Origin: a virus
Virus record (IMG/VR): IMGVR_UViG_3300009168_000068
Coordinates: 1 to 41,836 of that record
Reading direction: 5' to 3' (one strand)
DNA length: 41,836 nucleotides
How positions within the stretch are numbered: the first letter of the stretch is position 1; every line of letters starts with the position of its first letter. A model generated the notes under the pieces. That model did not search any database. It was not told where the DNA came from and saw only the letters and a program-made list of their open reading frames with translations. Shown here piece after piece: positions 1 to 41,836 of this stretch. The translations under genes and the position numbers were made by a program.

Positions 1-123
1 AGCGCCGCCGGCAACGCGCATCAGGCTGCGGTTGCAGCCTCATCCAATACGATCCAGCCTCGCCGCTGCGCGCAGGTCAGGCACCAGCCGCGCATCGGCA
101 CACCCTGCCGGATCAGCAAACCA
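1..123. repeat. Direct terminal repeat, left copy
   Basis: These 123 bases are identical to 41714-41836. The gene for a small zinc-binding protein on the minus strand runs through them and its downstream neighbour (40896-41699) begins 14 bases inside the right copy, so gene order is seamless when the ends are joined. This is what an assembler leaves when it walks around a circular or circularly permuted phage genome. A true short terminal repeat of a linear virion genome is possible but less likely at this length inside coding sequence. Confidence 0.95.
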
Positions 124-227
124 AGCGGCCCAGCCACATCGTCGTTGTCGCCAGGGGCGATCATCATCACCTCGCCCCCACACGCGACACAGCGTAGCGA
201 TGCCAGCCAGCCCGTCTCAACAATCAT
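21..227 (-). CDS. Small zinc-binding protein, unknown function
   Basis: A 68-residue protein starting MIVETGWLASLRC. Two cysteine pairs, CVAC near the N-terminus and CLTC further on, are spaced like a zinc ribbon, which suggests metal binding and perhaps contact with nucleic acid; no family is recognised. The chosen ATG at 227-225 overlaps the TGA of the upstream nuclease gene (ATGA), the same coupling used by its neighbours; an ATG at 248 would lengthen it by seven residues. It is part of the early recombination block, with the putative ssDNA-binding gene downstream once the circle is closed. Confidence 0.75.
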   Translation of the reverse strand: MIVETGWLASLRCVACGGEVMMIAPGDNDDVAGPLGLLIRQGVPMRGWCLTCAQRRGWIVLDEAATAA

Positions 228-976
228 AAGCCATACACCTTGCGACACATCGCTCGCGTCGTTTCATCAGACCAGTAGAAAGAATCGACGTTCGGCACCA
301 CGATCCCTGCCAGCACCTTCGGGTCGTCCGACATCTCTAAGAACCGCTGCATACGCTGCGCGATGTTGATCAACTCGGCAATGCGCAATTCGCGATTATC
401 CACAGGATAAATCTCAGACTTCACTGGGGTGAAATAGCCGACCTTGGCCAAATGCGGCGTGGCATAGGTATATAAACTGACCTGCCGGCAGTGGCTGCTC
501 GACGGCTCGGATGGCAGCCGCAAGGTAGACTTGATGTCCACCACGACCTGGTACTCCTCATACAGCAGGTCGATCCAGCCGACCCACGGCACTGGCACGC
601 CGGGCAGCATCACCTCGATCCGCTTCTGCGTGGCCGAGGGCACCCCGCGTGGCCGCAGCCGCTCGATGCCCACCCTTACGATGCCAGGCACCGCCGCCCG
701 CTCCTTCTCGACTCGCGCGTCGCGTGACAGCGCGGTGAGGTTCAGGAAGGTGAAGTCTGCGGCAGCCTGGCAGTCCTCGATCGACATGCTAGGATCGAGC
801 AGCCCCGCCACAATGCCGGCCTCAGCGGCAGTGCCACGATGCGCTGCGGCGCCGACCGGCCCTGCCATCTTCAGCAGCCTCTCCATCACCCACAAGGCAG
901 GCTCCGCGGCGAAGGTAGCGACGGACGAATAGGACAGATGGTCGATGTCGTGCCGCAGGAATGCGTTATTGATCAC
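224..976 (-). CDS. PD-(D/E)XK (RecB/Cas4-like) nuclease
   Basis: A 250-residue protein with the core of the PD-(D/E)XK fold in its middle: GWIDLLYEE supplies the metal-binding Asp, VVDIKST supplies the D-x-K pair, and RQVSLYTYA is a Q-xxx-Y helix typical of RecB-like and Cas4-like enzymes. The family degrades or processes DNA ends, and in phages it usually serves recombination or DNA repair. The gene begins with an ATG that overlaps the stop of the gene upstream (ATGA at 973-976) and ends in another ATGA overlap. Its neighbours, RusA and a possible ssDNA-binding protein, fit a recombination module. The exact substrate and polarity cannot be read from sequence. Confidence 0.85.
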   Translation of the reverse strand: MINNAFLRHDIDHLSYSSVATFAAEPALWVMERLLKMAGPVGAAAHRGTAAEAGIVAGLLDPSMSIEDCQAAADFTFLNLTALSRDARVEKERAAVPGIVRVGIERLRPRGVPSATQKRIEVMLPGVPVPWVGWIDLLYEEYQVVVDIKSTLRLPSEPSSSHCRQVSLYTYATPHLAKVGYFTPVKSEIYPVDNRELRIAELINIAQRMQRFLEMSDDPKVLAGIVVPNVDSFYWSDETTRAMCRKVYGL

Positions 977-1296
977 TGCCGCTTGCCTCGCCGGCTTACT
1001 GCCGCTGGCACCAGCAATAGCGTGCCATCCACAAAATCCTCACCGTTCACCGTCCAAGCCTCCTGATTCACCGTGTCCTCGATCAGGCCCCACCAAGATT
1101 CACCGACCCGCGTCAGCGAACCGTGCCCGCACGGGTTCTTGCCCCAGCCATATCGCTGCCAGAGCTGCACCAGCCCGTTATCCACGCCATTGAAATGCAA
1201 ATGCACCACCCGCTCATGCTTGTCTCCGACGCCCAGCTCACCCTCGAAGTGGTCGGGGCCGACACACTTCATCTCCACCGCAATCATTTCGCTCAT
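973..1296 (-). CDS. Hypothetical protein in the recombination operon
   Basis: A 107-residue acidic protein beginning MSEMIAVEMKCVGPDH. It is predicted to be soluble, with no signal peptide or membrane segment, and contains the stretch ERVVHLHFNGVDNGLVQLW. I do not recognise a family. The ATG at 1296-1294 overlaps the TGA of the RusA gene and the stop overlaps the start of the nuclease gene, so it is probably translated together with both. A longer reading from 1503 exists but would run across the RusA coding sequence. Confidence 0.75.
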   Translation of the reverse strand: MSEMIAVEMKCVGPDHFEGELGVGDKHERVVHLHFNGVDNGLVQLWQRYGWGKNPCGHGSLTRVGESWWGLIEDTVNQEAWTVNGEDFVDGTLLLVPAAVSRRGKRQ

Positions 1297-1763
1297 CCCA
1301 GCACCCGCTTTGCTGCCATCGCCAGTTGCCCAATCGTCAGCTTGCCCTGCCGCCCCGACACGGTGGCAGGCAGTCGTCGTGGCGGCGCAATCGGCTTGCC
1401 GCCTTTGTCCCACAGCAGCACCAGCACGTCCGCTCGATCGGCGGCGAGCACCGAGTAGTCCCGCAAGCCACTGTCGTTCGACACCGCGCCGATGCTCTGA
1501 CACAGATCAAAGATGGCTTTGGACCAGTTGTCGCGATCACGGCGCGAGTTGATCGGCACGGTGATCGAAGCGTCGAAAGCGCCCAGGATGGTCGGCACTG
1601 CGACCAACTGACGCCTCGCCTCCCAGCCGGCCTCTACCAGCCATTTGGAATAAGCCGGCGAGCGTGTTCTGCGCCGGCTGCCAGGTTTGGTGTCCCACAG
1701 CGCATTTGTGCTGGGTGGGCATGGTAGCTGCAGGATGATGTCGGGCACCCGATCGCCGCTCAT
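1293..1763 (-). CDS. rusA: RusA-family Holliday junction resolvase
   Basis: A 156-residue protein with the RusA signature: LPCPPSTNALW near the N-terminus (the P-P-S-x-N substrate loop) and DRDNWSKAIFDLCQSIG followed by NDSGL, which carry the acidic residues that bind catalytic metal in this family. RusA enzymes cut four-way DNA junctions and would resolve phage replication or recombination intermediates. The ATG at 1763 follows the GcrA stop directly and has a purine-rich GGGAGGG upstream; an ATG at 1781 is an alternative. Length is slightly above the usual 120-140 because of a basic Pro/Arg-rich C-terminal tail. Confidence 0.9.
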   Translation of the reverse strand: MSGDRVPDIILQLPCPPSTNALWDTKPGSRRRTRSPAYSKWLVEAGWEARRQLVAVPTILGAFDASITVPINSRRDRDNWSKAIFDLCQSIGAVSNDSGLRDYSVLAADRADVLVLLWDKGGKPIAPPRRLPATVSGRQGKLTIGQLAMAAKRVLG

Positions 1764-1764
1764 C

Positions 1765-2211
1765 TCAGCCCTCCCTGCCATCCCTGCGGCGCACGATGAA
1801 AACGCGGGACAAGTGCTCCCGGCACCATGATCGTCCGGGCGCTACAGGCGCGCCACAGGCTGTCCAGGGTCTGCCTGGCCCCTCGATCCACTGGCAGCGC
1901 CTGACCGGCGGCAGAGGCTCTGAGCGCGGCTGTGCAGGCATCTGGGGCGGCGCCCACGCCGTCACCTCCGCCGCTGCCTCCTTCGGCACCACGACCGGCG
2001 GCGGTGGATCGCTCAGGAACTGCCCTGCCCTGCCGCGCGCCCTTGGCTGGGTCGAGCTGTAGGGTGGACTCGGCAGCTTCATGCGGTGGATGCGCCCGAC
2101 GATACTGTTCCTCGACCGTCCCATCGCCTCTGAGATGCCCTGCGCGTCCAGCTCGCGCGCCAATACCAGCGCGCGCAGCCGCTCGATCTCCGCCTCCGTC
2201 CACTCCGCCAA
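1765..2211 (-). CDS. gcrA: GcrA-family transcriptional regulator
   Basis: A 148-residue protein with both conserved parts of GcrA. The N-terminal helix-turn-helix reads WTEAEIERLRAL, then ISEAMGRSRNSIVGRIHRMKL (residues about 4-46). The C-terminal cysteine/histidine region, CQWIEGPG, ACGAPVAPG and WCREH, lies at about 105-133. Alphaproteobacterial GcrA binds sigma70-RNA polymerase and acts at promoters carrying GANTC sites methylated by CcrM. A phage copy in an early operon could redirect host cell-cycle transcription or activate phage promoters. The middle linker is long and proline-rich compared with the conserved ends. It is the strongest single clue to the host class. Confidence 0.88.
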   Translation of the reverse strand: MAEWTEAEIERLRALVLARELDAQGISEAMGRSRNSIVGRIHRMKLPSPPYSSTQPRARGRAGQFLSDPPPPVVVPKEAAAEVTAWAPPQMPAQPRSEPLPPVRRCQWIEGPGRPWTACGAPVAPGRSWCREHLSRVFIVRRRDGREG

Positions 2212-2223
2212 GATCGTCCGACC

Positions 2224-2439
2224 TCATGCCAGTTCCCGCACCCGCCGCGTCAGCTTCAGCGTCCGTAAATTGACGATGTGCGACAAGCCGCGCTTTTCTG
2301 CCGCCGTGAGCAGCGCCGGCCAGTGCTTGTAGGGCACCCCGGCATAGCTCCAGTTGTTTATGGCGCTACGCTTGGCGCCTGTGATGCTCATGATGACCTC
2401 CCGGCCACCAAAAGCCTGAAACATCTTTTCGGTTGTCAT
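2224..2439 (-). CDS. Cro/YdaS-like helix-turn-helix protein
   Basis: A 71-residue protein starting MTTEKMFQAFGGRE. The pattern FGG...IMSITGAKRSAINNWSYAGVPYKHWPALL is that of small phage Cro/CI-like or YdaS-like DNA-binding proteins, with the recognition helix around SAINNW. It is the first gene on the minus strand of a divergent promoter region, the classic place for an early repressor or Cro. The ATG at 2439 was chosen because the homologous region begins there; an upstream reading from 2694 would run antisense through a plus-strand gene. No partner repressor or integrase is visible, so lysogeny control is not established. Confidence 0.8.
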   Translation of the reverse strand: MTTEKMFQAFGGREVIMSITGAKRSAINNWSYAGVPYKHWPALLTAAEKRGLSHIVNLRTLKLTRRVRELA

Positions 2440-2545
2440 CCCCCGAGGATGCGCCCGCCCTAAATGCCTGTCAATCAGAAATTGTGCTTGCCACACGTCA
2501 CAAAAAGTGCTCCATAGGGGCAGCAAGCAATCAGGAAACACACCG
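2440..2545. promoter_or_regulatory. Divergent early control region
   Basis: These 106 bases separate the leftward early genes from the rightward small-gene cassette and must hold promoters for both. A TTGTG (2482-2486) and CACAA (2499-2503) pair forms an inverted repeat with a 12-base spacer, a plausible operator for the adjacent Cro-like protein. TTGCCA near 2488 with TCCATA 17 bases later is a weak sigma70-like candidate for the plus strand, and TTGACA on the minus strand opposite about 2470 could be a -35 box. None of these is certain. Confidence 0.4.
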
Positions 2546-2785
2546 ATGGCCGACTTCCTCGAAATTCTCTTCACCTCGATCTCCACCCCTGCCGAGGTAG
2601 AGGCTGGTCTGGCGGCTGGCGCTGCGATCGAAGCGGCACGCCTTTCCGCATTGAAGGCTGAGATGGTCGAGGCCGCTGCGGCATCACGCTGCACACGCTG
2701 CGGCGGGACTGGCCGCCTCTCTCAGTTCATGCACCGCAACAACGGTGTCTGCTACGGCTGCGGCGGCTCTGGCACCGCCGCCTAA
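2546..2785 (+). CDS. Small protein with DnaJ-type zinc finger
   Basis: A 79-residue protein starting MADFLEILFTSI. The N-terminal two thirds is an alanine-rich helix. The C-terminus carries CTRCGGTGRL and CYGCGGSGTA, two CxxCxGxG knuckles as in the DnaJ central zinc finger. It may bind zinc and assist protein or nucleic acid contacts; there is no J domain. The start is fixed by AGGAA at 2533-2537 and a leader (ACACACCGATGGC) that recurs almost exactly before the next gene. It is the first gene of the rightward cassette. Confidence 0.75.
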   Translation: MADFLEILFTSISTPAEVEAGLAAGAAIEAARLSALKAEMVEAAAASRCTRCGGTGRLSQFMHRNNGVCYGCGGSGTAA

Positions 2786-2814
2786 CCCCACACCCACACA
2801 CAAGGAACACACCG

Positions 2815-3021
2815 ATGGCTTACCGCATTACGAACGAAACTCTGGGCACCACCATCATAGTGGACGAGCTGCCTGCCGGCGTCAGCGTTGGCGTGCATGA
2901 CATCGGCCCATCGTGGAACAACCAGCCGCCGCCGAAGTGCATCGTGGAGGTGGTGGACACGTTGGACTGGTCGGAACCCTACAGCGAGCCGGACCCCTAC
3001 AACCCCGACAGGCGGGTCTGA
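2815..3021 (+). CDS. Hypothetical 68-residue protein
   Basis: A small acidic protein, MAYRITNETLGTTIIVDELP at the N-terminus and a proline/aspartate-rich C-terminus. It looks like a single compact beta-rich domain, with no cysteines in pairs, no membrane segment and no known family. It has a clear AAGGAA ribosome site and the same leader as the preceding gene. Its TGA overlaps the ATG of the next gene by one base (TGATG). Confidence 0.65.
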   Translation: MAYRITNETLGTTIIVDELPAGVSVGVHDIGPSWNNQPPPKCIVEVVDTLDWSEPYSEPDPYNPDRRV

Positions 3022-3203
3022 TGATGCGCGCACCAACGACCCACCGCGTGATCTACAATCACTTCATCTGCGACGCCTGCGAGACGGAATGGTGCGACGT
3101 GATGCTGGTCACCGCCGCCTCGTGGTGCCCTGCATGTGATGCGGCGATCGAGCCGTATGCGTCCAACGAGGTCGAAGAAGAGATCGCGGAGATCGTGCGA
3201 TGA
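3021..3203 (+). CDS. Small zinc-ribbon protein
   Basis: A 60-residue protein with CDACETEWCD and WCPACDAAIEP, two cysteine pairs about 26 residues apart, as in zinc ribbons. The start follows the preceding stop as TGATG; a second ATG lies immediately after. The C-terminal stretch CDAAIEPYASNEVEE is encoded by a 43-base segment that is repeated in a downstream gene. The stop overlaps the next ATG (ATGA at 3200-3203). Function is unknown. Confidence 0.65.
   Translation: MMRAPTTHRVIYNHFICDACETEWCDVMLVTAASWCPACDAAIEPYASNEVEEEIAEIVR
3138..3180 (+). repeat. 43-base direct repeat, copy 1
   Basis: Identical to 3385-3427. In this copy it encodes the C-terminal AAIEPYASNEVEE of the zinc-ribbon protein and the AGAAGAG-type purine tract that precedes the next start codon. 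The two copies are read in the same frame, so the repeat arose by duplication of gene-end plus ribosome-site sequence. Confidence 0.9.
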
Positions 3204-3367
3204 GCACAAGCGAAATACTAAAACTTGCGGAGGAAAGGATATACCTGATCATGGAGGTCAATCGCCTGCGCGCTGCGCTACAACGCATCAAGTTCATGAA
3301 CATCAAGCCGGATCAGAAGTGCTGCGAAGATGCAGTGGCTATTGCCAGAGAGGCCCTGAAGCAATGA
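3200..3367 (+). CDS. Hypothetical 55-residue helical protein
   Basis: Starts MSTSEILKLAEERIYLIMEV and ends IAREALKQ. The pattern of leucine, isoleucine and charged residues suggests two amphipathic helices joined by a short NIKPDQKCCED turn with adjacent cysteines. It fits exactly between its neighbours with ATGA overlaps at both ends, which is the main evidence that it is a real gene. No family is recognised. Confidence 0.6.
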   Translation: MSTSEILKLAEERIYLIMEVNRLRAALQRIKFMNIKPDQKCCEDAVAIAREALKQ

Positions 3368-3681
3368 CCGACGCAGCCTATTGCGATGCGGCGATCGAGC
3401 CGTATGCGTCCAACGAGGTCGAAGAAGGAGAAGGTTTAATGTCACACACGATGCACCCGGCTGTGATGAAAGCCATGCTGGCAATCCACAGCGCCCGTGC
3501 CACGCCGATCATCCCTGATGGCTGGCAGGTTCCCAACGGCTACACGCTGCGCGGCCCGCGCGGCAACAAGAAGGTCGTCAGCGCGGATGCTGACGGCATG
3601 GTGCCGGCGTTCGACGTGATCCTCTGGCTGGAAGGCATCGCCTACGGTGATGCGAAGCAGGCGAAGAGGAGGGCGGTATGA
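3364..3681 (+). CDS. Hypothetical protein with duplicated leader
   Basis: A 105-residue reading starts MTDAAYCDAAIEPYAS from the ATGA overlap at 3364. The first 21 codons are mostly the 43-base repeat copied from the zinc-ribbon gene, and the sequence then passes a strong AAGGAG site before an ATG at 3439. Starting there gives an 80-residue protein (MSHTMHPAVMKAMLAIHSAR). The latter is probably the original gene, and the leader a graft. The body contains LRGPRGNKKVVSADADG, reminiscent of small phage DNA-associated proteins, but no family can be named. Confidence 0.6.
   Translation: MTDAAYCDAAIEPYASNEVEEGEGLMSHTMHPAVMKAMLAIHSARATPIIPDGWQVPNGYTLRGPRGNKKVVSADADGMVPAFDVILWLEGIAYGDAKQAKRRAV
3385..3427 (+). 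repeat. 43-base direct repeat, copy 2
   Basis: Identical to 3138-3180. It lies at the 5' end of the next-but-one gene, between an ATGA start and an AAGGAG ribosome site. The match extends two further bases upstream after one mismatch. Confidence 0.9.
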
Positions 3682-3863
3682 GGTCGGTAGAGCAGCTCTT
3701 GCGGGAGCACAACCGGGAGCAACAGCGGCGCATGTGGCGTCGCTGGCGCCGCAGCACGTGGTTCCACACCTACGGCCCGACCATCCTCGGCGGCGCGCTG
3801 ATCCTGCTTCTCAGCGCTGTCTGCACCTACACCCTGGTCAAGATCGGCCCATTCTTCGACTGA
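3678..3863 (+). CDS. Small single-pass membrane protein
   Basis: A 61-residue protein with a very basic N-terminal half (EHNREQQRRMWRRWRRS) followed by one hydrophobic helix (ILGGALILLLSAVCTYTLV) and a short tail. The charge distribution predicts the N-terminus in the cytoplasm. It starts in an ATGA overlap with the gene before. It could be a holin-like or spanin-like component or a membrane anchor; nothing in the sequence decides this. Confidence 0.65.
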   Translation: MRSVEQLLREHNREQQRRMWRRWRRSTWFHTYGPTILGGALILLLSAVCTYTLVKIGPFFD

Positions 3864-3878
3864 TCGAAAGGCAAGCGG

Positions 3879-4259
3879 ATGGCCCTCAACGCCAACTGGA
3901 CCCACGCTGCCGCGCTCAAAGGCATGGCCCAGGCGGAGCGTGCTGCCGATCCGGAATGGTGGCGCTACATGTTTGCCCTGATCATCGAGATCGCCCAGCG
4001 CAAACCTTACCTGTTCACCGACGACATCGAAGCAGAGCGCCGCAAGCGCGGTGGCCCCGAGACGCACGAGCAGCGCGCCATGGGGCCGCTGATGAAGGCT
4101 GCCAAGGATGCCGGCATCATCGCCCAGACCGACCACCTGGTCCCTGGCCGGTGGGACAAGCGGGTCTGGGCCAGCCAGATTTACCGCGGCTCAAACCAGC
4201 CGCCTCGCCCACGCCGCCGGAAGCCGATCGACCCCCGGCAATACGAAATGCTGTCTTAG
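3879..4259 (+). CDS. Hypothetical phage protein, winged-helix-like
   Basis: A 126-residue basic protein. The segment LFTDDIEAERRKRGGPETHEQRAMGPLMKAAKDAGII matches the general form of small phage proteins in which a short winged-helix-like unit ends in a RAMG/RALG...AAK.G.I motif, and the C-terminus is Arg/Pro-rich. The family has no firm function; DNA binding is an inference. It is preceded by AAAGG and separated from its neighbour by only 15 bases. Confidence 0.65.
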   Translation: MALNANWTHAAALKGMAQAERAADPEWWRYMFALIIEIAQRKPYLFTDDIEAERRKRGGPETHEQRAMGPLMKAAKDAGIIAQTDHLVPGRWDKRVWASQIYRGSNQPPRPRRRKPIDPRQYEMLS

Positions 4260-4275
4260 AAAGGTCACCCAACCA

Positions 4276-4362
4276 ATGACACCAGCCATCCTGGTCATCG
4301 CTGTCGGCGTCGCCATCATCCTGGCGCTGCTGTTCCTGTTTCAAGTCTTGGTGGCGCGCTGA
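4276..4362 (+). CDS. 28-residue single-helix membrane peptide
   Basis: Encodes MTPAILVIAVGVAIILALLF plus eight residues: one uninterrupted hydrophobic helix ending in Ala-Arg. It is placed between two genes in the cassette and its TGA overlaps the next ATG (TGATG), which supports translation. Such peptides occur in phages as small lysis or membrane modulators, but there is no direct evidence for either here. Confidence 0.5.
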   Translation: MTPAILVIAVGVAIILALLFLFQVLVAR

Positions 4363-4610
4363 TGCCCCGCACCCTGCACGCCTCGATCATCGTCACCCTG
4401 CCGGAAGACGAGTTCGCCGCCGCGGCGATGATGACGACGATCCACCCGCACTGGGCCAGCTTCACCAGGGCGATGGAGGAGGCCGGCATCAAGTACCGGC
4501 AAGAGCTGACCACTCAGACCACCAAGCCGCGGGTGCAGCGCCGCGTTAAACCGCCGCCGCACATCGCCTTGGCTCCTACCTCGCCGCCTGATGAGGATGA
4601 CGCGGCATGA
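4362..4610 (+). CDS. Hypothetical 82-residue protein
   Basis: Starts MPRTLHASIIVTLPEDEFAA. The N-terminal half looks like a compact alpha/beta domain, the C-terminal half is basic then proline-rich and ends in acidic residues. No family is recognised. It is coupled on both sides, by TGATG upstream and ATGA downstream. Confidence 0.6.
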   Translation: MPRTLHASIIVTLPEDEFAAAAMMTTIHPHWASFTRAMEEAGIKYRQELTTQTTKPRVQRRVKPPPHIALAPTSPPDEDDAA

Positions 4611-4816
4611 TCCACATCGCGATTGCTGTCGGCCTCGCCATGGCCATCACCCTGTTCGTCCAGCACCAGCGCGACCGGCGCGCCGTTAGGCGAACGTGGG
4701 AGATGCTGCACCCGCCGGAGCCGAAGCCTCCCAGGTCACCCATGCTGGCCTGGAGCTGCGTCGGAATCGCTGCCGCGATCTGCTTCGTCGTCTTTAACGC
4801 GCTGGCGTCTCACTAG
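4607..4816 (+). CDS. Small two-pass membrane protein
   Basis: A 69-residue protein with hydrophobic helices at residues about 2-18 (IHIAIAVGLAMAITLFV) and 46-66 (PMLAWSCVGIAAAICFVVF), joined by a basic, proline-rich loop. Two helices in under 70 residues with a charged linker is a class II holin-like arrangement, so it is the best holin candidate in the window, though unproven. Its TAG shares the palindrome CTAG with the TAG of the converging minus-strand gene. Confidence 0.6.
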   Translation: MIHIAIAVGLAMAITLFVQHQRDRRAVRRTWEMLHPPEPKPPRSPMLAWSCVGIAAAICFVVFNALASH

Positions 4817-7533
4817 GGCGCCAGGCGGTTTTCCTGACTCAACAGCTCGGCCTTCCTCGCTTCGTTCAGCGCGTTGATCTCAGCGTCCACCTTCGCCGCC
4901 TTGCGTGCCTCCCGCATCGGGCGGGTAACCTGCCACGCGGTAATGCCGGCATTGATCAGCGGCTTGTCGGCATAGAGCGCGCCGGCATGGCCCACCACGT
5001 CGCCCAGCTTCTGGAACGTCTTGCCGACCGGCCCCATCCCCTTCTTCGCTGCGCTGTTCAGCAACTGCGTCGTTGGCGATATCCCCTTAGTCTTCGCCTG
5101 CATATCAACAGTATGCTCGGTAGCCAATTCATTCCTGGCATTTACAATCGTCTGTATCTGCTCATCGGTCAGCGACTGTGCCTCATGCCTGGGCTTGCGG
5201 TGAGCGTCCGCAATATCCGCTACCAACTGATCCACCTTTCTGAACACCAGGTTGCCCTCAGAGTCCCATAGGCTCTTGTTGGTGCCTGGGCGATACCGTT
5301 GCAGGAAGTTCTGCTGATCGATCAGCCGTGACCTGGCAGCCCACTCCGTCCGGAACGTGTCCCACTTCGGCGTGCCGGACTGCATCACCGGGTTCAGCTC
5401 TTCCACCAGGTCGGTCAGGACATGCCTGATGGCCCGCACATCCTTGGCAGCCGTATCGGTTCCGCTGCCCTTTTCGAGGTGGTCCGTCATGTTGTCGCGC
5501 ACGCCCTGCAGGCGGGACGGCAGCGTCTCGATGTTGCCGTCCTTGTCAAACAGCGTCCGGTGGACCTCTTCCAATATCCGGCGCGGCCCGCCGCGTTTTT
5601 CGAGCGCAGCCAGCTTGCTTTCGACGCTCTTGCGGAAGCCATCCAGCAAACCAGGATCGACCGGCTTCTCGCCGTCGAACACACCAAGCGCGTCGGGTGA
5701 TGCCTCCTTCCGGTATTCCTTCGCCTCATCCAGAGAGATGCCGTCGCCCATGTCGCGCCGTATGGCGTCGGTCATGCCATCGTGGCGTTCTTTGTTGATG
5801 GCGTCGAAGCTCTTGCGATACTGGGTGTTGCTGCCGTCGCCATAGTAGGTCTTGTGGTCGAGCGCATACTGCGGATCGTAGTTGCGGAACGCCTCGGGGC
5901 GTGGCGGGATGCCCTCGAAATATACGTTGTCGTCGCGCATCCCCTGCGCCCGGTCCCACGCAGTCTGCGCCCGGTCCTTGTCCAGATAGGTCACCCGCTC
6001 TCGCTTGGTCTGCTCCGGTATCGGCTCGGTGGTTGCCGCTGCGCCGGCTGATGCGGGTGCCGGTTGCTCCGGCGGAGTCTCGCGCGCTGTCCGTTGCTGC
6101 GCTCCCCATTGCTGCGTCCAGGCATCGAAGTCGGCGCGGCTCTTGATGGCGCCCTGGTCCATCGCCGTCTTGGCGTCGATGAGTATCTGCGATGGCTTGC
6201 CCAGCTCGGTCGTATCGCCACGCTGGAGCTTGTCCCAGAGCATATCACGCAGGTTGCCGCCGATAGCCTGTGCAGCGCCGCCCAGGTTTTCCAGGCCGGT
6301 CGTCTGGGCGGGGGCTGCCGGCGCCAGCGCGTTCGGCTCGGGAGCAGGCGCTGGTCCTGGCTGCGGTGCCAGCGTGTTCGTCTCGTCCACCCGCTTGATC
6401 GCGTCGGTGATCTCTCCCAGCGTAACCGGCCGCCCCAGCTTGGTGCGCGCCTGCTGCATGGTGTGTGGCCCGGTAACGCCAGGCGGGCCGAACGGGAACG
6501 CCTCCGGCAGTGCTGCAACATCGCGCCCCAGGCTGGGAGAGAACGGCGCAATCTGCTGGTATGCCGTCTCCTGCAGACCGTGCAGCAGCGCATTACCGGC
6601 ACCCATGGCCCCAGCGATGATGTCGCCACCGGGTGCCACGATGAAGCGGCCGAACCCATACGGGTCCATGTTCTCGATCGCCGACCGCGTCGATTCCCCC
6701 TTTTGATTAACCCAAAACGATGGGGTGTCTTCCCACCCCTTCCGCATCGCATCGACGACTCGCACGCCTCGCTGACTCGGCTCCAGCGGAGGAGGCGCTG
6801 GCATCGAGCTGCCGCCAGAACCGCCCTGGTCACCCATGGCATCACCGGTCGTGTATTCGCGCGGAGGCCCTGGCGCGGCCGCTGGTGGCGCGGCTGTCGT
6901 CGTTGGCGCTGGTGTCTGCAGCGCCGGATCAGCCAGCACCTGGTCCTTCGCTGATGTGCCAGGCTTGGCGGGTGCTCCGCCGGGATTCAACAGCGGGTCA
7001 GCGAGCACCGAGTCCTTGGCTGATCCGGCAGGCGCCACAGGCCTGACTGGAGCCGGTGCGGGTGTCGGCGCAGTGGCAGGCGGTGGGTTGTTGTAATCTG
7101 GCGCCGGACGACCAGCCGCCGCTGGCTGCGCGCCACCCTGCCCCTCGTCCTGATAGCCGAGTATCTGGCCAAACCTGGTCGCCTTGTTGGCGACGATCTC
7201 GGCATACCTGGGGTTGACCGTGTTGTAGCCGCTCTTCACCAGCGCCAGCGCCTGCTGTGCCGGCCCGCCCGCTGCCGCGACAGCCTTATATCGCGGCGTC
7301 TGCATCAGCGTGACAAACGCCTCGCTGGCAGTCTCCACGTCAGGGTATTTCTCGACATACTGCCGGCCGCTCTTATCCACCGGGCTGATGCCAAAGATGT
7401 TGTTGCCTGACACCCGCGCCCCGCCGCCCGTCTCGGTGTCCACGATGCCGAGCACGACGGACGGGTCGAGGCCGGTGCGCTGCGCTATATCGTTCGCCAG
7501 CGGCGCGTAGGTCAGCAGAAAGTCCTGGGCCAT
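4813..7533 (-). CDS. Internal virion protein with glucosaminidase domain
   Basis: A 906-residue protein. Residues about 1-125 resemble the FlgJ/LytG-type glucosaminidase family: FLLTYAPLANDIAQRTGLDP, then VDTETGGG, NNIFGISP, YPDVETASEAFVTLM and a GYNTVNPRYAE tail. The rest is a long Pro/Ala-rich linker (130-230) and a mainly helical body. As with T7 gp16 and similar ejected proteins, a muralytic head on a large late protein suggests local opening of peptidoglycan during DNA entry. It is the last late gene, overlaps the preceding one by a single base (TAATG), and sits next to two other likely ejection proteins. It may also contribute to lysis, since no stand-alone endolysin is visible. Confidence 0.8.
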   Translation of the reverse strand: MAQDFLLTYAPLANDIAQRTGLDPSVVLGIVDTETGGGARVSGNNIFGISPVDKSGRQYVEKYPDVETASEAFVTLMQTPRYKAVAAAGGPAQQALALVKSGYNTVNPRYAEIVANKATRFGQILGYQDEGQGGAQPAAAGRPAPDYNNPPPATAPTPAPAPVRPVAPAGSAKDSVLADPLLNPGGAPAKPGTSAKDQVLADPALQTPAPTTTAAPPAAAPGPPREYTTGDAMGDQGGSGGSSMPAPPPLEPSQRGVRVVDAMRKGWEDTPSFWVNQKGESTRSAIENMDPYGFGRFIVAPGGDIIAGAMGAGNALLHGLQETAYQQIAPFSPSLGRDVAALPEAFPFGPPGVTGPHTMQQARTKLGRPVTLGEITDAIKRVDETNTLAPQPGPAPAPEPNALAPAAPAQTTGLENLGGAAQAIGGNLRDMLWDKLQRGDTTELGKPSQILIDAKTAMDQGAIKSRADFDAWTQQWGAQQRTARETPPEQPAPASAGAAATTEPIPEQTKRERVTYLDKDRAQTAWDRAQGMRDDNVYFEGIPPRPEAFRNYDPQYALDHKTYYGDGSNTQYRKSFDAINKERHDGMTDAIRRDMGDGISLDEAKEYRKEASPDALGVFDGEKPVDPGLLDGFRKSVESKLAALEKRGGPRRILEEVHRTLFDKDGNIETLPSRLQGVRDNMTDHLEKGSGTDTAAKDVRAIRHVLTDLVEELNPVMQSGTPKWDTFRTEWAARSRLIDQQNFLQRYRPGTNKSLWDSEGNLVFRKVDQLVADIADAHRKPRHEAQSLTDEQIQTIVNARNELATEHTVDMQAKTKGISPTTQLLNSAAKKGMGPVGKTFQKLGDVVGHAGALYADKPLINAGITAWQVTRPMREARKAAKVDAEINALNEARKAELLSQENRLAP

Positions 7534-9452
7534 TACGGCATCGCCTGCGAGCTGCCGCCAAGGTTCAGCCGGCGTACCAGGTCAAGCGATGACTTGAACC
7601 GTCGCGCGTCCTCCTCCGAACCTTTGGAAATCTGCTCACGCAGATGCTTGATCTGGGTCGGGTTGTATAGATCGACGGCGAACGCCCGAGGATCGAGGTC
7701 GCTGCTGTATTTGCCGACGAAGCGCAGATAATTGCCGTGCTGCGCCCGCTCCTCCGGCGACAGGGCGTCCCACGCCTGCGACGGCGCCAGGCGCATGCGG
7801 TTAAGTGCGACGCCCACCTTCACCATATCCTCGCCGGACAGGTCGTTGATGGTGGTGCCAGCGCTGCCTTTCATGCTCTGCGCCAGCATCGCATCGGATC
7901 GTGCCGCCAGCGGATTGCTCGACTGGATATTCGCCAGCCACTTCTTCAGCGAGTCGGCGCGCTGCACGGCATCATCGAGCGGGCCGACCGGCACCCCGAG
8001 CTTGGCCAGCGGCGTGCGGATATGGCCGGCGACCGAGGTCCAGAAGTCGGCGCCTGGGCCGGTGACGGTCCCCTCGCCGTAGTTTTTCAGCGCCTGGGTG
8101 AACGGAAGCTGTGTGGAATGGTAGTCTGCGGCGAACAGCCGGTCAGCGGCCAGTCTCTCGGCGCTTGCCTTGGATGTGGCCTGTTCGTCGTAGCCTGGCC
8201 CGCCGAGGGTGAAGCTGGCACCGGCCACCTGGGGGCCGCCGCGCGGCGCTGCTCTGGCCTGCTCCATCCCTGCCAGCATCGCATTCACATCACCCGCTAC
8301 AGCCGGTGATGGCGCTGACGGCGCGCCTACACCGGGCGCCAGCGCGTTGACCGAGGCCACCGGCACGCCGCCCTCCAGCGCTGATTGCGGACGGGGTGGC
8401 GCGACAGGGGGTGGCACAGGCGGCGTGGGAAGCGCTCCAGGGGTGCCGATCGCCGCGCCGAAGCCTGTGTTGCCAGTGGGTGCCGGAGCCGCTGGGGCGG
8501 CTCCTGGGGCGGCTCCTGGAGCCGCTGGCGTGGGCGCCGCACCTGGCACCCGTAGCAGCCGCGGCGGGTTGGCAGGACTGGCCACCTGACCATCTCTGGT
8601 GACGACACCCGGAGCGCCAGGCGCTGCACCACCGCCGCGCACTCCGGGTGGTAGCAGCTTACCGTAGCCGCCGCGCTGGATCATGTCGGCGTTCGGCACG
8701 TAGATCGTCTGGCCCACCGCGGAAGCCTTGCCGTCCTTCACATCCTGCTCGTTCGCCGGCACCGAGGTGAAACCAGTGAGGTTGCCAGGGTCCACCGTCC
8801 GATCGATGGCGCCTGGCCCCACAGTCAACGCACCTGCGGGTTGGCCGGGGCTGGGCTGATGCACCGTAGCCGCAACATCCTGCCCGCCGATGTTGGTCTG
8901 CGTCGTCAGGCCCAGCACGCGCTGCAGCTCCGACAGGTTGGTCAGTCCGATGCGGAAAGCGTTCTGCTGCCGCTCGGCCTCGGGCATCGCCAGCCACCTG
9001 GCGCGCTCCCGATCTATCTCTTCTCGCGGCACCCCGTGAGCTGCAAGGTTATCGAATGCCGCATGCACGTTGGCGTCTCGAGGGTCTTTTGCCACAGTCA
9101 TCGCCGCCGTGCCGAGCAGCGCCATGTGACCGGCGGTGTTGTTGATCTGTGAGCCACGCAGCGCCGAGGTGTCCTTCAGCGCCGACATCATGCCCATCGA
9201 GGCAGCCGGCGTTCCGGCAGCAAGCCGCTGCGCCTTCTGGTAGTCCACGTTACCGTTCGCGTCAGTGGCCTGCTGCAGGATGTCGCCCCACGCCTGCTGC
9301 GCCTGCTTCTCGCGGATGCCGTACATGGCCGACGCCGCCTGCACAGCGCTGTTCTGCGCTGCCAGCGGGTTGAACTGCGGCGGGTTGGCAATGCCCTCCA
9401 GCACCGAGGAGGAGCGGTTCGCCTGCAACAGCGCGTTAAGGTCATCGGCCAT
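7533..9452 (-). CDS. Putative internal virion (DNA ejection) protein
   Basis: A 639-residue protein. The N-terminal 200 residues are helical and Ala/Gln-rich (MADDLNALLQANRSSSVLEG; GIREKQAQQAWGDILQQATD), the middle (about 290-410) is a low-complexity Pro/Ala/Gly linker, and the C-terminus is helical again. The composition and its place between a gp7-like protein and the glucosaminidase protein fit the second of three ejection proteins in P22-like phages. No enzymatic motif is seen. Identity to a named family is not claimed. Confidence 0.7.
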   Translation of the reverse strand: MADDLNALLQANRSSSVLEGIANPPQFNPLAAQNSAVQAASAMYGIREKQAQQAWGDILQQATDANGNVDYQKAQRLAAGTPAASMGMMSALKDTSALRGSQINNTAGHMALLGTAAMTVAKDPRDANVHAAFDNLAAHGVPREEIDRERARWLAMPEAERQQNAFRIGLTNLSELQRVLGLTTQTNIGGQDVAATVHQPSPGQPAGALTVGPGAIDRTVDPGNLTGFTSVPANEQDVKDGKASAVGQTIYVPNADMIQRGGYGKLLPPGVRGGGAAPGAPGVVTRDGQVASPANPPRLLRVPGAAPTPAAPGAAPGAAPAAPAPTGNTGFGAAIGTPGALPTPPVPPPVAPPRPQSALEGGVPVASVNALAPGVGAPSAPSPAVAGDVNAMLAGMEQARAAPRGGPQVAGASFTLGGPGYDEQATSKASAERLAADRLFAADYHSTQLPFTQALKNYGEGTVTGPGADFWTSVAGHIRTPLAKLGVPVGPLDDAVQRADSLKKWLANIQSSNPLAARSDAMLAQSMKGSAGTTINDLSGEDMVKVGVALNRMRLAPSQAWDALSPEERAQHGNYLRFVGKYSSDLDPRAFAVDLYNPTQIKHLREQISKGSEEDARRFKSSLDLVRRLNLGGSSQAMP

Positions 9453-9466
9453 GGTGTGTTTGCCCC

Positions 9467-10228
9467 TTAGCCGGTTGTCATCAGGCCGTTATCGACATAC
9501 CCGCCGGTCCCGACCTTATCCATCAGTTGGTTGTATTGATTGTAAGCCATGTAATTGTTCGCCGCCCCGGTCAGCGCATTCGCCACACCCCTGGTGCCGG
9601 CTGCGTTTGCCAGCCCGGCAGATTCCAGATACTTGCCCGACTGGTTCGCCAGCGCGGTGCCCTGCGTGCCGGTCTGCGCCGCAGCGTTTGCTCCCAGCGT
9701 CGCAATAGTACTCAGCCGATTGAAAGTGTTGGTGATGTTGCCCTGCTGGCCCGTGTTGAGATTCAGGTAGTCCTCGAACTGCTTCTGCCGGATGTCGAAC
9801 TGGGTCTTGTAGGTCGAATCAGCCAACCCGCTGGCGTACGTCCCGGCCCCCTTGAGGCTGGCGCCACTGACACCGAGGCCCCTTGCGGCCGCCGCGCCCT
9901 GCACTGCCTTCAGCCCCTGCGCCAGGTTCCACTGATAGCCTGGCGTCTGCTCCAGCTCGTTCTGCGTCATGCGCCCCGGTATGTTCTGATACGCCAGGTC
10001 GATGTAGTCCCGCCCGCCCGCTGTCGGCCCCGCGGTTGCCAGGCTATAGGCTGGCGCCAGGGCGTTGACGCCGACTTGTCGGAATGGGTCCAGATCACTG
10101 CGGGTAATCTGGTACATCATCTTCTGCTGGTCGGCGGCGTCCTTCGCCCCGCTCGCCGCCTGTGACGATCCGAACAGCGATGCGCCGGCGCTCAGAACGC
10201 CCGTGCCAATTATCGCAGCAGCAACCAT
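9467..10228 (-). CDS. P22 gp7-like DNA transfer protein
   Basis: A 253-residue protein with the recurrent features of podoviral DNA-transfer proteins: a hydrophobic glycine-rich start (MVAAAIIGTGVLSAGASLFG), SDLDPFRQVGVNALAPAYSL, then TPGYQWNLAQGLKAVQGAAA and ARGLGVSGASLKGAGTYASG. This P-G-Y-Q-x-x-L-x-Q-G-x-x-A-V segment is widely shared among such proteins in phages of proteobacteria. They are carried in the capsid and pass into the cell envelope ahead of DNA. It is two bases downstream of the GNAT gene. Confidence 0.8.
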   Translation of the reverse strand: MVAAAIIGTGVLSAGASLFGSSQAASGAKDAADQQKMMYQITRSDLDPFRQVGVNALAPAYSLATAGPTAGGRDYIDLAYQNIPGRMTQNELEQTPGYQWNLAQGLKAVQGAAAARGLGVSGASLKGAGTYASGLADSTYKTQFDIRQKQFEDYLNLNTGQQGNITNTFNRLSTIATLGANAAAQTGTQGTALANQSGKYLESAGLANAAGTRGVANALTGAANNYMAYNQYNQLMDKVGTGGYVDNGLMTTG

Positions 10229-10229
10229 G

Positions 10230-10688
10230 TCAGTCGGTCCCTAACCACTTGGAGTGATACATTTCGACCGGAGCGAACCCCAGCCGCCGGAACAGCGGCG
10301 ACGCATCGCGGTGCAGCTTCGCGCCGACAAACCAGCGCTGCACGCCACGCCGTCGTAGATCGCGCTCGACCGCCTCGAACAAGATGCGCCCGTTGCGTCC
10401 GCGCCGATGCTCCGGATGCACGAAAAAGATGTCCATCGTCGCCGTCAGGCACGACGCGTAGTGCAAACCTGGAGCGATGAAACCCCAGTAGTAGCCGATG
10501 ATCCTGCCGGCCTCACGCAGCACCACGATCTGCAGCTCGCCGGCCGCATCGCGCGCATCGTAGACATGCCATTGCGGCTCAAGCGGCACCCGGTCCTTAT
10601 CGAGCGCCAGTTCCTCCCAGTGCAGCGGGAGCATCGGCAGCATCTCGTCGATCGTCGGGCGCCACGGCTCGGGGGCCGCAGTGATCAT
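10230..10688 (-). CDS. GNAT-family N-acetyltransferase
   Basis: A 152-residue protein with a GNAT core: strand MDIFFVHPEHRRGRNGRILF, where the R-R-G-R-N-G loop corresponds to the acetyl-CoA pyrophosphate-binding Q/R-x-x-G-x-G/A motif, and a C-terminal segment with LFRRLGFAPVEMYHSKWL. Similar enzymes are frequent among the late genes of podoviruses, where the substrate is unknown. The ATG at 10688 overlaps the stop of the oxygenase gene (ATGA); an ATG at 10697 is an alternative. The pairing with an AspH-like hydroxylase suggests post-translational modification of a virion or host protein, as inference. Confidence 0.85.
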   Translation of the reverse strand: MITAAPEPWRPTIDEMLPMLPLHWEELALDKDRVPLEPQWHVYDARDAAGELQIVVLREAGRIIGYYWGFIAPGLHYASCLTATMDIFFVHPEHRRGRNGRILFEAVERDLRRRGVQRWFVGAKLHRDASPLFRRLGFAPVEMYHSKWLGTD

Positions 10689-11245
10689 CGGCGACAATCC
10701 ACGAGTAAGTGCAAGCGAGCATCGGCGCTATTATTTTCCACGGAATGGACCTCGCGGTGCTGGAACCACCACACGTCACCCGTTTTCATACAAATAGTCT
10801 CATCGCCGCAGTGATACAGGCTGCCAGGCAGCCCCTGCAGCACGACATGAAAGCGCATGCCGTCGCTCGCGACATAGGCGCCGTCCGTATCGGCGTGCGG
10901 TGCGATGCGACCGCCAGGTTGCAGGCGGGTGATGATAACGCGGCCCAGGCTTACCGCCTCGACCCGCCGCATCAGGTCGAACACGATCGGCCGCACCTGG
11001 GGCAGCTCCTGCCAGGCCGGGTAGAACACCGGCTCCATGTCCTCCAGCACATCACCCAGATGGTCCGGATCAGCAGTCTTCTCCGGTGCTGAGAACCGTA
11101 GCAAAATGTCGTCCACATCAGTGTGCGGCGTGCCGGTGTAGGTCGTCCGGAAGCGATGCGCATTCCACAGATGCGGATGCGTCTGCAGCGCCAGCGCCAC
11201 CGGCATCACGTCCAGCCCGTTGGCGATCTGCTCGAAGTTCTTCAT
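10685..11245 (-). CDS. AspH-like 2-oxoglutarate/Fe(II) dioxygenase
   Basis: A 186-residue protein starting MKNFEQIANGLDVMPVALAL. The C-terminal half is the catalytic cupin: GGRIAPHADTDGAY holds the iron ligands H and D of the HxD motif, GDVWWFQHREVHSVEN holds the distal histidine, and LHLLVDCR supplies the arginine that would bind 2-oxoglutarate. This is the aspartyl/asparaginyl beta-hydroxylase fold. The enzyme would hydroxylate a side chain, target unknown. The start forms TGATG with the previous stop; an upstream reading to 11380 would overlap another gene. Confidence 0.85.
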   Translation of the reverse strand: MKNFEQIANGLDVMPVALALQTHPHLWNAHRFRTTYTGTPHTDVDDILLRFSAPEKTADPDHLGDVLEDMEPVFYPAWQELPQVRPIVFDLMRRVEAVSLGRVIITRLQPGGRIAPHADTDGAYVASDGMRFHVVLQGLPGSLYHCGDETICMKTGDVWWFQHREVHSVENNSADARLHLLVDCRR

Positions 11246-11790
11246 CACACCCCTGCCACCGGGTTCCATGTCCCTGCCCCACGTGAAACATACAGCGTGG
11301 AGCCGACAGCCCCGTCCGTTCGCGAATACAGCGAGCCGATCGGCGCTGTGCCGGCCGGTGCTCCGGCGCCAGACCGCCACGTCGCCCCGCCGCTTGTCCC
11401 CACAGTGCCGAACGTCGCCGTGGTGCCCGTCAGAGGCCCCGTGAGCGTCCCGCCCGTCTTAGGCAGGGCCAGGGCGTCCGCTGCCGTCCGTGCCGTCACC
11501 TCGGCCGTGTCAGCCGCCGCACGCGCGCTCGCCTCTGCGGTGTCTGCCGCCTGCCGCTCACTGCGCTCGGTGACAACCGCACCGGACAGCGCCACGTCGC
11601 CCGCCTGCCTCGCCGCCACCTCCGCGTCGAGGTTCGTCTGCACCCCATCGGCCGAGGCTCCCGGCGCACCGCCTGTGCGGACATAGAGGCTGGCGAAATA
11701 AGCCCTCCAAACGGGCAAGACCTCCCCCGTCGCCTCATCGAGCAGCGGGCCGGAGGGGAACTGCGCCCGCAGGTTCGGCTGCGTCGCCAC
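11245..11790 (-). CDS. Small fibre-like virion protein
   Basis: A 181-residue protein. Residues about 50-108 are an Ala-rich heptad-like region (TERSERQAADTAEASARAAA) leading into LPKTGGTLTGPLTG, a linker common in phage fibres. The C-terminus GSLYSRTDGAVGSTLYVSRG resembles the small tip domain found at the end of many tail-fibre proteins. It is probably a trimeric accessory fibre. It lies directly downstream of two head-binding fibre proteins and shares their alanine-rich style. Confidence 0.7.
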   Translation of the reverse strand: MATQPNLRAQFPSGPLLDEATGEVLPVWRAYFASLYVRTGGAPGASADGVQTNLDAEVAARQAGDVALSGAVVTERSERQAADTAEASARAAADTAEVTARTAADALALPKTGGTLTGPLTGTTATFGTVGTSGGATWRSGAGAPAGTAPIGSLYSRTDGAVGSTLYVSRGAGTWNPVAGV

Positions 11791-11793
11791 GCC

Positions 11794-12675
11794 TCAGTAG
11801 CCCGTCGCGGTGTAGACGAAGGCGGTGTCGATCGCCGGCACAGGGTCAGCGCCAGAGCCGCCCGTAAGCGCCCAGCCGTGGCCGGTTGCGCCGGTTGTCG
11901 TCGGCAGCGCCGGAAAGCCGCCCGTGTCGGTCAGCTCGACATAGTAGAGGTTGGGAAACGCGCCGGCCCCGTGCGCCTGCACCGTGAGGCACTGGGTCGG
12001 GAACGGCGAGGAGAACGTGCAGGACCAGATGCCGCCGCCATCGGTGGTGAACGTGCCCGTCCGCGTCTGCACCGGGCCGCTGATACTACCGCCGATACCA
12101 GACAGCGCCGCCGCGATGGCTGCCGTCACGAAGGCCGTGGTGGCCAGCGAAGTGTCGTTGTCGCCAGGTGCCGGCGTCGGGGCCTTCGGGTCGCCAGTGA
12201 AGACTGGATCGGCCTTCGGCGCCAGCAGCGCATCGGCCGCAGAGCGCGCCGCCACCTCGGCTGTAATCTGCGCCTGCAGGCCAGCATCGGCCGACGACCG
12301 CACCGACGCCTCGGCCGCAACCGCCGTCGCTATCAGGTCGTCGATGCCGAGCAGATTGACGGCATCCGCAATCGTGGGCGCCTCCACGATCGGCTCCATT
12401 GCCGCACTGACAATCGTGGTGGCGCCGATGTCGGCGACCAGGTTGCCGGCGGCGTCGCGGATGACAAGCCGGTACTCGCCAGAACCATACATCAGGCTGC
12501 GGCCGGCAGCGTCCATCACCACCGGGTTGGTCGCGAACGCCAGGCCGTCTGGATCGACCCAGGCCGCCTTCGGCGTGCTGGTGCCAGGCACGTAAGTCTC
12601 GATCGTCCCGCCGGCATACGGTTTCCCGTCAGCGTCGGACCACTGCAGCAGCGGCGTGAGAATGGGTGCGGCCAT
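11794..12675 (-). CDS. Tail fibre with head-binding domain, paralogue B
   Basis: A 293-residue protein. Residues 1-100 are a P22-tailspike-like head-binding domain with GKPYAGGTIETYVPGTSTPK, DAAGRSLMYGSGEYRLVI and RDAAGNLV. Residues 105-170 are an Ala-rich stalk containing ADPVFTGDP, and 175-200 hold TSLATTAFV, a common fibre linker. The last 95 residues form a C-terminal tip (GIWSCTFSSPFPTQCLTVQA) like gp53-type fibre tips. The first 95 residues closely match those of the gene just upstream, while the tips differ, so this is a duplicated fibre with exchanged receptor-binding ends. Confidence 0.8.
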   Translation of the reverse strand: MAAPILTPLLQWSDADGKPYAGGTIETYVPGTSTPKAAWVDPDGLAFATNPVVMDAAGRSLMYGSGEYRLVIRDAAGNLVADIGATTIVSAAMEPIVEAPTIADAVNLLGIDDLIATAVAAEASVRSSADAGLQAQITAEVAARSAADALLAPKADPVFTGDPKAPTPAPGDNDTSLATTAFVTAAIAAALSGIGGSISGPVQTRTGTFTTDGGGIWSCTFSSPFPTQCLTVQAHGAGAFPNLYYVELTDTGGFPALPTTTGATGHGWALTGGSGADPVPAIDTAFVYTATGY

Positions 12676-12678
12676 GCT

Positions 12679-13449
12679 TCAGGTTGTCCCCGCTGCGATC
12701 CAGTTGTAGGCGACCGAGGCCGGATGCACAGCCATGTCTGCCAGCGGGATCGACGCCCAGATCGTAAAGCCCGTTGCGGTCGCGTCCACGGCCAGCCAGA
12801 ACGCCGGCAGCGACGTGCCGCGCACCGTGGCCACCACGACCGGAGGCGCACCGAAGGGCGTCGGGAAGGTGACGGCGTGCGTGCCTGTCCCGTCCGTCGC
12901 GGCGTAGCCGGATTGCACCAGCGGCGCACCAGGCGTGCCGTCGATCTGGTCCTGCAGGTCAGCCTCGGCTGCCGTTGCCCGTGCGATCTCAGCATCCAGG
13001 TCCGTCCGCAGCCCCGTCGTGAGGCCGGTCAACACGTTGTCCGCAGCGATCCTGGCCGCCTGCTCGGCACTGTCAGCCGCAGCCCGTGCAGACGCCTCTG
13101 CGGCAATCAGGTCGTTGATACCTAGCGCCTCGACCGCATCGGCGATGGTCGGCGCACTGACCACAGGCGCCATCGCCGCACTGACGATGGTGGTACTAAG
13201 CGCGTCCCACACCAGGTTACCGGCAGCATCACGCAGCACCAGGCGATACTCGCCGTCACCGTACCACAGGCAGCGACCCGCAGCGTCGAGCACGATCGGG
13301 TTGGTGTTGTACGCCGCCTGGTCCGGATCGATCCACGATGCCTTGGGCGTCGAGGTTCCCGGCACATAGGTTTCGACGGTGCCGCCGGCATACGGTTCGC
13401 CGTCAGCGTCGCAGAACTGCGGCTGCGGGATGAGGATAGGAACGGCCAT
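12679..13449 (-). CDS. Tail fibre with head-binding domain, paralogue A
   Basis: A 256-residue protein with the same head-binding module as its neighbour (GEPYAGGTVETYVPGTSTPK; DAAGRCLWYGDGEYRLVL), then an alanine-rich stalk (about 115-170). The C-terminal tip of about 80 residues, GYAATDGTGTHAVTFPTPFG then VVVATVRGTSLPAFWLAVDA, resembles the H-type lectin fold found in fibres. It is probably involved in host attachment. The tip is unrelated to that of paralogue B. Confidence 0.8.
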   Translation of the reverse strand: MAVPILIPQPQFCDADGEPYAGGTVETYVPGTSTPKASWIDPDQAAYNTNPIVLDAAGRCLWYGDGEYRLVLRDAAGNLVWDALSTTIVSAAMAPVVSAPTIADAVEALGINDLIAAEASARAAADSAEQAARIAADNVLTGLTTGLRTDLDAEIARATAAEADLQDQIDGTPGAPLVQSGYAATDGTGTHAVTFPTPFGAPPVVVATVRGTSLPAFWLAVDATATGFTIWASIPLADMAVHPASVAYNWIAAGTT

Positions 13450-13462
13450 GATGGTCCTGGTC

Positions 13463-16162
13463 CTAGCTTTGAGCTGGCGTGACTTCGATCCAGCAACCCT
13501 GCAATGCTGTGGGCATCGGCACCGACCACGAAATCTCGAAGTTCCGGTCGCGGGTCATGCCGAGACGCTGCCACAGCAGGCTGGTGCGATATTCGCCGAT
13601 GTCGCCGATCGACTGCGACACCGGGCTGCCCCACGCATGGCCCCTGTCGTCGCTCCACCGAAGGCTAACCAGCCGGTCGTGAAAGTCGGTGGCGGTCACC
13701 GTCGTGCGTATCGTCTGCCCGCCCATCCAGGCCCAACCGCTGGAGAACGTGCTGGTGCCCTCGACCGGGTTAGGCGCGCTCGCCCCGGCGTTGAACGTGC
13801 CGCCGTAGAACATCGTCGTCGTCTCGCTGTCGAACTGCGGGCCATTGGTGCCACTCTGCGCGAACACGCCACTGAGCGGCTGCGTCTCCATCGTGCCGGT
13901 CAGCGTATTGATGCGGTAGGACGTGGTAGGGCCGGCACCGGCACCTGGATTGCGGAACATCCACAGCGTGCCGTTGATCCGCGAGGTTTCAAGCTCCGAC
14001 GTTGTGGTGCCGATCGCAATGTTCCACATCACCGCCGCCGTCTGCGCGTTCAACTTGAGGACGTGGTAACCCTGCGCGATGTTCTGCGTGCCCACCATCA
14101 TCAGCACGTTGCCGTCAGCTTGGTCGTAGCCGAATGAGTAGAGTGTGATCCCCGTCCAGGCCGGATCGACAGCGGAAACATCGAGGCTGCCGACCGTCGT
14201 CCAGGTAATGCCGGGATTGGTTGCCGGCCAGGTCGCCGGGTCGTAGCTCGTGGCGCTGGCGGCGATGTCGATCCGATAGAGCGGGATACTGGGCTTGATG
14301 GTCGTAGTGGCGTCCCACGACAGGAACACCGAGGCAGAGCTGCCACCCGACTTGCCGGCGATCATGCTGCCCCGGTTGTTGGTGGCGCCCGAGACAATGG
14401 CTTGCGAGAACCCGGTGTGTTCCATGGTATCGACCCGGAACCCGGAAACCACTCCGGAGAAAATGCTGTACTTGATGAACCCGAAGGTAACGCCGTTGCA
14501 CACCACGCCCGTGAGGCGGTCGGCTATCGTTACCCCTGTCGGATAGGGCAGGAAGCTGCCGCTTAAGGCGCCGAACGTATCGACCACGGCAAAGGTGTTG
14601 GGGTCGTGCTTGGAAATCGGCGTGCTGTTATGGGGTCCGTCGCCGCTTTGCAAAATCAGGTAGCCACCGATCGGATCAACAAAGCCACCGCCAATCGCCC
14701 ACAGAACGTCAGGATCAGGCACGGAAACCGTCACCAGCGGGGTCTGCGTTTCCAGTGCGGTGGTGTATTTCTGATAGCCGTGCTGCCCGACGATGTAGAT
14801 AAAGCCGCGCTCCCAGTCGATGAACGCGCCGCCGAAGTTAACACTTACCGCGCCGACATTAACGCCGTTGAGCTGCGCAATGTTGGGCAGCCAGGTGATG
14901 ATCTTCTCTTCAGTGATGACAACATCACCCTGCGGCGTCGTGCCAGTCTCCATGTCGGCGATAAAGCTGCGGTAAAACACCCGCTTGCCCTCGGCGACCA
15001 GATGCGGGAACGAGCGCAACCGCTTGATCGGCTGCCCGTTGTCGGTGAACACCGCACGGTCCAACGCATACAGATTGCCGTTCTGCCAGTCACCCACGAC
15101 CAGCGTACTATTGACCGGCCAGAAGCAGTTCGCCCGGTGCCGGTGCTCGTTGCCGTTGCTGTCGATCCACAGCCACTCGTGCCATAGCCCCGTCGTTATA
15201 TCATGGACCCACGTCTTGTCCGCGTGCGGGAACGTGAGCACGTAGAACGTGTGCCCACCGAGCTGGTAGCAGAACCCGATCGCATCATCGATGCGCACAT
15301 ACCCGGCGATCTCCGCCTCAATGGCATACGTACTGATGCGCTTGGTTTGATACCCCGCACCGTGGATAATAAAACCCTGGCCTTGTCGGTCGCGGGTTAG
15401 CCAGAATATCCCGTTGTCATAGTTGGCAACCGAATACTTCGCCGCGATCCCATGGTCGATGAAGACGCTTTGCACCTGTGCGAACTGCGAGCTGCCGGCG
15501 CCGATATCAGTCGGTCCCGCGTCATACCACACCTCGCTGGTGCGCTCGCCGAGCAGCCATATCTCCCGCTTGGCGACGATCAATGTCACCAGCATGTCCG
15601 AGTATGACTGCTTGTTGGCGAAGTCGAGCGAGTCGAACGTCAGCGCCAGCGAGCCGGTCCAGTAGAACTGCGGCGTGGCGGGCTTGTTGAAGATGAGGAA
15701 GGTGTCGAGGTAGTCCACGCGGGTGGCGCCGCTGAACATGGCCGCTGGGTCTATGATCTGCGCGAACGTGTTGTCCGCGAGCGTCACCTTCCACCCACTC
15801 GCGGTGCCGTCCACAATCACCAGGTCCAGCCCGTTGTCCGCCATGGACACGGGCGTCCGCAGCCCCGGCGTGATCGTCCCGAGCAGCGTGCCGGTCCAGT
15901 CGGAGACGTTGATGCTGTAGACGTTGGACCCACTGACGACGTAGACGCCGCCGGTCGTGCATTGGCGGATGCCCCGTATCGGCCCGGTGCCGATCGCGGT
16001 GGTGCCGAGCCTGCGGAGGCCAGGCGTCGGGTAGTGCGCCGCCGGCATCGGCTCGCCCTGCGCTTCAGGCACCGGCTCGCTGTACAGGTTCACCGAGCGC
16101 TGCGCCGAGGCGATGACGCTGTGCGCCAGGTAGGCCGAGCCGGTCAGTGCTACCTTTGCCAT
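13463..16162 (-). CDS. P22 gp10-like tail hub / DNA stabilisation protein with insert
   Basis: An 899-residue protein. Residues 1 to about 404 follow the gp10-like pattern: QRSVNLYSEPVP, TPGLRRLGTTAIGTGPIRGI, then SEVWYDAG and FPHLVAEGKRVFYRSFIADM. The family's usual ending appears at about 830-899: LVSLRWSDDRGHAWGSPVSQ, IGEYRTSLLWQRLGM, RDRNFEISWS. Between them lie about 420 residues absent from the family's usual 470-550 length, rich in short beta-strands and likely propeller-like. gp10 closes the portal channel after packaging and carries the tail needle and spikes. The gene start overlaps the stop before it (TGATG). Confidence 0.85.
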   Translation of the reverse strand: MAKVALTGSAYLAHSVIASAQRSVNLYSEPVPEAQGEPMPAAHYPTPGLRRLGTTAIGTGPIRGIRQCTTGGVYVVSGSNVYSINVSDWTGTLLGTITPGLRTPVSMADNGLDLVIVDGTASGWKVTLADNTFAQIIDPAAMFSGATRVDYLDTFLIFNKPATPQFYWTGSLALTFDSLDFANKQSYSDMLVTLIVAKREIWLLGERTSEVWYDAGPTDIGAGSSQFAQVQSVFIDHGIAAKYSVANYDNGIFWLTRDRQGQGFIIHGAGYQTKRISTYAIEAEIAGYVRIDDAIGFCYQLGGHTFYVLTFPHADKTWVHDITTGLWHEWLWIDSNGNEHRHRANCFWPVNSTLVVGDWQNGNLYALDRAVFTDNGQPIKRLRSFPHLVAEGKRVFYRSFIADMETGTTPQGDVVITEEKIITWLPNIAQLNGVNVGAVSVNFGGAFIDWERGFIYIVGQHGYQKYTTALETQTPLVTVSVPDPDVLWAIGGGFVDPIGGYLILQSGDGPHNSTPISKHDPNTFAVVDTFGALSGSFLPYPTGVTIADRLTGVVCNGVTFGFIKYSIFSGVVSGFRVDTMEHTGFSQAIVSGATNNRGSMIAGKSGGSSASVFLSWDATTTIKPSIPLYRIDIAASATSYDPATWPATNPGITWTTVGSLDVSAVDPAWTGITLYSFGYDQADGNVLMMVGTQNIAQGYHVLKLNAQTAAVMWNIAIGTTTSELETSRINGTLWMFRNPGAGAGPTTSYRINTLTGTMETQPLSGVFAQSGTNGPQFDSETTTMFYGGTFNAGASAPNPVEGTSTFSSGWAWMGGQTIRTTVTATDFHDRLVSLRWSDDRGHAWGSPVSQSIGDIGEYRTSLLWQRLGMTRDRNFEISWSVPMPTALQGCWIEVTPAQS

Positions 16163-17505
16163 CAGGCCATCACCATCACGCGCACCGCATCACCCCCACC
16201 ACCAGGCACCACGGTCGCATCAGCCACGCTGGCCCAGTGCTCGATGAGAACCTGTGTGGCCCACATCTCGGGCACACCGCTGCCCCACTGCTCCATCACC
16301 GTCTGCGTGGCCACCATGTTGGTGACGATGCTGACGCTGTCGTCCCAGCCCGACGTGAAGCCGGCGGGCACCGCTCCGGTGAAGGCGGTCGCGCCGAAGT
16401 TTGCGGTGATGGAGTTGCCAGAGGTTTGGAGGAAGACGTAAGGGTAACAATCGATCCCCTGCCCCAAGCCCACAGCGCCGATGTCACTCCCCCCCACACC
16501 AGTCACAGGGTTGCCGGTATTATTCCAGGCACCAGCGGCGCCAAGGCGGAACCAGCAACGGCGATTGTCAAGATCGATGGCACAACAGACCACGCTGCTG
16601 GTTGTCACCGATCCACCGATCGACCCATTGCCACTTATTTGTGTACCGAGATAGTCCATCACCAGGATGGTGCCAGACGCCGCCTGGGGGGTGGCGGACG
16701 ACGGTGGGCCGGACACTCCCAGTGTCGCCCTGGCGGACGCAAAACCGAAGGCCGACGTTGACGCCTGCGTCGTGGTGCTGGTGTATTCGATGTAGTACTT
16801 GCCGCTTCGCTTTGGATGCGCCCCCCGGACGCTCTGATTCCCAGCCCCCGCCGTGGCGATCAGGTTGCCGCCGGTCAGGTTAAGGCTGGCGCTCTTGTCG
16901 GTCGTGCTCCAGGTCGAGACGGCCGGGGGTGCAGCAAGTCCAGCCGTGAAACCAGATGGCACCGCGCCGACGAAAGTGCTGTCGCCGAAATTGGCGGTGA
17001 CCATGCCATTCGGCGTGGCGTTGTTCGACGCATAAAGGCCATATGCAGCAACCCCAGCGCCAACAAACGACACCGCAAGGCCGCCTGTTCCCGTTGCCGG
17101 ATTAGCAGTCCCTGAGTTGTTCCACTGCCCCGCCGCCCCATTCCTGAACCAGATAAGCTGCGCGGTCAGGTCCAGCGCCATGCAGGCGACATTCCCGGCG
17201 CTGAACGAGGGAAGGGCAAGCACGCCAGTGGTGCCGACATAAACAGTGCCGGTTCTGACCACATAAGACACTCCGGCTGCGCCACCGACCCCGATGCCGG
17301 TCAGCAGCGCCGCCAGAGTCGCGATGCCGCAGGCGGAATTGCCAGCGTCAACGAATGTGTATTCCCAGTAGTATTTGCCCGTGGCTGTGCCGTAGACGCT
17401 ACGCGCGCACTGATTGCCGAACTGGTTGGAGCGCGCGGACAGATTGCCGTTGCTGAGAACACAATCGGCAGTCTTGTCAGCCGGGTTCCATGTCGTGCCG
17501 GCCAT
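16162..17505 (-). CDS. Virion protein with two tandem SPRY-like domains
   Basis: A 447-residue protein starting MAGTTWNPADKTADC. Two related halves (about 8-195 and 200-385) each show the SPRY pattern: GKYYWEYTFVDAG / GKYYIEYTSTTTQ, a strand with W-FRNGAAGQWNN / WFRLGAAGAWNNT, and an ending with TANFGDSTFVGAVPSGF / TANFGATAFTGAVPAGF. The last 60 residues contain VATQTVMEQWG and ATQVLIEHWA, a repeat seen at the ends of phage structural proteins. SPRY modules bind protein or glycan, so it is likely a surface or attachment protein. The ATG forms TGATG with the previous stop. Confidence 0.8.
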   Translation of the reverse strand: MAGTTWNPADKTADCVLSNGNLSARSNQFGNQCARSVYGTATGKYYWEYTFVDAGNSACGIATLAALLTGIGVGGAAGVSYVVRTGTVYVGTTGVLALPSFSAGNVACMALDLTAQLIWFRNGAAGQWNNSGTANPATGTGGLAVSFVGAGVAAYGLYASNNATPNGMVTANFGDSTFVGAVPSGFTAGLAAPPAVSTWSTTDKSASLNLTGGNLIATAGAGNQSVRGAHPKRSGKYYIEYTSTTTQASTSAFGFASARATLGVSGPPSSATPQAASGTILVMDYLGTQISGNGSIGGSVTTSSVVCCAIDLDNRRCWFRLGAAGAWNNTGNPVTGVGGSDIGAVGLGQGIDCYPYVFLQTSGNSITANFGATAFTGAVPAGFTSGWDDSVSIVTNMVATQTVMEQWGSGVPEMWATQVLIEHWASVADATVVPGGGGDAVRVMVMA

Positions 17506-18980
17506 CAGGCGATCACCGCCGGCCCGATCGTGCAGGCCGACACCGCCGCCGCCGTCCACGCTGTTGAGGTAGCCGGGTCCGTCGTGTCCGTCCGCCAGGT
17601 CCAGCCGAACGAGGTGGACAGTGCCAGCGTCGGCGAGGCGACCGTGGTGGCGCCCGACTTGAGCTGCACCGCGCCGGTCCTCGTCCCCGCATCGCTCTTC
17701 GCCACGAACGCGCGCGTGGTCACCGCCACCGTGCTCGCAGGCGTCGAGCCAAGCGCCGCCACGGTGTAAAAGTCAGCATGCCCCGCCACGGCGTCGTAGA
17801 CGTAGCTGGTGGTGCCGTCCTGCAGGGGTTCGTTGACGAAGTCAGCGTTGACGGTGGGGGTGATGTTGACGGTGTAACCAACCGCCGCAACGGGACTCAG
17901 ACCAGCGGGGTTAGCTACCGGGAACGTCGCGTAAATCCCTGCCCCACCAGCCTTTCCGGTGGTACCGCCCGTAACCGCGTAGCTGACCAAAACGTCACCC
18001 ACCATGCCGACCCAGTATGACGCACCCTTCACGACGGTGACCGGCGTGACGAAAGTCAGCGTGTTGTTACCCACAATCGGATTACTGATTGTCGTGGCTG
18101 ATCCAATTACAGCCCCAGGGCTTCCCGCGTTATCGGCGAAGATGGAACACTTGAGATTGCCCGTGAAAGCCGTGTTGATTGAGATAGAGATGGCACTGAA
18201 TGTTCCGCTGAAAGATGGAACCAAAAGCGAGTATCTCGGAGCACCCCCGACGGCGGACGAGGAGGTAGATGTCGAGATGGAAGCGGAGAACGGACTAGGC
18301 GCCCGCGCGAACTGCACACTCGCATCGCTCGCTGGCATCCGCGTGTAGCACCGCACGTCTCCGACCCACGGCACCGACGCCGCGTCGCTGCGCCAGAGGA
18401 GGTCGTCGATCTGCTGGGCGTTAAAAACCGCACTCATGGCCACAGTCAGCTTGTTGGCATAGGCATTTGCACCAGGGCGTGTGTTGATACCAGTGGTCGA
18501 GTGGTCGTCCGTCGCGCTGCCGTTCTTCCTGACTTTGAACGACCCGGTCGTGTTGTTGATGACAATCTCAAACTCGAACTGGAACCATGTGGTCTGCGCG
18601 GTCACTGCGCCCGCATACGTCGCCAGCACTGTGCCGCCTGGCGTTGCCGACGTTAGCAGTATCGCACCATCACTGCGGAATACGATGCAGCATTGATTTG
18701 TGGCGCCATCGGCGAACTGGAAATACATAGCGAGTGTGGTGCCACTTAGCGCGGCAGTCTGACGAAACGCGACGCTGAGATGATGCACGGCATCGTTTGT
18801 CGCGCTGCTTTTTACTAATGGGGTGGGAGAGGAGCTGTTCCATTGCGCGGCCTGACTGCCAGCAAACCTGCCAGCAACCAGACTCAATGCCACCCCAGTC
18901 CCACCGCTATCCCAGTAGCCCAACGCCATATCTGCCGTGGTGGCGTAGCAATCCCAGGATTCGCCGAAGATGTAGGACAC
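17505..18980 (-). CDS. Virion protein with lectin-like (ConA/LamG) domain
   Basis: A 491-residue protein beginning (GTG)SYIFGESWDCYATTADM. The first 210 residues have the jelly-roll rhythm of concanavalin A/LamG-like domains in phage structural proteins (AMYFQFADGATNQCCIVFRS; TTWFQFEFEIVINNTTGSFK). The C-terminal half is Ser/Thr/Ala-rich beta structure. The GTG at 18980 is preferred because it has GAGGA seven bases upstream and begins just past the TAG of the preceding gene; an ATG at 19016 would overlap that gene by 34 bases. Probably a capsid or tail decoration protein with carbohydrate affinity. Confidence 0.75.
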   Translation of the reverse strand: MSYIFGESWDCYATTADMALGYWDSGGTGVALSLVAGRFAGSQAAQWNSSSPTPLVKSSATNDAVHHLSVAFRQTAALSGTTLAMYFQFADGATNQCCIVFRSDGAILLTSATPGGTVLATYAGAVTAQTTWFQFEFEIVINNTTGSFKVRKNGSATDDHSTTGINTRPGANAYANKLTVAMSAVFNAQQIDDLLWRSDAASVPWVGDVRCYTRMPASDASVQFARAPSPFSASISTSTSSSAVGGAPRYSLLVPSFSGTFSAISISINTAFTGNLKCSIFADNAGSPGAVIGSATTISNPIVGNNTLTFVTPVTVVKGASYWVGMVGDVLVSYAVTGGTTGKAGGAGIYATFPVANPAGLSPVAAVGYTVNITPTVNADFVNEPLQDGTTSYVYDAVAGHADFYTVAALGSTPASTVAVTTRAFVAKSDAGTRTGAVQLKSGATTVASPTLALSTSFGWTWRTDTTDPATSTAWTAAAVSACTIGPAVIA

Positions 18981-18982
18981 CG

Positions 18983-19702
18983 CTACGTCCTCGCTGCTAG
19001 GATAGTGACCGCGCAATCCGCGAGAGTTGCGTCCTGCACAGCCGGCGCCACCATCTGCAGCACGTCACCGACCGCCAGCGAGCCGCCAGCGCCCGCCAGC
19101 GTCGCACTGGTGTTGCTGGCGCTGGTGATGGTGATCGTGCCGATCGACGTGGTGCTGCCGCCGCTGATCTTGTTCAGCGTGAACGCCGCATTGCTCGTCG
19201 TCTTGGTCGAATCATACACCATGGTGCCCGCCAGGCTCGCCGGCACCGTCATCGCCATAGCCACCGGAGCGTTGGCGACAGCGCCCGCCGCAGGCTTGCC
19301 GGCGAAGGCGAAGGTCACCGGCACGGACTGCACGCTCGGCGGAAGCTGCGCAAACGTGGCCACGCCAGTGATCGCCGCGAACGACACCGCAGGCGCCGTG
19401 AGTACCACCGTGGAGGCGCTTGTAACGCGCCCCGTGGCGTCCAGCGTGAGCCTCGGCACGTTGGTGGCGTCGCCATACGTGGAGGCCACCACACCGCTGT
19501 TGGGCAACCGCGCGACCGACAGCAGCCCGCTGGTGATGTTCGCCGCGTTGGTGGTGTCCTTCGTGGCAGAAGCGGCGATCGTCGTGCCACCCAGCGCGAC
19601 CACTGTCGGGTTTGGATAGATGCCCGACAAGTCGCCACCCGCCGCCGCGCCCGTGTTGTCGCCGGGTGGCCCCTTAATATTGCCTGTCTTAACCCAGCCC
19701 AC
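18983..19702 (-). CDS. Fibre-like virion protein
   Basis: A 239-residue protein. It opens with [18 protein letters not shown], a short collagen-like turn, then [14 protein letters not shown], a motif found in many phage and bacterial fibre proteins. [20 protein letters not shown] and [13 protein letters not shown] are typical of beta-helical fibre repeats. The C-terminal part is Ala/Thr-rich with strands such as [20 protein letters not shown]. It is probably part of the tail or its attached fibres. AAGGAAA precedes the start, close to the 5' end of the divergent HNH gene. Confidence 0.75.
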
Positions 19703-19767
19703 AGCTATTTCCTTGCTCTATACCGTGTGGCCCAGGTAACCTTGCGGCCCCAGGAAGGAGGAACGAG

Positions 19768-20199
19768 GTGTATCTGACGGAACAAGAGGCGGCACGCTTT
19801 GCCTCGAAAAGCAAAAAGGCCAGAGATTGCCTGATCTGGCAGGGTCCATTGGACAAGGACGGGTATGGCACTTTCTACCTTCGCCGCATGAACCGCCGCG
19901 CTCATCGCGTCGCGTGGTTCTCCATTCATGGCGATCTGCCGGACGATCACGTTATCAACCACGTTTGTCGGAACCCGTCTTGCGTAAATCCACAACACCT
20001 TCAGGCAATCACGCGATCTGAGAATGTCATGCGCGATAGCGGCGCCATCACATACATCAACAGCCAGAAAACCCATTGCCCAGCCGGTCATCCTTATGAT
20101 CGCATCTACAGCGGTCAGCGATATTGCTCTATTTGCGAAGCGGCAAAAAAGAAGCGGCTCAGAGCACGATGGCGAGCAGAAGACACACTGAATGTCTAG
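19768..20199 (+). CDS. HNH endonuclease (free-standing homing type)
   Basis: A 143-residue protein with the HNH core AHRVAWFSIHGDLPDD, VINHVCRNPSCVNPQHLQAI and TRSENVMR. A C-terminal pair CPAGHPYD and YCSICEAAKKKR forms a second zinc site. It starts at GTG 19768 behind AAGGAGG. It is the only sizeable plus-strand gene in the late region, sits between two fibre-like genes, and its stop shares CTAG with the converging gene's stop. These are signs of a mobile homing endonuclease that cuts related phages lacking the insertion; the target cannot be read from sequence. Confidence 0.88.
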   Translation: MYLTEQEAARFASKSKKARDCLIWQGPLDKDGYGTFYLRRMNRRAHRVAWFSIHGDLPDDHVINHVCRNPSCVNPQHLQAITRSENVMRDSGAITYINSQKTHCPAGHPYDRIYSGQRYCSICEAAKKKRLRARWRAEDTLNV

Positions 20200-20396
20200 G
20201 TAAACAGCCAGATGTCGCCAGTGGTAACATCAAGATATGACGTGCCAACGGGCGCAGGGCCGGTCGGCGGCCCGCTCCCTTGCAGGAATGACGTTCCCGC
20301 AGGGCCAGCCGGGCCAGAACTCGACTGGATCGCCGCATTGAGAGCCGCCGCCGTCAGTATGTCGCCTGGCTCCCAGGGATACAGGTTATCGGTCAT
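20196..20396 (-). CDS. Small collagen-like tail protein
   Basis: A 66-residue protein, MTDNLYPWEPGDILTAAALN followed by SSGPAGPAGTSFLQGSGPPT and TSYLDVTTGDIWLF. The first part, W-x-x-G-D-x-L-T-A-x-x-L-N, is common at the start of tail-fibre proteins and the last part resembles a fibre tip, so this may be a miniature fibre or a fragment cut off by the neighbouring HNH insertion. The ATG overlaps the TGA of the gp4-like gene (ATGA). Confidence 0.7.
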   Translation of the reverse strand: MTDNLYPWEPGDILTAAALNAAIQSSSGPAGPAGTSFLQGSGPPTGPAPVGTSYLDVTTGDIWLFT

Positions 20397-21166
20397 CCCA
20401 GCACCGGCAGGCCAGAATCGAGCACGATCACCGACTGGTGCGGCCCGACGCTGCCACTGATACCACCCTGCCCCGAAGCAGCCGTCGCCAGCCCTGCTGG
20501 CATCGACAGCGTGGACATCCGCGCATTGTTGGCCTTGATCGTCGCCTTGGTGCCCATCAGCGACGCGACGTGCGAGCGGTTCGCCGGCAGCCCGTAGTTA
20601 AGCTGTATGCGCAGCGCCAGCTCGTAGCGCAGCGCCATGATGTATTCGAGCGGCAGCCCCAGAGGATCGGTTAGCGCCGTATAGGCAGGCAGCGCGTCAC
20701 GGTAAAACACATGCAGCTCATACTGCCCCGCCACCGGCACCGGCCAGAACGTCAGCATGCCGGTGGGGTAGTCTGACTGATACCAGACCGCCGCGGGGAA
20801 CGAGGTCAGGTATTTCAATGAGATCGTGTTGTAGTCCGCCTGGCTGTCGATGATCGCCATCTGGTAGTCCACCGGGCTGGTGCTGGCTGTGATCGCCGGC
20901 ACGCTGCCCTGGTAGGCCTGCCGCGCAAACGCCGAGTCCAGCCGCGGTGGCCTGTCCGGTATGGCGTAAGACGCAGCGCCCGTGGCCGGAATGATCAGCT
21001 CGACGTTGCGCCAGCACATGAACACTTCCTGGTTCCAGGTGCCGGCGATCTCGCGCAACAGGTCGAGCGCGTCGTTGGCGTCCTCGGCCAGGGGAGTCTG
21101 ACCCACGCCGACCACGCCCGAGGTCTTGAGCGCAGCGGTTATGATGTCGCCTGCCGTCTCGATCAT
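20393..21166 (-). CDS. P22 gp4-like head-to-tail adaptor
   Basis: A 257-residue protein. The N-terminal helices, GDIITAALKTSGVVGVGQTP then AEDANDALDLLREIAGTWNQ, are the recurrent start of the gp4-like packaged-DNA stabilisation family, and YIMALRYELALRIQLNYGLP lies in the C-terminal helical part. gp4 forms the ring beneath the portal and prepares the tail machine. The order coat, adaptor, hub matches P22-type genomes. At about 257 residues it is longer than P22 gp4 (166), as in many relatives. Confidence 0.8.
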   Translation of the reverse strand: MIETAGDIITAALKTSGVVGVGQTPLAEDANDALDLLREIAGTWNQEVFMCWRNVELIIPATGAASYAIPDRPPRLDSAFARQAYQGSVPAITASTSPVDYQMAIIDSQADYNTISLKYLTSFPAAVWYQSDYPTGMLTFWPVPVAGQYELHVFYRDALPAYTALTDPLGLPLEYIMALRYELALRIQLNYGLPANRSHVASLMGTKATIKANNARMSTLSMPAGLATAASGQGGISGSVGPHQSVIVLDSGLPVLG

Positions 21167-21235
21167 GGCGGTGTTCCGTAATTTGCTGGCATGCTAAATT
21201 CGCATCAGCCAGCGCATGTGGATGACCTCCCGCTG

Positions 21236-21291
21236 CCTGGTCAGGGGCGGATACCCCGACAGGCCGAGCGGCGTTTCAGCACCGCTCGGCC
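21236..21291 (-). terminator. Two tandem hairpins after the coat-protein cluster
   Basis: 21262-21271 (GGCCGAGCGG) pairs perfectly with 21282-21291 (CCGCTCGGCC) around a 10-base loop. Beside it, 21236-21247 pairs with 21254-21263 around CGGATA, with two unpaired bases; the two hairpins overlap by two bases. There is no clear U-tract on the minus strand, so this may be an attenuator or RNA-processing site that lowers expression of the tail genes relative to the coat gene, and not a full terminator. Confidence 0.55.
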
Positions 21292-21304
21292 ATCACCCCA
21301 TCCC

Positions 21305-21799
21305 TTACAGCGGCTCGGGATAGTTGCGCCGAATGCCCTCGTCGGCCTGCACCGAGTTGCGCACCATCGGCAGCCCCTTCTCCGCCAGCTCGCCCATCTT
21401 CGCCAACTGGTTGTTGAACCGCACGATTTCAGCCTCGGTGTGCGTGCGTGCCGCATCAGCCAGTTCCGGCGAATCGAACCACTCGCGCCGCGGCCGCAGC
21501 CTGCTCTCCTCGCCAGGGTCGGCGATCTCGATGCCGCCATGCACCGGGTGGAAAAGCAACTTGGGGTAACCGTCCGGATGCGACTCGGCGTCCTCAGCCA
21601 TGAAATCACTGGCCTTGGCGCGCTCCGGCACCTTGGTCTGGGCGTATAGCTGCGCCGGGTTGGCTATCCGGGTGGCGTCATCCGGTGCCTCACCGCCCAC
21701 CATTCGGCCGCCAGGATGCTGGCCCTGCTGCGCCTCGCGCTGCCGCCTCTGCTCTTCTTCCTGGTGCCGCTTATTGCCGTTCTTGTCCTGCTCGCTCAT
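21305..21799 (-). CDS. Hypothetical protein downstream of coat gene
   Basis: A 164-residue, highly charged protein. The first 60 residues are Glu/Gln/Arg-rich and likely disordered (KRHQEEEQRRQREAQQGQHP). The middle has YPKLLFHPVHGGIEIADPGE, a compact segment found in small phage proteins beside coat genes. The end is helical (EAEIVRFNNQLAKMGELAEK). It may be a head-associated protein. No family is named. The start overlaps the preceding stop. Confidence 0.65.
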   Translation of the reverse strand: MSEQDKNGNKRHQEEEQRRQREAQQGQHPGGRMVGGEAPDDATRIANPAQLYAQTKVPERAKASDFMAEDAESHPDGYPKLLFHPVHGGIEIADPGEESRLRPRREWFDSPELADAARTHTEAEIVRFNNQLAKMGELAEKGLPMVRNSVQADEGIRRNYPEPL

Positions 21800-22017
21800 T
21801 GATCGGTCCTTTCCTGCCGCGTGCGCGTTACCGGCTCGATCACCTCGGCGATGGAACCAGCCGCCTTGCGGATGCGCATGATCTCATCGAGATCACCCTG
21901 CTCCGCGCCAGGCTTGGTCGCCGCCCCCTTCTGCCCCGGCTGCACGTTGGTGGTCTTCTCAGCCTCCGGCCGGTTCTGCTGCGTGGCGCTGTCCCGGCTG
22001 CGTTCGTCGTTAGCCAT
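21796..22017 (-). CDS. Hypothetical 73-residue protein
   Basis: A charged, low-complexity N-terminus (MANDERSRDSATQQNRPEAE) followed by a helix (DLDEIMRIRKAAGSIAEVIE). It shares its style with the next gene and both lie directly after the coat gene. It is probably a minor head component or assembly factor, but nothing proves it. The ATGA overlap at 21796-21799 links it to the following gene. Confidence 0.6.
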   Translation of the reverse strand: MANDERSRDSATQQNRPEAEKTTNVQPGQKGAATKPGAEQGDLDEIMRIRKAAGSIAEVIEPVTRTRQERTDQ

Positions 22018-22038
22018 ATCAGTAACTCCTTGGGTTGA

Positions 22039-23271
22039 TCAGAGCATGTCCGGAACGCGGACAGCCCACTCGGGACGCACCCACTTGTAGCCGTAGAGCA
22101 CGTCCAGGCGGGTGATCATCTGGTCGTTGATGCCGTCGTAGAAAGTAATCAGCCGGATGCTCACGCCGTTGTAGCTTTCGCGATACGCCTCAACGACGCC
22201 CCGCGTCGGCATCTCCATCGGCACGATCGCCAGCGATACCGCCAACGGGTGAAAGATGAAGTTGTTGCGGTAGATTTCGTTGGTCGGCGTCAGACGCACG
22301 ATGATCGCGCCAGCGCCAGGCGATGCGCTCACCGTCTGGTTGGGTGCAGGTGCCGGACCGGCGAGCGGCGGCACCAGCGGCGGGTAGATCGGCAGTGCCG
22401 TGGCGGCAGGCGCCACGTCAGCCGTCAACACGAACTGCGCCAACTGCCCGGTAGACACTTTCGTCACCCGGTTGACCGCATAGACGCCAGCGAAGGTGAT
22501 GATGTCGCCCTTGGCCAGTCCGCCAGCCGGCACGGCACTGACCGTGATGGTCGAGCCGGACTGGCCGGCACCACCAACGGTCGGCATCGTGGCCGCCGAG
22601 CTGGTGGTATGCGACAGCACGGTTGGGTCTTGCGCCCAGTCCATGCCCAGCACGTCTTTCTTGATCATGGCGGTCTCGTACTGGTCGCCAATCTTGCTCT
22701 GCTGATTGAACAACCCGCTGAAACTGCCGACCGTGCGCGCCATGGTGATCGGGTCGAGGATGGCGCGGCGCTGACCGCGTGGCGTGCTGATCTTGTCGAG
22801 CAGCGCACCCGCTGTCGCCCAGGTGTTCAACGTCGGCGAGATAGTGTTGCTGCTGCCATCGACGTTGCGCACAATGTTGGGGATGGCTTCAGCGCCCCTC
22901 ATTATATCGACGGCGATGCCACCCACCAGCGTGTTGACCGCCGGCTGGATGACTCTAACGTCGTAGTCCTGCATCGACATCGTGCGCTCGACCATGCTGA
23001 ACGCGATGTCCACACCGACCTGGGTGGCCACGGTGAAGGGGGAGGTGGACTCTGTGGTGCTCTGTGCAACCGCGGTCGGGCCGGAGCGCAGCACGTAGTC
23101 GTTAGGCAGCCTGATCTGGATGGTCGATCCGGGTTTCTGCCCTGCTACTGAGGGCGATCCGAACTCATCCTGCCACTGGCGGTCCACCATCTGGAGGAAG
23201 GCGTTGGAATTGCGGAATAGCTCGAGTGCGCGGCGCACCACGAGGGTCGGCGTGATTAAACTGTTGGGCAT
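22039..23271 (-). CDS. Major capsid protein, P22 coat (gp5) family
   Basis: A 410-residue protein. MPNSLITPTLVVRRALELFR followed by NSNAFLQMVDRQWQDEFG is the usual opening of P22 coat-like proteins of phages in this group. GSTIQIRLPNDYVLRSG and STSPFTVATQVGVDIAF follow, with the HK97-fold body after. Residues about 230-290 (GSTITVSAVPAGGLAKGDII) correspond to the insertion (I) domain. About 415 copies would form a T=7 shell. It follows a scaffold gene across a 232-base gap that contains a short GGAAGC/GCTTCC palindrome (23344-23356) and a weak CTGGTG/CACCAG hairpin near 23390-23412. Confidence 0.9.
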   Translation of the reverse strand: MPNSLITPTLVVRRALELFRNSNAFLQMVDRQWQDEFGSPSVAGQKPGSTIQIRLPNDYVLRSGPTAVAQSTTESTSPFTVATQVGVDIAFSMVERTMSMQDYDVRVIQPAVNTLVGGIAVDIMRGAEAIPNIVRNVDGSSNTISPTLNTWATAGALLDKISTPRGQRRAILDPITMARTVGSFSGLFNQQSKIGDQYETAMIKKDVLGMDWAQDPTVLSHTTSSAATMPTVGGAGQSGSTITVSAVPAGGLAKGDIITFAGVYAVNRVTKVSTGQLAQFVLTADVAPAATALPIYPPLVPPLAGPAPAPNQTVSASPGAGAIIVRLTPTNEIYRNNFIFHPLAVSLAIVPMEMPTRGVVEAYRESYNGVSIRLITFYDGINDQMITRLDVLYGYKWVRPEWAVRVPDML

Positions 23272-23503
23272 AGAAGCGGCTCATTTCCTGTCCTTTCGGT
23301 TGCTGGAGCACCGTCACCCATGGGGTTCTTCGGCGCGCAGGAAGGAAGCCGCTTCCAGTCGGTTCCGGGGCTGAACCACCCCGAAGGCTGGTGAGCACGA
23401 GGCCCACCAGCGCAGAGGGATCACGCCCTCAGTCGGTTACGCACGATCAGTGATATCCGCCGTAGCGGACGCATGCAGGAACCGCTGCAAGTCGGTAGGC
23501 ACG

Positions 23504-24313
23504 TTAGCGGCGCCAGTTCTGCTTCGAGGACCACTGCATGTAGTTGTCCATGTTCCCCGACTCAGGGTCTGCCGCCCCTCTCGCTCGTCCAACCGAGGGT
23601 GGCCGGATCGGCGCTGGCACGTTGGAGACACGCGGCGGCGCCAGCGTGGGTGCCGCCCTGGCGTCTGCGCCCAGCTTGGCGATGGCGAGCGCCATGCGGT
23701 GCGGCGGCAGCGCCAGAATGCGCTCCGCCTCCTCGGCGTTCTCCGCCAGCTCCATGATGGCACGCGCACCGCCCTCGGTGTCCATCGCCACATCGCGCAG
23801 AATCTGCCGCTGCTCGTCCGACGCCAGTGCCGCGACGGTGTTGCAGGCATCAATGAACGGCTGGCGACCGAACTGCTTGCGGCCGCCCTCGTCCCACTCG
23901 TGGAAACGCTGGGACTGCTGCTCTTCGGCAAGCTTCTGCGCGGCCCGCGCCTCGACCATCTGCTCGAACTGCTCGCGCGTCAGTTGCTGCGGCTGGCCGC
24001 CGTTCTGCTGCTGCTCATACTGCTGCAGGCGCTGCTCGAGCGCGTCAGCACGCGCCTTCTCGGCGTAGCGCTGCTTGGTCAGGTAGCCGATGCGCTGCGC
24101 CTCACGACGCCGCTCGGTCCGCTTGCGGTCCTCCTCCTGCTCGGCCTCGGTCGCCTCCGGCTTGTCGCCGTCCGCGCCATTAGCATCGACCGCCGCCGCC
24201 CGCTCCTGCGGCTGCTGCAGCGGCTGGGTGGCGTCCTCACCCTCCTCCATGGCAAGCGACTCGGAGGGGACATACGGCTGCTCTGCCGGAGGCTGTTGGG
24301 TGGTTTCACTCAT
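23504..24313 (-). CDS. Scaffolding protein
   Basis: A 269-residue, very acidic and Gln/Glu-rich protein with a long predicted coiled coil (about 55-140, for example EEDRKRTERRREAQRIGYLT) and a C-terminal tail rich in Pro, Arg and Ala. Composition, position between portal and coat genes and lack of any enzyme motif fit the scaffold of P22-like phages, which guides procapsid assembly and then leaves. Its start overlaps the preceding gene by eight bases. Confidence 0.8.
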   Translation of the reverse strand: MSETTQQPPAEQPYVPSESLAMEEGEDATQPLQQPQERAAAVDANGADGDKPEATEAEQEEDRKRTERRREAQRIGYLTKQRYAEKARADALEQRLQQYEQQQNGGQPQQLTREQFEQMVEARAAQKLAEEQQSQRFHEWDEGGRKQFGRQPFIDACNTVAALASDEQRQILRDVAMDTEGGARAIMELAENAEEAERILALPPHRMALAIAKLGADARAAPTLAPPRVSNVPAPIRPPSVGRARGAADPESGNMDNYMQWSSKQNWRR

Positions 24314-24701
24314 CTGATTTCACTTCGTCTGCTCTGGTGGCCGGCGGCGCTGATTGAGGGTCAGCCATGATGGCGACGGCGAAGACACGCGCTGCGGATT
24401 GCGGCACCGGTTTGTCGCGGGTGCCCGAGCGAAGCTTGAGCCAGCCGATCGCCCGCCCAGTCTTCTCCGGGACCACCACAGCCGTCCCCGGCACCACGTT
24501 GCTAAACATGATCTCGTAACCGTCGAGGCCCACCAGGTCGTTGTAGAACACGCCGTCCGTGCTGATCTGGAAGGTGAGCTGCGCCCGGTCCCATCCCGCC
24601 GGCATGGTAATCCGCACCACCCGGCCGGCGGAACAGTCCAACCCATCGGACAGCGACGCACGCGCGGCGATCGTCGGGCCGTTCAGAACTTGCAGTGGCA
24701 T
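24306..24701 (-). CDS. Small head-region protein, unknown
   Basis: A 131-residue protein of mostly beta structure: MPLQVLNGPTIAARASLSDG, then AQLTFQISTDGVFYNDLVGL and NVVPGTAVVVPEKTGRAIG. The pattern recurs in small proteins between portal and scaffold genes of related phages and in decoration-like proteins. It may sit on the head surface. No reaction is suggested. The stop lies within the first codons of the scaffold gene. Confidence 0.65.
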   Translation of the reverse strand: MPLQVLNGPTIAARASLSDGLDCSAGRVVRITMPAGWDRAQLTFQISTDGVFYNDLVGLDGYEIMFSNVVPGTAVVVPEKTGRAIGWLKLRSGTRDKPVPQSAARVFAVAIMADPQSAPPATRADEVKSDE

Positions 24702-24720
24702 GGTGATCTCCGGTTATCGC

Positions 24721-27048
24721 TCACTGAACCATCTGTCCGTTGCCGGGGCCTGGAGGCGCCGCAGGGGCGCTGCCGCTTGCCGCACCCTCTGCTGGCTGCG
24801 GCGGGTTGGCACGCGCCTGCAGCGCGCCCTGCAGCTCCGCGTGACCATACAGGATCGGCTCCAGCTTCTGATCCAGCATATCGGCCACTAGGTCGCGCAC
24901 GATCACCTGCAGGCTCATCGGATCGACCGCCCCGACCGCCTTAAACCGATCGGTTTCCGCCGAGTAGTCCTTGATGATCAATTCGCCGGTCTTGTCCTTC
25001 AGTTGCATTTGCATTGTCGCAACCTGCTGCTTCAGCTCGGCGATCTCCTTGTCCGCCTTGCCCAGCAGCTCCGATGCCTCCTGCTGCACCTTCTGCGCCT
25101 CTGCGGTGATCATCTGCACCTGTGGATCAGGCCCGCCCGACTTGTATTGCGGCGGCAGCCCCTGCTTCAGCCGGTTGGCCATCTCGTCAGAACCGGGGAA
25201 ATCCGCATTTTTCGCCCAGAAATCGCCAATAACTTGAAAAGCAGCGCCATTCTGCGCAATCACCTGCGAGAAAGCGTTGAACGCCTCCTGCCGCTTGGTG
25301 GCGAACGACGGCCCCACATCGGCCACGACGCTGTATCGGCCGATCTTCGGGTTGAACACCGTCCGCATCGCCTCCTGACGCGCCGTGTCAGGGTCTTGCT
25401 CGCGGTTCATCGGCGGTTGTGCCGGCGGCATGTTCGGGTCCGGCGTGGTCTGGTGCGCCTGCGGCGCGTCAGGGTCGATATGCACCTGCGTCTGCGTGCC
25501 GTCCTCGCCGAAGATCATCAGCGCCCGCTTGCTGTCATACACCTTCGGAATCAGGTCGAGGATGATCCTCCCGGTGTAGCGGATCGCCGACGCCAGGCGA
25601 TCGATCACATGATACGTCGCATTGTCGCCCTGCCTCTGTCTGGCATTGATGGCCACGCCCGATGTCTCGTTGCTCGGCTCGCCCATCACCGCCTGATACT
25701 GGCCGGTGGCCATCATCATCTCGGCCTGGCTGATCCGCAGCCCTTCCATATACGCCGCCGCCATGACCGGCGGCTGCGCCCGCTGTGGCGGCGGAATCGA
25801 ATTGCCGTTGGCGTCTATGCCCTTGTAGAGCAGCACCGCCTTGTTCTCGGTGTTGGCGTTCTCCCAGTCCTTCTTGTGCGGCTCGATGCTCTCGGCAACG
25901 CCGACAAAAGGCGCCTTGGTCTGCAGCGCCACGAACTCGGCCGCCTGCGAAGTGTACCAGTTATACAGCCGCTGCGGATCGCGCAGATGCCGCACATGGC
26001 TGACCCAGTCCAACTGGCCGTTGATGATCACTTCCTCGCACGGCACCCGCACGATCGGCACAAACCGGCCTGGCCAGTCCTTGCGCTCGACAATCTTCTT
26101 GTCAGCGATCAGGAACCACTCAACGTCAGGCTCGGCGACATCCCGCTCGGCCACCGGCAGGATGCCGAGCTGCGCCAGTTGGTCGAGCAAACCATCCGGC
26201 ATGCTGCTCACCCGCACGATCGGCCCCTTGTCCGGGTCCATGCCCTGCGCCAACTGCATTGCGACATCCGGCGGGAACATCTCCAAAGCCCGCACCGGCA
26301 ATTGCACCAGCTTGTCGTGCTTCTCGCCGACCCGGTAATACTCGAGCACCTCGACGTGCTTATCGTCAGTGCGATAGCTGCGCGCCTCGCCGCGCGAACT
26401 CAGCGCGGCATTGTTCAGATTGACACTGTCTGGATCGTCGTCGCTGTCGCCGTATTCCGCCTGGAACTCATCCCGCGTCATCTCATAGAACAGAAAACCC
26501 CACTTCGCATCCGACCCATCCGCCTGCTGGATGTCGGGGTCCAGGTAAACCGAAGTCGGCTCGGGAACGCGCTTGATGTAGATTTCCTGATCGAACGTGT
26601 TGTCATGCGCGTAATCCACCAGCACGCGCCAGTAGCCGATTCCACCCATCACCTGGCAGTAGGTCGCGTTGGCATACGCCTGCTGCGCGTTGCTGATGTA
26701 TTCGATGTGCCGGATGATGCCTTCGTATATCTGCGAAGCCTCATACGTGGCATCGTCGCCAACCGGGTTGATCCTGATCTGCACCGGGTTCTGCCGCGCG
26801 TCGTTGATGATCTGCAGGCAATGCACGCGCGTCTTGTTAACGGTCAACGTCGGACGACCGGCTGACTTGCGCCCGCCGCTGATGGTGTCGGTCCACTGCG
26901 CCATGTTGTCGTCGTCGCCGTTGGCGAACTGCACGTCCTCGATGTAGTGGCGATGCGCGACGGACTGATACCCGTGGGCGTAGTCAAACCGCTCCTGCGC
27001 CTCATTGACGATATCTTCGTCCGTCTCGGCTTTCTTACTGCGTGCCAT
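24721..27048 (-). CDS. Portal protein, P22 family
   Basis: A 775-residue protein of the long P22-type portal family (P22 gp1 is 725). Marks include AHGYQSVAHRHYIEDVQFAN, RKSAGRPTLTVNKTRVHCLQ and NDARQNPVQIRINPVGDDA at the N-terminus, DWVSHVRHLRDPQRLYNWYT in the middle, and a long Gln-rich helical C-terminus (SELLGKADKEIAELKQQVAT) that would form the barrel into the capsid. It forms the dodecameric DNA channel at one vertex and docks with the terminase. It follows the large terminase with one small gene between. Confidence 0.92.
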   Translation of the reverse strand: MARSKKAETDEDIVNEAQERFDYAHGYQSVAHRHYIEDVQFANGDDDNMAQWTDTISGGRKSAGRPTLTVNKTRVHCLQIINDARQNPVQIRINPVGDDATYEASQIYEGIIRHIEYISNAQQAYANATYCQVMGGIGYWRVLVDYAHDNTFDQEIYIKRVPEPTSVYLDPDIQQADGSDAKWGFLFYEMTRDEFQAEYGDSDDDPDSVNLNNAALSSRGEARSYRTDDKHVEVLEYYRVGEKHDKLVQLPVRALEMFPPDVAMQLAQGMDPDKGPIVRVSSMPDGLLDQLAQLGILPVAERDVAEPDVEWFLIADKKIVERKDWPGRFVPIVRVPCEEVIINGQLDWVSHVRHLRDPQRLYNWYTSQAAEFVALQTKAPFVGVAESIEPHKKDWENANTENKAVLLYKGIDANGNSIPPPQRAQPPVMAAAYMEGLRISQAEMMMATGQYQAVMGEPSNETSGVAINARQRQGDNATYHVIDRLASAIRYTGRIILDLIPKVYDSKRALMIFGEDGTQTQVHIDPDAPQAHQTTPDPNMPPAQPPMNREQDPDTARQEAMRTVFNPKIGRYSVVADVGPSFATKRQEAFNAFSQVIAQNGAAFQVIGDFWAKNADFPGSDEMANRLKQGLPPQYKSGGPDPQVQMITAEAQKVQQEASELLGKADKEIAELKQQVATMQMQLKDKTGELIIKDYSAETDRFKAVGAVDPMSLQVIVRDLVADMLDQKLEPILYGHAELQGALQARANPPQPAEGAASGSAPAAPPGPGNGQMVQ

Positions 27049-27054
27049 CCAACC

Positions 27055-27624
27055 CTACCCGAAAAAACCTGGTGGCCCTGTCAGCCAATCGTTCCAGTGC
27101 GTGGCGGCCTCAGCTTCAGACCAGCCCATGCGCGCGATCACAGCGCGCCACTGCTTCATCATGGCGTCATACCGCAGCGATTCTGATGCCCTGGAGAGGT
27201 CTTGTGCGATCCGCCAGCTTGCCTCGAGCGCCTCGCGTTGCGTCCGCGCCATGCGCTCCTGTTGCGACTCCGCGTCCCGCTTGAGCTGCTCCTGCCGCTC
27301 GTATTCAGCAACCCGTTGCTCGTATCTCTGCTGTTGCGCAGCCAGTCGCTGCTCACGTCGCTGCCGCAACTCCGCGGCCACACGCTCATGCCGCAGATGC
27401 TCCCTCTCTGCCTCACCACGCCGCCAGCGCGCCGGATTGTGCAGGTAAGCCGCAGGGACATCGGCGGTCAGTTGACCGAGGAACGTCTCCCACATGCTGT
27501 CCGCACCGACCGTGCCGCAGCGCCGCACCTCGTCGCAGATATCGAGCGTTGCCAGCTCCAGCTCGACCTCAGCGTCGAGCGCCGCCTCTTCGACCCTGGT
27601 CGCGAGCGGGAAGCGCCGGATCAC
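27055..27624 (-). CDS. Hypothetical coiled-coil protein between terminase and portal
   Basis: A 189-residue protein read from GTG 27624, just after the terminase TGA. The N-terminus (VIRRFPLATRVEEAAL) and LATLDICDEVRRCGTVGADS look like a short folded unit. Residues about 85-150 are a strongly charged Arg/Glu/Gln coiled coil (HERVAAELRQRREQRLAAQQ). A longer reading upstream to 27936 would run through the terminase in another frame and is rejected. An accessory role in packaging or head assembly is likely from position only. Confidence 0.7.
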   Translation of the reverse strand: MIRRFPLATRVEEAALDAEVELELATLDICDEVRRCGTVGADSMWETFLGQLTADVPAAYLHNPARWRRGEAEREHLRHERVAAELRQRREQRLAAQQQRYEQRVAEYERQEQLKRDAESQQERMARTQREALEASWRIAQDLSRASESLRYDAMMKQWRAVIARMGWSEAEAATHWNDWLTGPPGFFG

Positions 27625-27625
27625 C

Positions 27626-28939
27626 TCACAGCCGCATCCAGTCTGCCTGCTTGTCCCCCGGCATCGGGTATTCCCATGGCTCCCTGGCCACCCGCTCAAT
27701 CGGCGCAGGCTGCTCCTCACGAGCACCGAGGCACAAATACCGCGCAGCATCCGCGCCATGGCTGGCGTGGTCATGCACCGGCGATGAACGCCAGGTCTGC
27801 GCCGCCTCGGCCCATTCTCTGCGGTAATGCCGCAGCGCGTTGATGCCCTTGGCGCAGCGCTCGGCGTCGAACCACGCCCGCGGCAGCACCAGCCGCACCG
27901 CGTTGATCCCGTCAGCCACACTATGCTGTCGCACAATGCGCGTGGGGTTCACGCCGAGCGAGTGCAGCGTCTCCGTTCTGGCCTTGCCAGACCCCAGCTC
28001 CCGCACCTTGGCGTCATGCGGCAGCAAGTGCTTTTCGTAGACGTAGGGCCGCTGCTGGAGCAGGCGCACATAGTGGTCGAGTCCGACGCCGCTGTCCTCG
28101 ATGTAGTCTATCAGCCTCCACTCGCCGCCGCGAGTGATCTGGCAGCACCAGATGGCGGTGGAATCGTCCACACCCAGATCCCAGGCGGTCCATACCTTCA
28201 GCGCCGGGTCGTGCGGCACGCTGGTGATCCGACCAGCCCGCTCCGCCTCGTCCATCAGCTTGCCGTAGTAGCTGCCCGAGTTAGGCGCGTTGAACGAGCA
28301 TTCCAGCTCCTGCGCGAACTCCTCCTCCGACATCTCGGTGCGCAACCGCGCAATCGCCTCGGCCGACAGCGCGTTGGTCTTCGTGTAGTCCAGCAGATAG
28401 GCGCTGTGGCCCTCGGTGACCCTGGCCCGGTCATACGCCGCCTGCAGCACGCCACGCCCCTTCGGCGTCCCACTGCGCACCAGCGTGCCGTCCCGGTCCG
28501 CCAGCATCGGCTCGATCACCAGCGGCACCAGCGAAGGTGGCGTGTCGTCCGCCTCATCAATGATGCATTCGTCAGCGTAGCCACCACGCCACGAATCTGG
28601 GTTATCTGCACCACCCGCCTGGTAAATCCCGCCGTTAGGTAGCCGCACCAGCATCTCAGACCGGCGCACCGTGGCGCCGGGTATCGCGTCAGCCGCACGC
28701 GTAAGCTGGTCCCATAGCCCCGTCCGCGACCACATCACGCCGTAGGGCAGGATATGCACCACACGCGGCAACGGCTTCTTGTCGGTCAGTGCCCGCTTCA
28801 AGCCGCGCCACATCAGCCCGGTCGATTTACCGGCACGACGATGCACCACAGCGACGATGCGCGGCGCCCGATCGTCTATGAGGGGGCGCTGCCACGGTCG
28901 CGGGGCAAACGGCAGGGTGATGGATTTACGCTCAGGCAT
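27626..28939 (-). CDS. terL: Terminase large subunit
   Basis: A 437-residue packaging motor. Residues 31-40 (VVHRRAGKST) form the Walker A loop, 124-131 (CIIDEAD) the Walker B strand with catalytic glutamate, and SGTPKGRG the coupling motif. The C-terminal nuclease domain shows WDLGVDDST (about 252-260) with the first metal-binding Asp and HDHASHGADAARY near the end with the later ones. It cuts concatemers and drives DNA into the head by ATP hydrolysis. The ATG at 28939 follows the stop of the small upstream gene by two bases. Confidence 0.93.
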   Translation of the reverse strand: MPERKSITLPFAPRPWQRPLIDDRAPRIVAVVHRRAGKSTGLMWRGLKRALTDKKPLPRVVHILPYGVMWSRTGLWDQLTRAADAIPGATVRRSEMLVRLPNGGIYQAGGADNPDSWRGGYADECIIDEADDTPPSLVPLVIEPMLADRDGTLVRSGTPKGRGVLQAAYDRARVTEGHSAYLLDYTKTNALSAEAIARLRTEMSEEEFAQELECSFNAPNSGSYYGKLMDEAERAGRITSVPHDPALKVWTAWDLGVDDSTAIWCCQITRGGEWRLIDYIEDSGVGLDHYVRLLQQRPYVYEKHLLPHDAKVRELGSGKARTETLHSLGVNPTRIVRQHSVADGINAVRLVLPRAWFDAERCAKGINALRHYRREWAEAAQTWRSSPVHDHASHGADAARYLCLGAREEQPAPIERVAREPWEYPMPGDKQADWMRL

Positions 28940-28941
28940 TG

Positions 28942-29178
28942 CTACTTCACGTCGTAATTCTTCTTCATCTTCGGCAGCGCCTCCGGATCACGAAAGCACT
29001 CCGGCACGCCCATCTCATGCTCGCCGTTCCAGTCCTCATCGGCCGGCAGGTCGCCCTGATACGCCATCGCCTTCCACGTCTCGCGATTCAGCGGCAGGCC
29101 ACGCTCCAGCATGGTCTGCAGCGTCGGGTCTTCCTCGGCATAGCGCGCGGCGATCTCGCGCGGCACATCGTCGCTCAT
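28942..29178 (-). CDS. Hypothetical 78-residue protein before terminase
   Basis: A small acidic, helical protein starting MSDDVPREIAARYAEEDPTL. It contains PLNRETWKAMAYQGDLPADE, a short unit seen in small phage proteins next to terminase genes. It has no visible DNA-binding motif. The ATG overlaps the stop of the 843-residue gene (ATGA). It could be a packaging accessory or small terminase candidate by position, though the protein at 35178 looks better for that. Confidence 0.65.
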   Translation of the reverse strand: MSDDVPREIAARYAEEDPTLQTMLERGLPLNRETWKAMAYQGDLPADEDWNGEHEMGVPECFRDPEALPKMKKNYDVK

Positions 29179-31706
29179 TTCGGTTTCTCCTGCTTGCGCC
29201 AGACCAGCTCTTCCTTGACGAACTTCTTGCCGATCTGCTCGCCCACTGCATCCTTCCCGCGGTTGGGCACAAACCCCAGCCGCTCATAAAGCCGGCGCTG
29301 GTCCTCCCGCGCCACCCTGCCTCGCGCCGCGTCACTGGTCAGCACCACCGGGTTGCCGCGCGCCGCCGCCTCGTCCTGAATCTGGCGGATCACCTCAGAA
29401 CCGAAGCCCTTGCGCTGCGCAGAGGGGAAAATCTCGATACTGGCGATGCGGGTTTGCGTCTCGCCGTGCTCAACCTTCACCTTGCCGATCGGGTTGCCGC
29501 CCGCCGTGATCGTGCCGTCGTCCGCGATCGTCACCTCAGCGTCCTTCTTAGCCGGCGAAACATACCACGTTGGCGGGTCGATGCCACCGGAATGCTCCAA
29601 TATTTGTGCTCGGGCCTGCTGCGCGGTAATCCGCCCCTCACGAAAATCCTGCCAAATGGCTGCGTTCTTGGCGACAAACGCCTCGTCCCGCTTCTGCTCG
29701 GGTGAAAAGAGGCCCCTGACGGCCTCCCAGGCGATCGACTGCACCTGGCGGGGCAACAGGCCCAGCTTCTCCGCCGCCCGCCGGTAGGCCTCATGGTGGA
29801 TCGCATAGCCCCCCTTGGAGCCGGTGACGATCGAGGAACTGCCACCGGTCCCCAGGCCGAAATCGACCACAGGATGGCTCCCGCCCATCGGGCGCAGATG
29901 CGTCGCGTTGATCGCGTGGGTGTCGATCGTCGTGTCGCCCCAATCGCTGTTGGGGCTGATGATGTTATTGAAGAACGAGCGCACCTTGTGATTGCCGCCG
30001 AGACTCTTACTGAGGGTCCGCAGGTCGTCGGTGTGCAACGCCTGCAGCGCCTTCCTGATCTCGCCGAAACTGCCCCAGCCAATCTTGCTCGGCGTGCCGT
30101 CAGCGTTGGTCGAGGCCTCAGCAAACCCGCCTTCCGGGGTGACGATCGGGTAGTCTTTTGAATTGTGCGCCTCGTCATAGGCCCTGGCGAACACCGCCTG
30201 CGCGTCCGGGTCGTTGATCTCCCGCAGAGGCCGACCACGACGCAGGCTCGACAGCGTCATCTCCAAGCTGTCAGCCGATTTCTGCTTGCCGAAGTAACTA
30301 ACCACCGCCTTAGGCGGCTTAGTGCCGTTCTGCACCGCCTCCTGCAACGCCGCGGCGGCCGTCTCCGGCGTAAAGCCTCCCTTGGCCAGCGCTTTGACGT
30401 TCTCCGCCTCGATCTGCGCCTGGTAGGACTGCGACCAGGCCTCCATCTCCGGCGACCAGCTATTTTCCTGGCGGTTCTTGATCACATCGACCAGGCGCTT
30501 GCCCAGATCAGCGTTCTGGTACCAATCTTTTTGCGGGCTTAGGTTCGCCATCAGTGCCGCGATCTGCCGCGGCGTGTAACCCGTCTCCGCAGCGATCTTC
30601 AGCGCGATCTCGTGCGCCCCGTCATACCACCTGGCCGCCCGTGCGACCGTCTCCGGCCCATATCGATCGCGCATGCCGTCATGCAGGAACAGCAGGTTAT
30701 CGACCATGTGCTGGATGGTTTTTTCCACGATGTTGTCGGGGTTGCGCATCCCCTTCACCGGCAGATCGGGGAAGTCCCCGTCGCGCAACAGCATCGCGTT
30801 CTTGTCCCACGCCTCCTTGGCGCGTTTCGACGCCTCCAGGCTGACATTTGACGTGGCGACCGTGTGCGGATCAGCCTCGCCAGGCTCGATGTTCTTCTCG
30901 GCGCGGGTTGAGACGCGGTCCTGCTCGCGGATGCCCTTCAGGATCGGCGTGTCCGCCATCTCCCCCGCAGCTTTGGCCTCCGCCGCCGCGGTCTTTGCCA
31001 CCACCTCAGTGAGCGGCACCGCGTCGGCGGGGCGCACCACGCCCATGGTGCGGTCGATCGCCTCGTCCAGCGCCGTACGCTGCACTGCCCTGGCCTCGGT
31101 GGCCGCCAGGCGGGCATCCCGCTTGCTGCCGCCAAACGCGTTCAGCACGTCAGCGACTGGCCGCTCCAGCGGGTTGACCAGGGAAGCCAGGGCCAGGGTG
31201 CCCTCCGGCGTCACGCCGCCCGTGCGCGGCCCTTGCGACACGTCCCAGGCACCCTGCGCCAGGCTGCGCAGGCCGGCTGGCAGGGCAATCCGCAGCTCGC
31301 CGGTCGCATTATCACGCGCCATCGGCAGCACATCGCCGTATGTCGTGTTGGCTGCGGGCGCCAGGGCGTTCTGCACGGCAGCATCGATCGCCGCATCGCG
31401 GGCCGTGGCCGGGGTCTGGTTGGCCCGGTGCAGCGTCATCCAGCCAAGGTTCGTGCTCGGCGCGTCATAGCCGGCATAGTTCACCAGCCGCTCGGTGCCG
31501 ACCACGTTGCTGGTAGGCCACATCGGATTGACCGGCGTCGGCGGCGCACTCCACGCAACCGGTGGCGCATAGCGTGGCGCGCCGCTGGTGACGCCTGGCA
31601 GCGCCTCGACACCAGGGTCGAGCATATTGCCCCGAGCGCGCAGTGCGGCCAGCCAGGCCTCCAGCGCGTCGGGTGACGCCGTCAGCAGTGCATTGTCCGA
31701 GGCCAT
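29175..31706 (-). CDS. Large polyvalent-type protein with C-terminal GNAT domain
   Basis: An 843-residue multidomain protein. Residues 1-300 are Ala/Pro-rich and low in structure. The middle (about 320-660) contains TGYTPRQIAALMANLSPQKD, then DLRTLSKSLGGNHKVRSFFN and NIISPNSDWGDTTIDTHAIN, the S-P-x-x-x-W / F-x-N-I...T-I-D-x-H-A pattern of a helical domain found in phage polyvalent proteins. Residues about 735-825 are a GNAT fold (IEIFPSAQRKGFGSEVIRQI; RRLYERLGFVPNRG). Such proteins may be packaged and injected to act on the host, which is an inference. It precedes the terminase genes. Confidence 0.7.
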   Translation of the reverse strand: MASDNALLTASPDALEAWLAALRARGNMLDPGVEALPGVTSGAPRYAPPVAWSAPPTPVNPMWPTSNVVGTERLVNYAGYDAPSTNLGWMTLHRANQTPATARDAAIDAAVQNALAPAANTTYGDVLPMARDNATGELRIALPAGLRSLAQGAWDVSQGPRTGGVTPEGTLALASLVNPLERPVADVLNAFGGSKRDARLAATEARAVQRTALDEAIDRTMGVVRPADAVPLTEVVAKTAAAEAKAAGEMADTPILKGIREQDRVSTRAEKNIEPGEADPHTVATSNVSLEASKRAKEAWDKNAMLLRDGDFPDLPVKGMRNPDNIVEKTIQHMVDNLLFLHDGMRDRYGPETVARAARWYDGAHEIALKIAAETGYTPRQIAALMANLSPQKDWYQNADLGKRLVDVIKNRQENSWSPEMEAWSQSYQAQIEAENVKALAKGGFTPETAAAALQEAVQNGTKPPKAVVSYFGKQKSADSLEMTLSSLRRGRPLREINDPDAQAVFARAYDEAHNSKDYPIVTPEGGFAEASTNADGTPSKIGWGSFGEIRKALQALHTDDLRTLSKSLGGNHKVRSFFNNIISPNSDWGDTTIDTHAINATHLRPMGGSHPVVDFGLGTGGSSSIVTGSKGGYAIHHEAYRRAAEKLGLLPRQVQSIAWEAVRGLFSPEQKRDEAFVAKNAAIWQDFREGRITAQQARAQILEHSGGIDPPTWYVSPAKKDAEVTIADDGTITAGGNPIGKVKVEHGETQTRIASIEIFPSAQRKGFGSEVIRQIQDEAAARGNPVVLTSDAARGRVAREDQRRLYERLGFVPNRGKDAVGEQIGKKFVKEELVWRKQEKPK

Positions 31707-31723
31707 TGTGCTAGAACGTTACC

Positions 31724-31831
31724 ATGATGCGCGAAATGCCTTGGCCCGCGGCCCTGCTGCTTCTGGTCTTCTACCTGGCCGCGATCGGGCTGGGCGGCTA
31801 TGTCTTCTGGCTGGCCGGCGCCATCAGGTAA
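31724..31831 (+). CDS. Possible 35-residue membrane peptide
   Basis: In the 214-base gap between two minus-strand genes, the plus strand encodes MMREMPWPAALLLLVFYLAA and 15 more residues, a single hydrophobic helix ending Ala-Ile-Arg. No good ribosome site precedes either ATG, so it may be chance. Just beyond its stop a hairpin forms from GCCCCGA (31834-31840) and TCGGGGC (31859-31865). The gap probably also holds a promoter or processing site for the late genes on the other strand. Confidence 0.3.
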   Translation: MMREMPWPAALLLLVFYLAAIGLGGYVFWLAGAIR

Positions 31832-31920
31832 TTGCCCCGACCGTCCCACCGGTTCGCCTCGGGGCCACAGCGTAGGACGCGATGCTGCGCTGCGTCCCTT
31901 CCGGCGGACGTTCTACTGCG

Positions 31921-33915
31921 TCAGGTGATGCACCAGCCCCAGGCCGGATGCCATGCGCTCCGGTTGTGCCGGGTGAACTCGCTGTCGATCCACGCATAGG
32001 CTGAAGCAGCCTCGCTCACCCCGTTACGCGCCGCCACCGCCAGCGCCGCACGCACATACTGTGCGTATCCCACCGAGCCGCTGGTTTCGTTGTAAAGCTC
32101 GTTCATCCCACTTGGATCGGACGGCATGTGCGGCACGTCTTCCGGGTGCATCGCCACAGCTCGCATCGCCGCCTCGAGCCACGACAGATAGGTTGGCCCG
32201 ACCAGCACCTGGCCCGCTGCATGCGCCACCGGAGCGGTGCGCTCGACCTCCCACAGCGCCGTATCGCTCTTGTCGATGACCAGCATAGTTTCGCTCTGGC
32301 ATTTAACCTGGAAAGGTTCCACGGGCCACGGCCCGCCACCATACTTATCGACCGGGACAAACGTGTCTGCCTCGGTGATAGCCGCTGTCAGGCTGCATGT
32401 ATATACGAGGCCTGTGTTGTAGGGACATGGCGCGGAGCGCGGCCATGCCTCGCCGTTGGTCCGGTTGATCTCCGAATCGATCTTCCAGGCCAGCACCTCA
32501 AACCACTCATCGAAGCCAAGTTGCGCGCACATTCCATAAACCAGGCTTTCCATCGCACACTGCCAAAACACGGCATAAGTGCCGGAGGGGTGCGCCGGAG
32601 TGCCCTGCGATCCACCGAATTGCCGGGCGCGGAACACCGACAGGATCGGGTTCGGGTCCGCCATGTCCTTCAGCGCCTCAGCGCGCACCCCCTCCATGTG
32701 CGCATGGAACACTGACTTAGGCAGCAACCAGCGCGGCGGATCGTCCGGCGATGCTACGGCGGCGTAGAGCTTGTTGCGGAGCGGCCAGGCGCCGTATCTA
32801 CCGCCATATGTATATCTGCCCTTCGCCGGCTCGCCCAGAATCTCAATGTTGGATTGGAACTGGAGCGCCTCCAGATAGTACGGATCACCCGTCAGCAGCC
32901 ACGGCAGGTAGCTGCACGCCGGACTGTGTCCGCTGTCATAAGCAACGATGCCCTTGGTCAGCGGCACAATCGGATCACCGCCGTTGGTGTAGCTGGTTAA
33001 CGTTGGCCAATCGTTGGCCAGATCGAGCGGCGCGCCCGTCTCCGGATCACGCAGATGCATGCTGATGGTGCCCGACGCCTCGCCCTGGGCAATGACGGTT
33101 TCGGCATTATTCCCTTTGCACAAATATTGCGCCTGCCAACCAGTCATGATGCCGATGTCGGCGCGATCGCCGGTCCACCCCATGCCGGTGACCATGCCGC
33201 TGAAACCCATGACGCTGTAGGTCTGCGGCGCCAGGTCGGCGATGAACTGGCCTAGCGTCGTGCCGTCATAGTGCGGCACCAACCCCGACTGGATCAGTGT
33301 CTGACGGTCAACCCGCACCGGTCGTGGCGCAGACTGCCAGCGCCACCTGGCATACCAGGGATGCGATGGCACGGCGATCGTGGCAACCAGTTCATCACCG
33401 TCCCAAATCTCGGCCTCGTATTCGCCCAGATTGGCTGGCGTCAGCGAGGCCACCAGGGGCACGCCAAGCTCGACGATCACCTCTTGTCGGGAACCATCAG
33501 CGTCAGGCCTGAACCACACCGTCAGCCCAGGCAGCGCGTCGTCCTGGCGGGGCGCACGGTAGCAGTGTTGGGTGAACATGCCGCCCGGGTCGACGTAGTC
33601 CCCCAGGTTCTCGGCCCCCGCCTCCTCATAGACAGTCTCGCCGGATGCGGCGCGGATGACGACGGCCAGCCCCTCGCCTGGCTCCGGCTTGGGCGGTTCA
33701 GGCGTCGGCAGCGCGTTATCGATGATGCCGCCTGGCAGCCCGATCTCGATCGGCGGCGTGGTGCCGGCAGCCTGCTCCAGCACCGCCACCCTGGCGTTCA
33801 GATCGGCGATCGCCTGCTCGTGCTCGGCGAGCATGTCGTCAGTGGCATCAGCCCGCATCTCGAGGGATGCAACCCGCTGCTCGAGCTGCGCATCGCTCAC
33901 TGGAGGCTTACCCAC
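31921..33915 (-). CDS. Putative tailspike with alpha/alpha-toroid glycan-active domain
   Basis: A 664-residue protein. It opens with a trimeric-coiled-coil-like region (LEQRVASLEMRADATDDMLA; AIADLNARVAVLEQA), then a proline-rich hinge (about 60-80) and a beta-sandwich (85-200). Residues about 210-660 contain DSGHSPACSYLPWLLTGDPY, the H-x-P-x-x-x-Y-L-x-x-L-L-T-G-D pattern known from helical-toroid lyase or hydrolase-like proteins. A receptor-binding or capsule/EPS-degrading spike fits. The start is GTG at 33915, overlapping the TAG of the PEP-CTERM gene. Catalytic residues are not assigned. Confidence 0.6.
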   Translation of the reverse strand: MGKPPVSDAQLEQRVASLEMRADATDDMLAEHEQAIADLNARVAVLEQAAGTTPPIEIGLPGGIIDNALPTPEPPKPEPGEGLAVVIRAASGETVYEEAGAENLGDYVDPGGMFTQHCYRAPRQDDALPGLTVWFRPDADGSRQEVIVELGVPLVASLTPANLGEYEAEIWDGDELVATIAVPSHPWYARWRWQSAPRPVRVDRQTLIQSGLVPHYDGTTLGQFIADLAPQTYSVMGFSGMVTGMGWTGDRADIGIMTGWQAQYLCKGNNAETVIAQGEASGTISMHLRDPETGAPLDLANDWPTLTSYTNGGDPIVPLTKGIVAYDSGHSPACSYLPWLLTGDPYYLEALQFQSNIEILGEPAKGRYTYGGRYGAWPLRNKLYAAVASPDDPPRWLLPKSVFHAHMEGVRAEALKDMADPNPILSVFRARQFGGSQGTPAHPSGTYAVFWQCAMESLVYGMCAQLGFDEWFEVLAWKIDSEINRTNGEAWPRSAPCPYNTGLVYTCSLTAAITEADTFVPVDKYGGGPWPVEPFQVKCQSETMLVIDKSDTALWEVERTAPVAHAAGQVLVGPTYLSWLEAAMRAVAMHPEDVPHMPSDPSGMNELYNETSGSVGYAQYVRAALAVAARNGVSEAASAYAWIDSEFTRHNRSAWHPAWGWCIT

Positions 33916-34631
33916 TACACGCTACGGCGACGCACAGCAGCGATGCCGAGCAGACCGAGGCCGAGGAGGCCCAGGGTGGCCGGCTCTGGCACCGCGGCTG
34001 CGGTCGTCACCATGCTTTGGTTAAAGCCCGTAATGCTGCCGCCTGTGATCAGCGCCAGCGACGCCCCCTCAGTCATGCTGAACGAGTCGCCATCAACGAA
34101 CGCCGCAACGTTGCTGCCCGCGAAAGAATCGGGATTGGTGGTCGCGGCCCCGCTGACGCTCTCCAGCAGGATGCCAGGCGTGTTGGTCGGGTTGGCGCCC
34201 TGCACGTTGGCCGCGTCTGCCCAGAACTTCAATGTGCTGTCCGGCGCGCCGACGTTGTCGTTGAAGGTGAGGCTGCCCGAGTTGGTCACGAGACTGACCG
34301 GCCCGACGTAGTCGGTCTGGCTGGCCAGCAGGGTGACAACGATCGGCGCCCCCGACTGGTTCTCGATGTTGCTCGAGGACATTTGCAGCGAGTTGCTGGC
34401 GCCGCTGGTGCTCTGCACGAGGGTGATCTGCACAAAGGCGCCGCCCACCAGCGTATTGACGGTCAGCAAGTTATTCGCCCCGCCGGACAAATCACAACCC
34501 AACTGCCCATCGGCACACGTAAAGGTCGAGCCGTTCGCCCCGATGCTCAATTGCAGGGTGGCGTGAGCCGGCGGCACGAAGGCGAAGCTGGCGGTAGCGA
34601 TGGCGGTAGCGGCGAGCAGCAACGTGCGCAT
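33915..34631 (-). CDS. PEP-CTERM sorting-domain protein
   Basis: A 238-residue secreted protein. MRTLLLAATAIATASFAF with PPAHA after it is a Sec signal peptide, likely cut after AHA. The body is Ser/Thr/Asn-rich beta structure with two cysteines (FTCADGQLGCDLSG) that could pair. The ending VPEPATLGLLGLGLLG followed by IAAVRRR (214-236) is a textbook PEP-CTERM signal: the PEP motif, a hydrophobic helix, then arginines, recognised by exosortase and linked in bacteria to exopolysaccharide export. It has CAGGAGG seven bases before the ATG. This is a bacterial-type surface protein inside the phage late region, so it was probably acquired from a host. Confidence 0.9.
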   Translation of the reverse strand: MRTLLLAATAIATASFAFVPPAHATLQLSIGANGSTFTCADGQLGCDLSGGANNLLTVNTLVGGAFVQITLVQSTSGASNSLQMSSSNIENQSGAPIVVTLLASQTDYVGPVSLVTNSGSLTFNDNVGAPDSTLKFWADAANVQGANPTNTPGILLESVSGAATTNPDSFAGSNVAAFVDGDSFSMTEGASLALITGGSITGFNQSMVTTAAAVPEPATLGLLGLGLLGIAAVRRRSV

Positions 34632-34704
34632 GGCGTGGCCTCCTGGGTTAGGGTTATGATGATCATGCCGCTTTCACAGCGTCAGCGGCAACTGTAACCA
34701 TCGA

Positions 34705-34896
34705 TCAGACTTGGCGGCCTTGGGATACATCCAGGGCCGCCATCTTTTTATCGATCGCTGCCTGCATCGCCGCGCGGAACCAGCCGGCGACGAACATTTG
34801 ACGCTGCGCATCGGTACGCACCGCGTCCGCATCTACAATTGCATATGCAGCAAGGAAGTTGCGCGCCCAGGCGTCAGGATCGAGGTCGTCGTTCAC
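34705..34896 (-). CDS. Hypothetical 63-residue protein
   Basis: An acidic helical protein, MNDDLDPDAWARNFLAAYAI at the start, with TDAQRQMFVAGWFRAAMQAA in the middle. The pattern W-F-R-x-A-M resembles small phage proteins of unknown role. Its ATG overlaps the TGA of the gene upstream (ATGA). No membrane segment or metal-binding pattern. Confidence 0.6.
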   Translation of the reverse strand: MNDDLDPDAWARNFLAAYAIVDADAVRTDAQRQMFVAGWFRAAMQAAIDKKMAALDVSQGRQV

Positions 34897-35177
34897 TTCT
34901 TCTTCTTGCCCCGCTTGCGTCGCGGCTTGAGGTCGGGTCCGCGCTTGCCCACGCCATTACTCTGCGGCCCATAAGTAACTGTTGTATTATTGCTGCTGCC
35001 GTTAGTCGGCAAATACTGGCCGGCACGCACGTCAGCCATGATGGTTTCCAGCGTGCTGGCGAGCTGCGACCAGGCTGCGGCGAAGCGCGAAAACGCCATG
35101 GCGCGCAGCTCCGGATCATCGGGCAACGGCGCCTCGATCGAGGCCTGGATTTTCTGCGGCGTTGTGTTGATGCCCAC
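34893..35177 (-). CDS. Hypothetical basic-tailed protein
   Basis: A 94-residue protein with a helical N-terminal half (LRAMAFSRFAAAWSQLASTL) and a polar linker ending in a strongly basic tail (KPRRKRGKKKK). The tail suggests nucleic acid or acidic surface contact. The start is GTG at 35177, directly after the TAG of the preceding gene with GAGGAA close upstream. Position beside a probable small terminase is compatible with a packaging accessory. Confidence 0.6.
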   Translation of the reverse strand: MGINTTPQKIQASIEAPLPDDPELRAMAFSRFAAAWSQLASTLETIMADVRAGQYLPTNGSSNNTTVTYGPQSNGVGKRGPDLKPRRKRGKKKK

Positions 35178-35507
35178 CTATTCCTCGACGGTTTCATCGG
35201 TAACTATGAACGAAACCACATTAGTTTCATCTGCATCTATCGTGATCGGCTCTGGCGAAGTTGCGTCTGCCCATCTGAAGTCTACCGCAATCGGCGCACC
35301 ACCCTCACCGGTCAATTGCAACGGCAGTATCTTGCCGATCAGCATCATGAACGATGCCGGCGTGTCGATCGCGCGCGCGGCGAGGTACTTGCGACCACCG
35401 ACATCCGACAGAGCGCCCAGGATCAGCTCCTTAAGATCGGTCGTGATCTTGTTCGGAACGCCTGGCTTGCGACCAGCCCCCGGCTGTTTTCCACCTTTCC
35501 CAGCCAT
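35178..35507 (-). CDS. Probable terminase small subunit-like protein
   Basis: A 109-residue protein starting MAGKGGKQPGAGRKPGVPNK, the G-A-G-R-x-x-G-x-x-N-K opening shared by many small phage DNA-binding and terminase-small-subunit-like proteins. LKELILGALSDVGGRKYLAA and PASFMMLIGKILPLQL follow. The C-terminus is acidic. It may recognise phage DNA for packaging. It lies far from the large terminase (about 6 kb) but in the same transcription direction. The assignment rests on N-terminal pattern only. Confidence 0.55.
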   Translation of the reverse strand: MAGKGGKQPGAGRKPGVPNKITTDLKELILGALSDVGGRKYLAARAIDTPASFMMLIGKILPLQLTGEGGAPIAVDFRWADATSPEPITIDADETNVVSFIVTDETVEE

Positions 35508-35554
35508 AGGTTCACAAAGATTGTTTTTCTATCATATTCCACACCATGAGACGA

Positions 35555-35737
35555 TCACGGCTTCTGTCCCACGAGACAAGATTCGATGATACGCGTCAAC
35601 ATTGCATTCCTCGCCTCTACATTAGCGTTAAACGTCCACACAGCAAAACTGATAAACCCACAGTTGAGTAGCACGAGGATAATGAAAGCCGGAGGTAGTG
35701 CAGCGATGAGCTTTTCGCCAAGTGCTGTCAGCGACAC
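35555..35737 (-). CDS. Small single-pass membrane protein
   Basis: A 60-residue protein from a GTG start: (V)SLTALGEKLIAALPPAFI, then ILVLLNCGFISFAVWTF as a hydrophobic helix, and a soluble tail ending MLTRIIESCLVGQKP. The shape, with a short amphipathic N-terminus, one helix and a cytoplasmic- or periplasm-facing helical tail with one Cys, recurs in small phage membrane proteins. It is a candidate lysis accessory (spanin- or antiholin-like) by type only. It follows the frameshifted membrane gene by six bases. Confidence 0.6.
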   Translation of the reverse strand: MSLTALGEKLIAALPPAFIILVLLNCGFISFAVWTFNANVEARNAMLTRIIESCLVGQKP

Positions 35738-35743
35738 GACGGC

Positions 35744-35922
35744 TCACAATCTGCCCATGAGCAGCATGATCACCAGCACGATCAGAATAATGCCGACAAT
35801 ACCGATGCCACCGCCATAGTAACCGCCATACGGCGAACCACCCCAGTTGCCGCGATAGCCATAGAACCCGCCGAACAGGGCAGGACAAGCAGCACGATGA
35901 CGATCACCCAAAGCGGCGACAT
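35744..35922 (-). pseudogene. Two-helix Gly/Tyr-rich membrane protein, frameshifted
   Basis: An ATG at 35922 behind a strong GAGGAGG starts MSPLWVIVIVLLVL, a hydrophobic helix, but this frame then turns into unrelated sequence. One frame away the DNA reads LFGGFYGYRGNWGGS, PYGGYYGGG, then IGIVGIILIVLVIMLLMGRL and TGA at 35744-35746. The 179-base span is one base short of a 59-residue protein. The shift lies near 35876-35884, around a CTGCCCTG. The whole resembles short two-helix proteins such as the DUF3309 type. It may be a real lesion, a base lost in assembly, or a frameshift event. Confidence 0.6.
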
Positions 35923-35935
35923 GGCAACCACCTCC

Positions 35936-36511
35936 TCAGAGCCGGTGCAGCGCGTCGAGCGGGACAGTCACCTGGCGCAGCCCGCCCAACAGCAAAATGG
36001 CGACGCTGGCTGTTGAGCGGCGCAGCTTGACGATGACGCCCTGGTGTCCCTCGAGCGCAGTGCCCGCGCCGAGGCTCACAGCGTCACCTGGCGCATACAG
36101 CGCCCGTGGTGCCTCGAGGGTGCGACGACCATCCTCGGTCGCCACCAGCGCCTCCACGGCGCCATCAGGACAGGCGATCGGCAGGTTCCCCACCCGCACC
36201 AGCGAGGCGACACCGAGCGTGTGCAGCACCGGCCGCCACGGATCACGCGTCGCGTCGAACCGTACGAAAAGATACCTAGGGAACAGCGGCACCTGCACGG
36301 CGTGCCACATCGAGCGCACCACCCGGTCCCGCTGCCGGACGGCGAGGAGGGGCAAATACGCCTGATAGCCTTGCCGATCGAGGTGTTGTGCGGCCCGCCG
36401 CTCCGCCTGCGGGTGGCTCATCACGACGTACCACGACGCCCTGCCACCACCACGGCTACCGCACGGCGTGGTAGCCGACCCATTGGCTGCCACACCGCAT
36501 GTTGTGTCCAC
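35936..36511 (-). CDS. NusG/RfaH-like transcription elongation factor
   Basis: A 191-residue protein. From about residue 26 it shows the NGN domain: SWYVVMSHPQAERRAAQHLD, GYQAYLPLLAVRQRDRVV, then VPLFPRYLFVRFD, followed by LGVASLVRVGNLP. The C-terminal part, YAPGDAVSLGAGTALEGHQG and VIVKLR, is a KOW-type barrel. NusG homologues ride on RNA polymerase, and specialised ones such as RfaH prevent termination in particular operons. The start is GTG at 36511 or GTG at 36493, both without a strong ribosome site; an 8-bp inverted repeat lies in the extension (36453-36477). It stands just after a hairpin cluster at the head of the late genes. Confidence 0.85.
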   Translation of the reverse strand: MDTTCGVAANGSATTPCGSRGGGRASWYVVMSHPQAERRAAQHLDRQGYQAYLPLLAVRQRDRVVRSMWHAVQVPLFPRYLFVRFDATRDPWRPVLHTLGVASLVRVGNLPIACPDGAVEALVATEDGRRTLEAPRALYAPGDAVSLGAGTALEGHQGVIVKLRRSTASVAILLLGGLRQVTVPLDALHRL

Positions 36512-36554
36512 AACTCAAAGGGTTAACCCCCGACCAGACCACACGTCAAGCCAT

Positions 36555-36584
36555 TGCTCAAAAGTCCCGACCGACTTTTGAGCA
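36555..36584. terminator. 12-bp perfect hairpin before the NusG-like gene
   Basis: 36555-36566 (TGCTCAAAAGTC) pairs with 36573-36584 (GACTTTTGAGCA) around the loop CCGACC. It overlaps by three bases a second potential hairpin, 36582-36588 with 36595-36601 (GCAGCCT/AGGCTGC). It could be a bidirectional terminator, an antitermination site, or an operator. A run of U outside the stem is absent. Confidence 0.55.
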
Positions 36585-36616
36585 GCCTCAGCGTAGGCTG
36601 CTACGCCCAGCTTCGC

Positions 36617-36687
36617 GATGTGGCCTGGCGGAGGGGCCGAGCGCAGCGAGGCGGCGCGCAGCGCCACCCCCTCCGCTAGGCCACATC
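36617..36687. terminator. Large hairpin overlapping the end of the early operon
   Basis: 36617-36636 pairs with 36668-36687 (GATGTGGCCT and GCGGAGGGG against their complements, one mismatch), enclosing a smaller GGCGC/GCGCC stem near 36653-36665. The stop codon of the gene at 36676 lies inside the right arm. In minus-strand RNA this is a very stable structure at the exact boundary of the early and late genes, so a terminator or pause element is likely. Confidence 0.55.
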
Positions 36688-37218
36688 ATGCAGCTCCGGC
36701 ATGTCATCCGTGGCCCAGTCGTGTGCCCACGACTCGCCACGTCTGGTCAGCGGCTGCACCCGAGCGCCTGGCCAGGCCAACTTGGCTGCGGTGATCTGCT
36801 CGAGCTGCGGCAGCACGCAGGCCAGCTCCTCCAGCGACCAGACCACCCTCTCCCGGGCGTCAGGAAGCCGCCCTGCGGCGTGCGCCGCCGCCGGGGTCTT
36901 GACCACCACCAAGACCCTTCCGTCCGCCAGAGGGGCCTCCCAGGCGTCGCACGGCAGTGGTTGCCAGCCGCGCGCCTCCGCCTCCTGCTGCATCCAGCCG
37001 ATCGCCGAGATGATCTTGGGCGCCAGCCGCTCCACGTCCTCGGCCACACCGAGCCGCACCGCCTCGGCGTAGCGACCCCAGCCTTCCTTCCAGGCCAGCA
37101 GCGTAGCGGCTGAGACGAGGCCCTCGACCCGGCCGACGCCCCAGCGCTCCTCACAGGCCCTGGCAGCCGCATCGACCGGCACCATGGCCGCGGTCACCCG
37201 CTCGCTCTCGGTGATCAT
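36676..37218 (-). CDS. Hypothetical 180-residue early protein
   Basis: Starts MITESERVTAAMVPVDAAAR. It is mostly helical with WKEGWGRYAEAVRLGVAEDV and ISAIGWMQQEAEARGWQPLP, then a possible alpha/beta part containing RVLVVVKTPAAAHAAGRLPD. I recognise no family. The start forms ATGA with the previous gene and the stop is buried in a hairpin. Its position beside the presumed origin suggests a replication or regulatory accessory, without direct support. Confidence 0.65.
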   Translation of the reverse strand: MITESERVTAAMVPVDAAARACEERWGVGRVEGLVSAATLLAWKEGWGRYAEAVRLGVAEDVERLAPKIISAIGWMQQEAEARGWQPLPCDAWEAPLADGRVLVVVKTPAAAHAAGRLPDARERVVWSLEELACVLPQLEQITAAKLAWPGARVQPLTRRGESWAHDWATDDMPELHDVA

Positions 37219-37493
37219 GCTGCCCGCCCGACCCGCGGCGTCAGCTCCACCCGGCGCTGATTAACGCTAACAGCGAGCCGCTCCCACAGCTCCGGGTCAG
37301 CCGCCTTCAGCGAGTCGCTCTGCACCCGCCGCACCGTCACCTCCCGCACCACCACCGACCAGTCCGCGCCGATCCGCGCCGAGGGGTCAGCCAGCAGCAC
37401 CTGGCGCAGCGACTCCTCCTCCGCCTGCAGCTCCTTCAGCCTGGCCCGCACCTCAGCCAGCCGATCCGGCACCGCCTTCTGATCCTCACTCAT
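37215..37493 (-). CDS. Small coiled-coil early protein
   Basis: A 92-residue protein starting MSEDQKAVPDRLAEVRARLK. Residues 10-35 form a leucine-rich coiled coil (ARLKELQAEEESLRQVLLAD), and the rest is a compact basic unit (GADWSVVVREVTVRRVQSDS). The ATG at 37493 has AAGGAG ten bases upstream. A longer reading to 37577 would run into the repeat region and is rejected. Being first gene after the iteron array, it may bind DNA there, which is speculation. Confidence 0.65.
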   Translation of the reverse strand: MSEDQKAVPDRLAEVRARLKELQAEEESLRQVLLADPSARIGADWSVVVREVTVRRVQSDSLKAADPELWERLAVSVNQRRVELTPRVGRAA

Positions 37494-37542
37494 CGCCACC
37501 CGCTCCTTCTCTTTTTTGAGAAAACACATCGGCCACCGGCAA

Positions 37543-37670
37543 GCTTCACCCGGCTTCAAAGCTTCAGGCTTCAGCACCCCCCCGTAGGGGGCTGAAGCTT
37601 TGAAGCCGGGTGAAGCCAGGCCCCAAAAGCTTCACTTGAAGCCGAAAAACGTGTTTTGAAGCTTTGAAGC
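37543..37670. repeat. TGAAGC iteron array with 25-bp inverted repeat (putative origin)
   Basis: Eleven copies of TGAAGC or its complement GCTTCA lie in 128 bases, starting at 37543, 37553, 37561, 37568, 37593, 37601, 37611, 37629, 37637, 37657 and 37665, many spaced by 8 or 10 bases. 37543-37567 and 37592-37616 are exact inverted copies of 25 bases, around a 24-base loop that itself holds CCCCC and GGGGG. An AT-richer flank with A and T runs follows (37640-37800), as do three GANTC sites. The pattern suits a theta-type origin or a regulatory site for the nearby primase-helicase. Confidence 0.7.
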
Positions 37671-37762
37671 TGTTCAACGATTCCAGTCACTTAGCCGAAC
37701 ACCCCCATGACACCTTTGATAAAAGACAAATGTGCACGCCCTTTTTTCAGTTATCGCCTGAA

Positions 37763-38569
37763 TCACCCCGAAAATCCCGTCTCATTTTTTGAATCAGGGA
37801 GGTATTCCAGCCGTTCCCAGGTCGCTTTGGCGACTGCTGCCGGCACATGATCGCGCCACCACGGCTGGTCCATCAGGGCCAGATGCGCGGCGCGATAGGG
37901 CAACCCTGCCATCACATCGGCGACCTCAACGGCACCCAGTTCGAGGGCAGCGAAGTCCGGCACCGGAGCCTCCGGCCACCCCCGCATCGGGTAATGCTCG
38001 GTTGCCCAGGCGATCACGCTGGCGACAGCAAGACTAACGCGCAGCCAGTTCCGTGGCGCACCATGCAGCACATACCGGGTGAACCGCGCAGGATCGTAGA
38101 CCACGGCCGGCGGCACCCTTGAGATGTCCACCTCGATGGCTGCCAGCCCAGTGTCGTGGATCAGTCGCCGCTTCGCATCGTCCACCTGGTGCCGGTAGCG
38201 CACCTCGACAGCGAGGTCCGCAGCCTCAGCCCCGGTCTGCACCAGCACATCCACCACGAAGCCCGCAAACCGCGCCTCCAGAACCGGCGCGGCGTAGGCC
38301 ACCACCTGCCCGCCAGGCAGGCTGACCTCCCTGGCATCGAGCAGAATCTGCTGGGCAAAGCTGTGCGCGTCGCTCATCAGGCTGCCGCTGCAGCCGGCCC
38401 CGGAGCCGAGATGGCGAAAGTACCACACCCGTTCCTGACCATGCGCGGCGACGAATGGCTGTCCGCAGGTAAGGCAGACCACATTGGCAGCGCGTCCGCG
38501 CTGCGCGTCCTGCACATGCACCAGCCGGCCATCCGGCCCGCGTCCGAGAGGATGCAGTACGTCAGCCAT
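37763..38569 (-). CDS. CoiA-like zinc-finger and nuclease-fold protein
   Basis: A 268-residue protein. The N-terminal part holds VVCLTCGQPFVAAHGQERVW then YFRHLGS, a C-x-x-C plus H pattern as in CoiA and related proteins. A PD-(D/E)XK-like core follows (VVDVLVQTG, ADLAVEVRYRHQVDDAKRRL, then LAAIEVDISR), though the usual E-x-K reads E-V-R, so catalysis may be altered or lost. CoiA helps DNA processing in competence; the phage version probably acts on DNA ends or in replication. It lies downstream of the primase-helicase. Confidence 0.75.
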   Translation of the reverse strand: MADVLHPLGRGPDGRLVHVQDAQRGRAANVVCLTCGQPFVAAHGQERVWYFRHLGSGAGCSGSLMSDAHSFAQQILLDAREVSLPGGQVVAYAAPVLEARFAGFVVDVLVQTGAEAADLAVEVRYRHQVDDAKRRLIHDTGLAAIEVDISRVPPAVVYDPARFTRYVLHGAPRNWLRVSLAVASVIAWATEHYPMRGWPEAPVPDFAALELGAVEVADVMAGLPYRAAHLALMDQPWWRDHVPAAVAKATWERLEYLPDSKNETGFSG

Positions 38570-38575
38570 TACACA

Positions 38576-40729
38576 TCACCCCACACCCCGTATTGGCCAC
38601 AGATGGATGCTGCGTCGGCCCAGACGACGCATGACGATAAGCCGCTTGATGATGCGGCGCAGTGTCTGCAGGCATGCCCGCACTTCCTTCTGCTCATCCG
38701 GCGCGCCGTTTCGCATAAGGTACTCCGTCCGTACCATGTCGAGCGTCACGCACCACCCGCCACCCTCCGGGTATCCACCATCCTCGTCCGGCATCGCCTC
38801 ACGGGAGTGCTCGCTGGCCAGCAGCTCATCGACCATCTCCAGCACCAGTTTCTGGTCGTCAGTCAGCCCCTTGCCTGCGAGCGCGGCATCCTCTGCCGCG
38901 GCCTCCTCCGCAACCGCCTGCCCACCGATCGGCACCAGTACCAAGGACGACCGCTCATCCGGCGGCAGTAGGCTATGGGGTGGCATAGGTCGCGGCGGCA
39001 GTTCCACCTTCACCATGTCGAACGCCATGTCAGCCGCCGGCTCCGCGTCTTTCTGATCGACGTTCCGCACCACCACCCGTGAGGAGCGCGCCCGCCTGGT
39101 CACCGAGAAAGACGCCTCGACGGCGCCGCGCAGGGCTGTCGAGCCGCGCATGCCCTTCTTTTCGTCCTTGCCCATGTGATGGATCGGCACCACCGCACAG
39201 TGCAGCTCTGCCTGCACCTCGCCGCCTGCCGCGATCACCAGCCCCAGATGCTGCGCCGAGTTCTCGTCGCCGCCTGGCATCCCGCGGGCCAGCGTGTCGA
39301 TCACCACCATCGCCACCCGCACGCCGGCTGGCACCACGGCCCGCACCGCCGCAATCAGCGCCGCTGCGGCGCCAGGCTCCAGGAAATTAATCGCACGGCG
39401 GATGAAGTAGAACGGCAGCTCCGGCCGCATGGCCAAGCCAGCCGCCGTCATCGCTGCCTCGATCCGGTCGCCCATGCCGCCAATGCCTTCAGCGGCGATG
39501 TAGACCACGGCACCCTGCCGGACGGCCCGCCCGTGCCATGCCAGGCCGGCGACGATATGCACCGCCCAGGCCAACACGAGGAACGTCTTGCCCGACTTCG
39601 GCTCGCCGTAGACCACTGACAGTCCCTCGGCCGGTAGCAGCCCCTCCACCAGGAAGCCTGGCGGCTCGAGCGAGAGCACGTCGAGGTAGTGCAGCAGCTC
39701 GATCGCCGCGCCGCCTGTCCGCCCAGGCGCCGGCCCCGGCTGGTCCCACCCCTCAGCTCCAGACGGATCAACCCCAGGCTCCGGCTCAAACTGCTTCCGA
39801 AACGCCCCCTCGACCGCTCGCCACACCTCGACCAGCGTCTCTTCCAGGGTATACCCAGGCTGCCGGAAGCTCTCCGCCGCAGCCAGAATCTCGCGCGCGG
39901 TCCAGCCGCGGCTGACCCAGTGCCCGACCAGCGCCACCATCGAATTGTGCCAGCCTGGCGCCCCCGCCCGCACTAGCCGCAGCACCTCGTCCCACCGCGA
40001 CAGGGTGGCCAGCATCCCCTCAGGCTGTACAGGGACAGAGGCGGGCGCTGCCTCCTCGCCGAGCCGCAGGAACGAGCGCAGCGAGGCCACCGGGTGCGCC
40101 AGCGGCCGCCCATCGGTGTATTGCACCAGCATGGTCAGCTCCGGCACCCGCCCCGGCTTGACCGGCCAGGCGATCGTGCCAGGCAGCCGCATCAGCCGCG
40201 TCGGGTTCACCACCGCGGGGTCGCCGCCGTAGAGCCGCCATAACCCCTGGTTGAGCTGCCGCACATTCTCCGGCCCGACCAGCGGCTCGGAGCAGCGGAA
40301 CCACAACTGCGCCCGCTCGTAAGGCACGCTGCCGGTCAGCACGCGGCATGTCGGCCTAAACATCGACACGACCTGCCGCGCCCGCTCCATCTGCTCCGGC
40401 GTGTCCAGGTCGCCCCACAGGCCAGGCGCCTGCACCATGTCGGCATCACGGGTGAACCCGCCGTCAGACCGGACGCGCACCGTCGCCGCGCGAATGTACA
40501 TCGACTGCCCCGGCGCCAGGTTCTCGACCACAGCGGTCGCCGTCAGCTCCGCCACGCTGTCCAATGCGAACTGTCGGAAGTGGATCAGCCCGCGCCCGCC
40601 AGGATCGAGCCAGCCGATCTCCAGCGCGCCTGCGGTGCAGAACGCAAACCAATGCTGAACAAATGCGGTGATCTGCTCGGCATCCGGCCGCAAATCGCAA
40701 TCCGGCCCCGCGTAGGGTTGCCCGACCAT
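38576..40729 (-). CDS. Primase-helicase (AEP primase plus RepA-like ATPase)
   Basis: A 717-residue replication protein. Residues 1-240 are an archaeo-eukaryotic-type primase domain: GLWGDLDTPEQ at about 106 bears the metal-binding D-x-D, and CRVLTGSVPYERAQLWF plus PTRLMRLPGTIAW are the usual following motifs. Residues about 360-560 are a RecA-fold ATPase with VVYGEPKSGKTF (Walker A) and VAMVVIDTLARGMPGGDENS (Walker B), like RepA/DnaB-type hexameric helicases. The C-terminus is acidic then winged-helix-like. The ATG at 40729 has AGGGGGG before it. With no DNA polymerase in the genome it probably starts host-dependent replication at the iteron region. Confidence 0.88.
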   Translation of the reverse strand: MVGQPYAGPDCDLRPDAEQITAFVQHWFAFCTAGALEIGWLDPGGRGLIHFRQFALDSVAELTATAVVENLAPGQSMYIRAATVRVRSDGGFTRDADMVQAPGLWGDLDTPEQMERARQVVSMFRPTCRVLTGSVPYERAQLWFRCSEPLVGPENVRQLNQGLWRLYGGDPAVVNPTRLMRLPGTIAWPVKPGRVPELTMLVQYTDGRPLAHPVASLRSFLRLGEEAAPASVPVQPEGMLATLSRWDEVLRLVRAGAPGWHNSMVALVGHWVSRGWTAREILAAAESFRQPGYTLEETLVEVWRAVEGAFRKQFEPEPGVDPSGAEGWDQPGPAPGRTGGAAIELLHYLDVLSLEPPGFLVEGLLPAEGLSVVYGEPKSGKTFLVLAWAVHIVAGLAWHGRAVRQGAVVYIAAEGIGGMGDRIEAAMTAAGLAMRPELPFYFIRRAINFLEPGAAAALIAAVRAVVPAGVRVAMVVIDTLARGMPGGDENSAQHLGLVIAAGGEVQAELHCAVVPIHHMGKDEKKGMRGSTALRGAVEASFSVTRRARSSRVVVRNVDQKDAEPAADMAFDMVKVELPPRPMPPHSLLPPDERSSLVLVPIGGQAVAEEAAAEDAALAGKGLTDDQKLVLEMVDELLASEHSREAMPDEDGGYPEGGGWCVTLDMVRTEYLMRNGAPDEQKEVRACLQTLRRIIKRLIVMRRLGRRSIHLWPIRGVG

Positions 40730-40792
40730 CGACAACCCCCCCTATTGCTGCGTCGCAGAATATTCCATATGTCGTCCGCTCGTGTGTGTGAT

Positions 40793-40834
40793 CGCGACAC
40801 GACTACGCCTCCCCTGATTGGGGGGTGTGTCGCG
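40793..40834. terminator. Hairpin upstream of the primase-helicase gene
   Basis: CGCGACAC (40793-40800) pairs with GTGTCGCG (40827-40834), with CCCC/GGGG (40811-40814, 40820-40823) pairing around TGATT inside. Together with the next hairpin it fills the 166-base gap. An AT-rich patch with GAATATTC (40758-40765) on the primase side may be a promoter element. Confidence 0.45.
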
Positions 40835-40843
40835 CCGGTAGCA

Positions 40844-40888
40844 TTCCCTCCCCCGCATCCAGTCGCCAGAGCTGCGCGGGGGAGGGAA
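40844..40888 (-). terminator. 13-bp perfect hairpin after the putative ssDNA-binding gene
   Basis: 40844-40856 (TTCCCTCCCCCGC) pairs with 40876-40888 (GCGGGGGAGGGAA) around a 19-base loop, seven bases past the end of the gene at 40896. In minus-strand RNA it looks like a terminator or processing site that separates recombination from replication genes. A U-tract is not present. Confidence 0.55.
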
Positions 40889-40895
40889 ACCTACA

Positions 40896-41699
40896 TCACC
40901 AGGATACCGGCATGCCACCCGGCGCAGGTGTCGCTGCAGGCTGCGCCACGGCCGGCTGGGACGCCGCTACGGGCGCAGGCGCCACATCCCACGGCATCGC
41001 CGCCCCATTACCCGGAGCCGCCTGTGGAGCCGCCTGTGGCGGCGCTGGCGGGGGTGTCGGTGGAGCCGCTACTGGCGCTGCCACCGGCCTTGCTGCCGCT
41101 GTCGCTGGTGGTAGTGGTGGTGGCTGGATCGCCCCCACAGTGACCGGCCCCAGATCGTCTGGACGTGGCGCCCACGCCACGATCACCAGTTGTGGCGAAT
41201 AATTAGTGATGTTGCCCTGCGGCCCGCGCGTGGTGACCGGCAACGTGCCGGTCAGTTGCACCACCGGCATCATGCCCCGCTGCGATTCCGGTGCTGCCAG
41301 ATAGGCAGTATGTAGCGCATCGAGCGGCCCCAGCACTGCTTTACTCGTGACCGCCAGCTCGCGCTTGCCACCGAAGTTCTTCGGCGAAAACAACTGCACG
41401 ACGACGCCCTGCTTGTAGTCCCCCGAGGGCCGGGGCGGCAGCGGCGAACCGAGCGGCACAGTCACGAAGTCGGGCCGCGGCGCGAACGTCAGCCAGCCCA
41501 CCTGAATGGTGCCGAAATCGATCATGAACACCGGCTGCATCGCCGTCACATCATCCAATTTGGTCTCCCACCCGTTGATGCCCTGCACCCGCTCCACAAC
41601 GTGCATGCGCCCTGCTCGCGCATCCCAGCGCACCTGCGGCGTAAACTCACCGGAACCCGAACCAACCGTTAAACCAAAAGCCACGACAAATACTCCCAC
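40896..41699 (-). CDS. Putative ssDNA-binding or recombination accessory protein
   Basis: A 267-residue protein. The N-terminal 190 residues have a beta-rich pattern, FGTIQVGWLTFAPRPDFVTV, SPKNFGGKRELAVTSKAVLG, and QLVIVAWAPRPDDL, that I associate with proteins of unknown function next to recombination genes in proteobacterial phages. The C-terminal 75 residues are Pro/Ala-rich with MPWDVAPA, an SSB-like flexible tail, though the usual acidic tip is missing. Position beside PD-(D/E)XK nuclease and RusA supports a role in recombination or ssDNA handling. The family is not firmly identified. Confidence 0.6.
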   Translation of the reverse strand: MGVFVVAFGLTVGSGSGEFTPQVRWDARAGRMHVVERVQGINGWETKLDDVTAMQPVFMIDFGTIQVGWLTFAPRPDFVTVPLGSPLPPRPSGDYKQGVVVQLFSPKNFGGKRELAVTSKAVLGPLDALHTAYLAAPESQRGMMPVVQLTGTLPVTTRGPQGNITNYSPQLVIVAWAPRPDDLGPVTVGAIQPPPLPPATAAARPVAAPVAAPPTPPPAPPQAAPQAAPGNGAAMPWDVAPAPVAASQPAVAQPAATPAPGGMPVSW

Positions 41700-41713
41700 A
41701 AACGCCGGCCATT

Positions 41714-41836
41714 AGCGCCGCCGGCAACGCGCATCAGGCTGCGGTTGCAGCCTCATCCAATACGATCCAGCCTCGCCGCTGCGCGCAGGTCAGGCACCAG
41801 CCGCGCATCGGCACACCCTGCCGGATCAGCAAACCA
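41714..41836. repeat. Direct terminal repeat, right copy
   Basis: Exact copy of positions 1-123. It contains the 3' part of the small zinc-binding gene again, cut off by the contig end, and should not be counted as a second gene. Confidence 0.95.

Follow-up and report, generated by a model that had tools for sequence, protein, structure and literature searches.

Apart from the phage genes treated here, PEP-CTERM sorting tags have been known on bacterial proteins (PMC1569441); phages go unmentioned in the 2006 paper in which the PEP-CTERM/exosortase system was defined. One such protein is the flocculation protein PepA, whose overexpression turns soluble exopolysaccharide into the bound form and restores flocs (PMC9850573). 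On the phage side, the llp gene of T5 and of BF23 adjoins the gene of the receptor-binding protein; the two Llps are non-homologous, and each blocks the receptor of its phage (PMC4728585, PMC9586334). EBPR siphovirus 1 comes from an Accumulibacter-dominated sludge reactor, and the paper that reports it does not mention PEP-CTERM. A literature search found no paper describing phage genes for exosortase substrates, and phage-encoded substrates appear to be undescribed so far.

The DNA analysed here (the window) is the whole IMG/VR virus record IMGVR_UViG_3300009168_000068, of 41,836 nt; its main features are listed in Table 1. Given the 123-bp terminal repeat, the genome is complete or circularly permuted. 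By its portal, coat and terminase matches the window is the genome of a P22-like podophage, and the closest relatives of its portal reach only 42%. No tRNA genes were found in it. The small ORF regarded as the probable terminase small subunit has no profile match; its homologue directly precedes TerL in L098, an independent viral contig that is related to the window through its terminase, RfaH-like and TerS-like genes. The RfaH/NusG-like protein also has a counterpart in L098 (51%), and an ops site of the E. coli type, as used by RfaH, was not found across the window.

Table 1. Features of the 41,836-nt window and the basis of their assignment.
Feature	Position	Strand	Basis
Direct terminal repeat, 123 bp	1..123, identical to 41714-41836		sequence comparison
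P22-like coat protein	22039..23271	(-)	PF11651, E 1.5e-34
P22-like portal protein	24721..27048	(-)	PF16510, E 2.1e-153
Terminase large subunit (TerL)	27626..28939	(-)	phrog_2, E 1.5e-25
843-aa protein in the terL-tailspike interval	29175..31706	(-)	DUF7178 and C-terminal GNAT acetyltransferase domain
Tailspike-like protein of 664 aa with GTG start and coiled-coil N-terminus	31921..33915	(-)	predicted role
PEP-CTERM protein gene (body family A), 238 aa, ATG start	33915..34631	(-)	PF07589, TIGR02595, homologues
PEP-CTERM sorting tag VPEPATLGLLGLGLLGIAAVRRR	33924..33995	(-)	profiles; helix 217-237
Mature body, predicted beta-sandwich	33996..34559	(-)	AlphaFold2
Sec signal peptide, residues 1-24, AxA cleavage motif AHA before T	34560..34631	(-)	conservation, N-terminal helix
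Ribosome-binding site AGGAG, 8 nt upstream of the PEP-CTERM gene start	34640..34644	(-)	read from sequence
Probable terminase small subunit (TerS-like), small ORF	35178..35507	(-)	motif and position
RfaH/NusG-like antiterminator, phage-encoded	35936..36511	(-)	TIGR01955, 92 bits, under cut-off 144.5; phrog_6386

An earlier note on this DNA had proposed that the gene upstream of the tailspike-like gene encodes a protein with a Sec signal peptide and a full PEP-CTERM tail, and the profile searches bear this out. The C-terminal tag scores 33.2 bits with Pfam PF07589 and 26.1 bits with TIGR02595, above the curated cut-offs of 20.7 and 16, respectively. As read from the ORF, the 238-residue protein starts with MRTLLLAATAIATASFAFVPPAHA, where cleavage would leave T as the first mature residue, continues with the body and ends with VPEPATLGLLGLGLLGIAAVRRRSV. 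In a six-frame search this gene gave the sole PEP-CTERM match of the window (E 1.7e-10), and the same model matched nothing in 14 control genomes. The signal peptide, called by inspection and conservation, shows a basic n-region, a hydrophobic helix and an AxA motif that is invariant in 48/48 family members. The AlphaFold2 model (mean pLDDT 87) consists of a helix at residues 3-15, a beta-sandwich at 27-211 and a helix at 217-237, the latter followed by RRR; the body is all beta in this model, with no further membrane segment, and carries the conserved motif CxDG[QE]L[SG]CD (C39, C46). Foldseek returned weak and generic matches for the predicted body (TM 0.2-0.4), including carbohydrate-binding modules and phage tail domains; likewise, its weak matches in BFVD include tail proteins, and a search of solved structures with the body gave nothing better than E 0.3. 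A promoter scan found none on the strand of the gene. By the profile, the signal peptide and the C-terminal helix with its basic cluster, the product is a PEP-CTERM protein.

Another aspect of this gene is the origin of the enzyme that would process its product. An exosortase gene was found in none of 48 viral records (the window and 47 related ones), which extends to its relatives what had been noticed for the window, and the phage would therefore rely on the exosortase of its host. The PEP-CTERM profile matched in 45 of these records, seven of which encode two such proteins. Most family members (43/48) have a tag of the PEPxxW(A/V) type, and the PEPxxWA-CTERM model NF035944 matched 17 of the 19 members tried. 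The window, L026 and L003 have a generic tag and form a clade (98% support) nested among the PEPxxWA members; on this tree, the tag has switched from PEPxxWA to generic in the window's clade. A constant body with an exchanged tag would be the expected outcome of adaptation to another host's exosortase. A DNA pattern for PEPxxWAM proved too unspecific for a census: of the 17 frames left after a motif filter, roughly half were unrelated or due to chance.

The search for homologues in relatives suggested by the earlier note showed that the gene is widespread. A further 54 IMG/VR viral contigs, from several unrelated phage types, carry homologues that are 44-86% identical to the window protein, apart from two contigs at about 35%. 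The body gave no meaningful match in INPHARED, and two scans of 84,980 bacterial and archaeal species genomes with short conserved peptides, which may miss distant relatives, found no homologue; from these results the body appears to be virus-restricted. In a 48-member alignment 22 columns are invariant, including A22 and A24 of the AxA motif, C39/D41/C46/D47, P215 and E216 of the PEP motif, and G226. Judged by dN/dS, which against the two closest relatives is 0.14/0.83 and 0.20/0.95, i.e., about 0.17-0.21, the body is under purifying selection. The neighbourhoods of the gene vary: in podophages it adjoins the portal (phrog_1216) and terminase genes, and in other cases it follows tail-fibre and M15 endolysin genes or is next to an integrase gene. 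When backbone labels taken from flanks of up to 10 kb were placed on the body tree, 12 label changes were counted for four backbone groups plus the window, against a shuffled mean of 13.7. The body tree does not follow the phage backbone, which indicates that the gene has been exchanged among phage types; on this evidence it is a widespread mobile phage cassette and not a lone oddity. A separate PEP-CTERM family, C, was seen in seven viral contigs (L099-L105); the gene that immediately follows is the tailspike in L099 and a portal-like gene in L101, L102 and L104.

As mentioned above, the gene lies next to a tailspike-like gene. The tailspike-like protein has no match in Pfam, PHROG or PDB, its single-sequence AlphaFold2 model is of low confidence (pLDDT 43), and relatives of it occur in 14 viral contigs. 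The TAG stop of the PEP-CTERM gene and the GTG start of the tailspike share one nucleotide (TAGTG, 33913-33917). In L098 and L099 a PEP-CTERM gene is likewise found directly upstream of a homologous tailspike, with the overlaps GTGA and TGATG, respectively. The bodies ahead of these tailspikes belong to families A (window), B (L098) and C (L099), and blastp among the three gave no significant match, so the coupling described in the earlier note recurs with unrelated PEP-CTERM bodies. All four contigs longer than 30 kb that carry the tailspike (the window, G001, G055 and G056) encode a PEP-CTERM protein somewhere, and ten shorter ones (fragments of 7.7-16.9 kb) show no PEP-CTERM gene. The suggestion that the two genes form a functional unit holds in part: the partnership is real in the window's phage group, but most family-A phages lack the tailspike, and the pair is therefore no obligate unit. 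Repeat proteins of low complexity, rich in Pro and Gly (PPGYWGGIAPP, DQGLP/DNTLP), were found more than once next to the PEP-CTERM gene, in L052 (6387-7067) and L064 (11097-11624), and the similar motifs DNALP and DNTLP are present in N-terminal linkers of the tailspike.

The exchange of bodies can be seen at one locus in two syntenic sister phages, L094 (in G056) and G001, which mostly share 78-95% nucleotide identity. Their PEP-CTERM genes have a common 60-bp leader (93%) and the flanks are kept, but the body has been exchanged; the difference is that between families A and D, whose resemblance is weak (32% over 66 aa, E 0.003). The G001 protein is 86% identical to that of the window (88% over the best segment) and its tailspike 78% identical; G001 is otherwise unlike the window, and a likeness limited to these two proteins suggests that the two phages have a common host. 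Bodies A to I share the signal peptide and the tag alone. The second PEP-CTERM proteins that were examined have bodies unrelated to the first. In L031, L032, L036, L059 and L060 such a second protein lies in tandem, as the second ORF downstream of the PEP-CTERM gene, and the copies of L031, L032 and L060 form a separate family (34-65% identity).

The architecture described so far, that is, the gene, its tags, its conservation and spread among phages, the exchange of bodies, the coupling to the tailspike and the lack of a phage exosortase, is well supported by sequence analysis. The reading that we favour, with a probability of roughly 0.4, is that of a surface protein sorted by the host exosortase, most likely for superinfection exclusion or for masking of the receptor or exopolysaccharide. 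The protein would be made together with the tailspike through the overlapping stop and start codons and would be carried across the inner membrane by Sec, with removal of the signal peptide. The C-terminal helix would then retain it until it is cut at the PEP tag, as a substrate of the host exosortase, and the beta-sandwich would thereby be sorted to the outer surface or the exopolysaccharide layer. Once displayed, the beta-sandwich would most likely mask the receptor of the tailspike or the surface polysaccharide, which would keep sibling phages from superinfecting and released virions from sticking to debris or infected cells; it would thus be a functional analogue of the Llp lipoproteins of T5 and BF23. 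We infer the host exosortase, the cleavage, the surface location, the timing and the masking function. The llp precedent in T5 and BF23, together with a Sec/exosortase route taken by exchangeable bodies beside receptor-binding genes, favours this display for exclusion or masking. Nevertheless, a body tailored to one receptor does not agree well with the finding of three different ones beside similar tailspikes, most family-A phages are without the tailspike, the ten short tailspike fragments show no PEP-CTERM gene, and the body gave weak, generic fold matches.

A less probable explanation, which we place second on account of the PepA overexpression effect (PMC9850573), is that the sorted protein modifies the exopolysaccharide matrix. 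Like PepA in bacteria, it would attach exopolysaccharide to the cell, altering aggregation or removing soluble polysaccharide that traps virions, and would act as a lysogenic-conversion gene in temperate members. The weak matches of the beta-sandwich to carbohydrate-binding modules are in line with this, as is a sub-threshold match to the PepA model NF033554 (47.3 bits, cut-off 80); that match, however, is due mostly to the tag, and just 4 of 19 members give it (E <= 0.001). An integrase is present in 9 of the 48 records, next to the PEP-CTERM gene in G003, G004 and G006, but the other 39, some of them fragments, show no tyrosine integrase. The window is among the latter: it has no match to PF00589, and so lacks this mark of the temperate phage expected for a lysogenic-conversion gene.

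It is rather unlikely that the protein is a decoy whose tag alone saturates the host exosortase, leaving host PEP-CTERM proteins unmatured and the exopolysaccharide coat weaker before lysis. A tag type that switches on a kept body would agree with it, as would the restriction of what bodies A to I share; but body A is strongly conserved (22 invariant columns in 48 diverse phages, dN/dS about 0.17), which speaks against pure competition for exosortase, one of the roles considered earlier. Still less probable is a virion component, such as a decoration or tail protein, with a chance or relic tag. The adjacent tailspike gene and the tail proteins among the BFVD matches are the points in its favour; against it, the signal-peptidase site, the C-terminal membrane helix and the basic tail are kept across the family, many members are not beside tail genes, and the Foldseek TM values are only 0.2-0.4. 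Carriage on particles, also raised before, looks unlikely for a protein that is predicted to be secreted and membrane-anchored and that belongs to a non-enveloped podophage. Finally, a chimeric contig or host contamination at 33.9-34.7 kb, which the otherwise bacterial occurrence of PEP-CTERM proteins might suggest, is refuted by L098, where the order RfaH-like, small ORF, TerS-like ... PEP-CTERM, tailspike is repeated, and is further opposed by the terminal repeat, by the 54 homologous viral contigs with an 86% relative in the different phage G001, and by the lack of a homologue in the 84,980 prokaryote genomes scanned.

More generally, and only tentatively, phages of exopolysaccharide-making bacteria may share a mobile display cassette with a constant leader, a signal peptide, a host-matched exosortase tag and exchangeable bodies, by which the host exosortase would put phage-chosen proteins on the infected-cell surface, giving exclusion types or surface remodelling. 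If the protein is processed as its tag implies, viruses use the exosortase sorting pathway as their own, the first non-bacterial use of it; tag switches on a constant body would be a natural experiment on tag-exosortase specificity, and phages would have a possible means of influencing superinfection, flocs and biofilms in bacteria of soil and sludge.

When compared with known systems, the window protein resembles the bacterial substrates of the PEP-CTERM/exosortase (EpsH) system (TIGR02595, PF07589, NF035944) in its signal peptide, diverse extracellular body and PEP motif with helix and Arg cluster; in contrast with these, the phage proteins are encoded without exosortase or exopolysaccharide genes, and their body families were absent from sequenced bacterial genomes in the short-pattern scans. 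With floc PepA it shares secretion, the PEP-CTERM tag and a similar length, and the weak match to the PepA model is full-length; a close orthology to PepA was rejected on the score and the number of matching members given above. EBPR siphovirus 1 (JF412302) also encodes a phage PEP-CTERM protein, the hypothetical gp29 (tag 25.5 bits; JF412302.1 12677-13411, L232 841-1575), and its gp39 is the only distant relative of the window tailspike in INPHARED (31% over 148 aa); the body of gp29, however, is unrelated, and its gene is not adjacent to that of gp39. The superinfection-exclusion lipoproteins, Llp of T5 and BF23 and the T1-type Cor, are alike in being exported phage proteins encoded beside the gene of a receptor-binding protein. 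Such adjacency is found in the window, L098 and L099, taking the inferred tailspike role as given, and is absent in most of the other phages with family A. Unlike Llp, which is small and a lipoprotein, the window protein is a larger predicted beta-sandwich with a signal-peptidase-I site and a PEP-CTERM tag; no lipobox is present in it, the AxA site being followed by T and not by Cys at +1. Nevertheless, T5 and BF23 place non-homologous bodies in one slot, as is also the case for the phage PEP-CTERM bodies.

Follow-up and report, generated by a model that had tools for sequence, protein, structure and literature searches.

The window (the whole stretch of 41,836 nucleotides that was analysed, IMG/VR virus record IMGVR_UViG_3300009168_000068) carries, just upstream of its terminase and portal genes, a PEP-CTERM gene followed on the same strand by the gene for a spike-like protein that is probably active on exopolysaccharide (EPS) (Table 1). 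The initial annotation had the stop codon of the former overlapping the start codon of the latter; both open reading frames were found in place and the overlap was read directly in the DNA, where the spike GTG starts on the G of the PEP-CTERM gene's TAG.

Table 1. Features of the gene pair, in window coordinates
Feature	Coordinates	Strand	Basis
PEP-CTERM gene, 238 aa	33915..34631	(-)	Signal peptide, beta-sandwich body and PEP-CTERM tail; model mean pLDDT 83.4
AGGAGG, Shine-Dalgarno site of the PEP-CTERM gene	34639..34644	(-)	Duplex -10.3 kcal/mol
Signal peptide, about residues 1-24, AxA before the mature body	34560..34631	(-)	By inspection
PEP-CTERM sorting motif: VPEP, hydrophobic stretch, RRR	33924..33992	(-)	TIGR02595 30.4 bits, above cut-off
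TAGTG stop-start overlap	33913..33917	(-)	GTG without Shine-Dalgarno site; duplex +0.6 kcal/mol
Spike-like gene, 664 aa, probable EPS-active protein	31921..33915	(-)	ORF list and relatives
N-terminal helix, probable coiled coil	33766..33891	(-)	Model residues 8-49, block pLDDT 50-71
Small beta-rich domain preceding the conserved body	33334..33666	(-)	Model residues 83-193, block pLDDT 34-83
Core motif DxxHxPxxxYxPxLxTGD	32884..32937	(-)	26 phage and bacterial rows

Overlap by itself is not unusual in the window, where overlaps of 1-4 bases occur at eight or more junctions. Among the 32 window gene starts scored (mechanical ORF starts), the Shine-Dalgarno duplex of the PEP-CTERM gene was the strongest and that of the spike the weakest, which makes the translational coupling proposed in the initial annotation credible; coupling may thus be expected in vivo. 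The contrast ran in the same direction in the overlapping pairs of two other contigs, L014 (PEP-CTERM -6.6 vs. spike +0.6) and L015 (-9.4 vs. +0.6). We count it in these two and the window, i.e., in three of four overlapping pairs, leaving out L043, whose spike start scored -3.1.

The PEP-CTERM protein

The 238-residue product scored 33.2 bits against the Pfam PEP-CTERM family PF07589 (cut-off 20.7) and 26.1 bits against TIGR02595 (cut-off 16), so that the earlier PEP-CTERM assignment is borne out by a C-terminal motif above both curated cut-offs; an N-terminal signal peptide is present by inspection, with A22 and A24 of its AxA invariant in 22 rows. Proteins sorted by the exosortase (EpsH/XrtA) system have the same signal peptide, PEP motif, hydrophobic stretch and basic end, and the window gene differs from theirs in being phage-encoded and in overlapping its neighbor. 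A search of literature titles and abstract starts, with subscription journals mostly outside its scope, found no phage-encoded PEP-CTERM protein, and the PEP-CTERM genes in PMC12642866 are those of Microcystis.

The body of the protein is predicted to be a beta sandwich, and residues conserved across the 22 rows of its family include two cysteines. Among the best PDB matches to the model were the sandwiches of the glycan binders SGBP-B (Z 9.2, rmsd 3.4, 133 aligned) and CBM61 (Z 8.1, rmsd 2.9, 119 aligned), and that of CBM16, with Z of 7-9 for the three. The same list holds IBDV VP2 and 4-1BBL, for which we know of no glycan binding, and matches to glycan binders at Z of about 9 can reflect the common sandwich arrangement. 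Against a viral fold library, the query-normalised TM-score was just 0.18-0.38 among the 50 matches listed. By sequence, the body had no match among 50,697 phage records, and a two-pattern scan of genome contigs gave 39 pattern matches and no confirmed relative. Its profile found nothing at E 1e-10 in 385 genomes belonging to the same class as G081 (the source genome of a locus titled Rhodospirillaceae), a search that lacked a positive control and is therefore uninformative. The general layout is like that of the PepA flocculation PEP-CTERM proteins, and the floc_PepA model gave a sub-threshold 47.3 bits (cut-off 80), so that the window protein is not a member by that model.

The spike-like protein and its relatives

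The string H-S-P-A-C-S-Y-L-P-W-L-L-T-G-D, singled out in the initial annotation, is present in the 664-residue protein and largely invariant: across the 26 phage and bacterial rows, the H, P, Y, P, T and G of the core motif are invariant and both D's nearly so. The names given to the protein at the same time, "tailspike" and "alpha/alpha toroid", are interpretations rather than observations. The toroid body in particular gained no support. The structure model, built from 12 close sequences without A6 (the 26-row alignment that includes bacterial relatives), reached a pLDDT of just 41.1, too poor to judge a toroid fold; sequence searches with P0001, gp39, A3, A1 and A6 gave no credible solved-structure relative, the listed matches (E of at least 0.7) being short or coiled-coil; and the catalytic domain of PcRGLX went unmatched. 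Among PHROG tail families, none matched the spike protein.

Comparison with polysaccharide lyases, suggested in the initial annotation, gave a match to one domain in some relatives and none in the window spike itself. PcRGLX_1st, an N-terminal RIFT barrel, exceeded its cut-off of 22.1 bits in four relatives (gp39 23.3, L167 28.0, L183 25.0 and L169 25.2 bits); in the window spike, Pfam scans found neither this domain nor PcRGLX_2nd, the catalytic alpha/alpha domain. PcRGLX_2nd was likewise absent from Pfam scans of the relatives and had no match in 8 phage records, and profile-profile comparison (hhalign) with two true PcRGLX proteins was not significant, with a probability of 1.3. Plain membership of PL26 / PcRGLX was rejected on these grounds, a very remote relation being possible. 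The RIFT domain, which the PcRGLX / PL26 exo-rhamnogalacturonan lyases have in common with some spike relatives, is the one sequence feature that points to a lyase. Of 17 bacterial genomes, only G091 (Massilia timonae) had PcRGLX_2nd above its cut-off, in two proteins of which neither is a spike relative, and three fragments fell below the cut-off (E 0.03-0.57). The EBPR siphovirus 1 protein gp39 is 30.6% identical to the spike over about 148 residues and differs from it in having the N-terminal RIFT domain; its gene neighbor, gp40, is annotated "glycoyl hydrolase".

Relatives of the spike body are encoded in 166 stretches of bacterial genomes, the closest including those of Rhodospirillaceae and other alphaproteobacterial MAGs. 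In four of the 14 bacterial loci sampled, exosortase-A EPS genes above curated cut-offs adjoin the spike homologue: an O-glycosylation ligase in L159 (E 2e-109) and L156 (E 3.2e-60), hydrolase 2 in L167 (E 1.6e-88) and hydrolase 1 in L183 (E 3.2e-108). Besides the ligase, L159 has a truncated frame whose similarity to exosortase A (E 3.1e-36) stays below the cut-off. These neighborhoods support the exopolysaccharide link first suggested for the spike, whose body is, as judged from sequence, akin to EPS-locus proteins. Where the window protein has its N-terminal helix, the bacterial relatives have a signal sequence: by a crude test, a strongly hydrophobic signal-like segment was found in 32 of 38 bacterial copies vs. 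0 of 20 phage copies, a contrast biased by the longer stretches scanned in the bacterial copies. Pfam and NCBIfam assign no activity to this family of the exosortase-A EPS loci, and the phage copy, having no signal sequence, may serve as a soluble reagent for identifying the polysaccharide concerned; another use may be the disruption of flocs or biofilms that need this polysaccharide.

Recurrence and co-occurrence in virus records

A PEP-CTERM gene overlapping the spike start was found in four of the 41 spike-bearing virus records, counting the window, the others being L014 (GTGA), L015 (TGATG) and L043 (TAGTG). The pair recurs in related phages, and its tight form is a minority arrangement. 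A PEP-CTERM gene above the TIGR02595 cut-off was present in 16 of the 41, and in 12 of these 16 it does not adjoin the spike, the nearest distance being at least 8 kb. All 13 spike-bearing records of at least 31 kb have a PEP-CTERM gene, far from the spike in 11, with the caveats that this length cut was picked after the data had been seen and that the phages compared are related. None of three spike-less capsid/portal relatives of at least 39 kb had such a gene, and TIGR02595 was above its cut-off in two of 14 control genomes. Twelve portal relatives comprised five with a PEP-CTERM gene, four with a spike and three with both, the mismatches being records of 5.9, 6.5 and 25 kb; portal relatives among named phages are spread across many hosts.

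The PEP-CTERM bodies vary between phages, with no correspondence between type of body and type of spike: the body of L015 and L043 clusters with those of phages in which the spike is distant. Clustering was run on stop-to-stop frames (excluding L084_1, a spurious frame), so that the grouping of L055 and L056 with the window body family may be false. The spike was not found in the 22 records of that family (L018-L039), half of them fragments, by a search that gave no positive at all. In a spike tree from which the L015 fragment was excluded, the three full-length coupled spikes fell on one branch in 0% of 200 bootstrap trees; the tree is poorly resolved, and ancestral linkage or repeated gain of the coupled pair would therefore both fit.

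Possible roles of the pair

Our preferred reading, to which we give an even chance of being right, is that the two genes form a phage module whose target is the exopolysaccharide made by hosts with an exosortase-A/PEP-CTERM system, masking being the most likely use of the PEP-CTERM protein. It takes up the gene structure, Shine-Dalgarno contrast, recurrence, co-occurrence and EPS-locus kinship observed above. A single mRNA would be translated into the PEP-CTERM protein and then, by termination and reinitiation at TAGTG, into the spike, whose N-terminal coil and body shared with EPS-locus proteins would be carried on virions or released at lysis, there to bind or cleave host EPS. Inside the infected cell, the PEP-CTERM protein would enter the Sec pathway, be cut and sorted by the host exosortase and become part of the same EPS, which it would alter or mask, thereby keeping progeny spikes from being caught on infected cells and debris or from adsorbing to them again. 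Exosortase processing of the one protein, and for the other a place on virions and an enzymatic activity that degrades EPS, are what we infer; we hypothesize that masking would act on the EPS as Llp does on the receptor of phage T5.

The T5 gene for Llp, the lytic conversion lipoprotein, adjoins the receptor-binding gene oad, near terminase and portal, so that in both phages a gene for an exported surface protein would stand beside a receptor-binding gene, a resemblance of gene order alone. The llp/oad pair is divergent with promoters between, whereas the window pair overlaps on one strand; the target of Llp is a protein, FhuA, whereas that of the window pair is probably a glycan; and Llp is a lipoprotein, whereas the window PEP-CTERM protein has by inspection no lipoprotein signal. 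A more specific proposal, which we consider rather unlikely, is that the host exosortase installs a phage-made glycan-binding protein in the EPS, shielding it from depolymerization by the spike of the same phage, and that coupling fixes the ratio of the two proteins. If true, such shielding would be for a polysaccharide what Llp is for the T5 receptor and, within the literature searched, the first described viral use of exosortase sorting. Exosortases have many substrates, most of which have no known function; the presence of such substrates in phages suggests that EPS sorting matters enough for viral use, and these phages would be small systems for testing it.

A somewhat unlikely alternative to the masking module is that phages with exosortase hosts carry the PEP-CTERM gene as cargo (a moron), which brings a general change of the matrix such as flocculation or loosening and adjoins the spike merely through a shared insertion spot upstream of terminase. 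The change of PEP-CTERM bodies while the spike stays, the separate location of these genes in most phages that have both features and the spike's non-detection in records of the window body family would all suit a moron, as would the sub-threshold floc_PepA match and the shift of EPS from soluble to bound upon PepA overexpression in Aquincola, as described in PMC9850573. Nonetheless the two genes overlap in four divergent contigs, in three of which the spike has no Shine-Dalgarno site, and this suggests selection for joint expression.

We consider it improbable that the PEP-CTERM protein is a decoy occupying the host exosortase, which would leave the host's matrix proteins immature and loosen the biofilm for release while the spike cuts polysaccharide; the strong Shine-Dalgarno site, the complete sorting signal and the presence of two PEP-CTERM genes above cut-off in each of G026, G029, G035 and G048 would fit, but a decoy needs no conserved body, and that of the window family keeps conserved residues. 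Little probability likewise attaches to the spike being an EPS enzyme freed at lysis rather than a virion protein, with a PEP-CTERM protein unrelated in action: its gene does lie upstream of terminase, at a distance from the genes for ejection and tail-fibre proteins (9.5-12.7 kb) and from a stretch at 19.0-19.7 kb that weakly matches a tail fibre, and the missing signal sequence and PHROG tail match would agree, but an N-terminal coil, here a helix of middling model confidence, is typical of trimeric spikes.

Overlap and distribution of the gene pair

The window, a linear virus record of 41,836 bases, encodes a P22-type portal, a P22-type coat protein and a scaffold protein. The initial annotation had proposed that a 238-residue PEP-CTERM protein gene is coupled to the gene of a 664-residue spike-like protein by overlap of TAG and GTG codons, and the window sequence bears out the overlap: the genes share one base, in TAGTG. 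Overlaps as such are ordinary here: at least eight of the window's gene junctions have one, of 1-4 bases. The ribosome-binding sites are out of the ordinary. When 32 mechanical gene starts of the window were compared, the Shine-Dalgarno duplex was strongest at the PEP-CTERM gene (-10.3 kcal/mol) and weakest at the spike (+0.6 kcal/mol), a contrast that would be expected if the spike were translated by ribosomes that had just finished the PEP-CTERM gene. Upstream of the pair lies a gene for a phage-borne NusG/RfaH-like factor (Pfam E 2.9e-18), with a 51% relative in viral locus L014; beyond the spike, the first large gene encodes DUF7178 and GNAT acetyltransferase domains.

Positions of the genes discussed
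Feature	Record or locus	Position	Strand
PEP-CTERM gene	window	33915-34631	minus
Spike-like gene	window	31921-33915	minus
NusG-domain gene	window	35936-36511	minus
DUF7178/GNAT gene (843 aa)	window	29175-31706	minus
Skermanella rosea plasmid gene	L133	7404-10010	
EBPR siphovirus 1 gp39	L040	4675-9105	

Virus records with a spike gene number 41: a group of 24 that includes the window, and 17 distant ones. In three of the 24 (L047-L049) the match covers only the first 72-113 spike residues, where their contigs end. Four records have a PEP-CTERM gene that overlaps the start of the spike gene: the window (G000), G013 (L014), G014 (L015) and G017 (L043). None lies against the spike in 19 records whose upstream DNA was read, the L044 record starts inside the spike, and nine of the 17 distant records carry a PEP-CTERM gene, each at least 10 kb from the spike. 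The overlap recurs in three records besides the window; from these sequences the coupled arrangement appears real, yet it is a minority arrangement (4 of 41). The three full-length coupled spikes formed one branch in 0 of 200 bootstrap trees, the tree being poorly resolved.

Matches over the cut-off of the PEP-CTERM model TIGR02595 occur in 16 of the 41 spike-bearing records, namely in all 13 of at least 31 kb (G000, G008, G009, G011, G017, G026, G029, G035, G037, G040, G043, G044 and G048) and in 3 of 28 shorter ones; because this length cut was set after the data were seen, the phages compared are related, and 2 of 14 control genomes also match over the cut-off, we read the co-occurrence as strong but short of a clean test. 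Twelve records found via the portal protein include five with a PEP-CTERM gene, four with a spike and three with both, the mismatches being short: G034 and G036 (5.9 and 6.5 kb) have the PEP-CTERM gene only, and G027 (25 kb) the spike only. Spike-less portal or coat relatives of at least 39 kb (G032, G033 and G057) match neither TIGR02595 nor NF035944. No spike was found in the 22 records L018-L039, which share the window's family of PEP-CTERM bodies and include 11 of at least 31 kb, by a search that gave no match anywhere; G011, outside this set and with the same body family, has a spike.

The spike body and its bacterial relatives

The window spike has no match in Pfam or NCBIfam and no PDB sequence match; its sole PHROGs match is weak (phrog_5225, E 0.015), over the N-terminal coil. 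The alpha/alpha-toroid-like body earlier described for it is putative. Some spike relatives contain the RIFT domain that begins the rhamnogalacturonan lyase PcRGLX, and we take the conserved H-x-P...TGD motif of the spike to resemble helix-hairpin motifs of toroid enzymes. The PcRGLX catalytic toroid was detected neither by HMM, in 8 phage records, nor by profile comparison with two true Massilia timonae PcRGLX proteins, and a structure model of the spike body failed; we therefore infer a putative glycan-active role from gene context, not from fold.

A scan of genome contigs gave 166 spike-body relatives; the 78 distinct loci among the matches listed are mostly from Massilia and other Oxalobacteraceae, and also from Polyangium and alphaproteobacterial MAGs. 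In 121 neighbour proteins from 14 of these loci, chosen at about one per genus, we found at E 1e-10 four matches each to TIGR02915 (PEP-CTERM response regulator) and TIGR03097 (exosortase A O-glycosylation ligase), and three each to TIGR03098 and TIGR03099 (exosortase A ligase and decarboxylase). One-by-one confirmation, covering four of the 14 loci, placed over cut-off TIGR03097 in L159 and L156, hydrolase 2 in L167 and hydrolase 1 in L183; an exosortase A frame at L159's edge and the end of a response regulator in L183 fell below it, because both are cut short. No exosortase-A-type genes were seen by eye beside the spike relatives in L155, L162 and L191.

By a crude hydrophobicity test, 32 of 38 bacterial copies, hand-picked from the 78, have a segment resembling a signal sequence, against 0 of 20 phage copies. 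The comparison is biased by the longer stretches scanned in bacteria, although lipoprotein, Sec or Tat signals can be read in many of the bacterial segments. At the start of the phage copies stands a coil or a proline-rich stretch, or neither of these. Most simply, it would seem that the phage spike is a secreted protein of exopolysaccharide (EPS) loci turned phage protein. Tandem or nearby paralogues of spike-body relatives occur in L155, L159 and L183, and the S. rosea relative bears RTX calcium-binding repeats. The gp39 protein, annotated as hypothetical, is a spike-family member and adjoins gp40, annotated as a "glycoyl hydrolase".

The PEP-CTERM protein and its possible role

The PEP-CTERM identity proposed for the 238-residue protein holds, both curated sorting-motif cut-offs being passed. 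Its family comprises 24 viral loci, and a 22-row alignment keeps the signal-peptide AxA, two cysteines and the PE of the PEP motif; searches of limited sensitivity gave no confirmed relative in genome contigs or in 385 genomes of one bacterial class. In the predicted structure (mean pLDDT 83.4), a beta sandwich is flanked by the signal helix on one side and a C-terminal helix on the other, and top solved-structure matches (Z 7-9) include surface glycan-binding protein B, Bdellovibrio Bd1399, CBM61, phage K2-2 tailspike and CBM16. Non-glycan proteins also match (e.g., IBDV VP2 and 4-1BBL, Z 6.6-7.5), so the predicted sandwich may be just a common arrangement. By BLAST, PEP-CTERM bodies of spike-bearing phages form at least four clusters, some members of which may be remote kin, since the window-family profile partly reaches the L014 (E 5e-15) and L043 (E 3e-8) proteins, tail included.

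We suggest that one mRNA, presumably late, would be translated into the PEP-CTERM protein at a high rate, with the spike made by ribosomes that reinitiate, and that host exosortase would put the former into the EPS that the spike recognises. PEP-CTERM proteins can alter the matrix, because overexpressed PepA shifts Aquincola EPS from soluble to cell-bound (PMC9850573). In T5, a lytic conversion lipoprotein gene adjoins the receptor-binding gene oad, near terminase and portal, and its product inactivates the phage receptor (note to the T5 record; PMC10783031); by analogy, the phage PEP-CTERM protein might prevent progeny from being trapped by the EPS. PEP-CTERM body types and spike types do not match up, which weighs against a specific EPS mask and favours a broader matrix effect, though either may apply.

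Phage surface-modifying proteins paired with host-recognition proteins are of a kind already known. We found no phage-encoded PEP-CTERM protein in the literature searched, and the text searched of the 2006 paper defining the PEP-CTERM/exosortase system has no word starting with "phage" or "viral"; the new element would be a surface-modifying protein, beside a presumed host-recognition protein, that uses a sorting route undescribed for phages in that literature.

Five phages with PEPxxWA-like tails, presumably sphingomonad-like (L020, L026, L027, L036 and L037), have another PEP-CTERM-like gene immediately downstream; this second gene exceeds the TIGR02595 cut-off in L020 and L037 and is recognized by eye only in the other three. 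In L022, L025 and L032 the PEP-CTERM gene sits between a terminase-like gene and an apparent portal.

Follow-up and report, generated by a model that had tools for sequence, protein, structure and literature searches.

A TGAAGC iteron array behind a RepA-like primase-helicase gene as the probable replication origin of a tailed phage

We propose that the window, by which we mean the whole 41,836-nucleotide stretch of phage DNA analysed here, holds its replication origin in the intergenic region 37494-37762, where copies of the hexamer TGAAGC are gathered around a hairpin. Judged from the sequence, this cluster is very probably the site at which copying of the phage DNA starts. We also consider it probable that the iterons are read by the phage's own RepA-like primase-helicase, which would be loaded there as a double ring and whose primase would start synthesis. 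The preliminary description of this DNA had wavered between an iteron-type origin and a regulatory element; equivalent arrays behind related helicases, in many phages, in prophages and on some plasmids, argue for the former, and a purely regulatory role has become the less likely half of that statement. The features on which the argument turns are the following.

38576..40735, minus strand: primase-helicase, 719 aa, with an AAA_25 / RSF1010 RepA-like RecA-fold helicase in mid-protein
38594..38860, minus strand: predicted winged-helix domain of that protein (residues about 626-714, from the structure model), proposed iteron reader
37763..38569, minus strand: CoiA-like protein, 268 aa, between helicase and array; weak DUF7830 match, below cut-off
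37715..37754: A+T-rich stretch (27 of 40 bases), joint highest in A+T among all 40-bp stretches of the genome and a candidate for unwinding
37543..37670, both strands: iteron array of 11 exact TGAAGC copies, mostly opposite in orientation on the two sides of the central hairpin
37543..37567: perfect inverted repeat of 25 bp, left arm, which holds 3 iterons
37592..37616: right arm of that repeat, likewise with 3 iterons
37578..37591, minus strand: apical hairpin, CCCCC-TACG-GGGGG when read along the gene strand; its counterpart in related arrays is a C/G stem with a T-N-N-A loop
37215..37493, minus strand: 92-aa gene after the array, with homologues in relatives

The array is as dense as first described: the 11 exact copies, five on the minus and six on the plus strand, compare with 16 over the remaining 41.7 kb of the window. 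Successive copies start 10, 8, 7, 25, 8, 10, 18, 8, 20 and 8 bases apart, that is, mainly in the 8- and 10-base steps reported earlier. The inverted repeat is complementary at 25 of 25 positions across a 24-nt spacer, and the C5/G5 element assigned to the loop is present there as C7-GTA-G5 (37577-37591). When the intergenic region was shuffled 2,000 times with its dinucleotides preserved, no hexamer reached more than 5 copies (mean of the best, 2.8). No other 250-bp stretch of the window is as self-repetitive as the array region, and both of its strands fold far more stably than shuffles (RNA z -5.8 and -6.3; DNA z -6.7 and -7.7). Read along the gene strand, the copies are mainly GCTTCA ahead of the apex and TGAAGC beyond it, with one exception (37629). 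Specific short repeats near an initiator gene and an adjoining A+T-rich stretch, the general hallmarks of an iteron-type origin, are thus both found here.

The two termini of the window share an exact repeat of 123 bp, so the genome is circular and complete. It encodes a P22-like portal, and its terminase genes lie downstream of the array. The genes around the array are those named in the preliminary description, in the order helicase, CoiA-like, array, 92-aa, 180-aa and NusG-like, and all the large ones nearby are on the minus strand. A cumulative GC skew, suggested earlier as a check, falls almost monotonically across the genome and nearly all large ORFs lie on one strand, so that skew cannot test the origin and discriminates neither way. 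Some further features were seen in passing. The NusG-like antiterminator (35936-36511, minus strand), upstream of the terminase genes, is conserved in several relatives. A 238-aa phage protein (33915-34631, minus strand) has a PEP-CTERM sorting motif at its end (Pfam E 5e-8), which is unusual for a phage, and an 843-aa protein (29175-31706, minus strand) combines a DUF7178 region with a C-terminal GNAT acetyltransferase domain. A lone perfect DnaA box, TTATCCACA, is located at 396-404 on the plus strand, distant from the array.

Which protein might read the repeats? The primase-helicase has an AAA_25 core (E 5e-32), and RSF1010 RepA is both its sole solved relative by profile (hmmsearch E 2.5e-12) and its best fold match (Foldseek E 2e-11). 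Its N terminus gives a weak RepB_primase match (E 7e-4, below the curated cut-off). Single-protein searches of the viral and genome collections returned no close relatives of the helicase or of the CoiA-like protein. At the C terminus the structure model shows the succession helix-strand-helix-helix-strand-strand, predicted to be a winged helix; Foldseek gave no significant match for this part, and the VIA-align rows are mostly winged helices (Z about 8), although scores of this size may arise from a widely shared arrangement. Such a domain, if the model is right, could read the repeats. The 92-aa protein is disfavoured as the reader because its homologues occur in relatives with no array seen beside them, and the primase-helicase is the likely reader of the two.

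Searches with the portal and terminase yielded about 75 relatives. None of them has a TGAAGC array, which is absent from 12 portal relatives and from the terminase relatives, and a pattern scan of the viral collection gave 53 TGAAGC matches, mostly of 4 copies, none of them a two-strand array behind a helicase. What recurs is the array and not its word: many relatives carry, upstream of the terminase, a cluster of a different hexamer (GATACG, CTGTCC, GGTGCC, GCCAAT, GCGTGA, ATGTCC, CCGCCA and others). When the window and its structural-module relatives are taken together, all eight AAA_25 helicase genes found (8/8) are followed by an array, and the word differs in almost every case. It had been proposed that a lack of repeat conservation in relatives would speak against an origin; since the word changes while the array persists, that is the wrong yardstick, and TGAAGC itself is indeed not kept while an array of another word stands in its place. 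Relatives with other initiators (DUF1376, HTH_36, D5/VapE-like) have, in several cases, an array in or behind that gene. L045, L071, L084, L090 and L093 possess initiator genes with intragenic repeat arrays, in the manner of lambda O. Two more, L025 (8540-9110) and L032 (17790-18340), contain degenerate GGCAGG / GGGCTTGGC repeats over about 560 bp, ahead of a gene resembling the DnaA C-terminal domain, possibly yet another type of origin.

A survey with the helicase profile retrieved 80 viral and 18 genome loci, which together with the earlier loci form 49 clusters at 60% identity. If an array is defined as a single hexamer occurring 7 or more times within the 400 bp that span the stop codon, 27 of the 49 clusters (55%) have one, against 0.9% of 3,490 control windows; some helicase clusters have none at the stop. 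Along the locus the signal appears only in windows at the stop and is gone a few hundred bp further. A perfect inverted repeat of at least 9 bp accompanies 85% of arrays versus 12% of controls, and a stem of at least 6 bp with a T-N-N-A loop is found in 13 of the 49 versus 1.2% of controls, T-N-N-A making up 13 of 26 four-base loops in arrays and 17 of 322 in controls. At the hairpin the motif tends to change its orientation (p 5e-4), a rough indicator, given that the automatically chosen hairpin is not the central one in several arrays, the window's included. Covariation between motif and C-terminal domain is weak: the partial Mantel test gives p 0.002, and the effect is largely lost once pairs sharing any 16-mer are dropped. 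The iterons lie directly downstream of the helicase in most relatives; in the window one gene intervenes and the distance is about 900 bp, which counts against the proposed reading. Arrays displaced by one or more genes are few elsewhere, two other phages being examples (MW202711 and Vibrio phage 1.210.O).

Cultured phages with an array and a hairpin behind the helicase include Rhizobium phages RHph_N65, 16-3 (14 copies) and RHph_X2_25 (15), Roseobacter phages CRP-811 and CRP-823 (11) and Alteromonas phage PB15 (13). The same arrangement is found on a Methylobacterium plasmid (8 copies) and on Caenibius plasmid p1 (12), where the window's apex CCCCCTACGGGGG recurs. Klebsiella phage IME279 and an E. 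coli plasmid have weaker arrays of 6 copies each, and none was seen behind the helicase in CRP-810, Caulobacter phage GB2A or Mycobacterium phage Zenteno07.

This recurrence behind one gene family also bears on what else the repeats might be. They might serve transcriptional control, as operators for a phage regulator of the downstream operon, from the 92-aa gene onward, or in autoregulation of the replication operon. An array upstream of a same-strand gene set would fit this idea, as would repeats in two orientations, which suit a repressor or an activator. We regard it as unlikely, however: unrelated phages and plasmids carry arrays behind the helicase gene although the genes downstream differ, and a search for sigma-70-like promoters on the gene strand gave none at the array. 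The initiator could, for its part, also act as a repressor. A little less likely again is an RNA element, the long hairpin acting once transcribed, whether in termination, in attenuation or on stability, perhaps together with the NusG-like protein. The strong gene-strand RNA fold with its C(UACG)G apex and the nearby NusG-like gene invite this thought, but no U-tract follows the hairpin, which a terminator scan did not flag. Moreover, the loops of relatives are not tied to one strand, occurring as TTTA and as the reverse complement TAAA, and the hexamers outside the hairpin are left unexplained. A packaging site bound by the small terminase is very improbable: hexamer repeats are present at pac of phage P1, and the window has a P22-like structural module (portal) with terminase genes downstream, yet terminase relatives with a large subunit 72-82% identical have unrelated arrays or none there, and the arrays track the replication gene, plasmids included.

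How would a replication origin of this kind work? In the model that we favour, the RepA-like primase-helicase, whose gene lies just upstream, would bind the TGAAGC iterons with the predicted winged helix at its C terminus. Two helicase rings, pointing opposite ways, would be loaded by copies that face each other across the perfect inverted repeat. The duplex may open at the adjacent A+T-rich stretch, through extrusion of the C/G hairpin, or by both routes; the helicase would then unwind the DNA and its N-terminal primase domain would start synthesis. The hairpin may serve in priming, much as the ssi sites do in RSF1010. More tentatively, we suggest that the window exemplifies a kind of origin that is widespread among tailed phages and plasmids, a generalization that seems to us about as open to doubt as to belief. 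In this class a RecA-fold RepA-like helicase, fused to a winged helix and often to a primase, would read a private, fast-changing word of 6-9 bp behind its own gene, arranged around a C/G hairpin whose recurrent C-T-N-N-A-G apex would be the site of priming or opening. The probable origin of the window departs from the known kind in having a RecA-fold RepA-like helicase where the others have a D5-type initiator, and in the C/G hairpin as a recurrent part. The class is apparently undescribed, the open-access literature that we searched having given precedents and no description. If the proposal is true, each element has its own replication address, so that an origin would not be fired by a related phage; origin specificity can then shift fast while the architecture persists. 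A clustered private hexamer with a C/G hairpin behind a RepA-like helicase would become an origin-finding rule for many uncharacterised phages and some plasmids, and cultured phages such as Rhizobium phage 16-3 offer directly testable cases.

Set beside known systems, the sequence is best read as that of an initiator helicase with an origin behind its own gene. In SaPI Rep and Cch2, the C-terminal domain binds short iterons directly downstream of their own genes (PMC7581432), and the pri-rep-ori of PICIs supports replication (PMC6092414). Like SaPI/PICI pri-rep-ori and SCCmec Cch2 (PMC7581432, PMC6092414), the window joins a putative initiator helicase and a C-terminal DNA-binding domain, here a predicted one, to short iterons downstream, which in the window lie one gene further on. 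Those systems rely on D5 / AAA+ helicases, whereas the present protein is an AAA_25, RepA-like helicase of RecA fold; in PICIs, furthermore, two iteron sets flank the A+T-rich stretch, while here the C/G hairpin is central and the A+T-rich stretch lies to one side. The oriV of IncQ plasmid RSF1010, served by RepA, RepB' and RepC, resembles the window in its homologous helicase, in origin iterons and stem-loops (PMC4234260) and, weakly, in RepB_primase similarity, and profile and fold matches alike suggest that the window's helicase is of the IncQ RepA type. RSF1010 has a separate iteron binder, RepC, whereas here the predicted winged helix is fused to the helicase and no separate RepC-like binder was recognised among the scanned proteins, which are part of the window's ORFs. 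Replication of phage P4 (alpha, ori/crr) needs two sites, its primase is TOPRIM-type and its helicase belongs to another class, in contrast to the single TGAAGC cluster and RepA-like enzyme seen here. Common to both, by prediction in the window, is the union of primase, helicase and C-terminal winged helix in one protein, that of P4 alpha binding short repeats (PMC4234260). The stem-loop origins of pRN1 (ORF904) and Bordetella phage BIP-1 are alike in having a primase-helicase that ends in a winged helix, with a large stem-loop close behind its gene (PMC4234260), although theirs is an SF3 helicase and no iterons are reported at the stem-loops. Finally, lambda O-type origins likewise pair an initiator with its own iterons, as the relatives with intragenic arrays do; the array of the window is instead intergenic, and its initiator would be the helicase itself.
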